NCBI GenBank assembly: GCA_012517325.1
Contig: JAAYVF010000011.1
Coordinates: forward strand, 1-53,027
Reading direction: 5' to 3'
Source: Myxococcales bacterium
Lineage (GTDB): Bacteria > Lernaellota > Lernaellaia > Lernaellales > Lernaellaceae
Length of the DNA stretch: 53,027 nt
Shown here: positions 1-53,027 of the stretch, piece by piece
How positions within the stretch are numbered: the stretch's first letter is position 1
How the letters are laid out: each line of letters opens with the position of its first letter
The notes under the pieces: generated by a model
Database searches by the model: none
What the model saw: the letters and a program-made list of their open reading frames with translations, nothing else
What the model was told of the DNA's origin: nothing
Made by a program: the position numbers and the translations under genes

Positions 1-73
1 CCTCCAGGACGCAGACCAGCAACCTCATCCGCTGTAACTCCTTGGGAGTCATCGAAATCATGTCCTTCTTCAT
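1..73 (-). CDS. ISNCY-like transposase, 5' fragment cut by window edge
   Basis: ATG at 73 on the minus strand opens a frame that runs off the window after about 24 codons. It begins M-K-K-D-M-I-S-M-T-P-K-E-L-Q-R and continues R-L-L-V-C-V-L-E-G, which resembles the N-terminus of ISNCY-family transposases as I remember them. The same codons occur at 52945-53027 in the opposite orientation. Only the N-terminus is visible, so the family call is tentative and catalytic residues cannot be seen. Confidence 0.6.
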   Translation of the reverse strand, partial: MKKDMISMTPKELQRMRLLVCVLE

Positions 74-126
74 GGGGGACATAATCGCTAAGCAGTTACA
101 GGGGACAAAGTCGCTAAGCTAATACA
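1..126. repeat. Left copy of window-terminal inverted repeat (IS end)
   Basis: The reverse complement of this segment is identical over 126 bp to 52892-53017. It contains an IS terminus with two near-identical 18-bp boxes, CTTAGCGACTTTGTCCCC and CTTAGCGATTATGTCCCC (here on the minus strand at about 101-118 and 75-92), followed by the start of a transposase gene reading out of the window. Such doubled boxes before the transposase start are in my recollection typical of ISNCY-type elements. The segment probably marks where a contig broke inside a multicopy IS. Confidence 0.85.
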
Positions 127-257
127 GGCGCGAACCGCGTTTTTCACTCCGCGATATTTCGTACAAAACGCCGATTTTCGTCGGTTTTGTTTGGCCGGCC
201 GATGAGGAAAACGGCGAACCGGGCGCGTAAACTTTTTTTCCTCGCGGGGAAAAATCG

Positions 258-265
258 TATACAAT
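258..265 (+). promoter_or_regulatory. Candidate -10 element upstream of the zinc-ribbon gene
   Basis: TATACAAT lies 30 bp before the ATG at 295 and includes TACAAT, a five of six match to TATAAT. No convincing -35 box sits 16-18 bp upstream. A similar ATACAAT stands before the radical-SAM gene at 4799. Confidence 0.3.
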
Positions 266-294
266 GGTTCGGCACACTGATGTGAGGAGGTCAC

Positions 295-753
295 ATGCCG
301 TATTGTCCCCGATGCAAAACCGAGTACGTCGCCGGCGTGTCCGTTTGTTCCGATTGCGGCGTGGAACTGGTTCCCGCGCTGACGCCCGAACAAATGGAGG
401 ACGAAGACCACCCCAATTACCAATACGAAGTGGCCACCGAGGCGCTCGGCGAAATCCAAACCCGGATCCTCTGCGCCGAACTCGAACAGGCCGGCATCCC
501 CTACATCCTGTCGGGCGACGAGTTGGGCACGGTGCACGTCTATCCCGCCAAGGATTCGCGCGTCTGGGTGCCCAAGCGCTACCTGGAAAAAACCAAGGAA
601 CTGCTGGAAACCGTTCTGACCCCGGCCGACGACGAGTCGTTGGAAACCGACGCGGCCGGCGACAATGTCGAAATCTTCTTTTGCGACCATTGCGGCGCCG
701 AGGTACCGAGCGACGCCAAGAAATGCCCGGAGTGCGGCGAATCGTTCGAATAA
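295..753 (+). CDS. Double zinc-ribbon protein with DUF2007-like centre
   Basis: A 152-residue soluble protein with three parts. An N-terminal zinc ribbon (residues 4-22) has paired C-x2-C motifs, CPRC and CSDC. A central segment (about 50-105) looks like DUF2007/'putative signal-transducing' domains, with the pattern of a helix, 'LEQAGIPYILSGDE' and 'VWVPKRYLEKTKELLE'. A C-terminal zinc ribbon (about 129-147) has CDHC and CPEC. The eight cysteines suggest two structural zinc sites. The start is fixed by GAGGAGG at 284-290, four bases before the ATG. No partner gene is adjacent on this strand and the next gene converges on it. The cellular role of DUF2007 proteins is not established, so I assign no reaction. 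Confidence 0.8.
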   Translation: MPYCPRCKTEYVAGVSVCSDCGVELVPALTPEQMEDEDHPNYQYEVATEALGEIQTRILCAELEQAGIPYILSGDELGTVHVYPAKDSRVWVPKRYLEKTKELLETVLTPADDESLETDAAGDNVEIFFCDHCGAEVPSDAKKCPECGESFE

Positions 754-770
754 AAGAAAAACAATCCTGA

Positions 771-2057
771 TCAGGCCGGGGCGCGTTTCACCGCCCGCAC
801 GATCACTTCACTGCCCAGAATGGCGATCTCTTCGTCGACGGCCAACCCGAGCCGCTCCAGTTCGGCGCGCAGGCGCTCGCGGGTGTAAGGGTTCGGATGC
901 CGGCCCGCCGTGCGGGTCGGTTGGATGCGGGAATAAAACCAATTGACCAGCGGCCAGCGCCACGAGCCGTAATCGGGCGTGCCGACGATCAGCGAACCGC
1001 CCGCGGCCAGGACGCGCGCGGCCTCGGCCAGGAGGTTCCGGTCGGCGTTATCCTCGATGACCTCCGAACAGACGACCGTGGCGAAGGCGCCGTCGGCGAA
1101 GGGGAGCCGGCCGGCGTCGGCCAGCACCACCCGGCGGTTGTAGCGCCGCAAAAACCGCAGCTTCGCCGGATTGGCGTCCACCGCGATCACCCCCGGGTAC
1201 TGCGCGGCGAAGACCGACGATCCGCTGCCCACGTCCAGCACCGGGCCCGGCGCGCGTAGCAGCGAGGTCACGGCCCGGTAGCGGCGGCGTTGCCAGAACC
1301 GTTGCAGGGGAATCCGGCTGTAAAACGCGTTGAAATCGTAATCCGCCGCGTTCAGGTCGTGGCGCTGCTTCCAGAGGTCGACGACGGTCCGCAGATAGCC
1401 GACGCCGAAGCGCAGAATGCGGGCGTTGCTGGCCCCGGCCAGGCGCGGCTGGTAAAAAAACGGTACCTCGCGCACGTGGTAGCCGCCGCGCAGCAGCGCC
1501 ACCAGGATTTGCTGCAGCACGTCGAAATTGCCGCCCGCGAACGACAGCTCGCGCAGCGCGGCGCGCCGGTACAACCGGAAGCCCGATGACAGGTCGCCGA
1601 TGGGAATCGACAGCGCCGTCGCGAAAAAGGCGTTGAGCACGCGCGACAGCAGGTAGCGCCCGTAGGGCATCACGGCGTAACCGCCCGGCACGTAACGGCT
1701 GGCGATGACCAGGTCGGCGTCCGCCCGCGCCCGCCAGAGGCTTTCGACGAATTGCGGCGGATGCGAAAGGTCGGCGTCCATCGTCAGCACCCACTCGCCC
1801 CGGGCCCGCGCGAACCCGGCCAGCAGCGCGCCGCCGTAACCCGGCTGCGTCTGTCCGATCACCTCGGCGCCGTGCCGCCGTGCGACCTCCGCCGTGCCGT
1901 CCGGCGACGCGGCGTCGACCACCACCACCTCGAAAGCGAGGCCGAGCCGCGCGCCGACCCCGCGCACGCCGTCCACGGCCGACCCGATGCTGTCCGCCTC
2001 GTTGCGGGCCGGGATGATGACGCTCAGGTCCAAATCTTTTTCGGGCGAAGTCGCCAC
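771..2057 (-). CDS. Glycosyltransferase family 2 - SAM methyltransferase fusion
   Basis: A 428-residue two-domain protein. Residues 10-230 form a GT-A glycosyltransferase 2 domain like polyprenyl-phosphate mannose/glucose synthases: 'SVIIPARNEADSI' at the nucleotide-binding strand and the metal-binding D-A-D at 94-96. Residues 270-425 form a class I methyltransferase, with motif I 'VLDVGSGS' (273-280), an acidic strand-2 residue in 'AVDAN' and 'LPFADGAFATVVCSEVIED'. No membrane segments follow the GT domain. The likely role is transfer of a sugar to a lipid carrier or glycan, with methylation by the fused domain; this is inference. Start is GTG 2057 with GGAG seven bases upstream. It is transcribed away from the phosphoesterase gene's terminator and converges with the zinc-ribbon gene. 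Confidence 0.85.
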   Translation of the reverse strand: MATSPEKDLDLSVIIPARNEADSIGSAVDGVRGVGARLGLAFEVVVVDAASPDGTAEVARRHGAEVIGQTQPGYGGALLAGFARARGEWVLTMDADLSHPPQFVESLWRARADADLVIASRYVPGGYAVMPYGRYLLSRVLNAFFATALSIPIGDLSSGFRLYRRAALRELSFAGGNFDVLQQILVALLRGGYHVREVPFFYQPRLAGASNARILRFGVGYLRTVVDLWKQRHDLNAADYDFNAFYSRIPLQRFWQRRRYRAVTSLLRAPGPVLDVGSGSSVFAAQYPGVIAVDANPAKLRFLRRYNRRVVLADAGRLPFADGAFATVVCSEVIEDNADRNLLAEAARVLAAGGSLIVGTPDYGSWRWPLVNWFYSRIQPTRTAGRHPNPYTRERLRAELERLGLAVDEEIAILGSEVIVRAVKRAPA

Positions 2058-2152
2058 CGCGTTGCTCCAGATTGCCGGGATAACCCGATTTCGGTGCGGC
2101 GATCATAATGCAAAGCGGCCGGCCGGACAAACGGACCGCCGGCGCTCAGCGG

Positions 2153-2184
2153 GAAAAAAAACGGCCGCCCGCGCGGGCGGCCGT
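2153..2184 (-). terminator. Rho-independent terminator of the phosphoesterase gene
   Basis: A near-perfect GC-rich palindrome at 2161-2184 (ACGGCCGCCCGC / GCGGGCGGCCGT) is followed on the minus strand by eight T's (A's at 2154-2161). It lies 27 bp past the stop of the phosphoesterase lipoprotein gene. Confidence 0.85.
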
Positions 2185-2210
2185 CCGTTCTTGCGCGATC
2201 GCCGGCCGGC

Positions 2211-4196
2211 TCAGTACAACGTGCCGAGCACCTCGGCGGAGGTGACCGGCTCGTCGCTCTCGATTTCGGCCAGCTTGTCGGCGATGTTTTCCGGAAGCTG
2301 AACGAGCAATTCGCGGTTGCGGTCTTCGGGCGAACCCATGCCGCCCAGATCGCCCAGGCCGTCGTAGCCGCCGATCAACTCGTCCTCGAACGCCAATTCG
2401 CGGCCCAGCTCGGACAGCTTGTCGGCGTCGTCGTTTTCGATCGACCAGTGATCGTAAAGGGTCAAGTAGATCGACGCAGTGCCGTCGCGGTTGTCCACCA
2501 GTTCCACGATATGCGCCTGCTGCGGGAAGGTCATGGCCGACGGCGTCTCCACTTCCCAATAGCCGAACAGCGGGTCGCCTTCCGGGTCGGGGTGCGGCAC
2601 GATTTTGTTGTCGTGGCCGTGGCCCACCAGGTGCAAAATGACGTTTTCGTAGCTGTTGAGCAGCGCCGTCAGCTCCTCGCCGCCTTGCGGCGTCGACTCG
2701 ACCGAATGGTGCGAACCGAGGATGACCAGCACCTCGTCGGCGGCGGCCTGATCCAGTTCGTCGGCCAGCCAGGCCAACTGCGTTTCGCCGATGCCGCCGT
2801 CGTCCAGCACGGTTTCCTCGCAACTGTCGAGCATCAAAATCCGCACCGGCATCGGCGCCTCGGGCCGGACGTCGCTCCATTCGATGCGGTAGTAGCCACC
2901 GTCCGCGCCGTTCACCTTGCCGTCGCTGTTGCGGTCGACGAACCCGTGGCCTTGCGCGTGCAGCATTTGCATGACGCCGTCATGGTACAAAAACGCGCGA
3001 TCGGGGTCGGAGGCGATCACCACGCCGTCGTCGCTCGCGTCGCCCGGCGTGTCGTGGGTCAGCGTTAGCAGGTCGAACCGCGGATCGAGGTCGTTCAGAT
3101 AGTTGTCGGGGATCTGACCGGCGAGTTTCGCCACCTGAAACACCAGCCGCCAGTCGAGGTTCATGCCGAACAGGCCGTTGCCGATGTACAGCGGCTGGTC
3201 GGGATTGGCTTCCCAGTATTGCACGGCGGAGGCCAGGCCGGGGATATAGCCGAAGTACGACAGGTCGCCCGTGAAATCGTCGTCCTTGAAAAAGGTCAGC
3301 GCGGTATCCGGCTCGAAGTTGCCGGTGGCCAGCACGTCGTGGTTGCCGATCGCCGAGAACCACGGCAGCGGGTCGCCGTCGGACCGCAACAGGCCCGGGG
3401 TCGGCACGTCGGCGTTGGAGTTGGGATAGCCCGACCGGTTGAAGGCGTCGATGTTATTGCCGTCGCCGTCGGTTTCCTGGATGCCGAAATCGCGTTCGCC
3501 GCGATCGAGGCCCGTATCCGGATCGAGGTCGAGATCGCCGGAATCGACGCGGGTGTAACCGGGTTTGCCCGACGCTAAACCGTTGCCGTCGAACACGTCG
3601 ATGAGCTGCCGCAGCTCGTTCAACTGGCCGTTGTCGGTGCTGTCGCCCAAGCTTAGCGCCAGGTCGAAGTCGCGGCCGTAATCCGACTGGAGGCGATTGG
3701 CGGTGCGCACCAGCGCGTTGAGCTGCTGGGCCCCCAGATCCTCCTGCGGCCGGAACGCCGCGTTGAACGTGCCGCCGAGGATGAGGTTGGAGTCGAAGAA
3801 CGTCAGCCGCGTCGGCGCTTCCTCGTCGGTCTGGTGCAAATCGGTGAAGACGGTGAAGTAGCTCATCGAGAGCCGCTTGGCCTCGCCCGGTTCCAGGTAA
3901 GGCGTCGCGCCCAGGTCGTTGCGCTGCTCATGCGGTTCGCCGGGACCCTCGCCGAGCACGTAGCTGTTGCCCTCCGGCACCGGTATCAACGTGACATCCA
4001 GCGTCGTGGGCACGGGCGTCGTCGCGGGGCTGGCATCGTCGTTGTCGTCGTTGTCGTCGTCATCGCCGCCGTTGTCGTCGTCGGCCGCGTCGTCGTTATC
4101 GTCGTCGTCGCCGCCGCAGCCGGTTCCAAACAGCCAACAGGCCGATAAAACCAGCCCGAGCAACAACCAAAAGAGAACCTGCATCTTGCGTGACAT
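2211..4196 (-). CDS. Calcineurin-like metallophosphoesterase lipoprotein
   Basis: A 661-residue exported lipoprotein. The signal peptide ends in a good lipobox, L-S-A-C (17-20); a second possible cysteine follows at 27. A D/N-rich linker (about 30-54) leads to a calcineurin-like phosphoesterase domain. Recognisable metal-site motifs are 'FTDLHQ' (D-x-H), 'LSLGDSTDN' (GD), 'AIGNHDVL' (GNHD), 'LGSHHS' and 'LVGHGHDN' (GHxH). It resembles the long bacterial TIGR03767/03768-type phosphoesterases from memory. The substrate is unknown; it is likely a periplasmic or surface phosphodi- or monoesterase tethered by its lipid and spaced from the membrane by the linker. It is monocistronic, with its own terminator at 2153-2184. 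Confidence 0.85.
   Translation of the reverse strand: MSRKMQVLFWLLLGLVLSACWLFGTGCGGDDDDNDDAADDDNGGDDDDNDDNDDASPATTPVPTTLDVTLIPVPEGNSYVLGEGPGEPHEQRNDLGATPYLEPGEAKRLSMSYFTVFTDLHQTDEEAPTRLTFFDSNLILGGTFNAAFRPQEDLGAQQLNALVRTANRLQSDYGRDFDLALSLGDSTDNGQLNELRQLIDVFDGNGLASGKPGYTRVDSGDLDLDPDTGLDRGERDFGIQETDGDGNNIDAFNRSGYPNSNADVPTPGLLRSDGDPLPWFSAIGNHDVLATGNFEPDTALTFFKDDDFTGDLSYFGYIPGLASAVQYWEANPDQPLYIGNGLFGMNLDWRLVFQVAKLAGQIPDNYLNDLDPRFDLLTLTHDTPGDASDDGVVIASDPDRAFLYHDGVMQMLHAQGHGFVDRNSDGKVNGADGGYYRIEWSDVRPEAPMPVRILMLDSCEETVLDDGGIGETQLAWLADELDQAAADEVLVILGSHHSVESTPQGGEELTALLNSYENVILHLVGHGHDNKIVPHPDPEGDPLFGYWEVETPSAMTFPQQAHIVELVDNRDGTASIYLTLYDHWSIENDDADKLSELGRELAFEDELIGGYDGLGDLGGMGSPEDRNRELLVQLPENIADKLAEIESDEPVTSAEVLGTLY
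4034..4114. repeat. Asp/Asn-encoding low-complexity tract (phosphoesterase linker)
   Basis: GTCGTCGTT-type trinucleotide repeats on the plus strand encode the DDDDNDD linker just after the lipobox of the phosphoesterase. Related tracts occur at 23380-23516 and 43207-43371. Confidence 0.75.
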
Positions 4197-4370
4197 GGGG
4201 ACTCCTTGAAAAAAGCTTGCTTTCGGATTGATCGGAGATTCACCGGAACCAAACCGATTTTTAGCATTTTTTTCATCAAAGCAAAGCCCTTTTCCTTTTT
4301 GCGGCGATTCTCAATAAAATGGCTTGTTGTCGAAGGCCAGAAACATGCCGGCTCGGCGGGAGGAAGGATC

Positions 4371-4703
4371 ATGAATAAAAAACGGCTCGGCGGCGTTCTC
4401 ATGCTGCTGTTGTTGCTGGCGGTTTCCATCGCGTTGTCGGCCGACCGGCGGGTCGCTCCCGACTGCACCTGCAAGGGCTTCAAGCTCTACGGAAAAATCC
4501 AGTTCGTCAGCGCCTTCCCCGATCTGAAGGTCAAGGCGGTCGGCGCGTTTCCTGATCTGAAGGTGCAAACCGTTTCGGCGTTTCCCGACAAATGCGGCAA
4601 ATGGCAGGTGGTGGACGCCTTTCCCGACACCAAGGTGCAGTTCGTCGACGCGTTCGAGGACGTCAAGGTGCAGTTCGTCGACGCCTTTCCCGGCCTGCCC
4701 TGA
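4371..4703 (+). CDS. Small secreted FPD-repeat protein
   Basis: A 110-residue protein with a signal peptide (1-24, cleavage near A-L-S-A) and a mature part built of six short repeats ending in A-F-P-D or a variant. The repeats fall at about residues 41-51, 52-62, 63-73, 74-86, 87-97 and 98-108, eleven residues each except one of thirteen. Each is a strand-like K-V-Q-x-V-x-A-F-P-D. Three cysteines (32, 34, 75) could form a disulfide. The pattern recalls, from memory, families described as the 7(1) septoil knot fold; that is a hypothesis. Start at ATG 4371 is chosen over the longer in-frame ATG at 4206 because GGGAGG lies just upstream and a clean signal peptide follows. Function unknown. Confidence 0.75.
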   Translation: MNKKRLGGVLMLLLLLAVSIALSADRRVAPDCTCKGFKLYGKIQFVSAFPDLKVKAVGAFPDLKVQTVSAFPDKCGKWQVVDAFPDTKVQFVDAFEDVKVQFVDAFPGLP

Positions 4704-4745
4704 GTTTTTGCGACCCGTTCCAACCGGCGTTTGAACCGCCGCGTT

Positions 4746-4774
4746 TTGCGCCGGCCGCCGATCCCGCATACAAT
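4746..4774 (+). promoter_or_regulatory. Candidate promoter of the radical-SAM operon
   Basis: TTGCGC (4746-4751), a 17-bp spacer and TACAAT (4769-4774) precede the 4799 start by 24 bp. The -10 is five of six, the -35 only three of six. Confidence 0.35.
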
Positions 4775-4798
4775 CGGTTTTTTCGGAGGTCAGGCCCG

Positions 4799-6151
4799 AT
4801 GAAGCCCCGTCTGCTCCTGCTCAACCCGCCGGCCGCGCGGCCGACCCTGCGGGATGATTTTTGCTCCTCGACGAGCAAGGCGGGATACCTTTGGCAGCCG
4901 ATCGACCTGATTTGCCAGAGCGGTTACCTGGACGCCGATTACGACCTGCGCCTGCTGGACGCACCGGTGGCGCAAACGGCCGCGGGACCGGCCGAGGAAG
5001 CGATCGTCGCCTGGCGGCCGGAGGCGATTTTTTCGCTGACGGGCAGCGCCGCTTTTCCGGAGGACTTCGAATTTTTGGGCCGCGTGGCGGAGCGGTTACC
5101 GGCGGCGCGGCTGTTCGTCGGCGGCGATCTGGCGCGCTTCCATCCGGACTGGGTGCTGGCCGAGTATCCGTTCATCGAGGGCGTCGTGTTGGATTTCACC
5201 CGCCCAGCGCTGCGCGATTGCCTCGCGGGACGCCCCGCCGACCGGTCGGCCCTGGCGCGGCGCGGCGAAACCGCTTCGCCCCTCCCCCTGGCCGCCGGCG
5301 AGTTTTCGTATCCGTGGCCGCGCCACGACCTGTTTTGGGCCTTGCCGTACCGCATGCCGTTTCTCGGCCGGCCGTTCGCGTCCGTCCTGACCAATTACGG
5401 TTGCGCCAATTCGTGCGCCTACTGCAATTCGTGCCGGATCGGTTTCGCCCGGCGGTCGTTCGACAATCTCTTCGCCGAACTCGACCGCCTCGACGCCCTG
5501 GGCATCCGCCACTTGTTCGTCAAGGATTTCACCTTCAACCAGCCGCCGGCGCGCGCCCGGGAACTGCTGGAAACCTGGGCCGCGCGACGGTATCGCTTTC
5601 GCTGGACCGGCTACCTGCGCGCCGAGACGATCGACGCCGAACTGGCCGCCCTGCTCGCCCGGACGGGTTGCGTCATGGCACAGATCGGCCTGGAAACGGC
5701 GAATCAATCCGCGCTCGCGGCGGCGCGGCCGGGGGCGGACCTGGCGCGGGCCCGCGAGGGCATCGCGCACCTGCGGCGGGCGGGCGTCAGCGCCGGCGCG
5801 CATTTCATTTTCGGACTGCCGGGCGACGGCGAGGCCGGTTACGACGCGACGATCGCGCTGGCCGAATCGCTGCCGCTCGCCTACGCGTCGTTCAACCATT
5901 ACACCAACCGGCCGGGCGCGCGGTTGGCGGCGGAGTCGCCGGCGACAGGCATCGCGCGACTCGATCCCTCGGGCCAAGCGGCGGCCGATCCGGCGTTGTC
6001 CCGCTGGGTTGGTCTGGCGTACCGGCGGTTTTATCGGCGGCCCGCCTACTGGTTTTCGCTGTGGCGTTCGGCGCGCGCGGCGGGTAGTCTGGCGGCCTTG
6101 TGGTCGATGGGCGTTTCGTGGCTGGCCGCCCGTCTGAGGAAAGCAGCATGA
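4799..6151 (+). CDS. B12-binding-like radical SAM protein
   Basis: A 450-residue protein. Residues 1-140 look like the Rossmann-type cobalamin-binding domain of class B radical-SAM enzymes, but the DxHxxG cobalamin-ligand motif is not evident, so B12 binding is doubtful. The radical-SAM core (about 190-400) carries 'GCANSCAYC' with cluster cysteines C202, C206 and C209, then 'FVKDFTFN' and 'GLETAN'. The start is ATG 4799 with GGAGG nine bases upstream; a longer in-frame reading would run through the preceding repeat-protein gene. Its stop overlaps the next start (ATGA), so the three radical-SAM genes form a coupled operon. The substrate is unknown; relatives act on lipids, tetrapyrroles and peptides. 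Confidence 0.8.
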   Translation: MKPRLLLLNPPAARPTLRDDFCSSTSKAGYLWQPIDLICQSGYLDADYDLRLLDAPVAQTAAGPAEEAIVAWRPEAIFSLTGSAAFPEDFEFLGRVAERLPAARLFVGGDLARFHPDWVLAEYPFIEGVVLDFTRPALRDCLAGRPADRSALARRGETASPLPLAAGEFSYPWPRHDLFWALPYRMPFLGRPFASVLTNYGCANSCAYCNSCRIGFARRSFDNLFAELDRLDALGIRHLFVKDFTFNQPPARARELLETWAARRYRFRWTGYLRAETIDAELAALLARTGCVMAQIGLETANQSALAAARPGADLARAREGIAHLRRAGVSAGAHFIFGLPGDGEAGYDATIALAESLPLAYASFNHYTNRPGARLAAESPATGIARLDPSGQAAADPALSRWVGLAYRRFYRRPAYWFSLWRSARAAGSLAALWSMGVSWLAARLRKAA

Positions 6152-7188
6152 ACCGGGTCTGGAAACATCTGAAATACCCCTGGCGCTACCCCGGCATCGT
6201 GCCGCGCGCCGCCGGGAACTATTTCCGCCTCTTCGTGCTGTCGCAGCCGCGCCTGCGCGCCGTCGAATTCGCCCTGACCTACGATTGCTCGTGCCGTTGC
6301 GAACATTGCTCCGCCGCGCTGCTGAAAAAACACGGCGGGCCGCTTCTGGACACGGCGGAGGTTTGCGACGCACTGGGACAGTTGCATCGCCTCGGCGCGA
6401 TGAACATCAACCTGACCGGCGGCGAGGCGCTGCTGCGGCCCGACCTGGAGGCTATCGTCCGCGCCGCGCACCCGCGAAGCACGGTCGTTTCGCTGGCGAC
6501 CAGCGGCGTGCTGCTGACGGCGGCGGTCGCGGCCGATCTGCGCCGCTGGGGTGTGCGCATCGTCACCATCAGCATCGATTCGGCCGACCCCGCGACGCAC
6601 GACCGCTCGCGCGGCCGGGCCGGCGTTTTCGAGGCCGCGATGGCCGCGACGCGCCACTGCCGCGAGCGGGGCATCGACGTTTTCTGGTGCACGATCCTGA
6701 CGCCCGAGAACGCGGCCGACGGCGACCTGCGGCGGCTGGTGGATCGCGCGGGGGCCGAAGGGCTGACGATCACCATCAATTATCCCTGCCCGGTCGGCGG
6801 CTGGGCGGACCGCCGTTTCGCGATCACCGACGAGCTGCGCGCGCTGCACGCCGAGTTGCTGCGCCAACCGCACGTGCGCTGGGAAGGCCATTCGAACTTC
6901 CGCCGCGAAGGCTGCCCGGCAGGCCTCGAAAAGCTCTACCTCGGCCCGTGGGGCGACGTCATGCCCTGCCCGTTCATTCACCTTTCGTACGGCAACCTGC
7001 GCGAACGGCCGCTGGCCGAGATCTGGCGCACGATGCGGTCGGCCGGCACCTTCGACACCATCCGCGACGGGTGCCCGCTGGCGACCGACCCCAAGTTCGT
7101 CCGCGAAATGATCGAACCAATCTACCGGCAGGAAGAGCACCCCATGCCGCACACGCGCCATCCGCACGAGGGAAAGGCGGGCCGATGA
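6148..7188 (+). CDS. Radical SAM/SPASM protein (first of tandem pair)
   Basis: A 346-residue radical-SAM enzyme. The N-terminal segment has no catalytic motif; 'VEFALTYDCSCRCEHC' supplies cluster cysteines C47, C51 and C54, and 'LTGGEALLRPDLE' is the SAM-binding GGE motif. A C-terminal SPASM-like region follows: 'GCPAG', 'GDVMPCPF', 'SYGNLRERPLAEIW' and a late Cys near 'DGCPL'. It overlaps the previous gene by ATGA, with GAGGAAAG just upstream, and overlaps the next gene in the same way. It is clearly paralogous to the protein at 7185. The likely job is radical modification of a peptide or small molecule; no precursor peptide was found nearby. Confidence 0.85.
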   Translation: MNRVWKHLKYPWRYPGIVPRAAGNYFRLFVLSQPRLRAVEFALTYDCSCRCEHCSAALLKKHGGPLLDTAEVCDALGQLHRLGAMNINLTGGEALLRPDLEAIVRAAHPRSTVVSLATSGVLLTAAVAADLRRWGVRIVTISIDSADPATHDRSRGRAGVFEAAMAATRHCRERGIDVFWCTILTPENAADGDLRRLVDRAGAEGLTITINYPCPVGGWADRRFAITDELRALHAELLRQPHVRWEGHSNFRREGCPAGLEKLYLGPWGDVMPCPFIHLSYGNLRERPLAEIWRTMRSAGTFDTIRDGCPLATDPKFVREMIEPIYRQEEHPMPHTRHPHEGKAGR

Positions 7189-8162
7189 TCGCCGGCGCGC
7201 GGAACCTGCGCTACGTGGCGCGTTTCCCGCGCCTGCTGCCCAAGCTGGCCGGCGACTACCTGCGCGTGCTGGCCGGCCGGCGCGTGCTGCGCGGCGTCGA
7301 GTTCGCCGTCACCTACCGCTGCAATTTCGACTGCGCCCACTGCCTGACCAAAAGCGTCGTCGATGCGCGACAGACGGAACTCACCCGCGAGGAAATCGGC
7401 GACATCGCGCGGCAGATCGACCGCCTGGGCGCGATCTTCATTAACTTCACCGGCGGCGAGGCCCTGCTGCGCGACGACCTGGAAGCGATCGTCGCCGACA
7501 CCGCCCGGCTCCGCGGCCTGCTGGTCACCCTGGCGTCCAACGCCTACGCGCTGACGCCGGAAAAACTGGCGGCGTTGCAAAAACGCGGCCTGGCCATGCT
7601 GACCCTGTCGCTCGACGGGCCCGACCCCGCGTCGCACAACCGCTTTCGCCAACGGCCGGGCGCGTTCGCCCGCGTCGCCGCGACCGTCCGCGCGTCGCGG
7701 TCGCTACGGATGCCGGTCTGGCTCAACGCCGTGGCGACCCGCAACAACCTGAACGACGGTTCCCTGGAACGGCTGGCCGATCTCGCCCGCGAATGGGGCT
7801 GCCTGCTGACGATCAATCTGCCGTACGCCACGGGCGGCTGGCGCGACGCGGACGTGCGCCTGGGCGACGCCGAATATCGACGGTATCTCGCCCTGCTGCG
7901 CTTGCCGCAGGTGCGTTGGGAGGGGTCGTCCAACTGGGGACGCGCGGGCTGCCCGGCCGGCTCGGAGAAGATTTACGTTTCGCCCTACGGCGACGTGTTT
8001 CCCTGCGCCGTCCTGCAAACGAGTTACGGGAATTTGCGCCAAGAGCCGCTGGCCACGATCTTTCGCCGGCTGGGAGAAGAGCCGCTGTTCGACGGCCGGT
8101 GCAAACCGTGCCTGTCGGCGGAAGCCCCCGAACTGCTGCCCGACCGTCTGAAGAACCGGTGA
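7185..8162 (+). CDS. Radical SAM/SPASM protein (second of tandem pair)
   Basis: A 325-residue paralogue of the preceding protein. 'VEFAVTYRCNFDCAHC' gives cysteines C46, C50 and C53. 'INFTGGEALLRDDLEAI', 'SLDGPDPASHNRF' and the C-terminal 'GCPAGSEKIYVSPYGDVFPC', with a final C-x2-C (CKPC), match a SPASM auxiliary-cluster region. The true start is ATG 7185, overlapping the preceding stop; the longer reading is out of frame with the upstream gene and has no ribosome site. The two proteins share phrases throughout, indicating tandem duplication. The operon ends at 8162 facing the convergent methyltransferase gene. Confidence 0.85.
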   Translation: MIAGARNLRYVARFPRLLPKLAGDYLRVLAGRRVLRGVEFAVTYRCNFDCAHCLTKSVVDARQTELTREEIGDIARQIDRLGAIFINFTGGEALLRDDLEAIVADTARLRGLLVTLASNAYALTPEKLAALQKRGLAMLTLSLDGPDPASHNRFRQRPGAFARVAATVRASRSLRMPVWLNAVATRNNLNDGSLERLADLAREWGCLLTINLPYATGGWRDADVRLGDAEYRRYLALLRLPQVRWEGSSNWGRAGCPAGSEKIYVSPYGDVFPCAVLQTSYGNLRQEPLATIFRRLGEEPLFDGRCKPCLSAEAPELLPDRLKNR

Positions 8163-8215
8163 TCGCCGTCCTGAAGAGATCCATGGCCGTTACGCTCTGA
8201 ATTCGCGATGGCCGC

Positions 8216-8959
8216 TTACTTCTTCGCCGCCCATCCCCAGCCCAAAGGCAGGTGAATCGACCGGCTGCCGTCGGCCCAGGCACGGCGCTCCTGGCGCTCG
8301 GTCACCCGCAGCCGCCGCTCGTTGGCGAAGCCGTCGAGCAGCCGATGATGGTGCTCCCACAGCGCGTCGAGGTCGCCCGGCGCGGGTCGCCACGGCCCGC
8401 CGGTCAGTCCGACCGCCGGCTCCAGGCCCGCCCGCGCGGCCCAATCGGCCAGTTTGCGCCCGGCCAGCGGATCGGCGCCCCGCGCGGCCAGGGCGGCGCA
8501 GATCAATTCGCGCAGTCCGAAATCGGGCCATTCGATATAACCGTCCCAATCCGGCTCGGCAAACCAAACGACCGCCCCTCCCGGCGCGGCGACCCGCTTC
8601 ATTTCGCGCAGCAGCGCCACGGGATCGGCCGCCCAGAGCAGAGTGAAATGGCAGGCGACGAAATCGAATGCGCCGTCGGCGAATGGCAGGGCGGCGGGTT
8701 GTGAGCGGACGAATTCCAGGCTCGGCTGCGCCGCGCGCGCGGCGTCCAGCGCCGCCTCGTCGATGTCGCAGCCGACCGCTTCCCGCCGGACCTTGCCCGC
8801 CAGTTCCGCCGTCAGCCAGCCGTCACCGCAGCCGACGTCCAGGGCGCGCTCGCGTGTGCCGACGGCCGCCAGACGGTACAGATGCGCCCGCAGGCCGGCG
8901 GTCCAGGCGGCCTGCCGGCGATAGTAGGCGAATTGCGCCGCCGGATTGGCTTCAGGCAT
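8216..8959 (-). CDS. Class I SAM-dependent methyltransferase
   Basis: A 247-residue soluble methyltransferase. Motif I 'ALDVGCGDGWL' is near residue 40, followed by the acidic 'GCDIDEAAL', 'LPFADGAFDFVACHFTLLW' and 'APGGAVVW'. The C-terminal 90 residues are helical and may form a substrate lid. It starts six bases after the stop of the PqqD-radical SAM gene, so the two are surely co-transcribed and probably act on the same substrate. The methyl acceptor cannot be deduced. Confidence 0.85.
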   Translation of the reverse strand: MPEANPAAQFAYYRRQAAWTAGLRAHLYRLAAVGTRERALDVGCGDGWLTAELAGKVRREAVGCDIDEAALDAARAAQPSLEFVRSQPAALPFADGAFDFVACHFTLLWAADPVALLREMKRVAAPGGAVVWFAEPDWDGYIEWPDFGLRELICAALAARGADPLAGRKLADWAARAGLEPAVGLTGGPWRPAPGDLDALWEHHHRLLDGFANERRLRVTERQERRAWADGSRSIHLPLGWGWAAKK

Positions 8960-8965
8960 CGTGGT

Positions 8966-10303
8966 TCAAGGCTCCGGATGGTGGCGCCGGTACAGCGGGC
9001 AGCCGCCGCCGCAGACCGCCAGGTCGTGGCAGGCCTCGCATTTCTCGTCGACCCAGGTGTGCTCGCGCAGTTCGACCAGGCGCGGGTCGCCCCAGATCTT
9101 GCCCCAGTCGTCGCGCAGGAAATCGCCGAGGCTTTCGAAATAGCTCTGGCAGGGAATCACCGCGCCGTTGGGCTCGATGCACATGTTGTAACGACCGGCG
9201 GTGCATTGCTTGACGCCCAGGCCCAGGTCGATCGGGTTGCAGGTGCAGTACTGCGTCGGGGTGTACCACAAAAACGACAGCACGCGCGCCGCCGCGCCGT
9301 CGCGCACCCGCTCCAGCACGTCGGGCAGTTCGGTTTCCGAGAGGGCGTCGGGGTTGTCGGCGCCCTTGCCGGCATGGATGAATCCGTTCATCGCGAACTG
9401 CCGCACTCCCAGGTCGCGTAAGAAATCGAGCAACCGCTCGACCTCGCCCACGTTGCGGCGCGACAGCGTCGTGTTGGTCAGCAGGTACGTCCCCGCCGCG
9501 ACGACGTGGCGGATGCCTTGCTCCGTTTCGGCGTGCGCGCCGGGCGTCGACACCATCGCGTCGTGAATCGCCGGATCGTGGCTTTCGATCGTCACCTGGA
9601 CGTGATCGAGGCCCGCGGCGATCAGGCTTTGCAGGTACGCCTCGTCGGCCAGGCGGCGGCCGTTGGTGATCAGGCCGGTCACCTGCCCCTGCTCCTCGGC
9701 CAGTTGAATGAACGCGGGCAGGCCCGGATGCAACGTGGCCTCGCCGCCGGTGAAAATGAGCTGCGGTACGCCCAGATCCCACGTTTTGCGGATTACCGCG
9801 CGCCATTGGTCGTCCGGCAGGCTCGGCAGGGCCGCGTCGCGCGCGACGTAGCAATGGCCGCACCGGTTGTTGCATTCGTAGGTGAGCGCGAGGTCCAGCC
9901 GGTGCGGGACGCTGCCGCGCGTTTCGAACGGCTCGACGCGATCCAGCCCGAGGTAGGTCACCGGGCAGATGTCGTCGCGCGAGGCCAGCAGGCGGATCTT
10001 GTCTTTCAGGTCGAGGTAGTCGCGGCGCAGGGTTTCCTTCGGGGCGCGGTACCGCCGAGCCAGCCGGCGGATCGCCTCGTCGTCGGGGGTTTTTTCGAGC
10101 ACCGCCAGCGCCATTTCGGCGGCGGTGGAATTCAGATGCACGACCTTCGCCGCGTTGACGATCAGCACGCCGCCGCCGTCGGGCTCGATGCGCAGGTGAA
10201 GCCGGATGCCTTCCGTTTCGCCCGCGCCGCGAAAATGCGTGATGCCCGGCCGCGGATCGGGCGGCGGCGTCACCCATTGCACGAATTTTTGCCAGACCGA
10301 CAT
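8966..10303 (-). CDS. PqqD-like - radical SAM - SPASM fusion
   Basis: A 445-residue protein with the architecture of peptide-modifying radical-SAM maturases. A PqqD-like peptide-binding domain (about 40-110; 'AAKVVHLNSTAAEM', then 'ALARRYRAPKETLRRD'-like helices) is fused to a radical-SAM core with C144, C148 and C151 in 'YECNNRCGHC' and 'FTGGEATL'. A SPASM tail has 'CTCNP', 'CTAG', 'GAVIPCQSYFE' and 'CEACHDLAVCGGGC'. Fused PqqD domains usually recruit a leader peptide (RRE function), so a RiPP-type substrate is a fair inference, but none was found. ATG 10303 is preferred to GTG 10309 because GGGGAG then has an 8-base spacing. It is upstream of the methyltransferase in one unit. Confidence 0.85.
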   Translation of the reverse strand: MSVWQKFVQWVTPPPDPRPGITHFRGAGETEGIRLHLRIEPDGGGVLIVNAAKVVHLNSTAAEMALAVLEKTPDDEAIRRLARRYRAPKETLRRDYLDLKDKIRLLASRDDICPVTYLGLDRVEPFETRGSVPHRLDLALTYECNNRCGHCYVARDAALPSLPDDQWRAVIRKTWDLGVPQLIFTGGEATLHPGLPAFIQLAEEQGQVTGLITNGRRLADEAYLQSLIAAGLDHVQVTIESHDPAIHDAMVSTPGAHAETEQGIRHVVAAGTYLLTNTTLSRRNVGEVERLLDFLRDLGVRQFAMNGFIHAGKGADNPDALSETELPDVLERVRDGAAARVLSFLWYTPTQYCTCNPIDLGLGVKQCTAGRYNMCIEPNGAVIPCQSYFESLGDFLRDDWGKIWGDPRLVELREHTWVDEKCEACHDLAVCGGGCPLYRRHHPEP

Positions 10304-10396
10304 GGCCACGTCTCCCCGGTTGGTGATTGCCTCACCCTTCTACCAAGATCCGCGCCGGGCGAAAAGGGTTGCGCGCCCGGTTCCCCGCCGCGGCGG

Positions 10397-12154
10397 TCAG
10401 TAGCGCGACAACGCGGTGCCGACGATGAACTCCGGCGAAACGTCGAAAAGCTGCCGCGGCTTGAACGGCCTCTTCAGGTGCCGTCGCGCGCCGTCGGAAA
10501 CCGGCGGCGCGTTCAGGTTCGCGGCGAGCGTGTACTGCACCTTCGCCTCCTCGCGCCGTTCCAGCAGATCGAGGCAGCGGCCCACCCATACGTAGGCCTC
10601 GGCCTTCATCAGCACGTCCCGGTAATCGTACTCGGCGTTGCGCCGCAGCAAGGTCAGGGCCTGCCGGTACTTCTTCTGCTTCAGCAGAAAGAGGCCGGCC
10701 AGGCGCGGATAGATCGCCTCGTCCGGCGCCAGGGCGGCGGCGCGGCGGAGGTGGAAGACCGCCTGGTTGTTGTTGAGTTGGTCCATGTGGGCCGACCAGG
10801 CGTCGGCGTATTCCTTCAGGGTCGCGCGCTCGGTTTCGTCGAGCTGCTTGCCGCCGGCCAAATCCGGCAGTTCGTAGCGCGCCGCATCGCCGGCCAGCAG
10901 CGCCGAAAGGCGGAAACCGGCAAAGCGGTCGCTGTGGCAGACGGGATAATCGGCGTTCGCCAGCCACACGGCGTCGTCCTCGGGCGAGAACACGAGGCTC
11001 TGGGCGTTGTTGACGCAGGCCAGGATGTTGCCGGTCAGCCGCTTGCGGTTTTCGTACACGTCCCAACAGTCGCTGAGCATCGCCGGCACGTCCGCGGGCT
11101 GGAGTTTGCCGCGCTTGGCTTCCAGCAGTTGCACCAGGCGCTCGCGCCGGCCGTGCGAATTGCGCTGCCAGGGATAAGGCACGACCAGCAGTTTCTGCAT
11201 CTCCGGCGTGAGGTAATGATTGGTCTGCACCAGCAGGTCGTTCGCCGGCCGCACGATCGCGTGCCGGTTGGCCGAAAATTCGACCGCGGCGGCGTTGCGG
11301 TTCCGGGAATCGACCACGAACAGCGTCAGGCCGCAGAGCCGCGGCCGCGCGAGGATGCGGCGGATCGCCTCGTCGAGCGTCCGGCAGTCGGCCAGCACCT
11401 CGTGGCAGATTTTGAAGATCGGTTCGCCGGCCGTCTGCACGTCGCGCGTGAACTGCGTGTGCATGCAGACGTAGAGACCGCTCTCGTTGAAGCCCTGGGC
11501 GCTGCCCGGCACGCTCAGCGCGCCCAGCCAGCAGAAGCTCTGCCCGCCCGTCGGGTGCATCACGATGGCCGCGTTGTTGGCGTTCCAGACGCCCCGGCCG
11601 AAGAAGTCGAAGTTCCGCCCGACGAGCACCCGGCCGTTGCCGGTCATCTCGCCGCGGGCGAAAAAGCCCGAGCAGCTCGGCGGCGCGGCGAACGGCGGAA
11701 AGGCCCGGCCGATCAGGTAGTGGATGATGTCCGGCACGAGGAAGATCCGTTCCGCCTCGATCGCCGGCACGTCGAAGGCCTCGGCGAACGCGCCCAGGTG
11801 CTCCTTCATCCGGTCGCCCAGGCGGTGCTGATTGCGCTTGTGGAACAGCCATTTCAGCGAATGCCCCACCGCCCCGGCCGCCGGCGGCAGCGAATGCGCC
11901 ACCAGGTTTTCGACGACCCGGTTGAAATATTGCAGCGTGACGTCGCCGCAGGCTTCCTTCGCCAATTCCGCGTGCTGGCGCCCCATTTCCTCGTAGCTGC
12001 CGCGCAACTGCGCGATGAAGATGCCCTTGCGCCGCTCGAGCGAGCCGTCGCCGTATTTCATGATCAACGGGCTGGCCGATTCGGCGGGCGGCGCGGCCCG
12101 GCGGGTTCCGGTTTTGTGCGGCGCGACCGGCTTCGGTTTCGGGGTCTTTCTCAT
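10397..12154 (-). CDS. C45-type Ntn-hydrolase with TPR-like C-terminus
   Basis: A 585-residue protein related to acyl-CoA:6-aminopenicillanic-acid acyltransferase (peptidase C45). 'LRGSYEEMGRQHAELAKE' (about 50-67) is the family's N-terminal motif. C161 in 'PPSCSGFFA' is the expected autocatalytic nucleophile, followed by 'GRVLVGRNFDFFG' and 'GSAQGFNESGLYV'. Residues 470-560 contain helical repeats resembling tetratricopeptides. There is no signal peptide, so it is probably cytosolic. Start ATG 12154 has AGGAG eight bases upstream. It lies 87 bp upstream of the PqqD-radical SAM gene on the same strand and may belong to that unit; C45 enzymes cleave or form amide bonds, consistent with a peptide-processing role. 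Confidence 0.75.
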   Translation of the reverse strand: MRKTPKPKPVAPHKTGTRRAAPPAESASPLIMKYGDGSLERRKGIFIAQLRGSYEEMGRQHAELAKEACGDVTLQYFNRVVENLVAHSLPPAAGAVGHSLKWLFHKRNQHRLGDRMKEHLGAFAEAFDVPAIEAERIFLVPDIIHYLIGRAFPPFAAPPSCSGFFARGEMTGNGRVLVGRNFDFFGRGVWNANNAAIVMHPTGGQSFCWLGALSVPGSAQGFNESGLYVCMHTQFTRDVQTAGEPIFKICHEVLADCRTLDEAIRRILARPRLCGLTLFVVDSRNRNAAAVEFSANRHAIVRPANDLLVQTNHYLTPEMQKLLVVPYPWQRNSHGRRERLVQLLEAKRGKLQPADVPAMLSDCWDVYENRKRLTGNILACVNNAQSLVFSPEDDAVWLANADYPVCHSDRFAGFRLSALLAGDAARYELPDLAGGKQLDETERATLKEYADAWSAHMDQLNNNQAVFHLRRAAALAPDEAIYPRLAGLFLLKQKKYRQALTLLRRNAEYDYRDVLMKAEAYVWVGRCLDLLERREEAKVQYTLAANLNAPPVSDGARRHLKRPFKPRQLFDVSPEFIVGTALSRY

Positions 12155-12396
12155 GGCCTATTCTCCTGAAGTTTCAAGCAAGCTGATGCCGACCATCGAC
12201 CCGTCAGATTCGGGCAAAACGGCCGGCGGATCAATAGCCCCGGTCGGCGTCGCATTTTTGGGAACCGGCGGCCGGCACAGGTTGTCTTTCCCGTTTGAAT
12301 CCCGGCGGCGTCAATTTTGCGGCCGACATGCTTTTTGCTTGCGGAACCCGCCGAATTTCGCTTTAACCGTGCTAAACCGAACAGGAGATCCCCGCG

Positions 12397-13263
12397 ATGT
12401 TCCAAGGCGTCTACGTCGCCACGGCGACCCCTTTCCACGATGACGGTTCTTTCGACGAAACCGCCTATCAGAAGCACGTCGAATGGCTGGTGCAAAACGG
12501 CGTCCACGGGCTGGTGCCGGCCGGCACCACGGGCGAAAGCCCGACCCTGAGCGACGAGGAAAAAGCGGCGATGTTCGGCATCTGCGTCGCCGCGGCCAAG
12601 GGCAAGGCCAAGGTCGTCGCCGGCGCCGGAACCAACAGCACCGCCAAGAGCGTCCTGGCCGCCGAAAAAGCCGCCCGGGCGGGCGTCGACGGCGTGCTGG
12701 CCGTCAACCCGTACTACAACAAGCCGACGCAGGCGGGCATGGTCGCGCACTTCCAGGCCATCGCCGCGGTCGGCGTGCCGGTGATGATCTACAACATTCC
12801 GGGCCGCACCGGGGTGAACATGACGCCCGAGGCCATCGCCAAGGCCGCCGCGCATCCGCAAATCGTCGCCGTGAAGGAAGCGTCGGGCACCGTGGCCGCG
12901 ACCGTCGACCTGAAGCTGCTCGCGCCGCGGCTGGACGTGCTGTCGGGCGACGACGGGCTGTTCCTGCCCTGTCTGGCCGTCGGCGGCGACGGGATCGTCA
13001 GCGTCGCGGCGAACGTGCTGCCCGCCGAGCTGGTCGCGCTGTGGAACGCCTGGCGGGCGGGCGATCCGGCGCGGGCGATCGAACTCAACAACCGCCTCTG
13101 GAATCTGTTCCGCAACCTGTTTGTCGAAACCAATCCCATCCCGGTCAAGGCGGCGCTGCACCTGATGGGCCGCTACGGCAAAACCCTGCGCCTGCCGATG
13201 ACCGAGGCCACGCCGGAGACGGTGCAGAAGGTGGCCGCGACCCTCAAAGCGCTGGGTGTGTAA
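12397..13263 (+). CDS. dapA: 4-hydroxy-tetrahydrodipicolinate synthase
   Basis: A 288-residue TIM-barrel enzyme of full family length. It condenses pyruvate with aspartate semialdehyde in lysine and diaminopimelate synthesis. The catalytic set is visible: Thr44/Thr45 in 'PAGTTGESPT', Tyr106/107 in 'NPYYNKP', Tyr132 in 'IYNIPGRTG' and the Schiff-base Lys160 in 'AVKEASG'. The start has AGGAG upstream (CAGGAGATCCCCGCG). It heads the dapA-dapB-FAH operon, with dapB 12 bp downstream. Confidence 0.95.
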   Translation: MFQGVYVATATPFHDDGSFDETAYQKHVEWLVQNGVHGLVPAGTTGESPTLSDEEKAAMFGICVAAAKGKAKVVAGAGTNSTAKSVLAAEKAARAGVDGVLAVNPYYNKPTQAGMVAHFQAIAAVGVPVMIYNIPGRTGVNMTPEAIAKAAAHPQIVAVKEASGTVAATVDLKLLAPRLDVLSGDDGLFLPCLAVGGDGIVSVAANVLPAELVALWNAWRAGDPARAIELNNRLWNLFRNLFVETNPIPVKAALHLMGRYGKTLRLPMTEATPETVQKVAATLKALGV

Positions 13264-13275
13264 GCGAGGAAAGCG

Positions 13276-14094
13276 ATGAACAAAACCGCCTTGAAGATCG
13301 TCGTGCCGGGGGCGCTGGGCCGCATGGGCCGGGCCGTCATCCGCCTGATCGACACCCAGCCCGATTGCGCGCTCCACGGCGCGATCGAACGCCCCGACCA
13401 CCCGGACGCCGGCCGGGACGTCGGCAACCTGGTGCTGGGTCGCCACCTGGGCGTGAGCCTCGAGGACGACCTGCGCCACGTCCTGCTCGGCGCCGACGCC
13501 GTCGTCGACTTCACCGCCCCCGAGGCCACGCTGTCGCACGCGAGCGTCGCGGCCGAGCACCGCGTGCCGCTGATCATCGGCACCACCGGCCTGACCACCG
13601 AACAAAAGGAAACGATCCGCGCCGCCGCCGCGTCGACGCCGATCGTCCTGGCCCCGAACATGAGCATCGGCGTGAACCTGCTGTTTTTCCTGACCCGCCT
13701 GGTGGCCCGGACGCTGGCCGCGGACACCGACGTCGAAATCGTCGAAACCCACCACCGCCACAAGGCCGACGCGCCGTCGGGCACCGCGCTGAAACTGGCG
13801 GAGGTGATCGGCGAGGAACTGGGCTACGAAAATCCGGCGGCGCATTACGAATACGGCCGCCAGGGCCGGACCGGCGAACGCGAGAGCGGCCGCATCGGCC
13901 TGCACGCGGTGCGGGGCGGCGACATCGTCGGCCTTCACGACGTGAACTTTTTCGGCGCCGGCGAGGTGCTCACCCTCACCCACCGCGCCACGAGCCGCGA
14001 CAACTTCGCCAAGGGCGCACTGCGCGCCGCCGCCTGGTTGCAGGGCAAACCGAGCGGCCTCTACGACATGGGCGATGTGCTGGGTCTGAAATGA
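13276..14094 (+). CDS. dapB: 4-hydroxy-tetrahydrodipicolinate reductase
   Basis: A 272-residue NAD(P)H-dependent reductase, the step after DapA. The dinucleotide-binding loop is 'PGALGRMGRA' (11-20). The catalytic His pair and Lys are in 'ETHHRHKADAPSGTA' (His159/160, Lys163). 'GTTGL' and 'APNMSIGVNLLF' are typical. The length is normal. The gene sits 12 bp behind dapA and overlaps the FAH gene by ATGA, showing translational coupling. Confidence 0.95.
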   Translation: MNKTALKIVVPGALGRMGRAVIRLIDTQPDCALHGAIERPDHPDAGRDVGNLVLGRHLGVSLEDDLRHVLLGADAVVDFTAPEATLSHASVAAEHRVPLIIGTTGLTTEQKETIRAAAASTPIVLAPNMSIGVNLLFFLTRLVARTLAADTDVEIVETHHRHKADAPSGTALKLAEVIGEELGYENPAAHYEYGRQGRTGERESGRIGLHAVRGGDIVGLHDVNFFGAGEVLTLTHRATSRDNFAKGALRAAAWLQGKPSGLYDMGDVLGLK

Positions 14095-14870
14095 AACTGG
14101 TGCGCTTCCGGACGCCGACCGCGACCCGCTTCGGCCGGCTGGCCGGCGACCGCGTGCGCGAACTGGACGGCGATCCCCTGGTCGATCCGCGGGAAACGGG
14201 CCGGGTCTACAGCCTGAACCAGGTGCACCTGCTGGCCCCGGTGCGGCCGGGCAAGATCGTCGGCATCGGCCGCAATTACCGCGACCATGCGCTGGAGATG
14301 GGCGGCGAACCGCCCCCCTGGCCCGACATCTTCCTCAAACCGTCGACGGCCGTGATCGGCCCCGGCGACGCCATCGAAATTCCCGCCGCCTCCGCGCGCG
14401 TCGAAATCGAAGCCGAGTTGGCGGTGGTCGTCGGCCGGCCCCTGCGCGACGCGACGGTCGCCGCGGCCCGCGAGGCGGTTTTCGGCTACACGATCGTCAA
14501 CGACGTCACCGCCCGCGACCTGCAGCGCGCCGATCGTACCTGGACGCGCGGCAAGGGACACGACACCTTCGCGCCGCTCGGGCCGTGCATCGTCACCGAT
14601 CTGGACCCGGCCGCTTTAACCATCGAAGGGTATATCAACGGGGAACGCAAGCAGTTCGCGCCGACCGCCGAGATGATTCACGATGTTTTTGAACTGCTCG
14701 CCTACGTCTCGCGCGTGATGACCCTCGAACCGGGCGACGTGCTGGCCACCGGCACGCCGCAAGGCGTCTCGCCGATCGCGCCCGGCGACGTGGTGGAAAT
14801 CGTCATCGAGGGCATCGGCCGCCTGCGCAACCCGGTGATCGCCCGCGCCGCGCCACCGATGGGCGAATAG
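14091..14870 (+). CDS. Fumarylacetoacetate hydrolase family protein
   Basis: A 259-residue FAH-fold protein. 'GIGRNYRDHALEMG' marks the substrate-side loop and 'VEIEAELAVVVG' carries the metal-binding glutamates. 'YTIVNDVTARDLQ', 'WTRGKGHDTFAPLGP' and 'LATGTPQGV' are family signatures. Members include hydroxymuconate isomerases/decarboxylases, oxaloacetate decarboxylases and acylpyruvate hydrolases; the sequence alone does not choose among them. ATG 14091 overlaps the dapB stop. The coupling to lysine genes raises an oxaloacetate or pyruvate-derivative clean-up role, which is speculative. Confidence 0.85.
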   Translation: MKLVRFRTPTATRFGRLAGDRVRELDGDPLVDPRETGRVYSLNQVHLLAPVRPGKIVGIGRNYRDHALEMGGEPPPWPDIFLKPSTAVIGPGDAIEIPAASARVEIEAELAVVVGRPLRDATVAAAREAVFGYTIVNDVTARDLQRADRTWTRGKGHDTFAPLGPCIVTDLDPAALTIEGYINGERKQFAPTAEMIHDVFELLAYVSRVMTLEPGDVLATGTPQGVSPIAPGDVVEIVIEGIGRLRNPVIARAAPPMGE

Positions 14871-14965
14871 CCTCTCCGCGAATCTTCAACAGGCAGAGAT
14901 AGTTCCTTCGCTTACACTCAAGATGACAAATTCAGCGCTTCGGATGATGACCAAGCGTGCCTGTC

Positions 14966-14990
14966 ATTCTGAGGCCCTTGGCCGAAGAAT
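14966..14990. repeat. REP-like intergenic palindrome
   Basis: ATTCTGAGGCCCTTGGCCGAAGAAT folds as an imperfect hairpin (ATTCT/AGAAT and GGCC/GGCC around CTT). The text around it resembles dispersed intergenic repeats I have seen in many environmental genomes. It lies between the convergent FAH and HprK-like genes. Confidence 0.45.
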
Positions 14991-14994
14991 CTGC

Positions 14995-16044
14995 TTACAC
15001 CAGCGAATACAGCAGCTCCAGCAACTGTTCGTAGGTCTGTTTGCCGTAGGCGGCGGGGACGTTGATTTCGTGGCACGGGCGGTCGGCGAGGACGCGGCGG
15101 AAGTGTTCGCGCTCGAGTTCGAAGAAGCAGGCCAGGTCGCCGCGCGGGTGCACGTAGGCGTAGGCCTTGAGGTAGTGGGCGAACTGGCGCAGCTCGTAAA
15201 AATTGATGACCTGCAGCTTGGTCAGGATGTCCTCGCGGTCGGCCGGTCGCGCCACGGGCCGCTCGACGTCGGCGCGGGTGATGACGAACAACCCCGTCCA
15301 CGGCGTCGATTCGCTGACCGGCACCTGGGGCAGCGCCGCGCGGATGCCGATGTTGTAGGTGACGTCGGCATAGCCGCCGCTGGCCTTGAGCAGCGCCGTG
15401 CGCAGGCGAATCTGCCGCTTGGCGTCCTCCGGCAGGCCCTGCAGAATCGGGTTCATCTCGAGGTTGTGGGCGTGAAAGCGAAACGGCGTGACGTAGCCCC
15501 ACGCCCGGTCCGCGGCGAGGATGGTGTATTCGTCGGACACGAACGGATGGCCGGCGGCCAGCCAGTTGAGCAGCGTCGTGGTCTTGCCGGTGCTGGGCGA
15601 CGCCGCCAGCACGAAGCCGCGCTCGCCGTCCGACAGGCAGCTCGAATGGATCATCGGCATTCCGGCCAGCGTGAACTTCAGGCGAATCAGCGGCTCGAGA
15701 AACAGCTTGACGACGATGATCATCGAAAAGCGGTTGCCGCGAAAACGCACCCGCGTCGTCCCCTGCGCCAGACCCTCGATCCACACCTTCCAGAAAGCCA
15801 CCTTGTAGCGGTCGGCCGCGTAAATCGCGTCGTCGCCGACGAGGTACTTCTTGTCGACCGTCTGCGCCGCGGGAAAACGCGGCGGGGTGAAATCGTTCAG
15901 GTCGAAGTCGATGTCGGGCTCGCGGTTCGCCGGCGCGGCGGCGCGGTAATAGGCGTATTCCTTGTCGAGCTTGGCGAACTGCCCCTGCGGGCCGCGCAGC
16001 CGAATCCACACCCGGTCGTGAATGTTGTACCAGCCTTCCGGCAT
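14995..16044 (-). CDS. HprK-like P-loop ATPase/kinase
   Basis: A 349-residue protein with a single P-loop, 'SPSTGKTTT' (149-157). It is followed by 'FVSDEYTIL', which looks like the phosphorylation-site loop of HPr kinase-like proteins. This stand-alone family usually lacks a partner HPr and often sits near PqqD or radical-SAM peptide-modification genes or capsule genes. Here a PqqD-radical SAM gene lies 5 kb away on the same strand but separated by the dap operon. No signal peptide is present. The phosphoacceptor is unknown. The gene is monocistronic and divergent from nothing obvious; upstream at 16126 begins the ECF regulatory pair. Confidence 0.7.
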   Translation of the reverse strand: MPEGWYNIHDRVWIRLRGPQGQFAKLDKEYAYYRAAAPANREPDIDFDLNDFTPPRFPAAQTVDKKYLVGDDAIYAADRYKVAFWKVWIEGLAQGTTRVRFRGNRFSMIIVVKLFLEPLIRLKFTLAGMPMIHSSCLSDGERGFVLAASPSTGKTTTLLNWLAAGHPFVSDEYTILAADRAWGYVTPFRFHAHNLEMNPILQGLPEDAKRQIRLRTALLKASGGYADVTYNIGIRAALPQVPVSESTPWTGLFVITRADVERPVARPADREDILTKLQVINFYELRQFAHYLKAYAYVHPRGDLACFFELEREHFRRVLADRPCHEINVPAAYGKQTYEQLLELLYSLV

Positions 16045-16125
16045 CGGTCGTTCCTCGCGGTTACCGGGTCGGTATGGTAGTGGCGGACGGCGGGGAAAGC
16101 AAATCCGGTCGCGGCCGGATCCCGC

Positions 16126-16389
16126 TCAGGCTTCGGACGATTCGCTCTTCAGCGCGGCCAGCACCTTTTGCCGGGCGATCGGCGACAGGGCCGGCAGGTG
16201 GTCGCCGTTGGCGTCGAGAAATTCGGTGAAACGGCCGGCGGCCTCATGGAGCGTTTGCAACTGTTCGTGGTAACTCCGGCACTGTCGGCAAATCTTCAGA
16301 TGCGCCCGCAGCGCCGCCTTCTCCCGTAAACTCAGCGAACGATCCAACGAATGCGAAGCCAGTTCGGCCGCCTTTTGGCAGGATATCAT
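16126..16389 (-). CDS. Zinc-finger anti-sigma factor
   Basis: An 87-residue cytosolic protein with the zf-HC2-type motif: His29 in 'LRAHLKICRQC', followed by C-x2-C (C33, C36), with a Cys near the N-terminus ('ISCQKAAEL'). There is no membrane segment, so it resembles soluble ZAS-type anti-sigma factors such as ChrR/RsrA, where zinc or redox state controls release. It begins nine bases after the sigma-factor stop, the classic sigma/anti-sigma arrangement. Confidence 0.85.
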   Translation of the reverse strand: MISCQKAAELASHSLDRSLSLREKAALRAHLKICRQCRSYHEQLQTLHEAAGRFTEFLDANGDHLPALSPIARQKVLAALKSESSEA

Positions 16390-16398
16390 GCGTTGCCC

Positions 16399-16974
16399 TC
16401 ATGACCGTTTCGGATACCAATGGCGCTCCAGGCATCGCCGGATGCTGGAGCGCGCGCGGTGCAATCGTACCCATAGATTATTCGCCGAGATGTTCAAAAC
16501 CTTACAGATTTCTTCGCTGGAAAAGCCGTCGATCTCGCGCATGGCGAAGGCCTGGGCGGTCGCCGCCGGCAGCTTCGCCAGGCAGTTTTGCAGCACCTGC
16601 CAGAATTCCTTTTGCTCGCGAACCTGCTCGGGTTGGACCGTCCAATTGCCCGACTTCGCGGTCCAAAGGCCCAACGCGGTGAATTCACCCTCTGGTTCCG
16701 TCTCCTCCGAGGCGTGATCGATGACGGCCTTTTCGCGGTAGACCTTGCGCAGGTGGTCGATCAACTTGTGCTTCAGGATGCCGATCAGCCAGGTCCGTTC
16801 GGAGGATTTGCCGGTGAAATCCAGCCGGCTGCGCAGGGCCGCGAGAAAGGTTTCCTGAACCAGATCCTCGGCGGCGGCCGGGTCGCCCAGGCGGAAAAGG
16901 GCGTATCGGAACAGATAGTCGCCATGCGCCTGAACCCACGATTCGGGATTGAGCCGATCGTTTCCGGCCGCCAT
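16399..16974 (-). CDS. ECF RNA polymerase sigma factor
   Basis: A 191-residue sigma-70-family ECF factor. Region 2 is seen in 'YLFRYALFRLGDPAAAEDLVQETFLAAL' followed by 'ERTWLIGILKHKLIDHLRK'. Region 4 is 'LPAATAQAFAMREIDGFSSEEICKVLNISANNLWVRLHRAR'. The start is placed at ATG 16974 with AGGTG upstream; a longer in-frame start at 17034 adds 20 residues with no domain. It is co-transcribed with the anti-sigma factor. Autoregulation from the 340-bp region upstream is likely but no target promoter can be named. Confidence 0.9.
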   Translation of the reverse strand: MAAGNDRLNPESWVQAHGDYLFRYALFRLGDPAAAEDLVQETFLAALRSRLDFTGKSSERTWLIGILKHKLIDHLRKVYREKAVIDHASEETEPEGEFTALGLWTAKSGNWTVQPEQVREQKEFWQVLQNCLAKLPAATAQAFAMREIDGFSSEEICKVLNISANNLWVRLHRARSSIRRCLERHWYPKRS

Positions 16975-17314
16975 GATTGCACCTGTTTCGTTGGCTTGGA
17001 CTTTTACCGTATTCCCTTTTAATGGCCGGCACAAGATCGATTACCTGCCTGAATTCACTCATTTATCGCGGTTCCCGGACCCGGCGCGCCAAACCGCCGA
17101 AAGAATGACCGCCCGCGTGAAAGTTGCTATTGGTCTTTGCCGGACCGGCCGAAAAAACAATTACCATGGTGATTCCGGGCAAGCAGGCCTGTCTCAGCGG
17201 ATGGGAATCCGGGCGGAACGGGAAAGGATGAGCGGTTTGACGAACGGTTTCACCCACGAGAACGGAAAAATAAAAAAATCCGGCCTCTGGCCAAAGCAAA
17301 GCAGGCAATAGACC
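16975..17314. other. Intergenic region between ECF sigma factor and cheR
   Basis: 340 bp separate the divergent ECF sigma-factor and cheR genes and must hold both promoters. I see no strong sigma-70 pair and no riboswitch. A short GC hairpin, CCGGCCTCTGGCC, lies near 17280, just before the cheR ribosome site. Confidence 0.5.
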
Positions 17315-18163
17315 ATGGCGCCTTCCCTGACCCAAAGCGAATTCGACCTGCTCCGCAAATTGATCGAGGATGATTGCGGCATCGTCGTCGAACCGGGCAA
17401 GGAATACCTGATCGAAAGTCGTCTGGCCAATCTGGTGACCGAAACCGGGTGCGCCTCCTTCGGCGATTTTTACCTCAAGGCCAAGGCCGACCTCCGCGGC
17501 CCCTTGCGCGACAAGATCGTCGACGCCATGACGACCAACGAAACCCTCTGGTTCCGCGACAATTCGCCGTACGTCATCCTCGAGGAAGTCGTGCTGCCGG
17601 CGATGATCGAACGGATCAAAACGGGGCAGAAAATCAAAATGCGCATCTGGTCGGCCGCCTGCAGCACCGGCCAGGAACCCTATTCCATCGCCATGTTGAT
17701 CCAGGACGCCTGCCGGTTTCGCGGCGGCGGCAAGGTCACGCCCGCCAATTTCGAGATCCTGGCCACCGACATCTCGCCCTCGGCGCTGTTTCTGGGCATG
17801 TCGGGGCGCTACGACCAGATCTCCATTTCGCGCGGGATGCGGCAGGATTTCCGGGACCGCTACTTCCGGCAGGACGGCCGCGTCTGGCTGCTGGCCGATT
17901 CGGTCAAGCAGATGGTGACGTTCAAACGCTTCAACCTGCAAAACTCTTTTTCCGCGCTGGGCAGTTTCGACTTGGTTTTTTGCCGCAACGTTGCTATTTA
18001 CTTTTCGATGCAATTCAAGCAGGACTTGTTCCGGAAAATCGCGGATACGCTCAACCCCGCCGGGTTGCTCTTTCTCGGCAGCGCCGAAAGCCTGGCCCAG
18101 TATTCGACCGATTACGAGATGCAGGAACACAAAGGCAGCCTCTACTATCGGGTGAAGAAATGA
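17315..18163 (+). CDS. cheR: Chemotaxis protein methyltransferase CheR
   Basis: A 282-residue CheR. The helical N-terminal domain ('TQSEFDLLRKLIEDDCGIVVEPGKEYLIESRL') precedes the SAM-dependent methyltransferase. Motifs are 'TNETLWFRD', 'WSAACSTGQEPYSIAM', 'ILATDISPSAL', 'FDLVFCRNVAIYF' and 'AGLLFLGSAESL'. It methylates glutamates of chemoreceptors. No cheB, cheA or receptor gene is in the window; the only neighbour is a CheY-like gene 48 bp downstream, suggesting a split chemosensory locus or an alternative signalling pathway. The ribosome site is weak (AGGCA). Confidence 0.92.
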   Translation: MAPSLTQSEFDLLRKLIEDDCGIVVEPGKEYLIESRLANLVTETGCASFGDFYLKAKADLRGPLRDKIVDAMTTNETLWFRDNSPYVILEEVVLPAMIERIKTGQKIKMRIWSAACSTGQEPYSIAMLIQDACRFRGGGKVTPANFEILATDISPSALFLGMSGRYDQISISRGMRQDFRDRYFRQDGRVWLLADSVKQMVTFKRFNLQNSFSALGSFDLVFCRNVAIYFSMQFKQDLFRKIADTLNPAGLLFLGSAESLAQYSTDYEMQEHKGSLYYRVKK

Positions 18164-18211
18164 CCGGCGCGGCCGCGGGAAGGCGCCAGGAAAAGAAGAG
18201 GGGATGGTAAG

Positions 18212-18592
18212 ATGAAGATTTTGTCCGTCGACGACTCGCGGATGATCCGCCGGCTGATCGGCAGCGCCATTTCCGTCATGGGCTTCGACGTGCTCGAGGC
18301 CGGCGACGGCAAGCAGGCGCTGGCCGTCCTGGAGACGGAATACCCAAACGTCGGGCTGATCATGCTCGATTGGAACATGCCCGAAATGGACGGCTACGAA
18401 TGCCTGGTGGCCATCAAGGCCGACGAGCGCTTCAAGCATATTCCCGTGATGATGTGCACCACCGAATCCGAGCGTGAAAACGTCATCAAGGCGATCAAGG
18501 CCGGCGCCAAATCCTACGTCTCCAAGCCCTTCACCCCCGAGGATCTGGTCACCAAAATCATGGAATGCCTGGGCCAGGGGCTGGACCTGTAA
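18212..18592 (+). CDS. CheY-like single-domain response regulator
   Basis: A 126-residue receiver with no output domain. The acidic pair is D7/D8, the phospho-acceptor D53 ('LDWNMP'), the switch residue T83 and the conserved K105 ('VSKPF'). It is of CheY length, co-transcribed with cheR and followed by a strong terminator. It probably carries a signal to a flagellar or other motor, or to another output, from a kinase encoded elsewhere. Confidence 0.92.
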   Translation: MKILSVDDSRMIRRLIGSAISVMGFDVLEAGDGKQALAVLETEYPNVGLIMLDWNMPEMDGYECLVAIKADERFKHIPVMMCTTESERENVIKAIKAGAKSYVSKPFTPEDLVTKIMECLGQGLDL

Positions 18593-18619
18593 GCGTCAAC
18601 CAACCTTCGTTTTCAACGG

Positions 18620-18653
18620 CGGGCGACTCGTTCGGGTCGCCCGTGGTTTTTTT
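18620..18653 (+). terminator. Rho-independent terminator after cheR-cheY
   Basis: The stem GGGCGAC (18621-18627) pairs with GTCGCCC (18636-18642) and is followed by seven T's at 18647-18653. It lies 28 bp after the response-regulator stop. Confidence 0.9.
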
Positions 18654-18946
18654 AAACCACGTTCAGCAGCCGATATGGTGAAGTAAGGCGTCCCGCCCAA
18701 CGAAGCGTTTCCTGCACGATTCCGCCCGGCGGAACTCTGTGCGAATGGGTGTCCTTGAACGCACACGAAAGAAAGTAGAAGGCTTCGCTCCAACGGGTTG
18801 TTTAGGACCCGTTTCCGCGATGCCAAACGAACAGGCGGGGGCCTATTGACCTACGCGGTTATGGGGGTCACCGGAATTGCGGAATTACCATATTTCACGA
18901 CCAAGGTCTGTCGGGATTTGTAAATAAGGCGCAATATTTTCCGATT
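18654..18946. other. Non-coding stretch before the AT-rich islet
   Basis: About 290 bp with no credible gene on either strand. It contains a few small GC hairpins (for example AACGGG...CCCGTT around 18798-18820). Base composition changes from GC-rich to strongly AT-rich at about 18885. Confidence 0.5.
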
Positions 18947-18982
18947 TTGACACTAGATGACATTTTGTTTGATAAATATATC

Positions 18983-19011
18983 TTGACAAATATAAGAATG
19001 AATGATATTCT
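18983..19011 (+). promoter_or_regulatory. Strong sigma-70-type promoter of the AT-rich islet
   Basis: A perfect TTGACA (18983-18988), a 17-bp spacer and TATTCT (19006-19011, four of six). A second TTGACA is 36 bp upstream at 18947-18952, without an equally good -10. Transcription from here would give a leader of about 150 nt before the gene at 19170. Confidence 0.65.
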
Positions 19012-19059
19012 ATCTTTGTTATTTTTTTATTGGCTTTTTGATGCACAATTTGTTGGAGG

Positions 19060-19173
19060 ATGATTTTGAAAAATGTTTTCGCTATTTATATATTATTTAT
19101 TAATTCCAAACAAAATACAAAACCCTTTATTTCCCTCAACATCGAATCTAAAAAGGGAAAGGAGAAGTCATGA
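19060..19173 (+). CDS. Possible 37-codon leader ORF
   Basis: A short open frame with ATG 19060 or TTG 19066 as start. GGAGG at 19055-19059 directly abuts the ATG but is six bases from the TTG. It encodes a hydrophobic N-terminus (L-K-N-V-F-A-I-Y-I-L-F-I-N) and a basic tail (K-K-G-K-E-K-S). Its TGA overlaps the ATG of the next gene (ATGA), which suggests coupling. AT-rich DNA makes chance frames common and no family is recognised. Confidence 0.3.
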   Translation: MILKNVFAIYILFINSKQNTKPFISLNIESKKGKEKS

Positions 19174-20051
19174 CAAAGCATTTTTTCTTTTTTTTGTTAT
19201 CAATTCTCTCGATTGCATTGCTGAATTCAAATGAGGCACGTTGTCAAGGATTATCTAGGGGGCCATTTGCGGCTTATATAAATGAAGAATATAATAATGA
19301 GTATTGTGAAGCTGAAGATCTAAATGGTGAATTAACATATATAGTAGATTTATGGTATCAGGAAATGGAAATTAATTTATTTGAAGGTGATTATGTACTT
19401 AATTATATTAGACCAAAACGATATGTTGATTTATCTCTTCGCAATTGGGGAAGAGATTATGAATATCTCGATACAAATAATATTGCATTAATCGCCGGTC
19501 ATGGCGGTTATGGCTGTGATAGCAATAATGTTTATTATGCTTATCACAAACTTGATCGTACGAGACCTGACTATCCGACCAATTGTACAATCTGGCCTTC
19601 GGTCGATATGGAGTTAGGGAACCTTTCTGATGATGTTGGTGGTATTGAAATACTTCATGTACTTTCTTGTAATATGATGACGGTAGATAATGGGATAATT
19701 CATAACACTTGGCAACCAGTTTTTAGGGGAATCCACCAAGTAAATGGATTTCATGGTGTTGTTGCTGTTACAGGAACACTTCGCAATGGCCTTCACCGTA
19801 TTGCAATTTATGGTCTGGATAATGCAGTAGGAGAGAGATGGGTAGATGAATTGTATGAGGAAAATGCCAATAATGGAATGGATAATTGTCCAATTACCTA
19901 TGTTGGCGGAAACACTACTGCTGGAGCGACATACAGATTACAACACGAAACATATAGTAATAGAAATACTTTTAGTGATTTGATCCAACCTTGGATGTAT
20001 GTTTATTACTACATCGAGGGTTGCGATCCTGAGAATGGCAGCGAACTATAA
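19170..20051 (+). CDS. Secreted DUF6345-like protein with clan-CD-like His/Cys pair
   Basis: A 293-residue exported protein with a hydrophobic signal peptide (about 1-25). The mature part has 'IALIAGHGGYG' (H-G) and, about 60 residues on, 'EILHVLSCNMM' (S-C), the spacing and strand context of His/Cys dyads in caspase- and gingipain-like clan-CD peptidases. 'WQPVFRGIHQVNGFHGVVAV' then resembles DUF6345 proteins as I recall them. Protease activity is inferred, not shown. AGGAG precedes the ATG. Its low GC content contrasts sharply with the rest of the window, suggesting recent transfer, and it is followed 31 bp later by another secreted protein of the same composition. Confidence 0.6.
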   Translation: MTKHFFFFLLSILSIALLNSNEARCQGLSRGPFAAYINEEYNNEYCEAEDLNGELTYIVDLWYQEMEINLFEGDYVLNYIRPKRYVDLSLRNWGRDYEYLDTNNIALIAGHGGYGCDSNNVYYAYHKLDRTRPDYPTNCTIWPSVDMELGNLSDDVGGIEILHVLSCNMMTVDNGIIHNTWQPVFRGIHQVNGFHGVVAVTGTLRNGLHRIAIYGLDNAVGERWVDELYEENANNGMDNCPITYVGGNTTAGATYRLQHETYSNRNTFSDLIQPWMYVYYYIEGCDPENGSEL

Positions 20052-20082
20052 TAAATAGCATTCGATCTGAAAGGAGACGAAA

Positions 20083-20898
20083 ATGAAATTAAAGAAACTG
20101 CAGATTATTACAGCAGCGTTATGCTTTTTAATCGGTATACACAACCAATTATGTCACGCCAAAAATATGCCAATATTTGCAATCAATCCTTTAGACAATT
20201 ACAAAGAAACACTTATAAATTATGCCGACGCATTAAATCTTGATCTATCATCGGCTGAATATAGTTATTCCGAAAATGGATTTGTAAAATTTATTAGCGC
20301 AGAATTTGAAATAAGCCTCAACATTGCGACTGGCGAGTTTGTATACTTTAATAAAGTTGCAAGGAAAACAATATATTCAAGTGATAATGAGCCAATTTCA
20401 AAGGATGATATAGAAATAAGTGCGAGAGATATTTTGGATTCATTTGGCGTCAATAGTAAAGAAATATTACGATTATCAATAAAAAGAAAAATGTTAAAAT
20501 CTGTTGAAAAAGGCAGTATTGAAGTTGAAGAGACCATGACTGCTGGCTACTTAGTCTATGCATTAAGAGCCATTGATAGCTATCCTGTCGATGAATCAAA
20601 CGCGAAAATTATTTTCAATGCTGAAGGAGAGCTTGATGAAATAGTTTTAAATTGGGGTCCAATCGAAAGCAATCCATTGCGATATGATGAAGTAATTAGT
20701 GAAGACCAATTAAAGATAATTGCGTACAATGATATTATTCAACTAAAAGGCATAGAGAATCTCAAAATACACAGTTCATATTTAGCCTATACTGAAAAAG
20801 TTGGGAATACTGGTGCGAAAGAATTGGTGCCACATTTTATTACTATATACTCATATGATTCATTTCTCCAACGGGTTGTAATCGATGCTACTAAATAA
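20083..20898 (+). CDS. Secreted protein of unknown function, PepSY/FTP-like flavour
   Basis: A 271-residue exported protein with a signal peptide (about 1-26, ending near C-H-A). It contains two stretches of the type 'EFEISLNIATGEFVYFNK' and 'AKIIFNAEGELDEIVLNW', which resemble the strand-turn-strand pattern of PepSY or propeptide domains that accompany some extracellular peptidases. I recognise no catalytic motif. It is AT-rich like its upstream neighbour, with AGGAG upstream of the ATG. A propeptide- or inhibitor-like partner of the 19170 protein is possible but speculative. Confidence 0.5.
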   Translation: MKLKKLQIITAALCFLIGIHNQLCHAKNMPIFAINPLDNYKETLINYADALNLDLSSAEYSYSENGFVKFISAEFEISLNIATGEFVYFNKVARKTIYSSDNEPISKDDIEISARDILDSFGVNSKEILRLSIKRKMLKSVEKGSIEVEETMTAGYLVYALRAIDSYPVDESNAKIIFNAEGELDEIVLNWGPIESNPLRYDEVISEDQLKIIAYNDIIQLKGIENLKIHSSYLAYTEKVGNTGAKELVPHFITIYSYDSFLQRVVIDATK

Positions 20899-20916
20899 TT
20901 AGAAAGGGTCAATCCA

Positions 20917-21495
20917 ATGAAATTGAAAAAAAATAATTTCATTTTGAATATCTTGTTTGTCATTTTTTGCTCGCTGACTTTTTTCTCCTGCACGGAAAAA
21001 AACGACCAGGACTCATCCGGCTCGTGCACGAAGACGGTTGAGGTCGGGGCTGAGGCGGATCGCTTCGCTGTCGCCGCCAACGGATCGACCGACGATTGCC
21101 TGCCGCCCAAACCCGATGGAGTTTCCGAGGAAGACTACCAGGAAGCAGGCAAGTTACTGGATCTCTACACCGGTCTTTATGAAAACTCGGCGGATGGAAC
21201 ACAGCTTACGATGTCTTGTACGCCTGATGGTGGATGGGCATTTCCAGTTCATTACGACGGCGACGGCAATGCGATCATTTGCGACTCGGGTTGGACCGTG
21301 CCGGTTGTGGTGGCAACGGAGCAAAATGCCCTTTATCGTTGTGGCTTGAATCAAACAGGTCCGCAGATTGAATCCGCTCAACTGATTTGTTCTATCGAAG
21401 GAGAATCCTATTTCGCCTTCCGTCGCGATCTGGCTGACGGCGGTTTCGAATGGGATTTTATGAATCTGGATCTATCATGGCGAAAAATCGATTGA
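20917..21495 (+). CDS. Small lipoprotein of unknown function, mosaic composition
   Basis: A 192-residue protein with a lipoprotein signal peptide (Cys25 in 'LTFFSC'), six or more further cysteines and no recognised domain. The first 25 or so codons are very AT-rich and share the M-K-L-K-K start with the upstream gene; from about 20990 the codon use becomes GC-rich like the host. The mature part holds 'LTMSCTPDGGWAFPV' and 'FAFRRDLADGGFEWDF', suggesting a small disulfide-rich beta domain. It is 19 bp behind the previous gene and probably co-transcribed. Confidence 0.55.
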   Translation: MKLKKNNFILNILFVIFCSLTFFSCTEKNDQDSSGSCTKTVEVGAEADRFAVAANGSTDDCLPPKPDGVSEEDYQEAGKLLDLYTGLYENSADGTQLTMSCTPDGGWAFPVHYDGDGNAIICDSGWTVPVVVATEQNALYRCGLNQTGPQIESAQLICSIEGESYFAFRRDLADGGFEWDFMNLDLSWRKID

Positions 21496-21500
21496 TGGGG

Positions 21501-21521
21501 ATGCCGAAACAAGTTCGGCAT
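21501..21521. repeat. REP-like palindrome
   Basis: ATGCCGAA-ACAAG-TTCGGCAT forms a perfect 8-bp stem just after the lipoprotein stop. Without a T-run it is more likely a dispersed repeat than a terminator. Confidence 0.45.
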
Positions 21522-21559
21522 GACGGGTTAATGGGCGTTGGCATGGATTCCGGCTTGCG

Positions 21560-21571
21560 GAGACTGTCGAT
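21560..21571 (+). repeat. IS terminal inverted repeat, left
   Basis: GAGACTGTCGAT, exact complement of 23259-23270. The flanking TTGCG is repeated beyond the right end. Confidence 0.8.
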
Positions 21572-21601
21572 AAATATGAGTTTCAAGTCAGAAAAAATGA
21601 T

Positions 21602-23200
21602 TTACAACCATTTTTCGAGGTGAACGAAGACCGCGCTCGCATTTTGTTTCGGTAGACGAACGATCAGACCGACGAGTCGCCAAACGCCTTGCGGAGTCCG
21701 CCAGAGGCCGACAAAGAGCGTAAAAAAGGTCGAAAAAGGCGCCGTCTGGCGCAGGGTCCGCTTGAGATTATAGGCCGTGCAGTGCAAGGCAAATTCCAGG
21801 CGCACGCCGACCAGGCCGCGGCGCCGAAAACGGGTGAGCCCCTGTCGTTCGCGCAATTCGGCGAAGACCGGCTCGACCAACGCGCGTCGTCGCGCATAGG
21901 CGTGACGCGCGGCCGGTTGCGCCAGCACCTGCCGCATCGCCTCTTTCCATTCATCGCCCTCGAACCGATACAAAACCCGCCCCGCCTTCGCCGTCGTGCA
22001 GCGCCCGCGTTGCGCGCAAGTCGCGCAAGGCGCGCCGCGATACGCCCGGTAGCAAAGGCCATCGCGATTCCGGCTCGCGCCGCGATACCGCAACCGCTGC
22101 CCGGCCGGGCAGGCGTATTCATCCCGCGCCTCGTCATACACAAAATCCGCTTTGCCGTAACGACCCCGCGCCCCTTGTTTCCGCCACCGGCCGGCCGCCG
22201 TCGTCGCACCCGCTGGACAAAGCACGTCCAGCTCCAACGAAACAAACAATCCCAGCACCTCGTGCGTGTGATAACCCGCGTCCAGCAGTGTCCGTTGCGG
22301 CAGCGCACCCAGCACCGCCGTGTGTTGCTCAAGCAAATCCGGCAGGACCGCCGCCTCCGCTCCCGGTTCCACCCGCTGGCCGACGATCAGCCCGCTCTCG
22401 TGCGCCAGCACCGAGGGTTTGTACGACGGCCGATAGGTGTTGTTCTTCTGCTTCTGCACCCGCGCTTCCGGCTCGGTCGGCGATAACTGCACCTTCCCCG
22501 GATCCTCGCCCCGTGCCCGCCGTTCCGCCGCGCGTTCCGTGGCGATCGCCGCCGTTGTTTGGGCTCGCGCGTCGTCGGGGGCTTGGGACGCGGCCTCCCG
22601 CGCGGCCTCGGCCTGAAGCAGCCGGTAGTGACTCGCCGCCGCCTCGATCACCGTGCCGTCGCCGGCCACCGTGCCGGCGGTCAACTTGAGTTGGCGGCAC
22701 AATTGACTCGTCAGCGTGATGAAAAAAGATTCCGTCAACTCCGCCGCGTGCCGCCGTAAAAACTCGCCGATCGTGCTGTGGTCCGGTTGCAGCCCGCCCG
22801 TCAACCACCACGCCCCGACATCCCGTTGGGCCAGCTTCTCCAACGACCGCAGCGACGAGTGGCGCTCGATGATCCCGTAAAACACGAGGCCCAGCATCAC
22901 AACCGGATGAATCGCCCGGCGGCCGAGCGGGTCGTAGGCGGCGATCAGCGCCGACAAATCGGCCGCTTCCAACTCGGCCCGCAAGCGAATGACCCAGCCC
23001 AGGTCGTGCTCCCGCAAATAGCGGCGCAACGGCACCTCACCGATGAAAATCGTCTCCGGCGACGGAGAAAGAAATTGAATCGTCGCCGGGGACAACGGCG
23101 CTTCAATCTCCGGCAGCGGTTGGGAAAAAAGACCGGGCTGTTGGCTCTGGGGAAGCCGCTTGGCCCGGCGACGGGAGCGCTTGACGTTTGTAGGACTCAT
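21602..23200 (-). CDS. IS1182 family transposase
   Basis: A 532-residue DDE transposase. The N-terminal 'HDLGWVIRLRAELEAADLSALIAAYDPLGRRAIHPVVMLGLVFYGI' region and 'SLRSLEKLAQRDVGAWWLTGGLQPDHSTIGEFLRRH' are characteristic of IS1182-type proteins. The first catalytic Asp is likely in 'VAGDGTVIEAAAS' and the second in 'LLDAGYHTHE'. The C-terminal half has the C-x2-C-x5-C cluster ('CATCAQRGRC') and 'RRALVEPVFAELRERQGLTRFRRRG' with the catalytic Glu. The frame is complete with no frameshift, so it may be active. Confidence 0.9.
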   Translation of the reverse strand: MSPTNVKRSRRRAKRLPQSQQPGLFSQPLPEIEAPLSPATIQFLSPSPETIFIGEVPLRRYLREHDLGWVIRLRAELEAADLSALIAAYDPLGRRAIHPVVMLGLVFYGIIERHSSLRSLEKLAQRDVGAWWLTGGLQPDHSTIGEFLRRHAAELTESFFITLTSQLCRQLKLTAGTVAGDGTVIEAAASHYRLLQAEAAREAASQAPDDARAQTTAAIATERAAERRARGEDPGKVQLSPTEPEARVQKQKNNTYRPSYKPSVLAHESGLIVGQRVEPGAEAAVLPDLLEQHTAVLGALPQRTLLDAGYHTHEVLGLFVSLELDVLCPAGATTAAGRWRKQGARGRYGKADFVYDEARDEYACPAGQRLRYRGASRNRDGLCYRAYRGAPCATCAQRGRCTTAKAGRVLYRFEGDEWKEAMRQVLAQPAARHAYARRRALVEPVFAELRERQGLTRFRRRGLVGVRLEFALHCTAYNLKRTLRQTAPFSTFFTLFVGLWRTPQGVWRLVGLIVRLPKQNASAVFVHLEKWL

Positions 23201-23258
23201 CTGATGAATATATCAGTTCCAACCGTAAAAGCCAGAAAACTGCCGCTGGCAGGAGAAA

Positions 23259-23270
23259 ATCGACAGTCTC
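23259..23270 (-). repeat. IS terminal inverted repeat, right
   Basis: ATCGACAGTCTC, complement of the left repeat, followed directly by TTGCG. Confidence 0.8.
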
Positions 23271-23302
23271 TTGCGCACGGAAAGACGGCGTAGGGTTTTT
23301 AT

Positions 23303-23324
23303 CGCGACTGGGAAGTCGCTCCTA
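23303..23324. repeat. REP-like palindrome
   Basis: GCGACT-GGGA-AGTCGC (23304-23319) followed by TCCTAC resembles a dispersed intergenic repeat class known from several bacterial groups. Confidence 0.4.
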
Positions 23325-23364
23325 CACTGGACATGCGGTCGGCGAAGCCGGGGTGACGGAAAAA

Positions 23365-24867
23365 TCAGCAGCCGCAGCCGCCGGCGTCGTCGTTGTCGTC
23401 GTCGGCGTTCGGTCCGCCGCCCGCATCGTCGTCGTTGTCGTCGTTGTCGTCGTTGTCATCGTTATCGTCGTTATCGTCGTTGTCGTCGTTGTCGTCGTCG
23501 GCGGAGTCGTCGTCGGTCGTTTCGTCGGGAGGCCAGTAGATGTCGTTCGGATTGCCCGGTTCGATCAGGTCGTAGTAACGGCCCATCCAGTAGGCGAGCA
23601 GGTAGTCGATGCCCGGGTAGACCTCGGTGCCGTCGCCGCCGACGCAATCGATGTTGTAGGGCGACTTCTGCCACATGAACGACGCGGGGCAACGCCAGAC
23701 CACCGGGCGCGGGTCGAGGGTTTGCGGCTCGATGTCGATCAATTCGCGGATGCCCAGCAGGTCGATCAGGTTCGACGCCCAGACGGTGAATGGGTCGAGC
23801 GGCCATTCGGGAATCTCGACCGTCACGTCGCGCACCGGCGGATCCTGAAAATCGCCGATCTGCGCCTGGAGGTCGGCCAGCGAGTCGTCGTAATTGCGGC
23901 ATTCGCCGGCGCGGGCGCAGTTGGCGAGGTAGATGTCGTCGAAGAACACGTTGTGGGTCAGTTCGACGAGCGGGCGGATCATCGCATGGAAGACGCGCAG
24001 ATATTCGGCGCGCCGCTCCGGATTCGTTTCCAGCCGGAACAGGCTGAAGTAGGTCATGTGACTCAGGTTGAAACCGAAGTAATCGGAGTACTTGTTGAAC
24101 CAGGAAAACGAGGAGAGCATCAACCCGTCCTTTTCAGCTTCCCACCGTTCCCGGTAAAGGTTCCAGTATTCCTCGGTATCCAGCACGTGGGCGGTGATCA
24201 GGTGCCAGCACAGGCGCATGATGCCGATGACGTTCGGCGCGGCGTCGGTCGGTTTGCCGTCCTCGCCGAGAATCCAATAATGATTGGCCATCAATTCGTC
24301 GAGAACCACGGCGATGTCGTCGCGGATCATCTGGCGCGTCGGCTCGTCGTCGATCAGGTCGTAGGCGATCGCCAGGCCGAAGAACCAGCCGGTGTATTGG
24401 TCGCGGCTGGTGTTGTTGACCCAGAACGAGCCGGCCCATTCGCCGGTGCCCGCCACGTAGCGGTCGTTGCCGATGTAGTTGGTGTTCCAGGGCGCCTCGT
24501 CCGGGCCGCCGAACCGCGCGATGAACCCGGGCGTCTGGGTGATTTGCAGGTGAGTATCGAGGGCGCCGACCGTGCGGATGGCGTTCACCTTGGCGTCGGG
24601 GTCGCCGGTCACGGCGTAGCGAAAGGCTTCGGCGGCCAGGTAGGCGCCGGTCCAGATGGTGGAATCGCTCAAGGAATAGGAAACGACGTTGAAACTGCCC
24701 GGGGCTTCGAAGTGGGCGTAACCGGTGCCGCCGTAGGGTGTCACGTGGTAGGTGTTGAACCATTCCTCGAAGGCCGCGGCGCGATCCTCCAGTTCGTCGG
24801 CCCAGACAACAGCCGCTCCGGCCGTTAACGAAACGATCAACGCCAAAAGCAAAGCTTTGTTCATCAT
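23365..24867 (-). CDS. Exported protein with D/N-rich tail ending GGCGC
   Basis: A 500-residue protein with a signal peptide (about 1-23, ending V-W-A). Residues 25-430 are rich in regularly spaced helices ('DSTIWTGAYLAAEAFRYAVTGDPDAKVNAIRTVGAL', 'QYTGWFFGLAIAYDLI'), typical of (alpha/alpha)6 toroids used by glycan-acting enzymes; no catalytic residues can be named. The C-terminus is a (DDN)n tract of about 30 residues, a Gly/Asp spacer and a final Gly-Gly-Cys-Gly-Cys directly before the stop, with no membrane helix. The D/N tract mirrors the linker that follows the lipidated Cys in two other proteins here. The tail may anchor or crosslink the protein; that is inference. Confidence 0.75.
   Translation of the reverse strand: MMNKALLLALIVSLTAGAAVVWADELEDRAAAFEEWFNTYHVTPYGGTGYAHFEAPGSFNVVSYSLSDSTIWTGAYLAAEAFRYAVTGDPDAKVNAIRTVGALDTHLQITQTPGFIARFGGPDEAPWNTNYIGNDRYVAGTGEWAGSFWVNNTSRDQYTGWFFGLAIAYDLIDDEPTRQMIRDDIAVVLDELMANHYWILGEDGKPTDAAPNVIGIMRLCWHLITAHVLDTEEYWNLYRERWEAEKDGLMLSSFSWFNKYSDYFGFNLSHMTYFSLFRLETNPERRAEYLRVFHAMIRPLVELTHNVFFDDIYLANCARAGECRNYDDSLADLQAQIGDFQDPPVRDVTVEIPEWPLDPFTVWASNLIDLLGIRELIDIEPQTLDPRPVVWRCPASFMWQKSPYNIDCVGGDGTEVYPGIDYLLAYWMGRYYDLIEPGNPNDIYWPPDETTDDDSADDDNDDNDDNDDNDDNDDNDDNDDDAGGGPNADDDNDDAGGCGC
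23380..23516. repeat. Asp/Asn-encoding low-complexity tract (C-terminal tail)
   Basis: GTCGTCGTTGTCGTCGTT-type repeats (9-nt period) on the plus strand encode the D-D-N tail of the exported protein. Such repeats are prone to slippage in 9-nt steps that preserve frame. Confidence 0.75.
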
Positions 24868-24940
24868 GGCTATCCCTCAATTTTTTAAGGCGGTCGCCGC
24901 AGGATGCGAATCTCGATCTATTTAAAGCACGAACGGGGGT

Positions 24941-25810
24941 TTAAACCAACATCGCCGCATGGGCCGACAGACTTTCGCCTTCTTCCTCCAGCCGGACAAC
25001 CAGGCGGGCCAGCACTTTTTCCGACGGCAGCCGTTTGGCGGCGCGCAGGGCTTGCGCGGTGGGCGAGGCGAGGAAGGAATCCAGATCGGTTTTCGGCTCG
25101 TTGTCGGTCGCGGCAAAGCCGCCGATATGGGCGAGCGTGTTGGCGCAGAAAGTGAGCACGGCCATCGGGTCGGGATTGACTTCCGGCGTGTGATGACCGC
25201 CGGCACCGGCGGCCAGATCGTCGGGCAGGTTCCAGTGTTTGAGCAGGAACGCGCCGACCTCGTCGTGGCCGATGCCCACCAGGGTCTGTTCGGCCTCGCG
25301 GAAGGAAATGCCGGCGCTGGTGACGCGCGAAACGATCGAGCGGAACAGGTCGGGGAAGTACTTGTCGAGAAAGACCTTGCCGACGTCGTGCAGCAGGCCC
25401 GCCGTGAAGGCATTGCCGCCCGATTGCTGCTGGGCGCGCGCCAATTCGCGGGTGAGGAAGGCGACGACGAAGCAATGCTCCCAAAAACGGGCACGGTCGA
25501 AATACGCCCCGGCCTTGGTCGGCATGTAAAGCGAATCGAAGACGCTGATCGACAGCGACAGGTCGCGCACCTCGCGGAAGCCCAGCAGGGCGATCGCCCG
25601 CTCGATGTCGCTGACCTTGCGGGGCATCGAGTAAAAGGGACTGTTGGCCACCCGCAACAACTTGGCGGAAAGCGCCTGATCGGCCATGACAACGCGGGCC
25701 AGATCGGCGATCGTCGAGTCCTCGCGATTGGTGATTTCCATGATGTGCGTTACCGTGGTCGGAATCGTCGGCAGATCGACTATCTGCGATAGCTGGTCCA
25801 GGATAGACAT
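24941..25810 (-). CDS. HDOD domain signalling protein
   Basis: A 289-residue HDOD protein with no attached receiver or GGDEF domain. 'LPTIPTTVTHIMEITNREDSTIADLARVVMADQALSAKLLRVANSPFY' is the HDOD N-terminal signature. 'AFTAGLLHDVGKVFLDKYFP' retains the HD pair, so a metal-dependent activity cannot be excluded. 'GHDEVGAFLLKHWNLPDDL' is the C-terminal HDOD motif. HDOD proteins take part in signal transduction, often with two-component or cyclic-di-GMP systems. GAGGG lies six bases before the start. Confidence 0.9.
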   Translation of the reverse strand: MSILDQLSQIVDLPTIPTTVTHIMEITNREDSTIADLARVVMADQALSAKLLRVANSPFYSMPRKVSDIERAIALLGFREVRDLSLSISVFDSLYMPTKAGAYFDRARFWEHCFVVAFLTRELARAQQQSGGNAFTAGLLHDVGKVFLDKYFPDLFRSIVSRVTSAGISFREAEQTLVGIGHDEVGAFLLKHWNLPDDLAAGAGGHHTPEVNPDPMAVLTFCANTLAHIGGFAATDNEPKTDLDSFLASPTAQALRAAKRLPSEKVLARLVVRLEEEGESLSAHAAMLV

Positions 25811-26047
25811 CGTTTTCCCTCTTTACTTTTTCCCCACCGGCGCCACCGTTCTCCCTGCTAACCTATCGCGAGTCACCACGCAAGGCAAACCTGCGGGTGG
25901 TAATAACAAAATCGGCTGAAACGGCGAAAAAGTTGAGAACCTTCAAATAGTTCGGGTAATTATTGGGACTGTATGGTGGCATTTTCGCCGAATCGGTGTA
26001 TATTTAGTATTCATATCGATCAGCCGTAAATCGAACTCGGGTGGCGA

Positions 26048-26863
26048 ATGTCGGAACACGACGCCTATGTGGCCGAAAAATTAGGGGAATTATTGGAGAG
26101 CCTGGAGGCGTTGCGCCGGCTGGGACGGCAACTTACCGTCCACGAACAGGAACTGGTCGAACTGGCCCGCTCGCAGCCGCGATTGAAACCCACCCTCAAA
26201 AAGGAAGCGGAACCGCCCAAAACGGCGGCGCGGCCGGCGCGGCCCGCCAAGCCCAAAACGGCGACGGAAAAACCTTTGGCCGACTCAGCGGGGGAAAACG
26301 AGCTGCGAAGCATCCGGGAAGAAATCGGCGACTGCACCCGTTGCAAGCTACACCAGGGCCGCAAAAACATCGTATTCGGTGACGGCACCGCCACCGCCGA
26401 GTTGATGTTCGTCGGCGAAGGGCCGGGGGCGGACGAGGACGAACAGGGATTGCCGTTCGTCGGCCGGGCCGGGCAACTGCTCAATAAAATGATCGCGGCG
26501 ATGGGCAAGCGGCGCGACGAGGTCTACATCGGCAACATCGTCAAATGCCGTCCGCCCGGCAACCGCGAGCCCGAGGGCGACGAAGTCGCCATGTGCCTGC
26601 CGTTTCTCCAACGGCAAATCCGGACGATTCATCCCAAGATGATCGTCTGCCTGGGGCGCGTGGCCATTCAGAATTTGCTCGACACCAAGCGGCCGATCAG
26701 CCAGTTGCGCGGCCAATGGCAGCTTTACGAGGACATCCGGGTGATGCCGACATTCCACCCGGCCTATTTGTTGCGCAACCCGGCGGCGAAAAAGCCCGCC
26801 TGGGAAGACCTGCAAAAAGTGATGGCCGAACTGGGTTGGCCGCTGCCGAAGAAGGAAGGGTGA
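26048..26863 (+). CDS. Family 4 uracil-DNA glycosylase
   Basis: A 271-residue type 4 (Fe-S) uracil-DNA glycosylase that removes uracil from DNA. Motif A is 'GEGPGADEDEQGLPFVGRAGQLL' and motif B 'HPAYLLR'. The four cluster cysteines are in 'CTRC', 'VKCRPP' and 'AMCLPF'. An additional N-terminal 95 residues hold a coiled-coil-like segment (1-45) and an Ala/Pro/Lys-rich linker; such extensions are common in this family. It starts an 11-kb co-oriented run; nfeD follows 4 bp later. Confidence 0.92.
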   Translation: MSEHDAYVAEKLGELLESLEALRRLGRQLTVHEQELVELARSQPRLKPTLKKEAEPPKTAARPARPAKPKTATEKPLADSAGENELRSIREEIGDCTRCKLHQGRKNIVFGDGTATAELMFVGEGPGADEDEQGLPFVGRAGQLLNKMIAAMGKRRDEVYIGNIVKCRPPGNREPEGDEVAMCLPFLQRQIRTIHPKMIVCLGRVAIQNLLDTKRPISQLRGQWQLYEDIRVMPTFHPAYLLRNPAAKKPAWEDLQKVMAELGWPLPKKEG

Positions 26864-26867
26864 ACCG

Positions 26868-28190
26868 ATGCGACGCGTGCGGTGGACGTTCTGTCTGGCG
26901 CTGCTGCTGGCGGGCGCGGTCTGGCTGGCCGCCGCGGCGGAGGAACCGGCCGCGCCGGCGGTCGTCCAGGTGATCACCATCGACGGGGCGATCAACCCGG
27001 GCAGCGCGGATTTCATCATCAGTTCGATCAGCAACGCCGCGCGGGAAAACGCCGCCGCGCTGCTGATCGAATTGGACACCCCCGGCGGGCTGGTCGATTC
27101 CACCCAGGACATCGTCAAGGAAATGCTCGACAGCCCGGTGCCGATCATCGTCTACGTGACACCTCCGGGGGCCCACGCCGGCAGCGCCGGAGTGATGATC
27201 ACCCTGGCCGGCCACCTGGCGGTGATGGCGCCGTCGACCCGCATCGGCGCGGCCAGTCCGGTGGCGATGGGCGGCGAGATGGACGAAACGATGAAAGCCA
27301 AGGCGACCAACGACGTCGTCGGCTTTGTCGAGGCGATCGCCAAGCGCCGCGGGCGGAACGTGGAATGGGCCAAGCGGGCGGTGACCGAGGCGGCCGTGGT
27401 GACCGACGACCAGGCGGTCAAGGACGGCATCGTCGACTTCGTCGCCAAGAACCTCGACGACCTGTTGACCCAGGCCGACGGCCGCGAGGTAACGCTCGGC
27501 CAGGACGTGAAGCGCGAGTTGCATTTGCAAGGGGCCGCGGTCGACCGGCGGGCGATGGGCTTGAAGCACAAGATCATCTTCCATCTGGCCGATCCGAACC
27601 TCGTCTATCTGTTTATGATCATCGGCATGCTCGGCCTCTATGCCGAGTTTTCCAATCCGGGCATGGTCGTGCCGGGCATCGTCGGCGGCATCTGCCTGAT
27701 TTTGTTCGCGGTCAGCACGCAGATCCTGCCGATCAACGCGGTCGGCCTGCTGCTGATCGCCGCCGGTATCGTGATGCTCGTGCTCGAATTCAAATTCACC
27801 AGCTACGGGGCGTTGACCGCCGGAGGAGTGGTGCTTATGGTCCTGGGCTCGCTGTTCATGTTCGACAATGCGCCCGACAAGGTGTTTCCCGCCCCGACGT
27901 TCCGCCTGCAGGCGTCGTGGGGCGTGATTCTGCCCAGCGTGGTCGCCATCGGCGCCTTCTCGCTTTTCGTGGCCTACAAGATCATCCGCGCCCAGGTGCG
28001 CAAGGGCCTGACCGGGCAGGAAGGCATCGTCGGGGAAACCGGCGAGGCGGCCACGGCGATCGAGCCGCGGGGCAAGGTCTTGGTGCAGGGAACCTATTGG
28101 GACGCCGACGCCGACGCGCCGATCGAGCAGGGCGCGCGCATTCAGGTGGTCGCCGTCCGCGGTTTGCGGCTGAAAGTGAAAAAACTCTAA
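26868..28190 (+). CDS. nfeD: NfeD-type membrane serine protease (ClpP-class)
   Basis: A 440-residue long-form NfeD. After a signal peptide (1-24), a ClpP/SppA-like protease domain (about 30-230) shows 'LLIELDTPGGLVDST', the nucleophile Ser106 in 'GAHAGSAGVMI' and a Lys at 143/145 in 'MKAKATND'. Four or so membrane segments (about 245-375) follow, then a soluble OB-fold NfeD domain ('GIVGETGEA', 'VLVQGTYWDA', 'IQVVAVRGLRLKV'). It overlaps functionally with the slipin gene 18 bp downstream: long NfeD proteases cleave stomatins in studied pairs. Confidence 0.92.
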   Translation: MRRVRWTFCLALLLAGAVWLAAAAEEPAAPAVVQVITIDGAINPGSADFIISSISNAARENAAALLIELDTPGGLVDSTQDIVKEMLDSPVPIIVYVTPPGAHAGSAGVMITLAGHLAVMAPSTRIGAASPVAMGGEMDETMKAKATNDVVGFVEAIAKRRGRNVEWAKRAVTEAAVVTDDQAVKDGIVDFVAKNLDDLLTQADGREVTLGQDVKRELHLQGAAVDRRAMGLKHKIIFHLADPNLVYLFMIIGMLGLYAEFSNPGMVVPGIVGGICLILFAVSTQILPINAVGLLLIAAGIVMLVLEFKFTSYGALTAGGVVLMVLGSLFMFDNAPDKVFPAPTFRLQASWGVILPSVVAIGAFSLFVAYKIIRAQVRKGLTGQEGIVGETGEAATAIEPRGKVLVQGTYWDADADAPIEQGARIQVVAVRGLRLKVKKL

Positions 28191-28208
28191 TCACAAAGGA
28201 GAATGACG

Positions 28209-28970
28209 ATGGGCGTGCCAATCACGATGGGTCTGCTGATCCTTTTCGGCATCGTGGCGCTGATTCTGCTGTCGGGCATCCGCGTCCTGAACGAATACGA
28301 ACGCGGCGTCATTTTCCGTTTCGGCCGCATCACCGACACCAAACAGGCCGGCATCCGCTGGATCATTCCCTTCGTCGACCGGATGGTGCGGATGAGCACC
28401 CGCATCCTCGCCACGGACGTGCCGCCGCAGGACGTGATCACCCGCGATAACGTCTCGGTGAAGGTCAACGCGGTCATCTACTTCAAGGTGATGGATCCGG
28501 TCAAAGCCGTCATCGAGGTCGAGAACTACCTCTACGCGACCAGCCAGATCAGCCAGACCACCCTGCGGTCGGTGCTCGGCCAGAGCGAACTGGACGAACT
28601 GCTGGCGGAGCGCGAGAAGATCAACATGAAGCTGCAGTCGATCATCGACGGCCACACCGAGCCGTGGGGCGTGAAGGTCACGGCGGTCGAGGTCAAGCAG
28701 GTCGACCTGCCGCAGGAAATGCAGCGCGCCATGGCGAAACAGGCCGAGGCGGACCGCGAGCGCCGCGCGAAGATCATCGCCGCCGACGGCGAAATGCAGG
28801 CCTCGACGAAACTCAACGAGGCGGCGGACATCCTCGCCCGGAACCCGATGGCGTTGCAGTTGCGCTACCTGCAGACCCTGGCGGAGATCGCCACCGAGAA
28901 CAATTCGACGACGATCTTCCCGGTGCCGATCGACGTATTTCGGCCGTTCCTGGAAAAAATGGGCAAATAG
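28209..28970 (+). CDS. Slipin/stomatin-like SPFH protein
   Basis: A 253-residue SPFH membrane protein with one N-terminal transmembrane helix and the signature '[16 protein letters not shown]', '[30 protein letters not shown]' and '[17 protein letters not shown]'. ATG 28209 is chosen over ATG 28203 because AGGAG at 28197-28201 is seven bases before the former but only one before the latter. It scaffolds membrane microdomains and is the expected partner of the adjacent NfeD protease. Confidence 0.93.
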
Positions 28971-28985
28971 GGGGCGGCCGATCCG

Positions 28986-30185
28986 ATGAGCGAAGAGCAA
29001 GCGAACCGCGAACGCGAGACGGCCGAACTGCGCCGTCGCGTGGCCGAACTCGAAGCCGAGGTTGCGCGGTTGCGCGCCGTCAACGACGAGCTTTCCGAGC
29101 GCACGCTGGAACTGTTCAGCCTGTTCGAACTGAGCTATTCGCTCGGCTCCGGCATCCGCTACGACCGCCTGAAGGACGGGTCGATGGATTTCCTCGGCGA
29201 TTTGCTGGGGATCGACCAGTTCAGTCTCATGCTCCTGGATCCGGACGACGGCAAACTGCACATCCGCGCCGCGCTGGGGATTCCCAAGTCGGTGCGGCGC
29301 AAATGCGTGCTCACGCCGCCGGAAGGCATCGCCGGCATGGTGTTCACGACCGGCCAGGCGGTTTACGTGCCCGACGTCAGCCGCGAACCGCGCTATCTCT
29401 ACTACAAGGGCGCCTACAAGCAGGGCGGCAGCCTGATTTCGCTGCCGCTGCTCGACGAGGACGACAAACCGTTCGGCGTGCTCAACATCTCCAAGCCCGA
29501 GATCGACGCCTTCAGCGAAAGCGATCAAAAACAGTTCGGCGCCCTCGCCTTTCAGATCGCCGTGATCATCCAGAATTTCACTTCCTACACGCAGTTGCAC
29601 GAGTTGTCGCAAACCGATGAGCTGACCTCGCTGGCCAACCGCCGGTCCTTCTTCGAGTCGCTGGAAGTGGAGCACGACCGCCATACCCGCGTCGGCAAGA
29701 GCTATACCCTGCTGCTCATCGACGTCGATTTCTTCAAGCAGTACAACGACCGGCACGGCCACCTCGAGGGCGACCGGGCGCTGCGCGAACTGGCGGCGCT
29801 GTTGAAGAAGCGCGGGCGCCAGACGGATATCCTGGCCCGCTACGGCGGCGAGGAATTCGTCGTCTGCGCGACGCGCACGACCAAACAGGACGGCATCATC
29901 CTGGCCGACGCCCTGCGCACCGCCATCGCCGAACACCGCTTTTTGCTCGCCGACGGCCGGCCCGCCGCCGATCTGTCCATCACCGTGGGCGTGGCCAGTT
30001 ATCCGGATGACGCCGCCGAATCGCTGCAGGTGCTCGCCAAGGCCGATCAGGCGCTGTTCGTCGGCAAGACCCGCGGCCGCAATACCGTCGCGCCCTATAC
30101 GCCCGACATCGTGCTGCCCGAAACGGCCCGCGGGGCGAAGGGCGACGATCCGGGCCGCCGCGGCAAGGGCGAACTGGAAAGCTGA
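28986..30185 (+). CDS. GAF-GGDEF diguanylate cyclase
   Basis: A 399-residue cytosolic protein: a short coiled coil (about 5-45), a GAF sensor domain (50-195) and a GGDEF domain (210-365). The active-site motif is intact, 'RYGGEEFVV', and an allosteric I-site R-Q-T-D precedes it by five residues. It is therefore a likely active, feedback-inhibited diguanylate cyclase producing cyclic-di-GMP. The C-terminal 30 residues are basic and disordered. It is 15 bp behind the slipin gene and four before queA. Confidence 0.93.
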   Translation: MSEEQANRERETAELRRRVAELEAEVARLRAVNDELSERTLELFSLFELSYSLGSGIRYDRLKDGSMDFLGDLLGIDQFSLMLLDPDDGKLHIRAALGIPKSVRRKCVLTPPEGIAGMVFTTGQAVYVPDVSREPRYLYYKGAYKQGGSLISLPLLDEDDKPFGVLNISKPEIDAFSESDQKQFGALAFQIAVIIQNFTSYTQLHELSQTDELTSLANRRSFFESLEVEHDRHTRVGKSYTLLLIDVDFFKQYNDRHGHLEGDRALRELAALLKKRGRQTDILARYGGEEFVVCATRTTKQDGIILADALRTAIAEHRFLLADGRPAADLSITVGVASYPDDAAESLQVLAKADQALFVGKTRGRNTVAPYTPDIVLPETARGAKGDDPGRRGKGELES

Positions 30186-30188
30186 ACC

Positions 30189-31262
30189 ATGCCCCCACTC
30201 GCTGACGACAACCGCCTGGCGCGTTACGATTTCGATCTGCCCGCCGAACTCATCGCCCAACATCCGGCGGCCCGGCGTTCGGCCAGCCGGCTGCTGGTCA
30301 TTCCCCGCGAGCGGCCGCTCGAACACCGCCGTTTCGCCGACCTCGTCGAACTGTTCCGGCCCGGCGACGTGCTGGTCCGTAACAACACCAAGGTGCTGCC
30401 CGCCCGTTTGATCGGCCGGCGCGAATCCGGCGGGCGGATCGAGCTGTTGCTGCTGGCGCCGGCGGCGGGCGTCGCGGATCGCTGGCGGGCGATGGCCAGG
30501 CCGGGGCGGGCGATGGTTCCGGGGGCCGAGTTCCGGTTCGGCGAGTTGCCCGTCCGGATCGCCGCCCGGCACCCGGACGGCACGGTGGACGTCGATTTCC
30601 TCGTTCCGGCCGGGCAATTGCTCGAACTCCTGGCCCGCGAAGGCCGGATGCCCCTGCCGCCGTACATCCGGCGCGAGGACAGCGAAGACCCGCGCGTCCT
30701 GGCCGAGGATCGCGAGCGCTACCAGACGGTGTACGCCAAAATCCCCGGCGCGGTCGCCGCGCCGACCGCCGGCCTCCATTTCACGCCGGAATTGTTCGCG
30801 CAACTGGCCGCCCGCGGCGTGACCGTCGCGGATCTCACCTTGCACGTCGGCGCGGGCACTTTTCTGCCGGTGCGCTCGGCGACCCTGGACGATCACGTCA
30901 TGCACGCCGAACGCTACGAACTGCCCGCCGCGGCGGCCGAGGCGATCAACCGCGGCCGCGCCGCCGGGGGCCGGATCGTCGCGGTCGGCACGACTTCGGC
31001 GCGGGTGTTGGAAACGCTGGGCGAGTCGGCGGGGCCGCTCGCGGCCGCGCAGGGCGAAACCCGGCTGTTCATCCGGCCCGGGCGTCCCTGGCGGATCGTC
31101 GACGTGTTGGTGACGAATTTCCATCTACCGAAAAGCACGCTGCTTGTGCTAGTGTGCGCCCTCGCCGGAACCGAGCGTCTGCTGGCGGCTTATCGCGAGG
31201 CGGTCGCGCAGGGTTATCGGTTTTTCAGTTACGGCGACGCATGTTGGATCGAACGGGCATGA
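30189..31262 (+). CDS. queA: tRNA preQ1(34) S-adenosylmethionine ribosyltransferase-isomerase
   Basis: A 357-residue QueA, the queuosine-pathway enzyme that uses SAM to convert preQ1-tRNA to epoxyqueuosine-tRNA. Diagnostic sequences are 'YDFDLPAELIAQHP', 'LVRNNTKVLPARLIGRR', 'GRMPLPPYI', 'ERYQTVYAK', 'AAPTAGLHFTP', 'LHVGAGTFLPV' and 'TNFHLPKSTLL'. It overlaps tgt by ATGA. Confidence 0.96.
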   Translation: MPPLADDNRLARYDFDLPAELIAQHPAARRSASRLLVIPRERPLEHRRFADLVELFRPGDVLVRNNTKVLPARLIGRRESGGRIELLLLAPAAGVADRWRAMARPGRAMVPGAEFRFGELPVRIAARHPDGTVDVDFLVPAGQLLELLAREGRMPLPPYIRREDSEDPRVLAEDRERYQTVYAKIPGAVAAPTAGLHFTPELFAQLAARGVTVADLTLHVGAGTFLPVRSATLDDHVMHAERYELPAAAAEAINRGRAAGGRIVAVGTTSARVLETLGESAGPLAAAQGETRLFIRPGRPWRIVDVLVTNFHLPKSTLLVLVCALAGTERLLAAYREAVAQGYRFFSYGDACWIERA

Positions 31263-32407
31263 CCAAATCGTTTACCTTCGAGGTGCTGGCGACGGACGGG
31301 CGCACGCGGGCGCGCCGGGGGCGCTTGCAGACGCCGCACGGCGAGGTGGAAACGCCGGTCTTCATGCCGGTGGGCACCGCCGGATCGGTGAAAACCCTCG
31401 ACAACCGCGACCTCGAGGAACTCGGCGCCCAACTGGTGCTCGCCAATACCTATCACCTCTATCTGCGGCCCGGCCACGAGGTCGTTAAAAACCTGGGCGG
31501 ACTGCACGGCTTCATCAACCGGCCGCGGCCCTACCTCACCGATTCGGGCGGCTACCAGGTATTTTCGCTGGGCGATTTCCGCAAAATCACCGAGGAAGGG
31601 GTCCGGTTCGCCAGCCACATCGACGGCAGCCGCCATCTGCTGACGCCCGAACTGTCGATCGCGGTGCAGGAAGCCCTCGGCGCCGACATCATCATGGCGT
31701 TCGACGAGTGCATCCCGTTTCCGGCGACGACCGAATACGTCCGCCAATCCACCGAACGCACCCTGCGCTGGACCGAGCGCTGTTTGCGGGCCAGAACGCG
31801 CGACGACCAAGCCCTTTTCGGCATCGTCCAGGGGGGCATGGACGAGGAACTGCGCCGTTGGAGCGCCGAGCGGACGGTGGCGCTCGACCTGCCCGGCTAC
31901 GCGCTGGGCGGTCTGTCGGTGGGCGAAAGCAAGGACCAGATGATGCGTGTCGCCGCCTTTGCCGCGCCGCTCCTGCCGGCGGAAAAGCCGCGTTACGTGA
32001 TGGGCGTCGGGCACCCGGAGGACATCCTGGAAATGATCGCCTACGGGGTCGACATGTTCGACTGCGTGATGCCAACCCGCAACGCCCGCACCGGCACCCT
32101 GTACACCCACGAGGGACGGATCAACATCCGCAACGCCCGCCACAAAACCGACCCGGCGCCGCTGGACCCGGAGTGCGGCTGCCCCACCTGCCGCACCCAT
32201 AGCCGGGCTTACCTGCGCCACCTGTTCATGGCGGGCGAACCCTCCGTTCTGCGGCTCCTGACCCTGCACAACATTCATTTTTATTTTGAGATGATAAACG
32301 GAGCCCGAGCGGCGATTGCCAACGGCACCTACTTTGACTATTATTCCGCATTCCGCGACAAGATGGAACGAACGGAAATATTGAAAGGAAAAGCAAATGT
32401 GGATTAA
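31259..32407 (+). CDS. tgt: tRNA-guanine transglycosylase
   Basis: A 382-residue Tgt, which exchanges guanine 34 for preQ1 in tRNAs. The catalytic Asp pair is visible: 'LTDSGGYQVFSL' and 'VDMFDCVMPTR'. Zinc ligands are in 'CGCPTC' and the later His of 'LTLHNIHF'. The start at ATG 31259 overlaps the queA stop (ATGA); an in-frame ATG 18 bp upstream is possible but lies inside queA. The 3' end overlaps yajC by 11 bp. Confidence 0.95.
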   Translation: MTKSFTFEVLATDGRTRARRGRLQTPHGEVETPVFMPVGTAGSVKTLDNRDLEELGAQLVLANTYHLYLRPGHEVVKNLGGLHGFINRPRPYLTDSGGYQVFSLGDFRKITEEGVRFASHIDGSRHLLTPELSIAVQEALGADIIMAFDECIPFPATTEYVRQSTERTLRWTERCLRARTRDDQALFGIVQGGMDEELRRWSAERTVALDLPGYALGGLSVGESKDQMMRVAAFAAPLLPAEKPRYVMGVGHPEDILEMIAYGVDMFDCVMPTRNARTGTLYTHEGRINIRNARHKTDPAPLDPECGCPTCRTHSRAYLRHLFMAGEPSVLRLLTLHNIHFYFEMINGARAAIANGTYFDYYSAFRDKMERTEILKGKANVD

Positions 32408-32738
32408 TCTCGCGCACGCGGCCGGCGGAACCGGTGGCGCCGGCGGCAACCCCCAGGATCTGTGGAGCACCTTGATGCTCTTCGGCCTGATGGCGGTGAT
32501 TTTCTATTTCTTCCTGATCCGGCCCCAGGCGAAAAAGCAAAAAGAGCACCTGAAGATGCTCGGCGAACTCAAACGCGGCGACGAGGTGGTCACCACCGGG
32601 GGTATTCTCGGCAAGATTCACAGCGTTACCGACAAGTTGATCGTTCTGGAAGTGGCGCAGAACGTCCGGATTCGCGTTTTGAAGGGCCAGATCGCGGGCC
32701 AGCACGCCGCCGAAACCAACAATAAAGAAGAGCAATAG
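32397..32738 (+). CDS. yajC: Preprotein translocase subunit YajC
   Basis: A 113-residue small membrane protein with one transmembrane helix ('LMLFGLMAVIFYFFLIRPQAKKQKEH') and the conserved C-terminal 'LGELKRGDEVVTTGGILGKI'. The N-terminus is Gly-rich. It overlaps tgt and lies 38 bp before secD, the usual tgt-yajC-secD-secF order. Confidence 0.95.
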   Translation: MWINLAHAAGGTGGAGGNPQDLWSTLMLFGLMAVIFYFFLIRPQAKKQKEHLKMLGELKRGDEVVTTGGILGKIHSVTDKLIVLEVAQNVRIRVLKGQIAGQHAAETNNKEEQ

Positions 32739-32776
32739 AGCTTTTTTTCGTTTCACACGGGTAGGAAACAGTTGAA

Positions 32777-34360
32777 ATGAAGGACTATCGAATTCTGATC
32801 ATTCTGGCGCTGACCGCCGTCTGTATCGTCTTTCTGATACCGACGGTCACCGGTTTCGAGGCCAAATGGTATCCGGCGCAGCCGATCAACCTCGGCCTCG
32901 ATCTCCAGGGCGGGATGCACGTGGTGTTGCACGTCGACGTGGAAAAGGCCATCTCCGACGAGTACGGCCACCTGGCGCAGAGCAACATCCCCGAGGTTTT
33001 CAAAGACAAGAACCTGGCTTTCGAGAAAGCCGTGGTCAGTTCGGACGGCAAAAAACTGACCATTCAGTTCGCCGGAGAAAACGACCGCGCCTCGGCTCAG
33101 CAGTTCCTCACCGCCGAATGGACCCGCTTCAAGGTGACGACCGAAGAGGCCGAGGGCAAGCCGGCCCTGGCCCTGACGCTCAGCGACGACGAAGTCAAAT
33201 ACCTGCGCGACAACGCCCTGAAACAGGCGCGCGAAACCATCAACAACCGCGTCGATGAATTCAACGTCCGCGAACCCGAAATCTACACCCAGGGCAAGGA
33301 CCAGATCGTCGTTCGGTTGCCGGGCGTCGTCGATCCGGGCCGGGCCAAGAAGCTCATCGGGCGCACCGCCGCCCTCGAATTCAAACTGGTGACCGGCGAA
33401 GCCACCTTCGCCCCCACCAAGGAAGCGTTGCTGGCCAAGTTCAACGGCAAAATCCCCGACGGCTACGACATCTACCCGAACAAGGACAGCCGCACCGGGC
33501 AGGACGCCTTTTACGTCATGCGCAAGACCCCCGACCTGTCCGGCGCCTACCTGACCGACGCCCGGGTCGGTTACGACCAGTACCAGAACCCGGCCGTCGA
33601 CTTCACCTTCAACGAGGAAGGCGCGGCGAAATTCGCCGCGATCACCGGCGCCAACATCGACAAGCAACTGGCGATCCTGCTCGACGGCGTCGTTTACAGC
33701 GCCCCGGTCATCCGTTCGCGGATCAGCAACCGCGGCCAGATCACCGGCGAATTTTCGCGCGAGGACGCGCTGGACCTGGCGATCGTGCTGCGCGCGGGCG
33801 CCTTGCCCGTGCCGGTGCGCATCGACGAAGAACGGACCGTCGGCGCGACCCTGGGCACCGACTCCATCCATAAAGGCGTCATCAGCTTTATCGTCGGCGG
33901 CATCGCGGTCATCCTGTTCATGGCCGTTTACTACCGCAAAATCGGCTTCTCCGCCGACCTCGCGTTGATCCTCAACGTGTTGATGATCCTGGCCGGTTTG
34001 TCGATGTTCGGCGCCACGCTGACCATGCCCGGCATCGCCGGCATCATTCTGACGATCGGCATGGCGGTCGACGCGAACGTCATCATCGACGAGCGCGTCC
34101 GCGAAGAGTTGCGCAACGGCAAGACGCCGACGGCGGCCGTGCGCACCGGTTACGACCGCGCGCTCTGGACGATTCTCGACTCCAACATCACGACCCTGGT
34201 CGCCGCGGTGGTGCTCTATCAATTCGGTACCGGCCCGATCAAGGGTTTCGCGGTTACGCTGACCATCGGTCTGATCTCCAGCGTGTTCACCTCGATCGTG
34301 GTGACCCGCGTGATCGCGGAGCGGTTGGCGAAGACTTCCAAGGACTATTTGAGTATCTGA
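32777..34360 (+). CDS. secD: Protein translocase subunit SecD
   Basis: A 527-residue SecD that uses the proton gradient to help pull secreted proteins through SecYEG. There is an N-terminal transmembrane helix, a large periplasmic part with 'LGLDLQGGMHVVLHVD' and 'INNRVDEFNVREPEI', then five membrane helices with 'GMAVDANVIIDERVREEL' and 'FAVTLTIGLISSVFTSIVVTR'. Length is normal. AGGAAA lies upstream of the ATG. Confidence 0.96.
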   Translation: MKDYRILIILALTAVCIVFLIPTVTGFEAKWYPAQPINLGLDLQGGMHVVLHVDVEKAISDEYGHLAQSNIPEVFKDKNLAFEKAVVSSDGKKLTIQFAGENDRASAQQFLTAEWTRFKVTTEEAEGKPALALTLSDDEVKYLRDNALKQARETINNRVDEFNVREPEIYTQGKDQIVVRLPGVVDPGRAKKLIGRTAALEFKLVTGEATFAPTKEALLAKFNGKIPDGYDIYPNKDSRTGQDAFYVMRKTPDLSGAYLTDARVGYDQYQNPAVDFTFNEEGAAKFAAITGANIDKQLAILLDGVVYSAPVIRSRISNRGQITGEFSREDALDLAIVLRAGALPVPVRIDEERTVGATLGTDSIHKGVISFIVGGIAVILFMAVYYRKIGFSADLALILNVLMILAGLSMFGATLTMPGIAGIILTIGMAVDANVIIDERVREELRNGKTPTAAVRTGYDRALWTILDSNITTLVAAVVLYQFGTGPIKGFAVTLTIGLISSVFTSIVVTRVIAERLAKTSKDYLSI

Positions 34361-34369
34361 GGTAAAATC

Positions 34370-35362
34370 ATGGCGAAGACCAATTTCTTCGAAATCATAC
34401 CGCAGGGCACGAAGTTCGACTTCATGCGCGCGGGAAAAATCTTCATTCCGCTGTCCGCCTTGCTGGTCGCCGCGTCCCTGGTGATCATTTTCACGAAGGG
34501 CTTCAACTGGGGCATCGACTTCGCCGGCGGCCTGGAAATGCGCGTCGAGTTCAAGGGCGCCGCGCAAAACGTGCGAATCGGCGACATGCGAAAAACCATG
34601 GAAAACCTGCCGCCCGACCTGCCGTTGCAAGGCGTCCAGGTCACCAATTTCGTCATGCCCGGCCGCAACGTATTTTCGATCAAGGCCAAGGGCGAGGAAA
34701 ACGTCACCCGCGCCGGCGGCGACGCCGCGCTACAAGACCTGGCGAGCAAGGTGTTGACCTTCCTCGAAACCAAATACGGCAAGGGCGACGTGGTCGTCGT
34801 CTCGACCGACATGGTCGGCCCGCGCGTCGGTTCCAGCCTGCGCAAACAGGGTTTGTACGCCATCATCTACGCGATGATCGGCATTCTGGTGTACGTCGGC
34901 TTCCGGTTCAACTTCAAGTACAGCCCGGGCGGCGTGATCGCCCTGGTCCACGACGTCATCATCACCGCCGGCATCTTTTCGTTGTTCAGCCGGGAAATGA
35001 ACCTGGTGATCGTCGCGGCGTTACTGACCATCGCCGGTTACTCGATCAACGATACGATCGTCATTTTCGACCGGATTCGCGAAGGCCGGGCCGGCCGCTA
35101 TCGGGCCATCCCGCTGCATCAGGCGGTCAACAATTCGATCAACGAAACGCTCAGCCGCACCGTGCTCACTTCCGGAGTCACGATGTTGGTGGTCATCGCC
35201 CTGCTGTTCCTCGGCGGCGAAATCCTCTTCGATTTCGCCTTGGCGATGACGATCGGCATCGTCATCGGCACCTACTCCTCCATTTTTATCGCCAGCCCGA
35301 TTTTCGTGATGCTGGAGGACATCTTCGCCGCGCGACGGAAGGCCAAGGGGGCGGCCCGCTAG
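34370..35362 (+). CDS. secF: Protein translocase subunit SecF
   Basis: A 330-residue SecF. One helix precedes the periplasmic domain ('GINWG'-like 'GFNWGIDFAGGLEMRVEF'); five follow, with 'ALVHDVIITAGIFSLF' and 'GYSINDTIVIFDRIREGR', the latter the conserved D-x-R family motif. It lies nine bases after secD and 21 before recJ. Confidence 0.96.
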   Translation: MAKTNFFEIIPQGTKFDFMRAGKIFIPLSALLVAASLVIIFTKGFNWGIDFAGGLEMRVEFKGAAQNVRIGDMRKTMENLPPDLPLQGVQVTNFVMPGRNVFSIKAKGEENVTRAGGDAALQDLASKVLTFLETKYGKGDVVVVSTDMVGPRVGSSLRKQGLYAIIYAMIGILVYVGFRFNFKYSPGGVIALVHDVIITAGIFSLFSREMNLVIVAALLTIAGYSINDTIVIFDRIREGRAGRYRAIPLHQAVNNSINETLSRTVLTSGVTMLVVIALLFLGGEILFDFALAMTIGIVIGTYSSIFIASPIFVMLEDIFAARRKAKGAAR

Positions 35363-35383
35363 CCACGAGGAGCGGCCCAAACG

Positions 35384-37102
35384 GTGCCCATCAACCGCAA
35401 GCGGTGGGTTTTCGCGGATGAAGATCCGCTGGCCGAACGCCGGTTGCGCGATGAACTGGGCATCGGCGCGGTCACCGCGCGAATCCTCGCCAGCCGCGGC
35501 CTGATCGAACCGGCGGTCGTCAAACGGTTTCTCCAACCGCGCCTGGCCGATCTGCCCCATCCCCATCAAATGGCCGGCGCCGCAGCCGCCGCGCGCCGCA
35601 TCGCCGACGCCTTGGAGCGCGGCGAAAAGATCGGCGTGCACGGCGACTACGACGCCGACGGCATCACCGCAACCGCCCTGCTCGCCGATTTTTTCAATCG
35701 CCTGGGCCATCCGATCGAACCGTACATTCCGCGGCGGTTGGATCAGGGCTACGGCTTCGGCCCCGATTCCGCGCGCGAACTGGCCGACCGCGGCGTCAAG
35801 CTGCTGATCACCGTCGACTGCGGCGCCAACGATCACGACGCGGTGCGGGCCGCCAACGAGCGGGGCCTCGCGGTGATCGTCAGCGACCACCACGAGATCG
35901 CCGGCCCCCTGCCCCCGGCGGCCGTGGTCATCAACCCCCACCGGCCGGACTGCGGTTTTCACGCGGAACACCTGTCGGGCGTGGGCATCGCGTTTTTTCT
36001 CGCGGCGGCGGTGCGCCTCGAATTGGCGGGCCGCGGCTGGGCGGCGGCGGACGACTACGATCTGAAGAGCGTGCTCGACCTGGTCGCGCTGGGCACGGTG
36101 GCGGACATCGTGCCGCTGGTCGGAGTCAACCGCATCCTGGTGTTCCACGGCCTGGAACTACTCAACCAGGACCGCCGGGCCGGGCTGACCGCCTTGCGCA
36201 AGGTGGCGGCGGTGCAGACGCCGGTGCGTTGCGGCGACATCGGCTACCGGCTGGCGCCGCGCATCAACGCCGCCGGCCGGCTGGGCGACGCGGCGGTGGG
36301 ACTGAACCTGCTGCTGACCGACGACGAGGCCGAAGCCGGGCGCCTGGCGCGGCTGCTGCACGAGGAAAACGCGCGCCGGCAGTCGATCGAAAGCGCCATT
36401 TTCCAGCAGGCGCAAAAAATGTTCGGCCAGATTGCCCGCGCCGAGCGCTTGCAATCGATCGTGCTGGCGCACCCCGATTGGCACCCGGGGGTGATCGGCA
36501 TCGTCGCCAGCCGGATGGTCGAAATGTTCAACCGGCCGACCATCCTGATCAGCGCCGTGGGCGACGTCGGCCGCGGCTCCGGCCGTTCCCTGCCGGGATT
36601 CAACCTGTATGAAGCCCTGCAGGCGTGCGAGGAACATTTGGAGGGTTACGGCGGGCACGAGCAGGCGGCCGGCGTGCAAATCAAGCTCGACCAGATTTTC
36701 GAATTCGCCAAGGCCTTCGATCAATACGCGCGGCGCACCCTGCAGGCCGAGGATCTCGTGCCCAAGCAGCGCGTCGACGCCTGGTGCGAAATCGACGAGG
36801 TCACCGAAACCCTGGTGCGCGAACTGGGTTCGCTGGCGCCGTTCGGCTTCGGCAACCCGGAGCCGGTGCTGGCGGCCCGCGACGTCCGCGTCCTCAACAA
36901 GCAACTGGTCGGCGGCGAACACCTGAAACTGCGGATTCCCTGGCGGAAGACGGCGCTGGCGGTGATCGCCTTCGGCCGCGCCGAACTGCTCGAACAGCTC
37001 GGCTCGCGCCTGGACCTCGCCTACTCGCCGGAATTCAATTATTACGGCGGCGTCGAACACATCCAACTGCGGGCGCGGGATATCGTCATCCCGGATCTAT
37101 AG
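35384..37102 (+). CDS. recJ: Single-stranded-DNA-specific exonuclease RecJ
   Basis: A 572-residue DHH-family 5'-3' exonuclease for recombination and mismatch repair. The DHH phosphoesterase core shows 'IGVHGDYDADGITATALL', 'TVDCGANDHDAV' and 'VIVSDHHEI' with the DHH triplet. DHHA1 motifs 'RINAAGRLGDA' and 'GRGSGRSLPGFNLYEAL' plus 'YGGHEQAAGV' follow, then an OB-fold C-terminus. The start is GTG with AGGAG about eleven bases upstream. It closes the co-oriented run. Confidence 0.95.
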   Translation: MPINRKRWVFADEDPLAERRLRDELGIGAVTARILASRGLIEPAVVKRFLQPRLADLPHPHQMAGAAAAARRIADALERGEKIGVHGDYDADGITATALLADFFNRLGHPIEPYIPRRLDQGYGFGPDSARELADRGVKLLITVDCGANDHDAVRAANERGLAVIVSDHHEIAGPLPPAAVVINPHRPDCGFHAEHLSGVGIAFFLAAAVRLELAGRGWAAADDYDLKSVLDLVALGTVADIVPLVGVNRILVFHGLELLNQDRRAGLTALRKVAAVQTPVRCGDIGYRLAPRINAAGRLGDAAVGLNLLLTDDEAEAGRLARLLHEENARRQSIESAIFQQAQKMFGQIARAERLQSIVLAHPDWHPGVIGIVASRMVEMFNRPTILISAVGDVGRGSGRSLPGFNLYEALQACEEHLEGYGGHEQAAGVQIKLDQIFEFAKAFDQYARRTLQAEDLVPKQRVDAWCEIDEVTETLVRELGSLAPFGFGNPEPVLAARDVRVLNKQLVGGEHLKLRIPWRKTALAVIAFGRAELLEQLGSRLDLAYSPEFNYYGGVEHIQLRARDIVIPDL

Positions 37103-37162
37103 CCGGCGGCAATCATTTTCCGCTACCGCGAGCGGATTGTTACGCCTCTTGAGCTTCTCACC

Positions 37163-38209
37163 TCACTTCACCGTCTTGAGTTCGAACTCTACCACCACCT
37201 GCGGCGTCGGGTTTTGGATGCCGGTTGCGCTGCCGAAGCCAGGCCCCTTGGTGAGCGGCGTGCAGCCCTGCGGTTTGGGCACGAAGTGGAACGGCGCGGC
37301 GGTGGTAGCCTCGACGCGGATCACGTCCGCCGCGCCGATGGGCTCGCTCACCTTGAAGTGGGTCCCCTGGGGCAATAGCTCCGCCGAGTAGGTGTACCCC
37401 GCCTTGAACAGCGCCGACTGCCGCGTGCCGGTCATATGGTTGGGGTAATACTGGCAGACGTTGCCCAGCCCCTTGGTCTCGGCCGTGACGCGCACGTAGG
37501 CGTCGGCGCTGGCGGAAACGTACACGTCGTACTCGTCGCCGAGCTTGAGCGCCGTCTGGCCCGGGATCACCGGCGTACCGTCGCTCTTGCGCACCTCGAC
37601 CTGGAGCGTCAAGCCGTTCGCCGTGGCGGGGATCGGCTTCGCCCCCGCCAGCATCCAGTCGTACTGATTCGCGGAGTTGTCGGCGTAGCCCACGGGCTGG
37701 AGGTAGACGACCTGCGGGCCCTCCTTGACATAGCCGACCTGACCGCTTTCGTCCTTGACTTTCAGCCAGCCGCCGACCTCCTTGGCCAGAACGAGCAGCT
37801 CCTTGCCCATCGCCAGCACGCCGTCGGCCTGCCGCACCTCGGCGTCGCCGAGGCCGAACAGCTTCATGAACCAGCTCACTGCCTTGGCGATCACGATCTT
37901 CCCGAAGGGAGTGGCCGCAGCGATCATGATCGGCAGGAACAGGCCCTTGGTCTTGGTCTGCTGGAGCGCGTCGGCCTGCACGTAGCCGGTCTTGCCGTCC
38001 GGCGTTTGCACACGCCAGTACGTTCCCGCTTGATGCGTGACCTCGACGATCGCGCCGGATGCGAGGCTGGCCACCGGGGCGTCGGTTGCGCCAGGCGCGG
38101 CGAGCACGGCCGTCGACTTCGTCGCCGTGAAGGGCGCGGCGAAGGCGAGGCTGGCAAATAAAAACACGGCGGCGACGGTAAACACGCTGACGAGGGTTTT
38201 CCGCTTCAT
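37163..38209 (-). CDS. Exported SH3b - DUF4384-like protein
   Basis: A 348-residue exported protein. The signal peptide (about 1-25) ends at A-F-A. Two SH3b-like segments ('TAVLAAPGATDAPVASLASGAIVEVTHQAGTYWRVQ', and a second around 125-165 ending 'GQVGYVKEG') are followed by a DUF4384-like beta domain (about 200-348: 'LKLGDEYDVYVSASADAYVRVTAE'). DUF4384 domains are often fused to or encoded beside caspase-like proteins, and here such a protein is encoded 1.7 kb upstream on the same strand, beyond the DGR. ATG 38209 is preferred to GTG 38212 because GGAG then has a six-base spacing. A partner or ligand-presenting role in the DGR system is inference. Confidence 0.7.
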   Translation of the reverse strand: MKRKTLVSVFTVAAVFLFASLAFAAPFTATKSTAVLAAPGATDAPVASLASGAIVEVTHQAGTYWRVQTPDGKTGYVQADALQQTKTKGLFLPIMIAAATPFGKIVIAKAVSWFMKLFGLGDAEVRQADGVLAMGKELLVLAKEVGGWLKVKDESGQVGYVKEGPQVVYLQPVGYADNSANQYDWMLAGAKPIPATANGLTLQVEVRKSDGTPVIPGQTALKLGDEYDVYVSASADAYVRVTAETKGLGNVCQYYPNHMTGTRQSALFKAGYTYSAELLPQGTHFKVSEPIGAADVIRVEATTAAPFHFVPKPQGCTPLTKGPGFGSATGIQNPTPQVVVEFELKTVK

Positions 38210-38263
38210 CACGATCTCCCCACTACAAAAAACACCATATCATCTTTATAAGTAAGCGACTCC

Positions 38264-38544
38264 GCGGGCGACGTTCGGCCGTTCGGCCTACCGGCCGCCC
38301 GGGAGTCCGGTCTCTTCGGCCTGGCCCGTCGACCAGCCCGGGAAAGGGCCAGGACTGCGGCGGTGCGCTTGGGCGATAATCCATCGCTCAACTCCGACCG
38401 GCCTCTCGGCGCGGATGCAGTCCCGGGAACATCGGAACCCCTTGTTGTTGTTCGTATTCGTCGGTTGATTCCTGTTCCGATTCGACGCGCGCACATTCCT
38501 GGGATTATTGTTCCAGCTACCACCCCGAAGCACGCGGTTCGATT
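38264..38544 (-). ncRNA. Predicted DGR template RNA (TR plus structured spacer)
   Basis: The template repeat and the following 150 nt are non-coding in any conserved frame and rich in stems: CCTGGCCC (38320-38327) pairs with GGGCCAGG (38346-38353), and CGGGCG (38265-38270) with CGCCCG (38296-38301). In studied DGRs the template RNA extends past TR into a structured spacer that the reverse transcriptase and Avd bind; here the spacer lies on the 3' side of TR. Ends are guesses. Confidence 0.55.
38418..38544 (-). repeat. DGR template repeat (TR)
   Basis: 127 nt homologous to VR at 40071-40196. In the coding sense it contains about 37 adenines, many as AAC/AAT codons at the positions that vary. 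Its first 28 nt overlap the 3' end of the reverse-transcriptase gene, whose stop TAG lies inside TR. In the VR frame it reads through to G-F-R-C-S-R-D, the standard ending of FGE-sulfatase domains. Confidence 0.95.
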
Positions 38545-39617
38545 GCGGCCCTCCCCCCTTTTACAAAAACGAACGACGGGAGCAACTCCTCCCGCAGCCG
38601 GTAGCTATCGGCATAGGATGCGTGCGCGAGCCAGGATGCCAAGGAAGCGCGCACGCGGTCGATGGTCACCCGCCCCTCGGTGTAGTCGTCTTGCAGCGCC
38701 CGCATCCTTTTTCCGAATCGTTTCACGTTCTCCCGCCGCACCCGCACCCGATCCGGCAGGTGCCGAAAGCCGAGGAACTCGATCCCCTCCCGCGCGGTGT
38801 AGATGCGGCTCTTGCCGTCGTGAAGGCGCAGCCGGTGCCCGCCGAGGTAGTCGATGATCGCGGCGCGCACCTGGTTCAGGCGCGCTTTGTCGTCGGCGAA
38901 CACGCAGAAGTCGTCGACGTACCGCAGGTAAGAACCGGCGCGCAGTTCCTCGGTCAGCCAATGGTCGAAGTCGTTCAGGTAGAGGTTGGCGAAAAACTGG
39001 CTGGTGAGGTTGCCCACCGGGATTCCCCGACGGCGTTTGTGCGGCGTGAAGAGGTCGTCGCCGGAGAAGAAAAATCGAGGGGCCGTCTCGTTGAAGTCCC
39101 GCGAGCCGACGATCTTCTCCAGCAGCCGCAGCGCGTCACGGTCGGCGACCTTGCGGCGCAGCTTACCCAGCAGGATCTCGTGATCCATGCTCTGGAAGTA
39201 TTTGCGGATGTCGCACTTCAGGACATACCGATGTTTGGCCAGGAAACCCCGAAAGCGAAACAGCGCCGCGTGCGTACCCTTACCCTTGCGGCAGGCGTAG
39301 GCGTCGTAAATGAACATGGGGTCGAACAGCGGCTCGATCACGTTCATCACGGCGTGGTGGACGACCCGATCCCGATAGGGTGCGGCGGAGATGAGCCGCT
39401 TCTTGGAGTCCTTGACGATAAAGTCCCGATACGGCCCGGGCTCGTAGTCGCCGGATCGCAGTTCGTCTTGGAGGCGAAAGAGGTTGCTTTCCAGCTCGAA
39501 GTTGAAGGCCAAGGCGCTCGGCTTGTAACGGCGGCCGGTCTGCGCCTTTTTCGCCGCCAGCAGCAGGTTCTGGAAGTCGGCGATTCGCGGAAACAGGTGC
39601 TTGAAGGTCTTAGCCAT
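38517..39617 (-). CDS. DGR reverse transcriptase
   Basis: A 366-residue reverse transcriptase. Motif 3 is 'VLKCDIRKYFQSMDH' with D136. Motif 4 is 'GIPVGNLTSQFFANLYLNDFDHW', where G-N-L-T-S-Q (202-207) is the DGR-specific variant of the intron-type QGxxxSP. The catalytic Y-V-D-D is at 233-236, followed by 'GIEFLGFRH' (motif 6-7). There is no maturase or endonuclease domain, as expected. ATG 39617 overlaps the avd stop by 8 bp, giving translational coupling; a longer upstream reading would lie within avd and is rejected. The enzyme copies the template RNA with adenine-specific errors and delivers the cDNA to VR. Confidence 0.95.
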   Translation of the reverse strand: MAKTFKHLFPRIADFQNLLLAAKKAQTGRRYKPSALAFNFELESNLFRLQDELRSGDYEPGPYRDFIVKDSKKRLISAAPYRDRVVHHAVMNVIEPLFDPMFIYDAYACRKGKGTHAALFRFRGFLAKHRYVLKCDIRKYFQSMDHEILLGKLRRKVADRDALRLLEKIVGSRDFNETAPRFFFSGDDLFTPHKRRRGIPVGNLTSQFFANLYLNDFDHWLTEELRAGSYLRYVDDFCVFADDKARLNQVRAAIIDYLGGHRLRLHDGKSRIYTAREGIEFLGFRHLPDRVRVRRENVKRFGKRMRALQDDYTEGRVTIDRVRASLASWLAHASYADSYRLREELLPSFVFVKGGRAAIEPRASGW

Positions 39618-39954
39618 CGCCACTCGCCTGCTTGCGCCAACCGCCGAGTTGTTGCCCGAGGTCGGTGAGAATCCCCATGACGTGCTCGTAGCCCTTGTCC
39701 GACAGGGCTCCGAGTTCCCGCGACAGCCGCAGCAGCATCCGCAGCCGCTCCAGTCGGATGTTCGCCTCGTCCAGTAGATCAACCTTCTTTTTCGTATAGG
39801 CGGCCTGCACCAGCAACTCCAGCACGGTCAGCACGTTGTCCGCGATCCGGTCGCCCAGCGTAAACTTGTGGTCGCGCGGAAACTTCGCCAACCGCACCAG
39901 CACCTCCTTGGCCAGATCGTACGCCTTCTGGATCGCCGGAAGATCTTTCTTCAT
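39610..39954 (-). CDS. avd: Avd-like DGR accessory protein
   Basis: A 114-residue, all-helical basic protein ('DLPAIQKAYDLAKEVLVRLAKFPRDHKFTLGDRI', 'LLDEANIRLERLRMLLRLSRELGALSDKGYEHV') matching the four-helix-bundle Avd proteins that bind DGR reverse transcriptases and template RNA. It is three bases downstream of the target-gene stop as read here and overlaps the reverse-transcriptase start. It is essential for mutagenic homing in characterised systems. Confidence 0.9.
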   Translation of the reverse strand: MKKDLPAIQKAYDLAKEVLVRLAKFPRDHKFTLGDRIADNVLTVLELLVQAAYTKKKVDLLDEANIRLERLRMLLRLSRELGALSDKGYEHVMGILTDLGQQLGGWRKQASGDG

Positions 39955-39957
39955 CGT

Positions 39958-41841
39958 CTATGACTCGCTTTTTCGTAGCGAACAGGGCTTCGCCCTGTAC
40001 CTACCAAAGAGGGCTGCCCTCTTTGGAATCTCCCCAGGGTAAAAGGGTAAAAGAGCCCAAGAGTAAAATTCAGTCCCGGGAACATCGGAACCCCAGGAGG
40101 TGGTCGTATTCGCCGGGCGATTCCTGAGCCGATACGACGCGCGCACATTCCTGGGATCAAAGTTCCAGCTACCACCCCGAAGCACGCGGAGCGAGTTATT
40201 TTTAGTGTTTACGGGATTGCGCTCCGGCATTTGCGAGTACCAGTTTTCATCGTACCAGTCCTGATTCCACTCCCACACGTTGCCCAGCATGTCGTACAGG
40301 CCATAGGCGTTCGGCTGCTTCTGGCCCACCGGGTGCGTCTTGTTGCCGGAGTTGCCGCCGTACCAGGCAACGTCATCGAGGTTCCCGTACCGCGCACCGG
40401 TCGTGCCGCCCCGCGCCGCGTACTCCCACTCCGCCTCCGTCGGCAGGCGCTTGCCGACCTTCGCGCAGTAGTTGCTGGCGTCGTTCCAGGAGACGTTTTC
40501 CACGGGGCAGTCGGCGCAGTTCTTGAAGGAGCTGGGGTTCGTGCCGGTCACCCGCTGGTACTCCGACTGCGTCACCTCGTATACGTCCATGTGGAAGGCA
40601 TCCACGTAAACATTCTTGGCTGGCTTTTCGTCGCTTTGACAATCCGAATCCCCCGTCGAGCAGCCCATCGTGAACCAGCCGCCGGGGATCCACGCCATGC
40701 CCTCCGGCGCATCGGCTTGGTTCAGCCATCCATTTACCTCGTCATACCAGGGGTTATCGCTTTTGTCGCCGTAGTCCGAAAGAAATTTTTGGTACAAGGC
40801 CTTCTTGGTGCTTTTGTTATACGAGGCGCTTTCCTTGTATTCCTTTACCTTCGAGTAGGCGCTCTGTGCTGCTTTCTGCTTTGACCTTTTCACCGACTCG
40901 GCGGCTTCCGCTTTTTGCTGCTCGGCCTGCGCGAGGGCGTCGTAGCCCGACAGATCGGGGACCGGTTCGGGCTTTACAGCCACGGGTGGCGGGGGAGCTG
41001 AACCGCCGTATTGAAACACCATCTGGCTCGTGCCGTCCCACCAGCCGAACGAGGGCGACAGCCCAGGCACCTTGGCCGGAATCTGCGCTTGAAGGTAAGT
41101 CCCCACCTCGGCGAAGGTGACATAGCCGTCCCGCTGGCCGCCCACGCCGTCGGCGCTGCCGTTGATGGCGTTGACGAAGTCGTAGGAGAACGCGCCGTCG
41201 GGCGTCGGCTGACCGGCGTCACCGGCGGTGAGCACGTTGATCGCGGGCTGCCCGAGGAAGTAGTTAACGTTGCCGGTCATCGTGCCGCTCTTAGTCAACG
41301 CCGTGCCGGAGAAGCAGGAGTCGAAGATGACCAGCACGTGCTTGGCGGGAATCTTGTTGTTGATCTGCCCGCGCAGGGCGTCCATCGAGATGTAGCTGGA
41401 CCAGTCGTCGGTGCCGCCAGTCATGCGGCCGTCGGCCGGAATAATGTAACCGAGCTGTCGGCCGCTACGCGCAGCCACCTCGGTCTGACCGTGACCCGAG
41501 TAGTAGAAGATGAACCGGCCGTTCTTGCCGACCTTCGCGGGGATGACTGTCTCGATCTGCCGCATGATGTTCGCGCGGCTCGCCTGCGTGTCAGTGAGTT
41601 TGATGACCTCGAAGCCCTGCGCCTGGAGCGCCTGCGCCACGCGGTTGGCGTCATTGCGCGGCTCGGTCAGTGACGACCAGCCGTTGCCGTACTGGCTGAT
41701 CCCCACGACCAGCGCGACCGACCGGTCGTACCATTGACCGCCGTTGGCCGTGGAAAAACCCGGGCCCTTGTTCTGCGCCAGTGCGGCGGAGATCAACACC
41801 ACGAGGGCGAGGCCCAGAACCGCGATTAGTCTCTTCTTCAT
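39958..41841 (-). CDS. DGR target: exported caspase-like - FGE/C-lectin protein, VR frameshifted
   Basis: A 627-residue protein as read. A signal peptide (about 1-22, ending A-L-A) leads to a caspase/metacaspase-like domain (about 38-280) with the catalytic pair His117 ('YYSGHGQ') and Cys176 ('IFDSCFSGTA'). A proline linker and an Ala/Lys/Glu-rich coiled segment (300-375) follow, then an FGE-sulfatase/C-type-lectin-like domain (380-590: 'GMAWIPGGWFTMGC', 'RLPTEAEWEYAARGG', 'DMLGNVWEW', 'RVLRGGSW'). VR covers residues 549-590. Relative to TR, VR lacks one base at codon 583; restoring it would end the protein at residue 590 with G-F-R-C-S-R-D and a stop at 40070-40072. The present 37-residue tail after VR is therefore probably spurious. 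ATG 41841 has GGAG seven bases upstream. An exported protease with a hypervariable ligand-binding domain is inferred. Confidence 0.9.
   Translation of the reverse strand: MKKRLIAVLGLALVVLISAALAQNKGPGFSTANGGQWYDRSVALVVGISQYGNGWSSLTEPRNDANRVAQALQAQGFEVIKLTDTQASRANIMRQIETVIPAKVGKNGRFIFYYSGHGQTEVAARSGRQLGYIIPADGRMTGGTDDWSSYISMDALRGQINNKIPAKHVLVIFDSCFSGTALTKSGTMTGNVNYFLGQPAINVLTAGDAGQPTPDGAFSYDFVNAINGSADGVGGQRDGYVTFAEVGTYLQAQIPAKVPGLSPSFGWWDGTSQMVFQYGGSAPPPPVAVKPEPVPDLSGYDALAQAEQQKAEAAESVKRSKQKAAQSAYSKVKEYKESASYNKSTKKALYQKFLSDYGDKSDNPWYDEVNGWLNQADAPEGMAWIPGGWFTMGCSTGDSDCQSDEKPAKNVYVDAFHMDVYEVTQSEYQRVTGTNPSSFKNCADCPVENVSWNDASNYCAKVGKRLPTEAEWEYAARGGTTGARYGNLDDVAWYGGNSGNKTHPVGQKQPNAYGLYDMLGNVWEWNQDWYDENWYSQMPERNPVNTKNNSLRVLRGGSWNFDPRNVRASYRLRNRPANTTTSWGSDVPGTEFYSWALLPFYPGEIPKRAALFGRYRAKPCSLRKSES
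39982..39998. other. Hairpin downstream of VR (distal)
   Basis: ACAGGGC-TTC-GCCCTGT, a 7-bp stem with a 3-nt loop, lies between the canonical target stop and avd. Confidence 0.6.
40004..40026. other. Cruciform-like palindrome downstream of VR
   Basis: CCAAAGAGGGC-T-GCCCTCTTTGG is a perfect 11-bp inverted repeat 44 bp past the VR end in the target-gene direction. DGRs characterised in phage need a hairpin or cruciform just after VR for efficient target recognition, and this is well placed for that role. Confidence 0.65.
40071..40196 (-). repeat. DGR variable repeat (VR)
   Basis: 126 nt aligned to TR (38418-38544) with 17 substitutions and one 1-nt deletion. All 18 changes fall on coding-sense TR adenines. 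Altered codons are 549 (third base only), 551, 561, 562, 570, 572, 575, 577, 580, 581, 582 and 583. The G/C-rich end GGGGTTCCGATGTTCCCGGG, identical in both copies, is the likely homing-initiation (IMH) site. Confidence 0.96.
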
Positions 41842-41971
41842 CGTTACACTCCACGAGGTGGCGGTCAAAAGCTGGGGTTACCTGGTTGCTATTAGGTCAG
41901 AATGATACACCTCAAGCGGGGAAAATCCATCCGTAAGCGTACTCGACGATACCGACCGGTCGGCGGGGGTT

Positions 41972-43006
<1,035 letters not shown>

Positions 43007-43091
43007 CGCGACCTCGTGCGGTTGTGGATGGATTGAGTATCCGGCGCGGCGGCGGCCTGTCAACCCAATACTGTTTGGCGCGGGATTTGGG

Positions 43092-43097
43092 TATAAT
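43092..43097 (+). promoter_or_regulatory. Consensus -10 box of the 43135 lipoprotein gene
   Basis: A perfect TATAAT 37 bp before the ATG. The -35 is uncertain: TACTGT (43069-43074) is 17 bp upstream but matches TTGACA poorly. Confidence 0.5.
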
Positions 43098-43134
43098 GCG
43101 GCGGCTAACCTTTTGACCGGCAACGAGGTGGTTC

Positions 43135-45321
43135 ATGAAAAAGTTCGGCGCCCTCGGACTGATCCTCTGGCTGTCGCTCGGCTTGCTGTCCGCCTGCTCG
43201 ACCGGCGACGATGACGACAACGATTCCCGCCTCGATGACGATACCGTCGACGACGACGATGACAATGACGACAACGACGATAACGACGATAACGACGACA
43301 ACGACGACAACGACGATAACGACGATAACGACGACAACGATGACAATGACGACAACGATGACAACGACACCACTCCTTACTGGGCCGACGGCGAGGATCT
43401 GGGCGCCGTGTCGCTGGACGAATACCGGCCGCTCGGCGACCAGGGCCTGAACGAATGGGAATGGGACGCCGGCCTGACGGCCAAGGACGCGCTGCTCGCA
43501 AGCGGCAGCGTCAAATGGGTCGCCACGCTGGATGTCGAGAACAACCAATATTACCTGTGGCACCACGACGGCGAACTCGTCTTTACGCGGACGTTCGGCG
43601 CGGACGGCTTGGAATTCGACCTCGTCAGCCAGACCGGCCCCGACCCGTTCCCCAACCAGGATCCGTTGTTCGCCGACGACTACGACGCCGAGCTGGCGCT
43701 GTTCGAAAATCCCGACAACATCCAGCTGCCCGAACACGGCTACGACACCGACGACCCGCGCGTCGGCTGGATTCTCGACGACCAGGCCTGCTACCCGGAC
43801 GCGCTGCGGCGCATCGCCCAGATTTTCGATTCGCCCGAAGGACCGGACCTCGCTTTTGACGTGCATGCCTCGCACGGCAACGGCACCGGTTCGCACGGCA
43901 ACCTGGGGCTGATGCAAAGCCGCTCGCCGCTGCTGTTTTCGGGCGCCGGCATCCTCGCCGGCGAGGTGATCGAGGCGGCGGCGCGGCAGGCGGATATCGC
44001 CCCGACGGCGATGGCGCTGTTGGGGGCGGACGTGGTGGAGGGCATCGACGAACGCGGCCACCGCGTCACCAACAACTTCCTGCCCTGGCAGGACGGCCAC
44101 GCGCTGGCGGAAGTGCTGACCGATCCCAGCGTGCAGGGCCTGGCCGATCAGGTGGTCCTCTTCGTTTTCGACGGCCTGGCGGCGAACGAGCTGTTTTACC
44201 ATTACGATCATCAGGGCGGCGGCGGTTGGGATCTGCCGAATTTCTTTTCGCTGATCGACAACGGCGTTTATTACCGCGGCGGGGCGATCGTCGGCTGGCC
44301 GAGTTTCTCGCTGCCGGGCCACACCTCGGTCAGCACCGGCGTCTATCAGGGCCACCACCAACTGCTGAGCAACGACAACTATTTGCGCGTCAGCGGCGAG
44401 ATGTTCAGCTACGACTGGTTCGTCGACCACGTGCAGGAGTTGCTGCAAGATCCGTCGATCGGCCTCGCCTACTACCTGAAATTCTACGGCGACGAGCGCG
44501 GCATCGAAAACATCTACCAGGCGGCGCATCGCAATTTCGGCGACTGGGACCTCGAGCATCCGGGCACCTGGGGCAAGGCCTACACCGCGAGCGTCAACGA
44601 CCTGTCCTTCTACGCGGCCGACTACAGCTTTTATTCGCTCTTGGAACTGATCGCCGGGATCCTGCCCAACGGCGACAAGTTCGATCCGCAAGTCTACTCG
44701 CTCGCCGACCTGAGCGTGCCTATCCAGGTGGACCTGATGTTCCTCGACCCGACGCACCAGGCGCCCAAAACGGCGATCATGTCCTTCTACACCACCGACC
44801 ACCAGGGCGAAGCCAACGGCCCGCACAGCGAGGGCTTGCGCACCGAACTGGTCAACATCGACCGTTATCTCGGCTTGATTTTCGACGCCTACGAAAAAGC
44901 GGGGATTCTCGACCGGACGGCCTTCATCCTCACCAGCGATCACGGCATGGAATTGTTGCGCCCCGGGGTGTTCGTCGACTGGCGGCCGGGATTGCAGAGT
45001 TCCGGCGTCAAATATTTCGCGCTCGGCGGCCAGCAACTGCTGTTCCTCGAGGTCATGCGCGTCGTTCCCGATCCAGCCGCGGTGCCGGCCGGCTCGCCGG
45101 TGGAGATCACCGTGACGGTGACCAACGACGACGACGATCTGCCGGTGGTCGGCGCGGCGCTGAGCCTGACGGGCGGCGACTGTGCCCCCTGCACGGCCAC
45201 GACCGACGACGCCGGCGAGGCGGTTTTCACGGTCACGCCCGCGGCGGGCGAAAATCTGCAATTGCAGGCGACGCACGGCGATTTCACGCCGGCGACGGCG
45301 ACCGTTGCGGTTACCGATTAG
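43135..45321 (+). CDS. Alkaline-phosphatase-superfamily lipoprotein, apparently circularly permuted
   Basis: A 728-residue lipoprotein with lipobox L-S-A-C (Cys21) and a long (DDN)n linker (25-78). A segment at about 235-315 ('SHGNGTGSHGNLGLMQSRSPLLFSGAGI', 'QADIAPTAMALLG') looks like the C-terminal part of alkaline-phosphatase-superfamily phosphodiesterases. It precedes the usual N-terminal part: 'VVLFVFDGLAANE' (metal Asp), the nucleophile Thr in 'LPGHTSVSTGVYQGHH' and 'FILTSDHGME' (metal D-H). An Ig-like Big_1-type domain ends the protein ('VPAGSPVEITVTVTNDDDDLPVVGAALSL'). The order suggests circular permutation or a partial duplication. It is likely a surface or periplasmic phosphodiesterase or phosphatase; substrate unknown. 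Confidence 0.75.
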   Translation: MKKFGALGLILWLSLGLLSACSTGDDDDNDSRLDDDTVDDDDDNDDNDDNDDNDDNDDNDDNDDNDDNDDNDDNDDNDTTPYWADGEDLGAVSLDEYRPLGDQGLNEWEWDAGLTAKDALLASGSVKWVATLDVENNQYYLWHHDGELVFTRTFGADGLEFDLVSQTGPDPFPNQDPLFADDYDAELALFENPDNIQLPEHGYDTDDPRVGWILDDQACYPDALRRIAQIFDSPEGPDLAFDVHASHGNGTGSHGNLGLMQSRSPLLFSGAGILAGEVIEAAARQADIAPTAMALLGADVVEGIDERGHRVTNNFLPWQDGHALAEVLTDPSVQGLADQVVLFVFDGLAANELFYHYDHQGGGGWDLPNFFSLIDNGVYYRGGAIVGWPSFSLPGHTSVSTGVYQGHHQLLSNDNYLRVSGEMFSYDWFVDHVQELLQDPSIGLAYYLKFYGDERGIENIYQAAHRNFGDWDLEHPGTWGKAYTASVNDLSFYAADYSFYSLLELIAGILPNGDKFDPQVYSLADLSVPIQVDLMFLDPTHQAPKTAIMSFYTTDHQGEANGPHSEGLRTELVNIDRYLGLIFDAYEKAGILDRTAFILTSDHGMELLRPGVFVDWRPGLQSSGVKYFALGGQQLLFLEVMRVVPDPAAVPAGSPVEITVTVTNDDDDLPVVGAALSLTGGDCAPCTATTDDAGEAVFTVTPAAGENLQLQATHGDFTPATATVAVTD
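43207..43371. repeat. Asp/Asn-encoding tandem repeat (9-nt period)
   Basis: GACGACAAC/GACGATAAC units repeated more than a dozen times encode the D-D-N linker after the lipidated Cys. Synonymous third-base changes (GAC/GAT) break perfect repetition, which would damp slippage. Confidence 0.8.
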
Positions 45322-45357
45322 CCGCCTTATCGTTGCCTTCAGGAGGCGCGACCGCGC

Positions 45358-47106
45358 ATGAAATTCATTCTCGCCCAAAGCGCCGGTTTCTGCTTCGGTG
45401 TGCGCCGGGCCGTCGACCTGGTGCTCGCCGAAAGCGCGGCGCAGCACGGCGGCATCACCACCTACGGGCCGCTGGTGCACAATCCGCAGGTCATCGAACT
45501 GCTGACCCTGCGGGAGGTGAACTGCGTCGACAACCTCGATCTGATCCGCGAGGGAATGGCGGTCATCCGGACCCACGGCGTGCCGCCCGAGGCGGTCGAC
45601 GACCTGCGCGGACGCGGCCTGGAAATCCTCGACGCCACCTGTCCGAAGGTGCGCGCCGTTCAGAAAGTCATCGAAAAACACGCGACGGAAGGCCGGACGA
45701 TCGTCATTTTCGGTGAACGCGAGCACCCCGAGGTGGTCGGGCTGGTCGGGGCGGCGCGCGGCCGGCCGTGCCATGTCGTCCTCGACCCGGAACAGTTCGA
45801 CGCGCTGGGCTTGCCGCCGGAAACGCCGCTGACCCTGGTGGCGCAGACGACGGCCAACCGGCAGCGCTTCCTTGCGTTCGTCGCGCACGCGCAGGCGCGC
45901 CATCCGCAGTGCGACGTCCGCCACACGATCTGCGACGCCACCGAGACGCGCCAGGCGGAAGTCCGCGAACTGGCGAAACAGGTGCAGGCGATGATCGTCG
46001 TCGGCGGCCGCAACAGCGGCAACACCCGGCGCCTCGCGGCCATCAGCCAGGACCTGGGCCTGCCGACCTGGCACGTCGAAACGGCCGACGAACTCGACGG
46101 GCTGGATTTCTCGGCTTACGACAAGGTCGGCGTCACCGCGGGCGCCAGCACGCCGAGTTGGATCATCGACCGGGTGATGAACCGCCTGAACGAGATGGAA
46201 GAGGAAAAGTCGCGGCCGTTGCTGGCGTGGAGCCGTCGCCTGATCGAGTCGCTGACCTCGATGCACTTCACCACGGGGCTGGCGGCCGGTTCGCTGGCGT
46301 ACGTCGGCGCGGTGCTGATGGGCCTGGATTTCCGCCTCGATTTCTTCCTGCTGGTCGGCTGCTACGTCCTGGCGATGCACGTGCTCAACCGGTTCGCCGA
46401 AACCGGGGTCGACAAGTTCCGCGACGACCCGAAGCGGCAGGTTTTCTACCGCCGCCATTCGTCCGGCTTGTGGACCCTGGGCATCGGCGCGGGGCTGCTG
46501 TCGATCCTGCTCGGTTTTCAGCTCGGCGTCATTCCGTTCATCTTCGTGCTGATCGCCTCGATCATCGGGGTGCTGTATTCGGTGCGGGTCGTGCCGAAAT
46601 CCTGGATGGGGTTCCTCGGCTTCCGCCGCCTGAAGGACATCGCGGCCAGCAAGAACTTTTTCGTCGCCTCGGCCTGGGCGCTGGTCAGCATTTTCCCGCT
46701 CTTTTTCGTGACCGCGACCCACGATTGGGGCCGGCTGATCCTTTCCTTCTTCTTTCTGTTCGTGGTCACCGGCATCCGGTCGGTGTTGCTCGACCTGTCG
46801 GACATGACCTCCGATCGGCTGGTCGGCCGCGAAACCATTCCGCTGGCCCTCGGCCCGGATCGCACCCGCCGGCTGGTGACGGTCGTGGTCACCGGTCTGA
46901 CGCTGGGCTTGTTCGCGACGGCGGGCTTGGGCTGGCTGCCCGGGCTGGCGTGGTTGTTGGGATTCTGGACCCTGTTCGAACTGTTGTACTTCCGCTATTT
47001 CTACCGGTCGCGGAAATTGCCGACGCTGACCCGCGACCTATGGGTCGATCTGCATTTCATCGCCGCCGGCCTGCTGGCGCTGGGTTGGCGGCTGCTTAAT
47101 GCTTGA
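45358..47106 (+). CDS. ispH: IspH - UbiA-like fusion protein
   Basis: A 582-residue fusion. Residues 1-283 are a complete IspH (HMBPP reductase, last step of the MEP isoprenoid pathway): cluster cysteines C12 ('GFCFGVRRA'), C95 ('DATCPKV') and C192 ('TICDATETRQ'), plus 'LVHNPQV', 'THGVPP', 'REHPEVVGL' and 'GGRNSGNT'. Residues 300-582 hold about eight membrane helices with UbiA-type prenyltransferase features, 'LNRFAETGVDKFRDDPKR' and 'DLSDMTSDRLVGRETIPLALG'. The first Asp-rich motif departs from N-D-x2-D, so activity is uncertain. The fusion would place isoprenoid production next to a prenyl-transfer step at the membrane. An upstream SD, AGGAGG, is seen. Confidence 0.9.
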   Translation: MKFILAQSAGFCFGVRRAVDLVLAESAAQHGGITTYGPLVHNPQVIELLTLREVNCVDNLDLIREGMAVIRTHGVPPEAVDDLRGRGLEILDATCPKVRAVQKVIEKHATEGRTIVIFGEREHPEVVGLVGAARGRPCHVVLDPEQFDALGLPPETPLTLVAQTTANRQRFLAFVAHAQARHPQCDVRHTICDATETRQAEVRELAKQVQAMIVVGGRNSGNTRRLAAISQDLGLPTWHVETADELDGLDFSAYDKVGVTAGASTPSWIIDRVMNRLNEMEEEKSRPLLAWSRRLIESLTSMHFTTGLAAGSLAYVGAVLMGLDFRLDFFLLVGCYVLAMHVLNRFAETGVDKFRDDPKRQVFYRRHSSGLWTLGIGAGLLSILLGFQLGVIPFIFVLIASIIGVLYSVRVVPKSWMGFLGFRRLKDIAASKNFFVASAWALVSIFPLFFVTATHDWGRLILSFFFLFVVTGIRSVLLDLSDMTSDRLVGRETIPLALGPDRTRRLVTVVVTGLTLGLFATAGLGWLPGLAWLLGFWTLFELLYFRYFYRSRKLPTLTRDLWVDLHFIAAGLLALGWRLLNA

Positions 47107-47115
47107 AGCCGGCCC

Positions 47116-48297
47116 TCAAAAAGACTGTTGCAGCAGGAACAGCGCGTCCTCGTAAGTCAGTTCCACCGGATTGTAGTTGGCCGAACCGTCGTTGACGGCC
47201 GTGCGGGCGATGACCTCGAGCTGGTCGCGGCCGACGCCCGCCTCGCTGAGCGTCAACGGCAGACCGCACATATCGTGCAACCGGCCGCGCAGCATGCGCA
47301 CGGCCTGGATCGCCTCGCGGGCACGCTCGCGCGGTTCGGCCGCCGGATACTTGACGGCCATCGGGCCGACGAGATCGGCCATGCTGGCGATGGTTTTGGG
47401 CAGGTTGTATTCCATGCCGTACGGCAGAAAGATCGAGTTGGCGACGCCGTGCGGCACGCGGGCCACGGCGCCGGTCGCGTGCGCCAGCGCGTGCACCACG
47501 CCGACCATGGAATTCGAAAACGCGACGCCCGCCATCAGGGCGGCGTTGGCCATCGCCAGGCGGGCCGTTTTGTCGGCGCCCTTGTGCACCGCCGTCGGCA
47601 GGTACTCGAAGACGATCTCGATCGCCGCGATCGCCAGCGCGTCGGAAAGCGGGTTTTTCTGCAGGTTGCAATAGGCCTCGACGGCGTGGGTCAACGCGTC
47701 CATCCCCGTCGCGGCGGTGATTTTCGGGGGCATGGTCTTGGTCATGTGCGAATCGATGATCGCCAGGTGCGGATAGAGGCGGTCGTCGACGAACGGCATT
47801 TTGACTTTCTTGTCGACATCCTTGATGACCGCCACGCAAGTGGCTTCCGACCCCGTGCCGGCGGTGGTGGGCACGACGATGAGTGGCCGCATCTTGGCCG
47901 TCAGCCGGTCCATGCCCTGGAACTTCATCAGGTCGTCGGTGCCCTCGGAAATCACGATGTTCGCGCCCTTGGCCGTGTCGATGACGCTGCCGCCGCCCAC
48001 CGCCACGAAACAGTCGCAATTCTGCCGGCGAAACAGGGCGGCCACATCGTTGACGACATGGTTGCTGGAGTCGACCGGCGTCTGGTCATACGTCGCGCCC
48101 ACCGCGCAGTGCGAACCGCGCATCGCCTTCTCGACCAGCGGCAGCAGGCCCGCGGCCTGCACGCCCTGGTCGGTGACGACCAGCGCCCGGCGAACCCCGA
48201 GCAGTTCCATCTCGTAAGGCAGATGCGACAAGGCCTTGTGGCCGCAGATGATCTTGACCGGGCAGAAAAATTCGTAAAACGACGGAATCGACTTCAT
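47116..48297 (-). CDS. Iron-containing alcohol dehydrogenase
   Basis: A 393-residue group III dehydrogenase. The nucleotide-binding 'FVAVGGGSVIDTAKG' and 'PTTAGTGSEAT' are present, and metal-site residues lie in 'GMDALTHAVEAY' and 'HALAHATGAVARVPHGVANSIFLPY'. The start is ATG 48297 with AGGAG upstream. It probably oxidises or reduces a small alcohol/aldehyde pair with NAD(P); the substrate is not evident. It follows the SCP2-like gene by 29 bp on the same strand. Confidence 0.92.
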   Translation of the reverse strand: MKSIPSFYEFFCPVKIICGHKALSHLPYEMELLGVRRALVVTDQGVQAAGLLPLVEKAMRGSHCAVGATYDQTPVDSSNHVVNDVAALFRRQNCDCFVAVGGGSVIDTAKGANIVISEGTDDLMKFQGMDRLTAKMRPLIVVPTTAGTGSEATCVAVIKDVDKKVKMPFVDDRLYPHLAIIDSHMTKTMPPKITAATGMDALTHAVEAYCNLQKNPLSDALAIAAIEIVFEYLPTAVHKGADKTARLAMANAALMAGVAFSNSMVGVVHALAHATGAVARVPHGVANSIFLPYGMEYNLPKTIASMADLVGPMAVKYPAAEPRERAREAIQAVRMLRGRLHDMCGLPLTLSEAGVGRDQLEVIARTAVNDGSANYNPVELTYEDALFLLQQSF

Positions 48298-48326
48298 GAT
48301 TCGTCTCCTGGCTCCGCGGGGGCGCG

Positions 48327-48863
48327 TTACGCCCGCCGGGCTATTTTGGTCAGCAACGCCGGCGTCAACCCGGCATAGATTTTCGCCTTGATCCACAGCC
48401 GCTGGGCCGAGACCGCGGGCGGTTTTTTGTAGGTTTTCATCACGATGAAGCGGGGAAAAACGTACGCCTGAACGATGCTCAGGGCGCGGGCGATTTTCAT
48501 GCTTTCGGAGATGTTGCCGCGAATGATGAACCGTTTTTCGGCGGCCGCGGTATGCGTGCCGATCTGGCCGGTAAAGACCAGCATCGCCGCGTCGAGATTC
48601 TTAAACAGAATGGCGACATCGGGATCGCGCATGCCCAGCCCCAGGTATTGGGCCTCGCCGTTCGCGCAACGGATGGAAATGTACGGGCCCTTGGGCAGGA
48701 TGCCCATGGAGAACACCTCGCCGTTGCGCCAGCGCGACAGTTCCTCCCGCAATTCGGGGTCGTACCTGGCCGCCAGTTCGAAGGCCACCCCCACCGCGAC
48801 CAGCGCCGACGAAGCGACGGCCGACTTGGCCAGATGGGAAACGGATATGTCGGAAAAATTCAT
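48327..48863 (-). CDS. SCP2-like sterol-carrier-type protein
   Basis: A 178-residue protein with one possible N-terminal amphipathic or membrane helix and a C-terminal part like SCP2 lipid-binding folds: 'GPYISIRCANGEAQYLGLGMRDPDVAILFKNLDAAMLVFTGQIGTHTAAAEKRFIIRGNISESMKIARAL'. Such folds bind hydrophobic ligands. Co-transcription with an iron alcohol dehydrogenase suggests a long-chain alcohol or lipid substrate, which is inference. Confidence 0.6.
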   Translation of the reverse strand: MNFSDISVSHLAKSAVASSALVAVGVAFELAARYDPELREELSRWRNGEVFSMGILPKGPYISIRCANGEAQYLGLGMRDPDVAILFKNLDAAMLVFTGQIGTHTAAAEKRFIIRGNISESMKIARALSIVQAYVFPRFIVMKTYKKPPAVSAQRLWIKAKIYAGLTPALLTKIARRA

Positions 48864-49068
48864 CGCCGCGATCTCCCGATCCGTTCGCTACGGTTCGAAT
48901 GGTTTTTCGTTGCACCGGAAACCGGAATGTTGAAAAGCGAGGTGAATGTAGCACTGGGCACCGGGTTTTTTCAATCCCGAATCACCTGGTGAACCTATTG
49001 TTAAATAATGACAAATGCGGCATTTTTCTTCGATATTCGGACCGGCTGAAGGATCGCGTTTCCGCGTT
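48864..49068. other. Intergenic region between SCP2-like gene and TRAP operon
   Basis: About 205 bp. It should hold the promoter for the SCP2-like gene (minus) and the 3' end of the TRAP operon. I see an AT-rich run near 48998-49030 with a short AAATGC/GCATTT stem but no clear terminator. Confidence 0.4.
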
Positions 49069-50325
49069 TTACATTCCCGCCAGGGTCAGCGAAATCGCCG
49101 GAACGTAGGTGATCAACAGCACCACCAGCAGCAGAATCAGGATAAACGGCACCGAGGCCCGGTAGAGTTTGACGACCGGCTCGTTGAACCGATAACTGGC
49201 GATGAACAGGTTCATTCCCACCGGCGGCGTGTTGTAACCGATCTGCATGTTGGCCAGGAAAATGATTCCCAGGTGGATCGGATTGATACCGTAATTCGCG
49301 GCAATCGGTAGTAGCAGCGGGACGATCAGCACGATCGCCGAAAAGATGTCGAGCAGGCAGCCGAGGATCAGCAGGAACACGTTGAGCAGCATGAGGAACG
49401 TGTACTTGCTGCTGATGTGCTGCCGGACGATCTCGAACAGCTTCATCGGCACCTGCTGGTCGATCAGGTAGTTCGTCGACGCCAGGCTGGCGCCCAGGAT
49501 GACCAGGATGCCGCCGACCAGCGTCATGCTGCGCGCCATCACCGACGGCAGCTTGCGCAGCGGCACTTCCCGGTAAATGAACACCTCGACGATCAGCACG
49601 TAGAAGGCCGTCACGGCGGCGGCCTCGGAAATCGCGAAATAGCCGGAGTAGATGCCGCCCAGAACCAGGAACGGCAGCGGCAGTTCCCACGCGGCGCTGC
49701 GCATCGCCCGGCCCAGCGCCGCCCACTCGAACTTTCGGAGCGGAATCTTGGCCCGCTGCGCGACGTACATGCCGTAGGCCGACAGCAACACCACCATCAG
49801 CAGCCCCGGCGCGATGCCCGCCAGAAAAAGCTTGTCGATGCTGGCCTCGGCGACGACGCCGAACAGAATCAGCGGAATGGCCGGCGGAAACAAAAGCCCC
49901 AGGCTGCCCGTGGTGGTGATCGCGCCCAGGCTGAACTTTTCGGGGTATTTCTCGGCGAGCAGCGCCGGGTAAAGCAACGAGCCGAGGGCGATGATCGTCA
50001 CGCCCGACGCGCCGGTCAGCGCGGTGAACGCGGCGCAGACCGACATCGTCACGACCGTCAGGCCGCCGGGCATCCAACCCAACGCGGCGCGCGACAGCTC
50101 CAGCAGCCGCTTGGGCGTGCCGGATTCGCCCATCAGGTACCCGGCGAAGGTGAACAGCGGAATGGTGACCAGCACCGGCATGTCCACGATGCGGTTGATC
50201 TCCAGCACGACCACCGAGATGTCGATGCCGCCGGTGTGAAAACCGTTGAGCGCGCTGGCGGCGATGACGATAAAAAGCGGAGCGCCCAGAATCGCGGCCA
50301 ACAACAACAGCAGTGGAATCATCAT
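49069..50325 (-). CDS. dctM: TRAP transporter large permease (DctM type)
   Basis: A 418-residue, 12-helix DctM-like subunit that forms the transport channel of TRAP importers. 'IPLFTFAGYLMGESGTPKRLLELSRA', 'GASGVTIIALGSLLYPALL', 'GLLFPPAIPLILFGVVAEASIDKLFLAGIAPG' and 'GIIFLANMQIGYNTPPVGMNLF' are typical. Length is normal. It overlaps dctQ by 4 bp and is the last gene of the operon. Confidence 0.95.
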   Translation of the reverse strand: MMIPLLLLLAAILGAPLFIVIAASALNGFHTGGIDISVVVLEINRIVDMPVLVTIPLFTFAGYLMGESGTPKRLLELSRAALGWMPGGLTVVTMSVCAAFTALTGASGVTIIALGSLLYPALLAEKYPEKFSLGAITTTGSLGLLFPPAIPLILFGVVAEASIDKLFLAGIAPGLLMVVLLSAYGMYVAQRAKIPLRKFEWAALGRAMRSAAWELPLPFLVLGGIYSGYFAISEAAAVTAFYVLIVEVFIYREVPLRKLPSVMARSMTLVGGILVILGASLASTNYLIDQQVPMKLFEIVRQHISSKYTFLMLLNVFLLILGCLLDIFSAIVLIVPLLLPIAANYGINPIHLGIIFLANMQIGYNTPPVGMNLFIASYRFNEPVVKLYRASVPFILILLLVVLLITYVPAISLTLAGM

Positions 50326-50849
50326 GACGGCGATCCCCCCGCTTTCTCGGCGGCCTGCACGCCGCGCACCGCCTGATGCAGATGCCGGCCGGCGTGGAAC
50401 AGGAACCGCAGACCGATGATCGCCAGGCCGATGGGTAGAATCACCTCGGCCGCCCAGTTCGGCACCGGCCCGAAAGCCAGTTCGCCGCCGGCCATTTCAT
50501 CGCGTAAAAACAGCACCCCGGCGTAAGCCAGCAGCAGGCTGACTCCGCCGGCGAACAGGTCGGTCACGACCGCCACCGCCGCCTTGCCGCGCGGCGGCAA
50601 CAGGTGCGACAGCAGGTCGACGGTGATGTGATTGTATTCGCGCGTCGCGACCATCGCGCCGAAAATCGCCACCCACAGAACCATATATCGCAGGAAGGCG
50701 TCGGCCCAGATCAGGCTGACGCCGAAGAAATTGCGCAGGACGATCTGCCCGAACGCCAGGACGATCATCGTCAACAACAACAGCGTCAGGACCAGTTCTT
50801 CCAAACCGTGCAGCAGGCGCAGCGCCAGCGGCTTTTCCTTCTTCTCCAT
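50322..50849 (-). CDS. dctQ: TRAP transporter small permease (DctQ type)
   Basis: A 175-residue, four-helix DctQ-like subunit. 'ALRLLHGLEELVLTLLLLTMIVLAFGQIVLRNFFGVSLIWADAFLRYMVLWVAIFGAMVATREYNHITVDLL' contains the family's helix 1-2 signature. It sits six bases behind dctP. Confidence 0.93.
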   Translation of the reverse strand: MEKKEKPLALRLLHGLEELVLTLLLLTMIVLAFGQIVLRNFFGVSLIWADAFLRYMVLWVAIFGAMVATREYNHITVDLLSHLLPPRGKAAVAVVTDLFAGGVSLLLAYAGVLFLRDEMAGGELAFGPVPNWAAEVILPIGLAIIGLRFLFHAGRHLHQAVRGVQAAEKAGGSPS

Positions 50850-50855
50850 CGGCGA

Positions 50856-51872
50856 TTATTTCCCTTGGCGCACCGTTTGGGTGATCGACCGCACCTCGGC
50901 CACCAACGCCGCGGTGAACTGGCCTTCCCTCACCAGCGAGTCGATCGTCTGGCTGGCGATCGTTTGCATCCGCGGCAGGTTGTCGGGTTGGATTTTCACG
51001 AACTGGATCCCCTGGCGTTTCAGGGTTTCCAGCGCCCGTTCGTTGTCGATGCGGTTTTGCACGTCCACCCGTTTGAGGTTGCGCACCAGGATTTCGCGCA
51101 CGACCGGCTGATCCGCCGCCGGAATCTGGTTCCAGGCCTGCTTGGTGAAAGCCAGCGTGCCGTAGGAATACAGCAAGGGGGTTTCGGTGAGGTACTTCAC
51201 CTTGGTGAACCACTGCAGCACGACCGTGCCCACCGGCGAACTGCTGACGGTATCGAGCAGGCCGGTTTGCAGGCCGGTCAACACGTCGGACAAGGGCAGC
51301 GGCACCGGCGGCACACCGAGGGCCTTAAAGGCCCGCTGGCCGATCGGATCGCCTTCGGGAATCCACACCTTGTGGCCCTTGAGGTTTTCGAGGGTGGTGA
51401 TCGGCGAGTTGCTCATCATGTAAACGAAGCCCGCCTCCATGATGCCGGTCGAAACGTAACCGGCCGCCTCGAGGCCCTGATTGAGCCGCGGCTCGATTTT
51501 CGCCCGCACCATGTCCACTTCGCGGTAATCCTGGAACAGCAGCGGCAAGCTGAGCACCTGGTAATCGCGGTAGACGGTCGAAACGCCGCCGGCGGTGAAC
51601 GTCGAGCCGTGAATCTGGCCGGTGCGCATTTTGCGCAGCACGACCGAATCGTTGCCCATCACGCCGCCGGGGTAGACGCGCAAGCCGACCCGCCCCGCGG
51701 TCCGCTGTTCGATTTCCTTGGCCGCCGCGTTCATCGCGTTGGTCAGCGCGGAGTTGTCGGGGGAGATGGTGGCCACCTTCAGCACGAACGAAGGCGCGGT
51801 CCGGCCGGGCATGGCCAGGACGAGAGTCGCGAGGAGCGCCACGGCAAACAGGGTTCCAAACCAGCGTTTCAT
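50856..51872 (-). CDS. dctP: TRAP transporter substrate-binding protein (DctP/TatP)
   Basis: A 338-residue periplasmic binding protein with a signal peptide (about 1-26). The mature part has 'IEQRTAGRVGLRVYPGGVMGNDSVVLRKMRTGQIHG', 'LPLLFQDYREVD' and 'HKVWIPEGDPIGQRAFKALGVPPVPLPLSDVLTGLQTG', the helix that carries the carboxylate-binding Arg region in this family. The presence of a TatT protein four bases upstream suggests a TPAT-type system. The ligand is probably an organic acid or hydrophobic carboxylate. Confidence 0.92.
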   Translation of the reverse strand: MKRWFGTLFAVALLATLVLAMPGRTAPSFVLKVATISPDNSALTNAMNAAAKEIEQRTAGRVGLRVYPGGVMGNDSVVLRKMRTGQIHGSTFTAGGVSTVYRDYQVLSLPLLFQDYREVDMVRAKIEPRLNQGLEAAGYVSTGIMEAGFVYMMSNSPITTLENLKGHKVWIPEGDPIGQRAFKALGVPPVPLPLSDVLTGLQTGLLDTVSSSPVGTVVLQWFTKVKYLTETPLLYSYGTLAFTKQAWNQIPAADQPVVREILVRNLKRVDVQNRIDNERALETLKRQGIQFVKIQPDNLPRMQTIASQTIDSLVREGQFTAALVAEVRSITQTVRQGK

Positions 51873-51876
51873 GAGC

Positions 51877-52791
51877 TCATCCTTCCTGATCGAAAATCGT
51901 CGCGGCCTCGGCCAGCAGTTTTTCGGCTTGCTGCCGGGCCAGGGTATTGACGAGGGTCAATTCGGGAACGACGTCGGCCGGGGTGTCGAGCACCCGGTGC
52001 AACAGTTTTTCATAGAGTTCGCGATCATAGACGACTTTCGCGTAGTTTTGCGCGTAATACACGAAGGCGAGCAGGAACTTCCCCTGGGAAAGTTCGATCG
52101 CCCGTTCGAAATGCGCCTTCGCCTCGTCGGGTTTGCCGCCCAGCGCCGGCGGCAGGATGCCGGCGAGCACGCCCAGCAGCAAATGGCCGGCCCCGTAATA
52201 GTAGCCCTCGTCCAGCGCCAGCAGGCGTTCGGTGAGCAATTTCACCTTGGAGATTTCGGCCAGCCGGTCCCAGTTGCCGGAATCGGCCTGGATAATGCCG
52301 ACCCAGGCGCCGATGACCAGATACAACAGTTCCTCGTCGCCGGCCTGAAACTCGTCGGCCACCGGCGCGAATTCGGGATATGGTTTATCCCAAAGCGCGC
52401 CGAATTTCGGTTTTTTCAGCGCGGCGGCGCGGAACGCGTAATCGCGGGCGCGCCACGTCAGCCGCTTGGCCCGCGCCGGATCGTCGCCCAGGACGAACGC
52501 GGAGGTATACGACGAATACAGGCGCGCCGCCGTGGCCAGGGTTTCCGGATCGTTCGGGGAATTTTCGACCAGGCCGTCGGCCAGCAGCAGGTAGGCCGGC
52601 GCGCCGTCGCGCACGGTTTGCGGATCGTTCTGCTTCTGGATCGCCGCCGAGAGCCCGTCGATCATCGGAGCCGTCGCCTGCCGCACCAAACCGCCGCAGC
52701 CGGCCACCGCCAGGCAAGAAACAAGGACGATCAGACCCATGGCGGTTCGTCGCCCGGCGCGACTCCGACCATGGTTCGCCGCTGCCATCAC
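51877..52791 (-). CDS. tatT: TatT-family lipoprotein of a TPAT TRAP system
   Basis: A 304-residue lipoprotein with lipobox L-A-V-A-G-C (about Cys32) and mostly helical TPR-like repeats. 'ATAARLYSSYTSAFVLGDDPARAKRLTWRARDYAFRAAAL', 'FQAGDEELLYLVIGAWVGIIQADSGNWDRLAEISKVKLLTERLLALDEGYYYGAGHLLLGVLAGILPPALGG' and 'ERAIELSQGKFLLAFVYYAQNYAKV' match TatT proteins such as Treponema Tp0956, which form trimers that gather ligands for the DctP protein. GTG 52791 and ATG 52788 are both possible starts; AAGGGG is six bases before the GTG. It heads the tatT-dctP-dctQ-dctM operon. Confidence 0.9.
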   Translation of the reverse strand: MMAAANHGRSRAGRRTAMGLIVLVSCLAVAGCGGLVRQATAPMIDGLSAAIQKQNDPQTVRDGAPAYLLLADGLVENSPNDPETLATAARLYSSYTSAFVLGDDPARAKRLTWRARDYAFRAAALKKPKFGALWDKPYPEFAPVADEFQAGDEELLYLVIGAWVGIIQADSGNWDRLAEISKVKLLTERLLALDEGYYYGAGHLLLGVLAGILPPALGGKPDEAKAHFERAIELSQGKFLLAFVYYAQNYAKVVYDRELYEKLLHRVLDTPADVVPELTLVNTLARQQAEKLLAEAATIFDQEG

Positions 52792-52891
52792 CGTTTACCC
52801 CTTGGCGCAAATAATTGCGATCGCGATCGAATAACGATTTCGCTTGAAATTAGTCATATTTTCCCGCGCTGGCAAGGCTTGCCGGGGAATG

Positions 52892-53027
52892 TGTATTAGC
52901 TTAGCGACTTTGTCCCCTGTAACTGCTTAGCGATTATGTCCCCCATGAAGAAGGACATGATTTCGATGACTCCCAAGGAGTTACAGCGGATGAGGTTGCT
53001 GGTCTGCGTCCTGGAGGGGCAGCTGCC
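52892..53027. repeat. Right copy of window-terminal inverted repeat (IS end)
   Basis: Identical in reverse complement to 1-126 over 52892-53017; the right copy continues 10 bases further. The paired boxes lie at 52900-52917 and 52926-52943, just before the transposase ATG at 52945. The flanks outside the repeat (toward the window centre) differ between the two ends. Confidence 0.85.
52945..53027 (+). CDS. ISNCY-like transposase, 5' fragment cut by window edge
   Basis: ATG 52945 opens a frame that reads out of the window after 27 codons and is identical to the left-end copy where they overlap. The conserved M-T-P-K-E-L-Q-R start suggests an ISNCY-type transposase. Only the first residues are visible. 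Confidence 0.6.
   Translation, partial: MKKDMISMTPKELQRMRLLVCVLEGQL

Follow-up and report, generated by a model that had tools for sequence, protein, structure and literature searches.

Can a DGR rewrite the recognition end of a protease that works outside the cytoplasm? The locus that raises this question lies on a 53,027-nt stretch of DNA from a Myxococcales bacterium (JAAYVF010000011.1, positions 1 to 53,027; the whole stretch is hereafter called the window). An earlier note on this DNA had described an open reading frame in it as a caspase-like protease that carries a signal peptide and ends in an FGE domain diversified by a DGR. The minus strand of this chromosomal region was found to hold, between 37163 and 41841, a complete DGR in the order target, Avd, reverse transcriptase (RT) and template repeat, followed by a gene for an exported SH3/DUF4384 protein. 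The features of the locus are as follows.

41776..41841, minus strand: predicted Sec-type signal peptide, MKKRLIAVLGLALVVLISAALA before Q, recognized by its n-region, h-region and AxA pattern
41491..41493, minus strand: codon of catalytic His117 (SGHGQ), an invariant column that aligns with SGHG of GSU0716 and of metacaspase MCA2
41314..41322, minus strand: codons of Asp174, Ser175 and Cys176 (DSCFSG), with D174 and C176 invariant, aligning with DSCHSG of GSU0716
40068..40194, minus strand: variable repeat (VR), from the TR/VR alignment, carrying 16 substitutions at adenine positions and lacking 1 nt
40004..40026, minus strand: 10-bp perfect inverted repeat with a 3-nt loop downstream of the VR, candidate DGR target-site hairpin
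39982..39998, minus strand: second inverted repeat, ACAGGGC-GAA-GCCCTGT, whose GCGAAGC core is shared with the hairpin of a relative (cassette C46 of genome G002)
39958..41841, minus strand: DGR target, from Pfam, alignment to relatives and an AlphaFold model
39610..39954, minus strand: Avd (accessory variability determinant), NF033474 above cut-off (E=2e-28), PF22296 and phrog_3206
38517..39617, minus strand: DGR reverse transcriptase of 366 aa, PF00078 (E=2e-24) and phrog_1423 (E=1e-122)
38415..38542, minus strand: template repeat (TR), from the TR/VR alignment, in frame and encoding ...GSWNNNPRNVRASNRNRNQPTNTNNNKGFRCSRD
37163..38209, minus strand: exported SH3_3 and DUF4384-like protein downstream of the TR, candidate partner, PF08239 above cut-off

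Evidence for diversification comes from the comparison of the two repeats. Over 128 aligned columns they differ by 17 substitutions, 16 of which fall at TR adenines (hypergeometric p=1.1e-9), a pattern that bears out the DGR-diversified FGE domain of the earlier note. The remaining difference, C against A, lies within 3 bases of the alignment's end, and the single gap, one base missing in the VR, likewise falls on a TR adenine. AAY codons predominate in the TR. Its 19 codons with A at position 1 or 2 allow about 10^19 protein variants, and just one codon is able to become a stop. A search of the bacterium's own genome found no remote VRs or further TR copies. The RT carries the motifs YVDD and VGNLTSQ, its start codon overlaps the end of Avd, and it is the sole RVT_1 match genome-wide. 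The 10-bp hairpin after the VR was matched in 0 of 500 shuffles and has a comparable 11-bp counterpart in C46; in the DGR of Bordetella phage BPP-1, the post-VR hairpin is required (PMC3240598). Judged by these sequence features, namely a DGR-type RT, Avd, adenine-confined TR/VR changes and an inverted repeat after the VR, the locus is a DGR.

The cassette is flanked by secD, secF and recJ on one side and by an mtnA-like gene (IF-2B family), a phosphodiesterase lipoprotein gene and ispH-UbiA on the other; queA is also among the scanned neighbours of the target. The neighbours being housekeeping genes, a prophage origin is unlikely, and no phage genes were visible among the neighbour genes scanned. 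The same scan, which covered part of the ORFs of the window, found no MoxR, vWA, VMAP, STAND NTPase or EAD. No sigma-70-type promoter was matched in 37000-42100. The SH3_3/DUF4384-like protein also bears a signal peptide pattern, and its PF14326 match (E=1e-5, 25.9 bits) is slightly under the cut-off of 27. On the plus strand, 43135-45321 encodes a putative lipoprotein in which a lipobox-like cysteine precedes a long (DDN)n repeat of Asp and Asn; the protein also has a type I phosphodiesterase domain.

The target ORF starts at TTG 41868 or ATG 41841 and runs to 39958. The TTG start was dropped in favor of ATG 41841 because GGAG is present 7 nt upstream of the latter and the signal peptide starts there. 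The protein consists of the signal peptide (residues 1-22), a caspase domain (about 40-257), a helical linker (298-376), an FGE/CLec domain (380-579) and an out-of-frame tail (580-627). Pfam matched the caspase family (PF00656, E=4e-16, residues 40-189) and the FGE-sulfatase family (PF03781, E=7e-51, residues 380-578). An AlphaFold model built on a 4-sequence alignment left the FGE domain unfolded (pLDDT 54.6), whereas a 33-sequence alignment folded it: mean pLDDT was 83, confidence in the FGE domain held up to about residue 583, and scores fell below 50 across residues 584-627. The ORF, the Pfam matches and the AlphaFold/Foldseek results thus agree on the fusion of caspase to FGE that had been proposed earlier.

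Is the target exported? In its first 22 residues, a hydropathy and site check found an n-region charge of +3, an h-region hydropathy of 3.4 and an AxA-type cut site, ALA, before Q. Hydropathy indicated no other TM segment, and a surface anchor was not found in the form of either a lipobox or a second TM. Four divergent homologues have the same signal-peptide layout although sequence identity in the hydrophobic core is low, so the pattern recurs in five proteins including that of the window. Export of the target is therefore supported by the conservation of a predicted signal peptide in the family. The signal peptide of the earlier note is borne out by this pattern and by an exported caspase-FGE protein predicted in an unrelated lineage. 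Some metacaspases also have an N-terminal helix, possibly a signal peptide (PMC3501461). The note had further set the protein apart from cytosolic DGR caspases; this distinction holds against published cases (PMC7517822, PMC10907252), but exported DGR targets as such were already known (PMC8144416, PMC10907252).

At the level of fold and motif, the caspase is real. Foldseek matched this part of the model to GSU0716, MALT1 and T. brucei metacaspase 2, and PADLOC returned a caspase model match for the target. His117 and Cys176 are invariant across an alignment of five family proteins, and by motif and conservation the His-Cys catalytic dyad is present. In other words, the intact clan-CD protease of the earlier note is supported by PF00656, Foldseek, five-protein invariance and the GSU0716 alignment. 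The invariant Asp174 before the cysteine, a putative acidic S1 residue, suggests metacaspase-like cleavage after Arg or Lys. Relatives contain an EF-hand-like loop (DANGDGYVTFNE, DADGDGFVSFHE) with weak Pfam EF-hand matches, which hints at Ca2+ dependence; the loop in the window has a three-residue insertion. Two other exported caspase homologues, L119 (G004:C7) and L113 (G110:C7), have an altered catalytic Cys region (DAQF and DGDL, respectively) and are likely pseudo-caspases of the same exported subfamily.

The FGE part of the model matched human FGE and TvpA in Foldseek. The active-site region of S. coelicolor FGE, LCHDSYC, aligns with variable, Cys-less residues of the G002 target, and the window has NFDPRN there, with no cysteine pair. 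An active sulfatase-modifying enzyme was rejected on the missing catalytic cysteines, and their absence argues for a binding rather than an enzymatic role. The earlier description of this part as a specificity domain is right in that FGE is the DGR target; specificity would be one possible role, and the domain might instead control activity, position the enzyme or select its substrates.

The window copy differs from its relatives at the C-terminus. The 1-nt deletion in the VR coincides with a TR adenine. Beyond residue 579 the frame is thereby shifted, and the protein reads TTSWGSDVPGTEF... and reaches a stop 48 residues on (residues 580-627); in the unshifted frame, TGA follows right after GFRCSRD. 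Read in frame, the TR leads to GFRCSRD, with which FGE domains usually end, and both intact G002 relatives end in GFRCSRD-stop. Pfam coverage of the FGE profile extends to 243/255 in the window compared to 254/255 in the relatives. Because of the deletion, the last core strand of FGE (GFRCSRD) is lost and the tail is not FGE sequence. Thus the ORF and domains of the earlier note are real, but it had missed the frameshift. The sequence suggests that this allele is probably off, with a non-functional recognition domain, or else contains an assembly error. The in-frame TR could restore the frame of the VR. A literature search on frameshift deletions in DGRs found nothing on point.

A search for homologues of the same architecture, which the earlier note had called for, yielded, among others, two intact cassettes and, elsewhere, an exported caspase-FGE protein beside a decayed DGR. 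Genome G002, of the same family but another genus, has two intact DGR cassettes whose targets combine a signal peptide, a caspase with the His/Cys dyad and FGE. All TR-VR changes are at adenines in both, 23/23 in C46 (p=2e-16) and 22/22 in C7 (p=1e-14), with no gaps, and the window RT is 72% identical to the RTs of these two cassettes with perfect adenine bias. A third G002 locus (C41) encodes the same signal peptide-caspase-FGE type without a DGR, followed directly by an SH3/DUF4384 gene. This arrangement suggests that caspase-FGE and SH3/DUF4384 form a two-gene unit that was split by the DGR in the lineage of the window. The SH3/DUF4384 partner is absent beside both G002 DGR cassettes and hence is not universal. 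In the unrelated lineage of G241, an exported caspase-FGE protein is followed by Avd and a frameshift-broken DGR RT (L105 3115-3995) and then by an exported caspase-DUF4384 protein; no TR was found at this locus, which by its sequence is a decayed DGR. Three G002 FGE paralogues (L183 1243-2670, L184 2136-2258 and L056 2366-3952) have TR-like ends with an excess of adenine-site differences and many other changes. Their ends are possibly old or remote variable repeats, one of them in a caspase-less protein.

How widespread is this arrangement? DGR-type RT matches occurred in 24/386 sampled genomes. A caspase adjoins the RT at just 4 of about 27 DGR-RT loci inspected (the window, C46, C7 and G241), a survey in which some neighbourhoods end at contig ends. 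G001, of the same family as the window, gave no RT match and no caspase match, and in G386, from the family of G241, no caspase lies near the DGR RTs. A contig search for relatives of the target returned mainly FGE-level matches. Exported caspases with and without FGE, many lacking a DGR, occur in several unrelated genomes. Since many exported caspase-FGE proteins and FGE-less exported caspases have no DGR, the DGR is an add-on.

How might such a protein act? The favored model, for which belief and doubt are about evenly balanced, is that a chromosomal DGR diversifies the C-terminal FGE/CLec domain of an exported caspase-type (orthocaspase) cysteine protease, and that the product is a ligand-activated sensor-protease of the periplasm or surface. 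Sec would export the target to the periplasm or outside, where the diversified FGE domain would bind a protein or glycan ligand presented on the surface of a phage, predator, competitor or neighbour. Binding would cluster or unlock the caspase, possibly with Ca2+, and the active caspase would cut envelope proteins after basic residues. This could harm the cell itself or a neighbour, or release a signal, and the exported SH3/DUF4384 partner may take part. Barring an assembly error, the window copy would probably stay off until retrohoming next rewrites it from the in-frame TR. This model is favored because of the adenine bias between TR and VR, the intact relatives, the presence of Avd and RT, the hairpin, the fold matches, the loss of FGE cysteines and the independent G241 lineage. 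Against it, the allele in the window carries a frameshift, catalytic cysteines can lose activity in an oxidising compartment, this target type is found at few of the inspected DGR-RT loci and the partner is missing at the G002 cassettes. Furthermore, DGR-less exported caspases and caspase-FGE proteins are numerous, and ligand, substrate and location are inferred.

An alternative is that the exported protein is an adhesin or receptor whose adhesion is tuned by the DGR, the caspase merely processing the protein itself for maturation or shedding, with no killing. Most cellular DGR targets published so far carry a signal peptide or TM and bind ligands outside the cell (PMC8144416). The structure of the FGE relative TvpA, a DGR variable protein, has been solved, and G002 holds other exported caspase-less FGE proteins with TR-like ends. 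However, all DGR-linked copies retain a caspase with the His/Cys dyad, and the target lacks a lipobox and a second TM, which leaves this alternative doubtful though worth considering. It is improbable that the N-terminal helix is non-functional for export and that the protein is an abortive-infection sensor in the cytosol like published DGR caspases. Caspase-bearing DGR targets of cyanobacteria are mostly predicted to be cytosolic (PMC7517822) and the PADLOC match fits such a role, but the AxA pattern recurs in five divergent family members and an unrelated lineage, the scanned neighbours are housekeeping genes without conflict-system partners, and the candidate partner gene is exported too.

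The frameshift allows two further explanations. If it is real and fixed, the target may be turning into a pseudogene in a species where the DGR is no longer useful. The loss of the last FGE strand, the DGR decay in G241 and the lack of RT and caspase matches in G001 are in line with this. It is nevertheless improbable, as the caspase ORF remains intact along with RT, Avd, TR and hairpin, and the deletion lies inside the VR at a TR adenine, where rewriting occurs, among changes that are otherwise adenine-only plus one boundary base. It is quite plausible, if somewhat short of an even chance, that the frameshift alone is an assembly artefact and that the true VR is in frame and ends in GFRCSRD, which would be compatible with the exported sensor-protease. 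The relatives are in frame, and a VR that varies among cells would be hard to assemble; on the other hand, the deletion is at a mutable adenine and not in a long homopolymer. A bolder extension of the sensor-protease model, which we regard as unlikely but not far-fetched, is an envelope-facing device for immunity or rivalry. The DGR-rewritten exported caspase would sense invaders or neighbours outside the cytoplasm and trigger proteolysis, and frame slips during retrohoming would act as an on/off switch, with the in-frame TR reactivating silenced alleles. The question that arises is whether DGR retrohoming makes reversible frameshift-off alleles. For DGR-driven immunity or rivalry at the envelope, the family offers a compact test case: a single protein type occurs in three cassettes across two genera, and two of these cassettes are entirely in frame.

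There are separate precedents for exported caspases, for caspase-FGE fusions, for DGR targets that bear a caspase and for DGR targets that are exported. No published report of a conserved exported caspase as a DGR target was found in a search that covered the main texts of open-access journal papers. The DGR of Bordetella phage BPP-1 shares RT, Avd, TR, VR and the post-VR hairpin with the window (PMC3240598), but its target is the phage tail protein Mtd, whereas the diversified domain here belongs to an exported caspase fusion encoded on the chromosome. TvpA of Treponema denticola (PDB 2y3c; E=1.5e-39 to the G002 target) is likewise a DGR variable protein with a CLec domain of the FGE subtype, but it has a single domain and no protease. 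Metacaspase-FGE-sulfatase proteins have the same two-domain fusion (PMC3501461); no DGR was described for them, whereas the FGE end in the window is a VR with adenine-specific change. In Thiohalocapsa PB-PSB1, FGE/CLec targets of DGRs are tied to conflict-system effectors (PMC10907252). There, a signal peptide is present in the DGR 5 target and a caspase-like CHAT domain in the DGR 2 target, but the caspase-like target is cytoplasmic and the exported one is not described as a caspase; in contrast, the scanned neighbours in the window include no MoxR, vWA, STAND or EAD partner. The orthocaspase-CLec proteins of cyanobacteria also join an N-terminal orthocaspase-like peptidase to a C-terminal CLec domain diversified by a DGR, but most cyanobacterial DGR variable proteins are predicted to be cytosolic, whereas the family of the window has a conserved N-terminal signal peptide (PMC7517822). 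DGR caspases have so far been read mostly as cytosolic proteins for signalling or self-destruction. In a conserved exported version, the variable sensor as well as the protease would sit outside the cytoplasm, and another trigger and another substrate would be needed.
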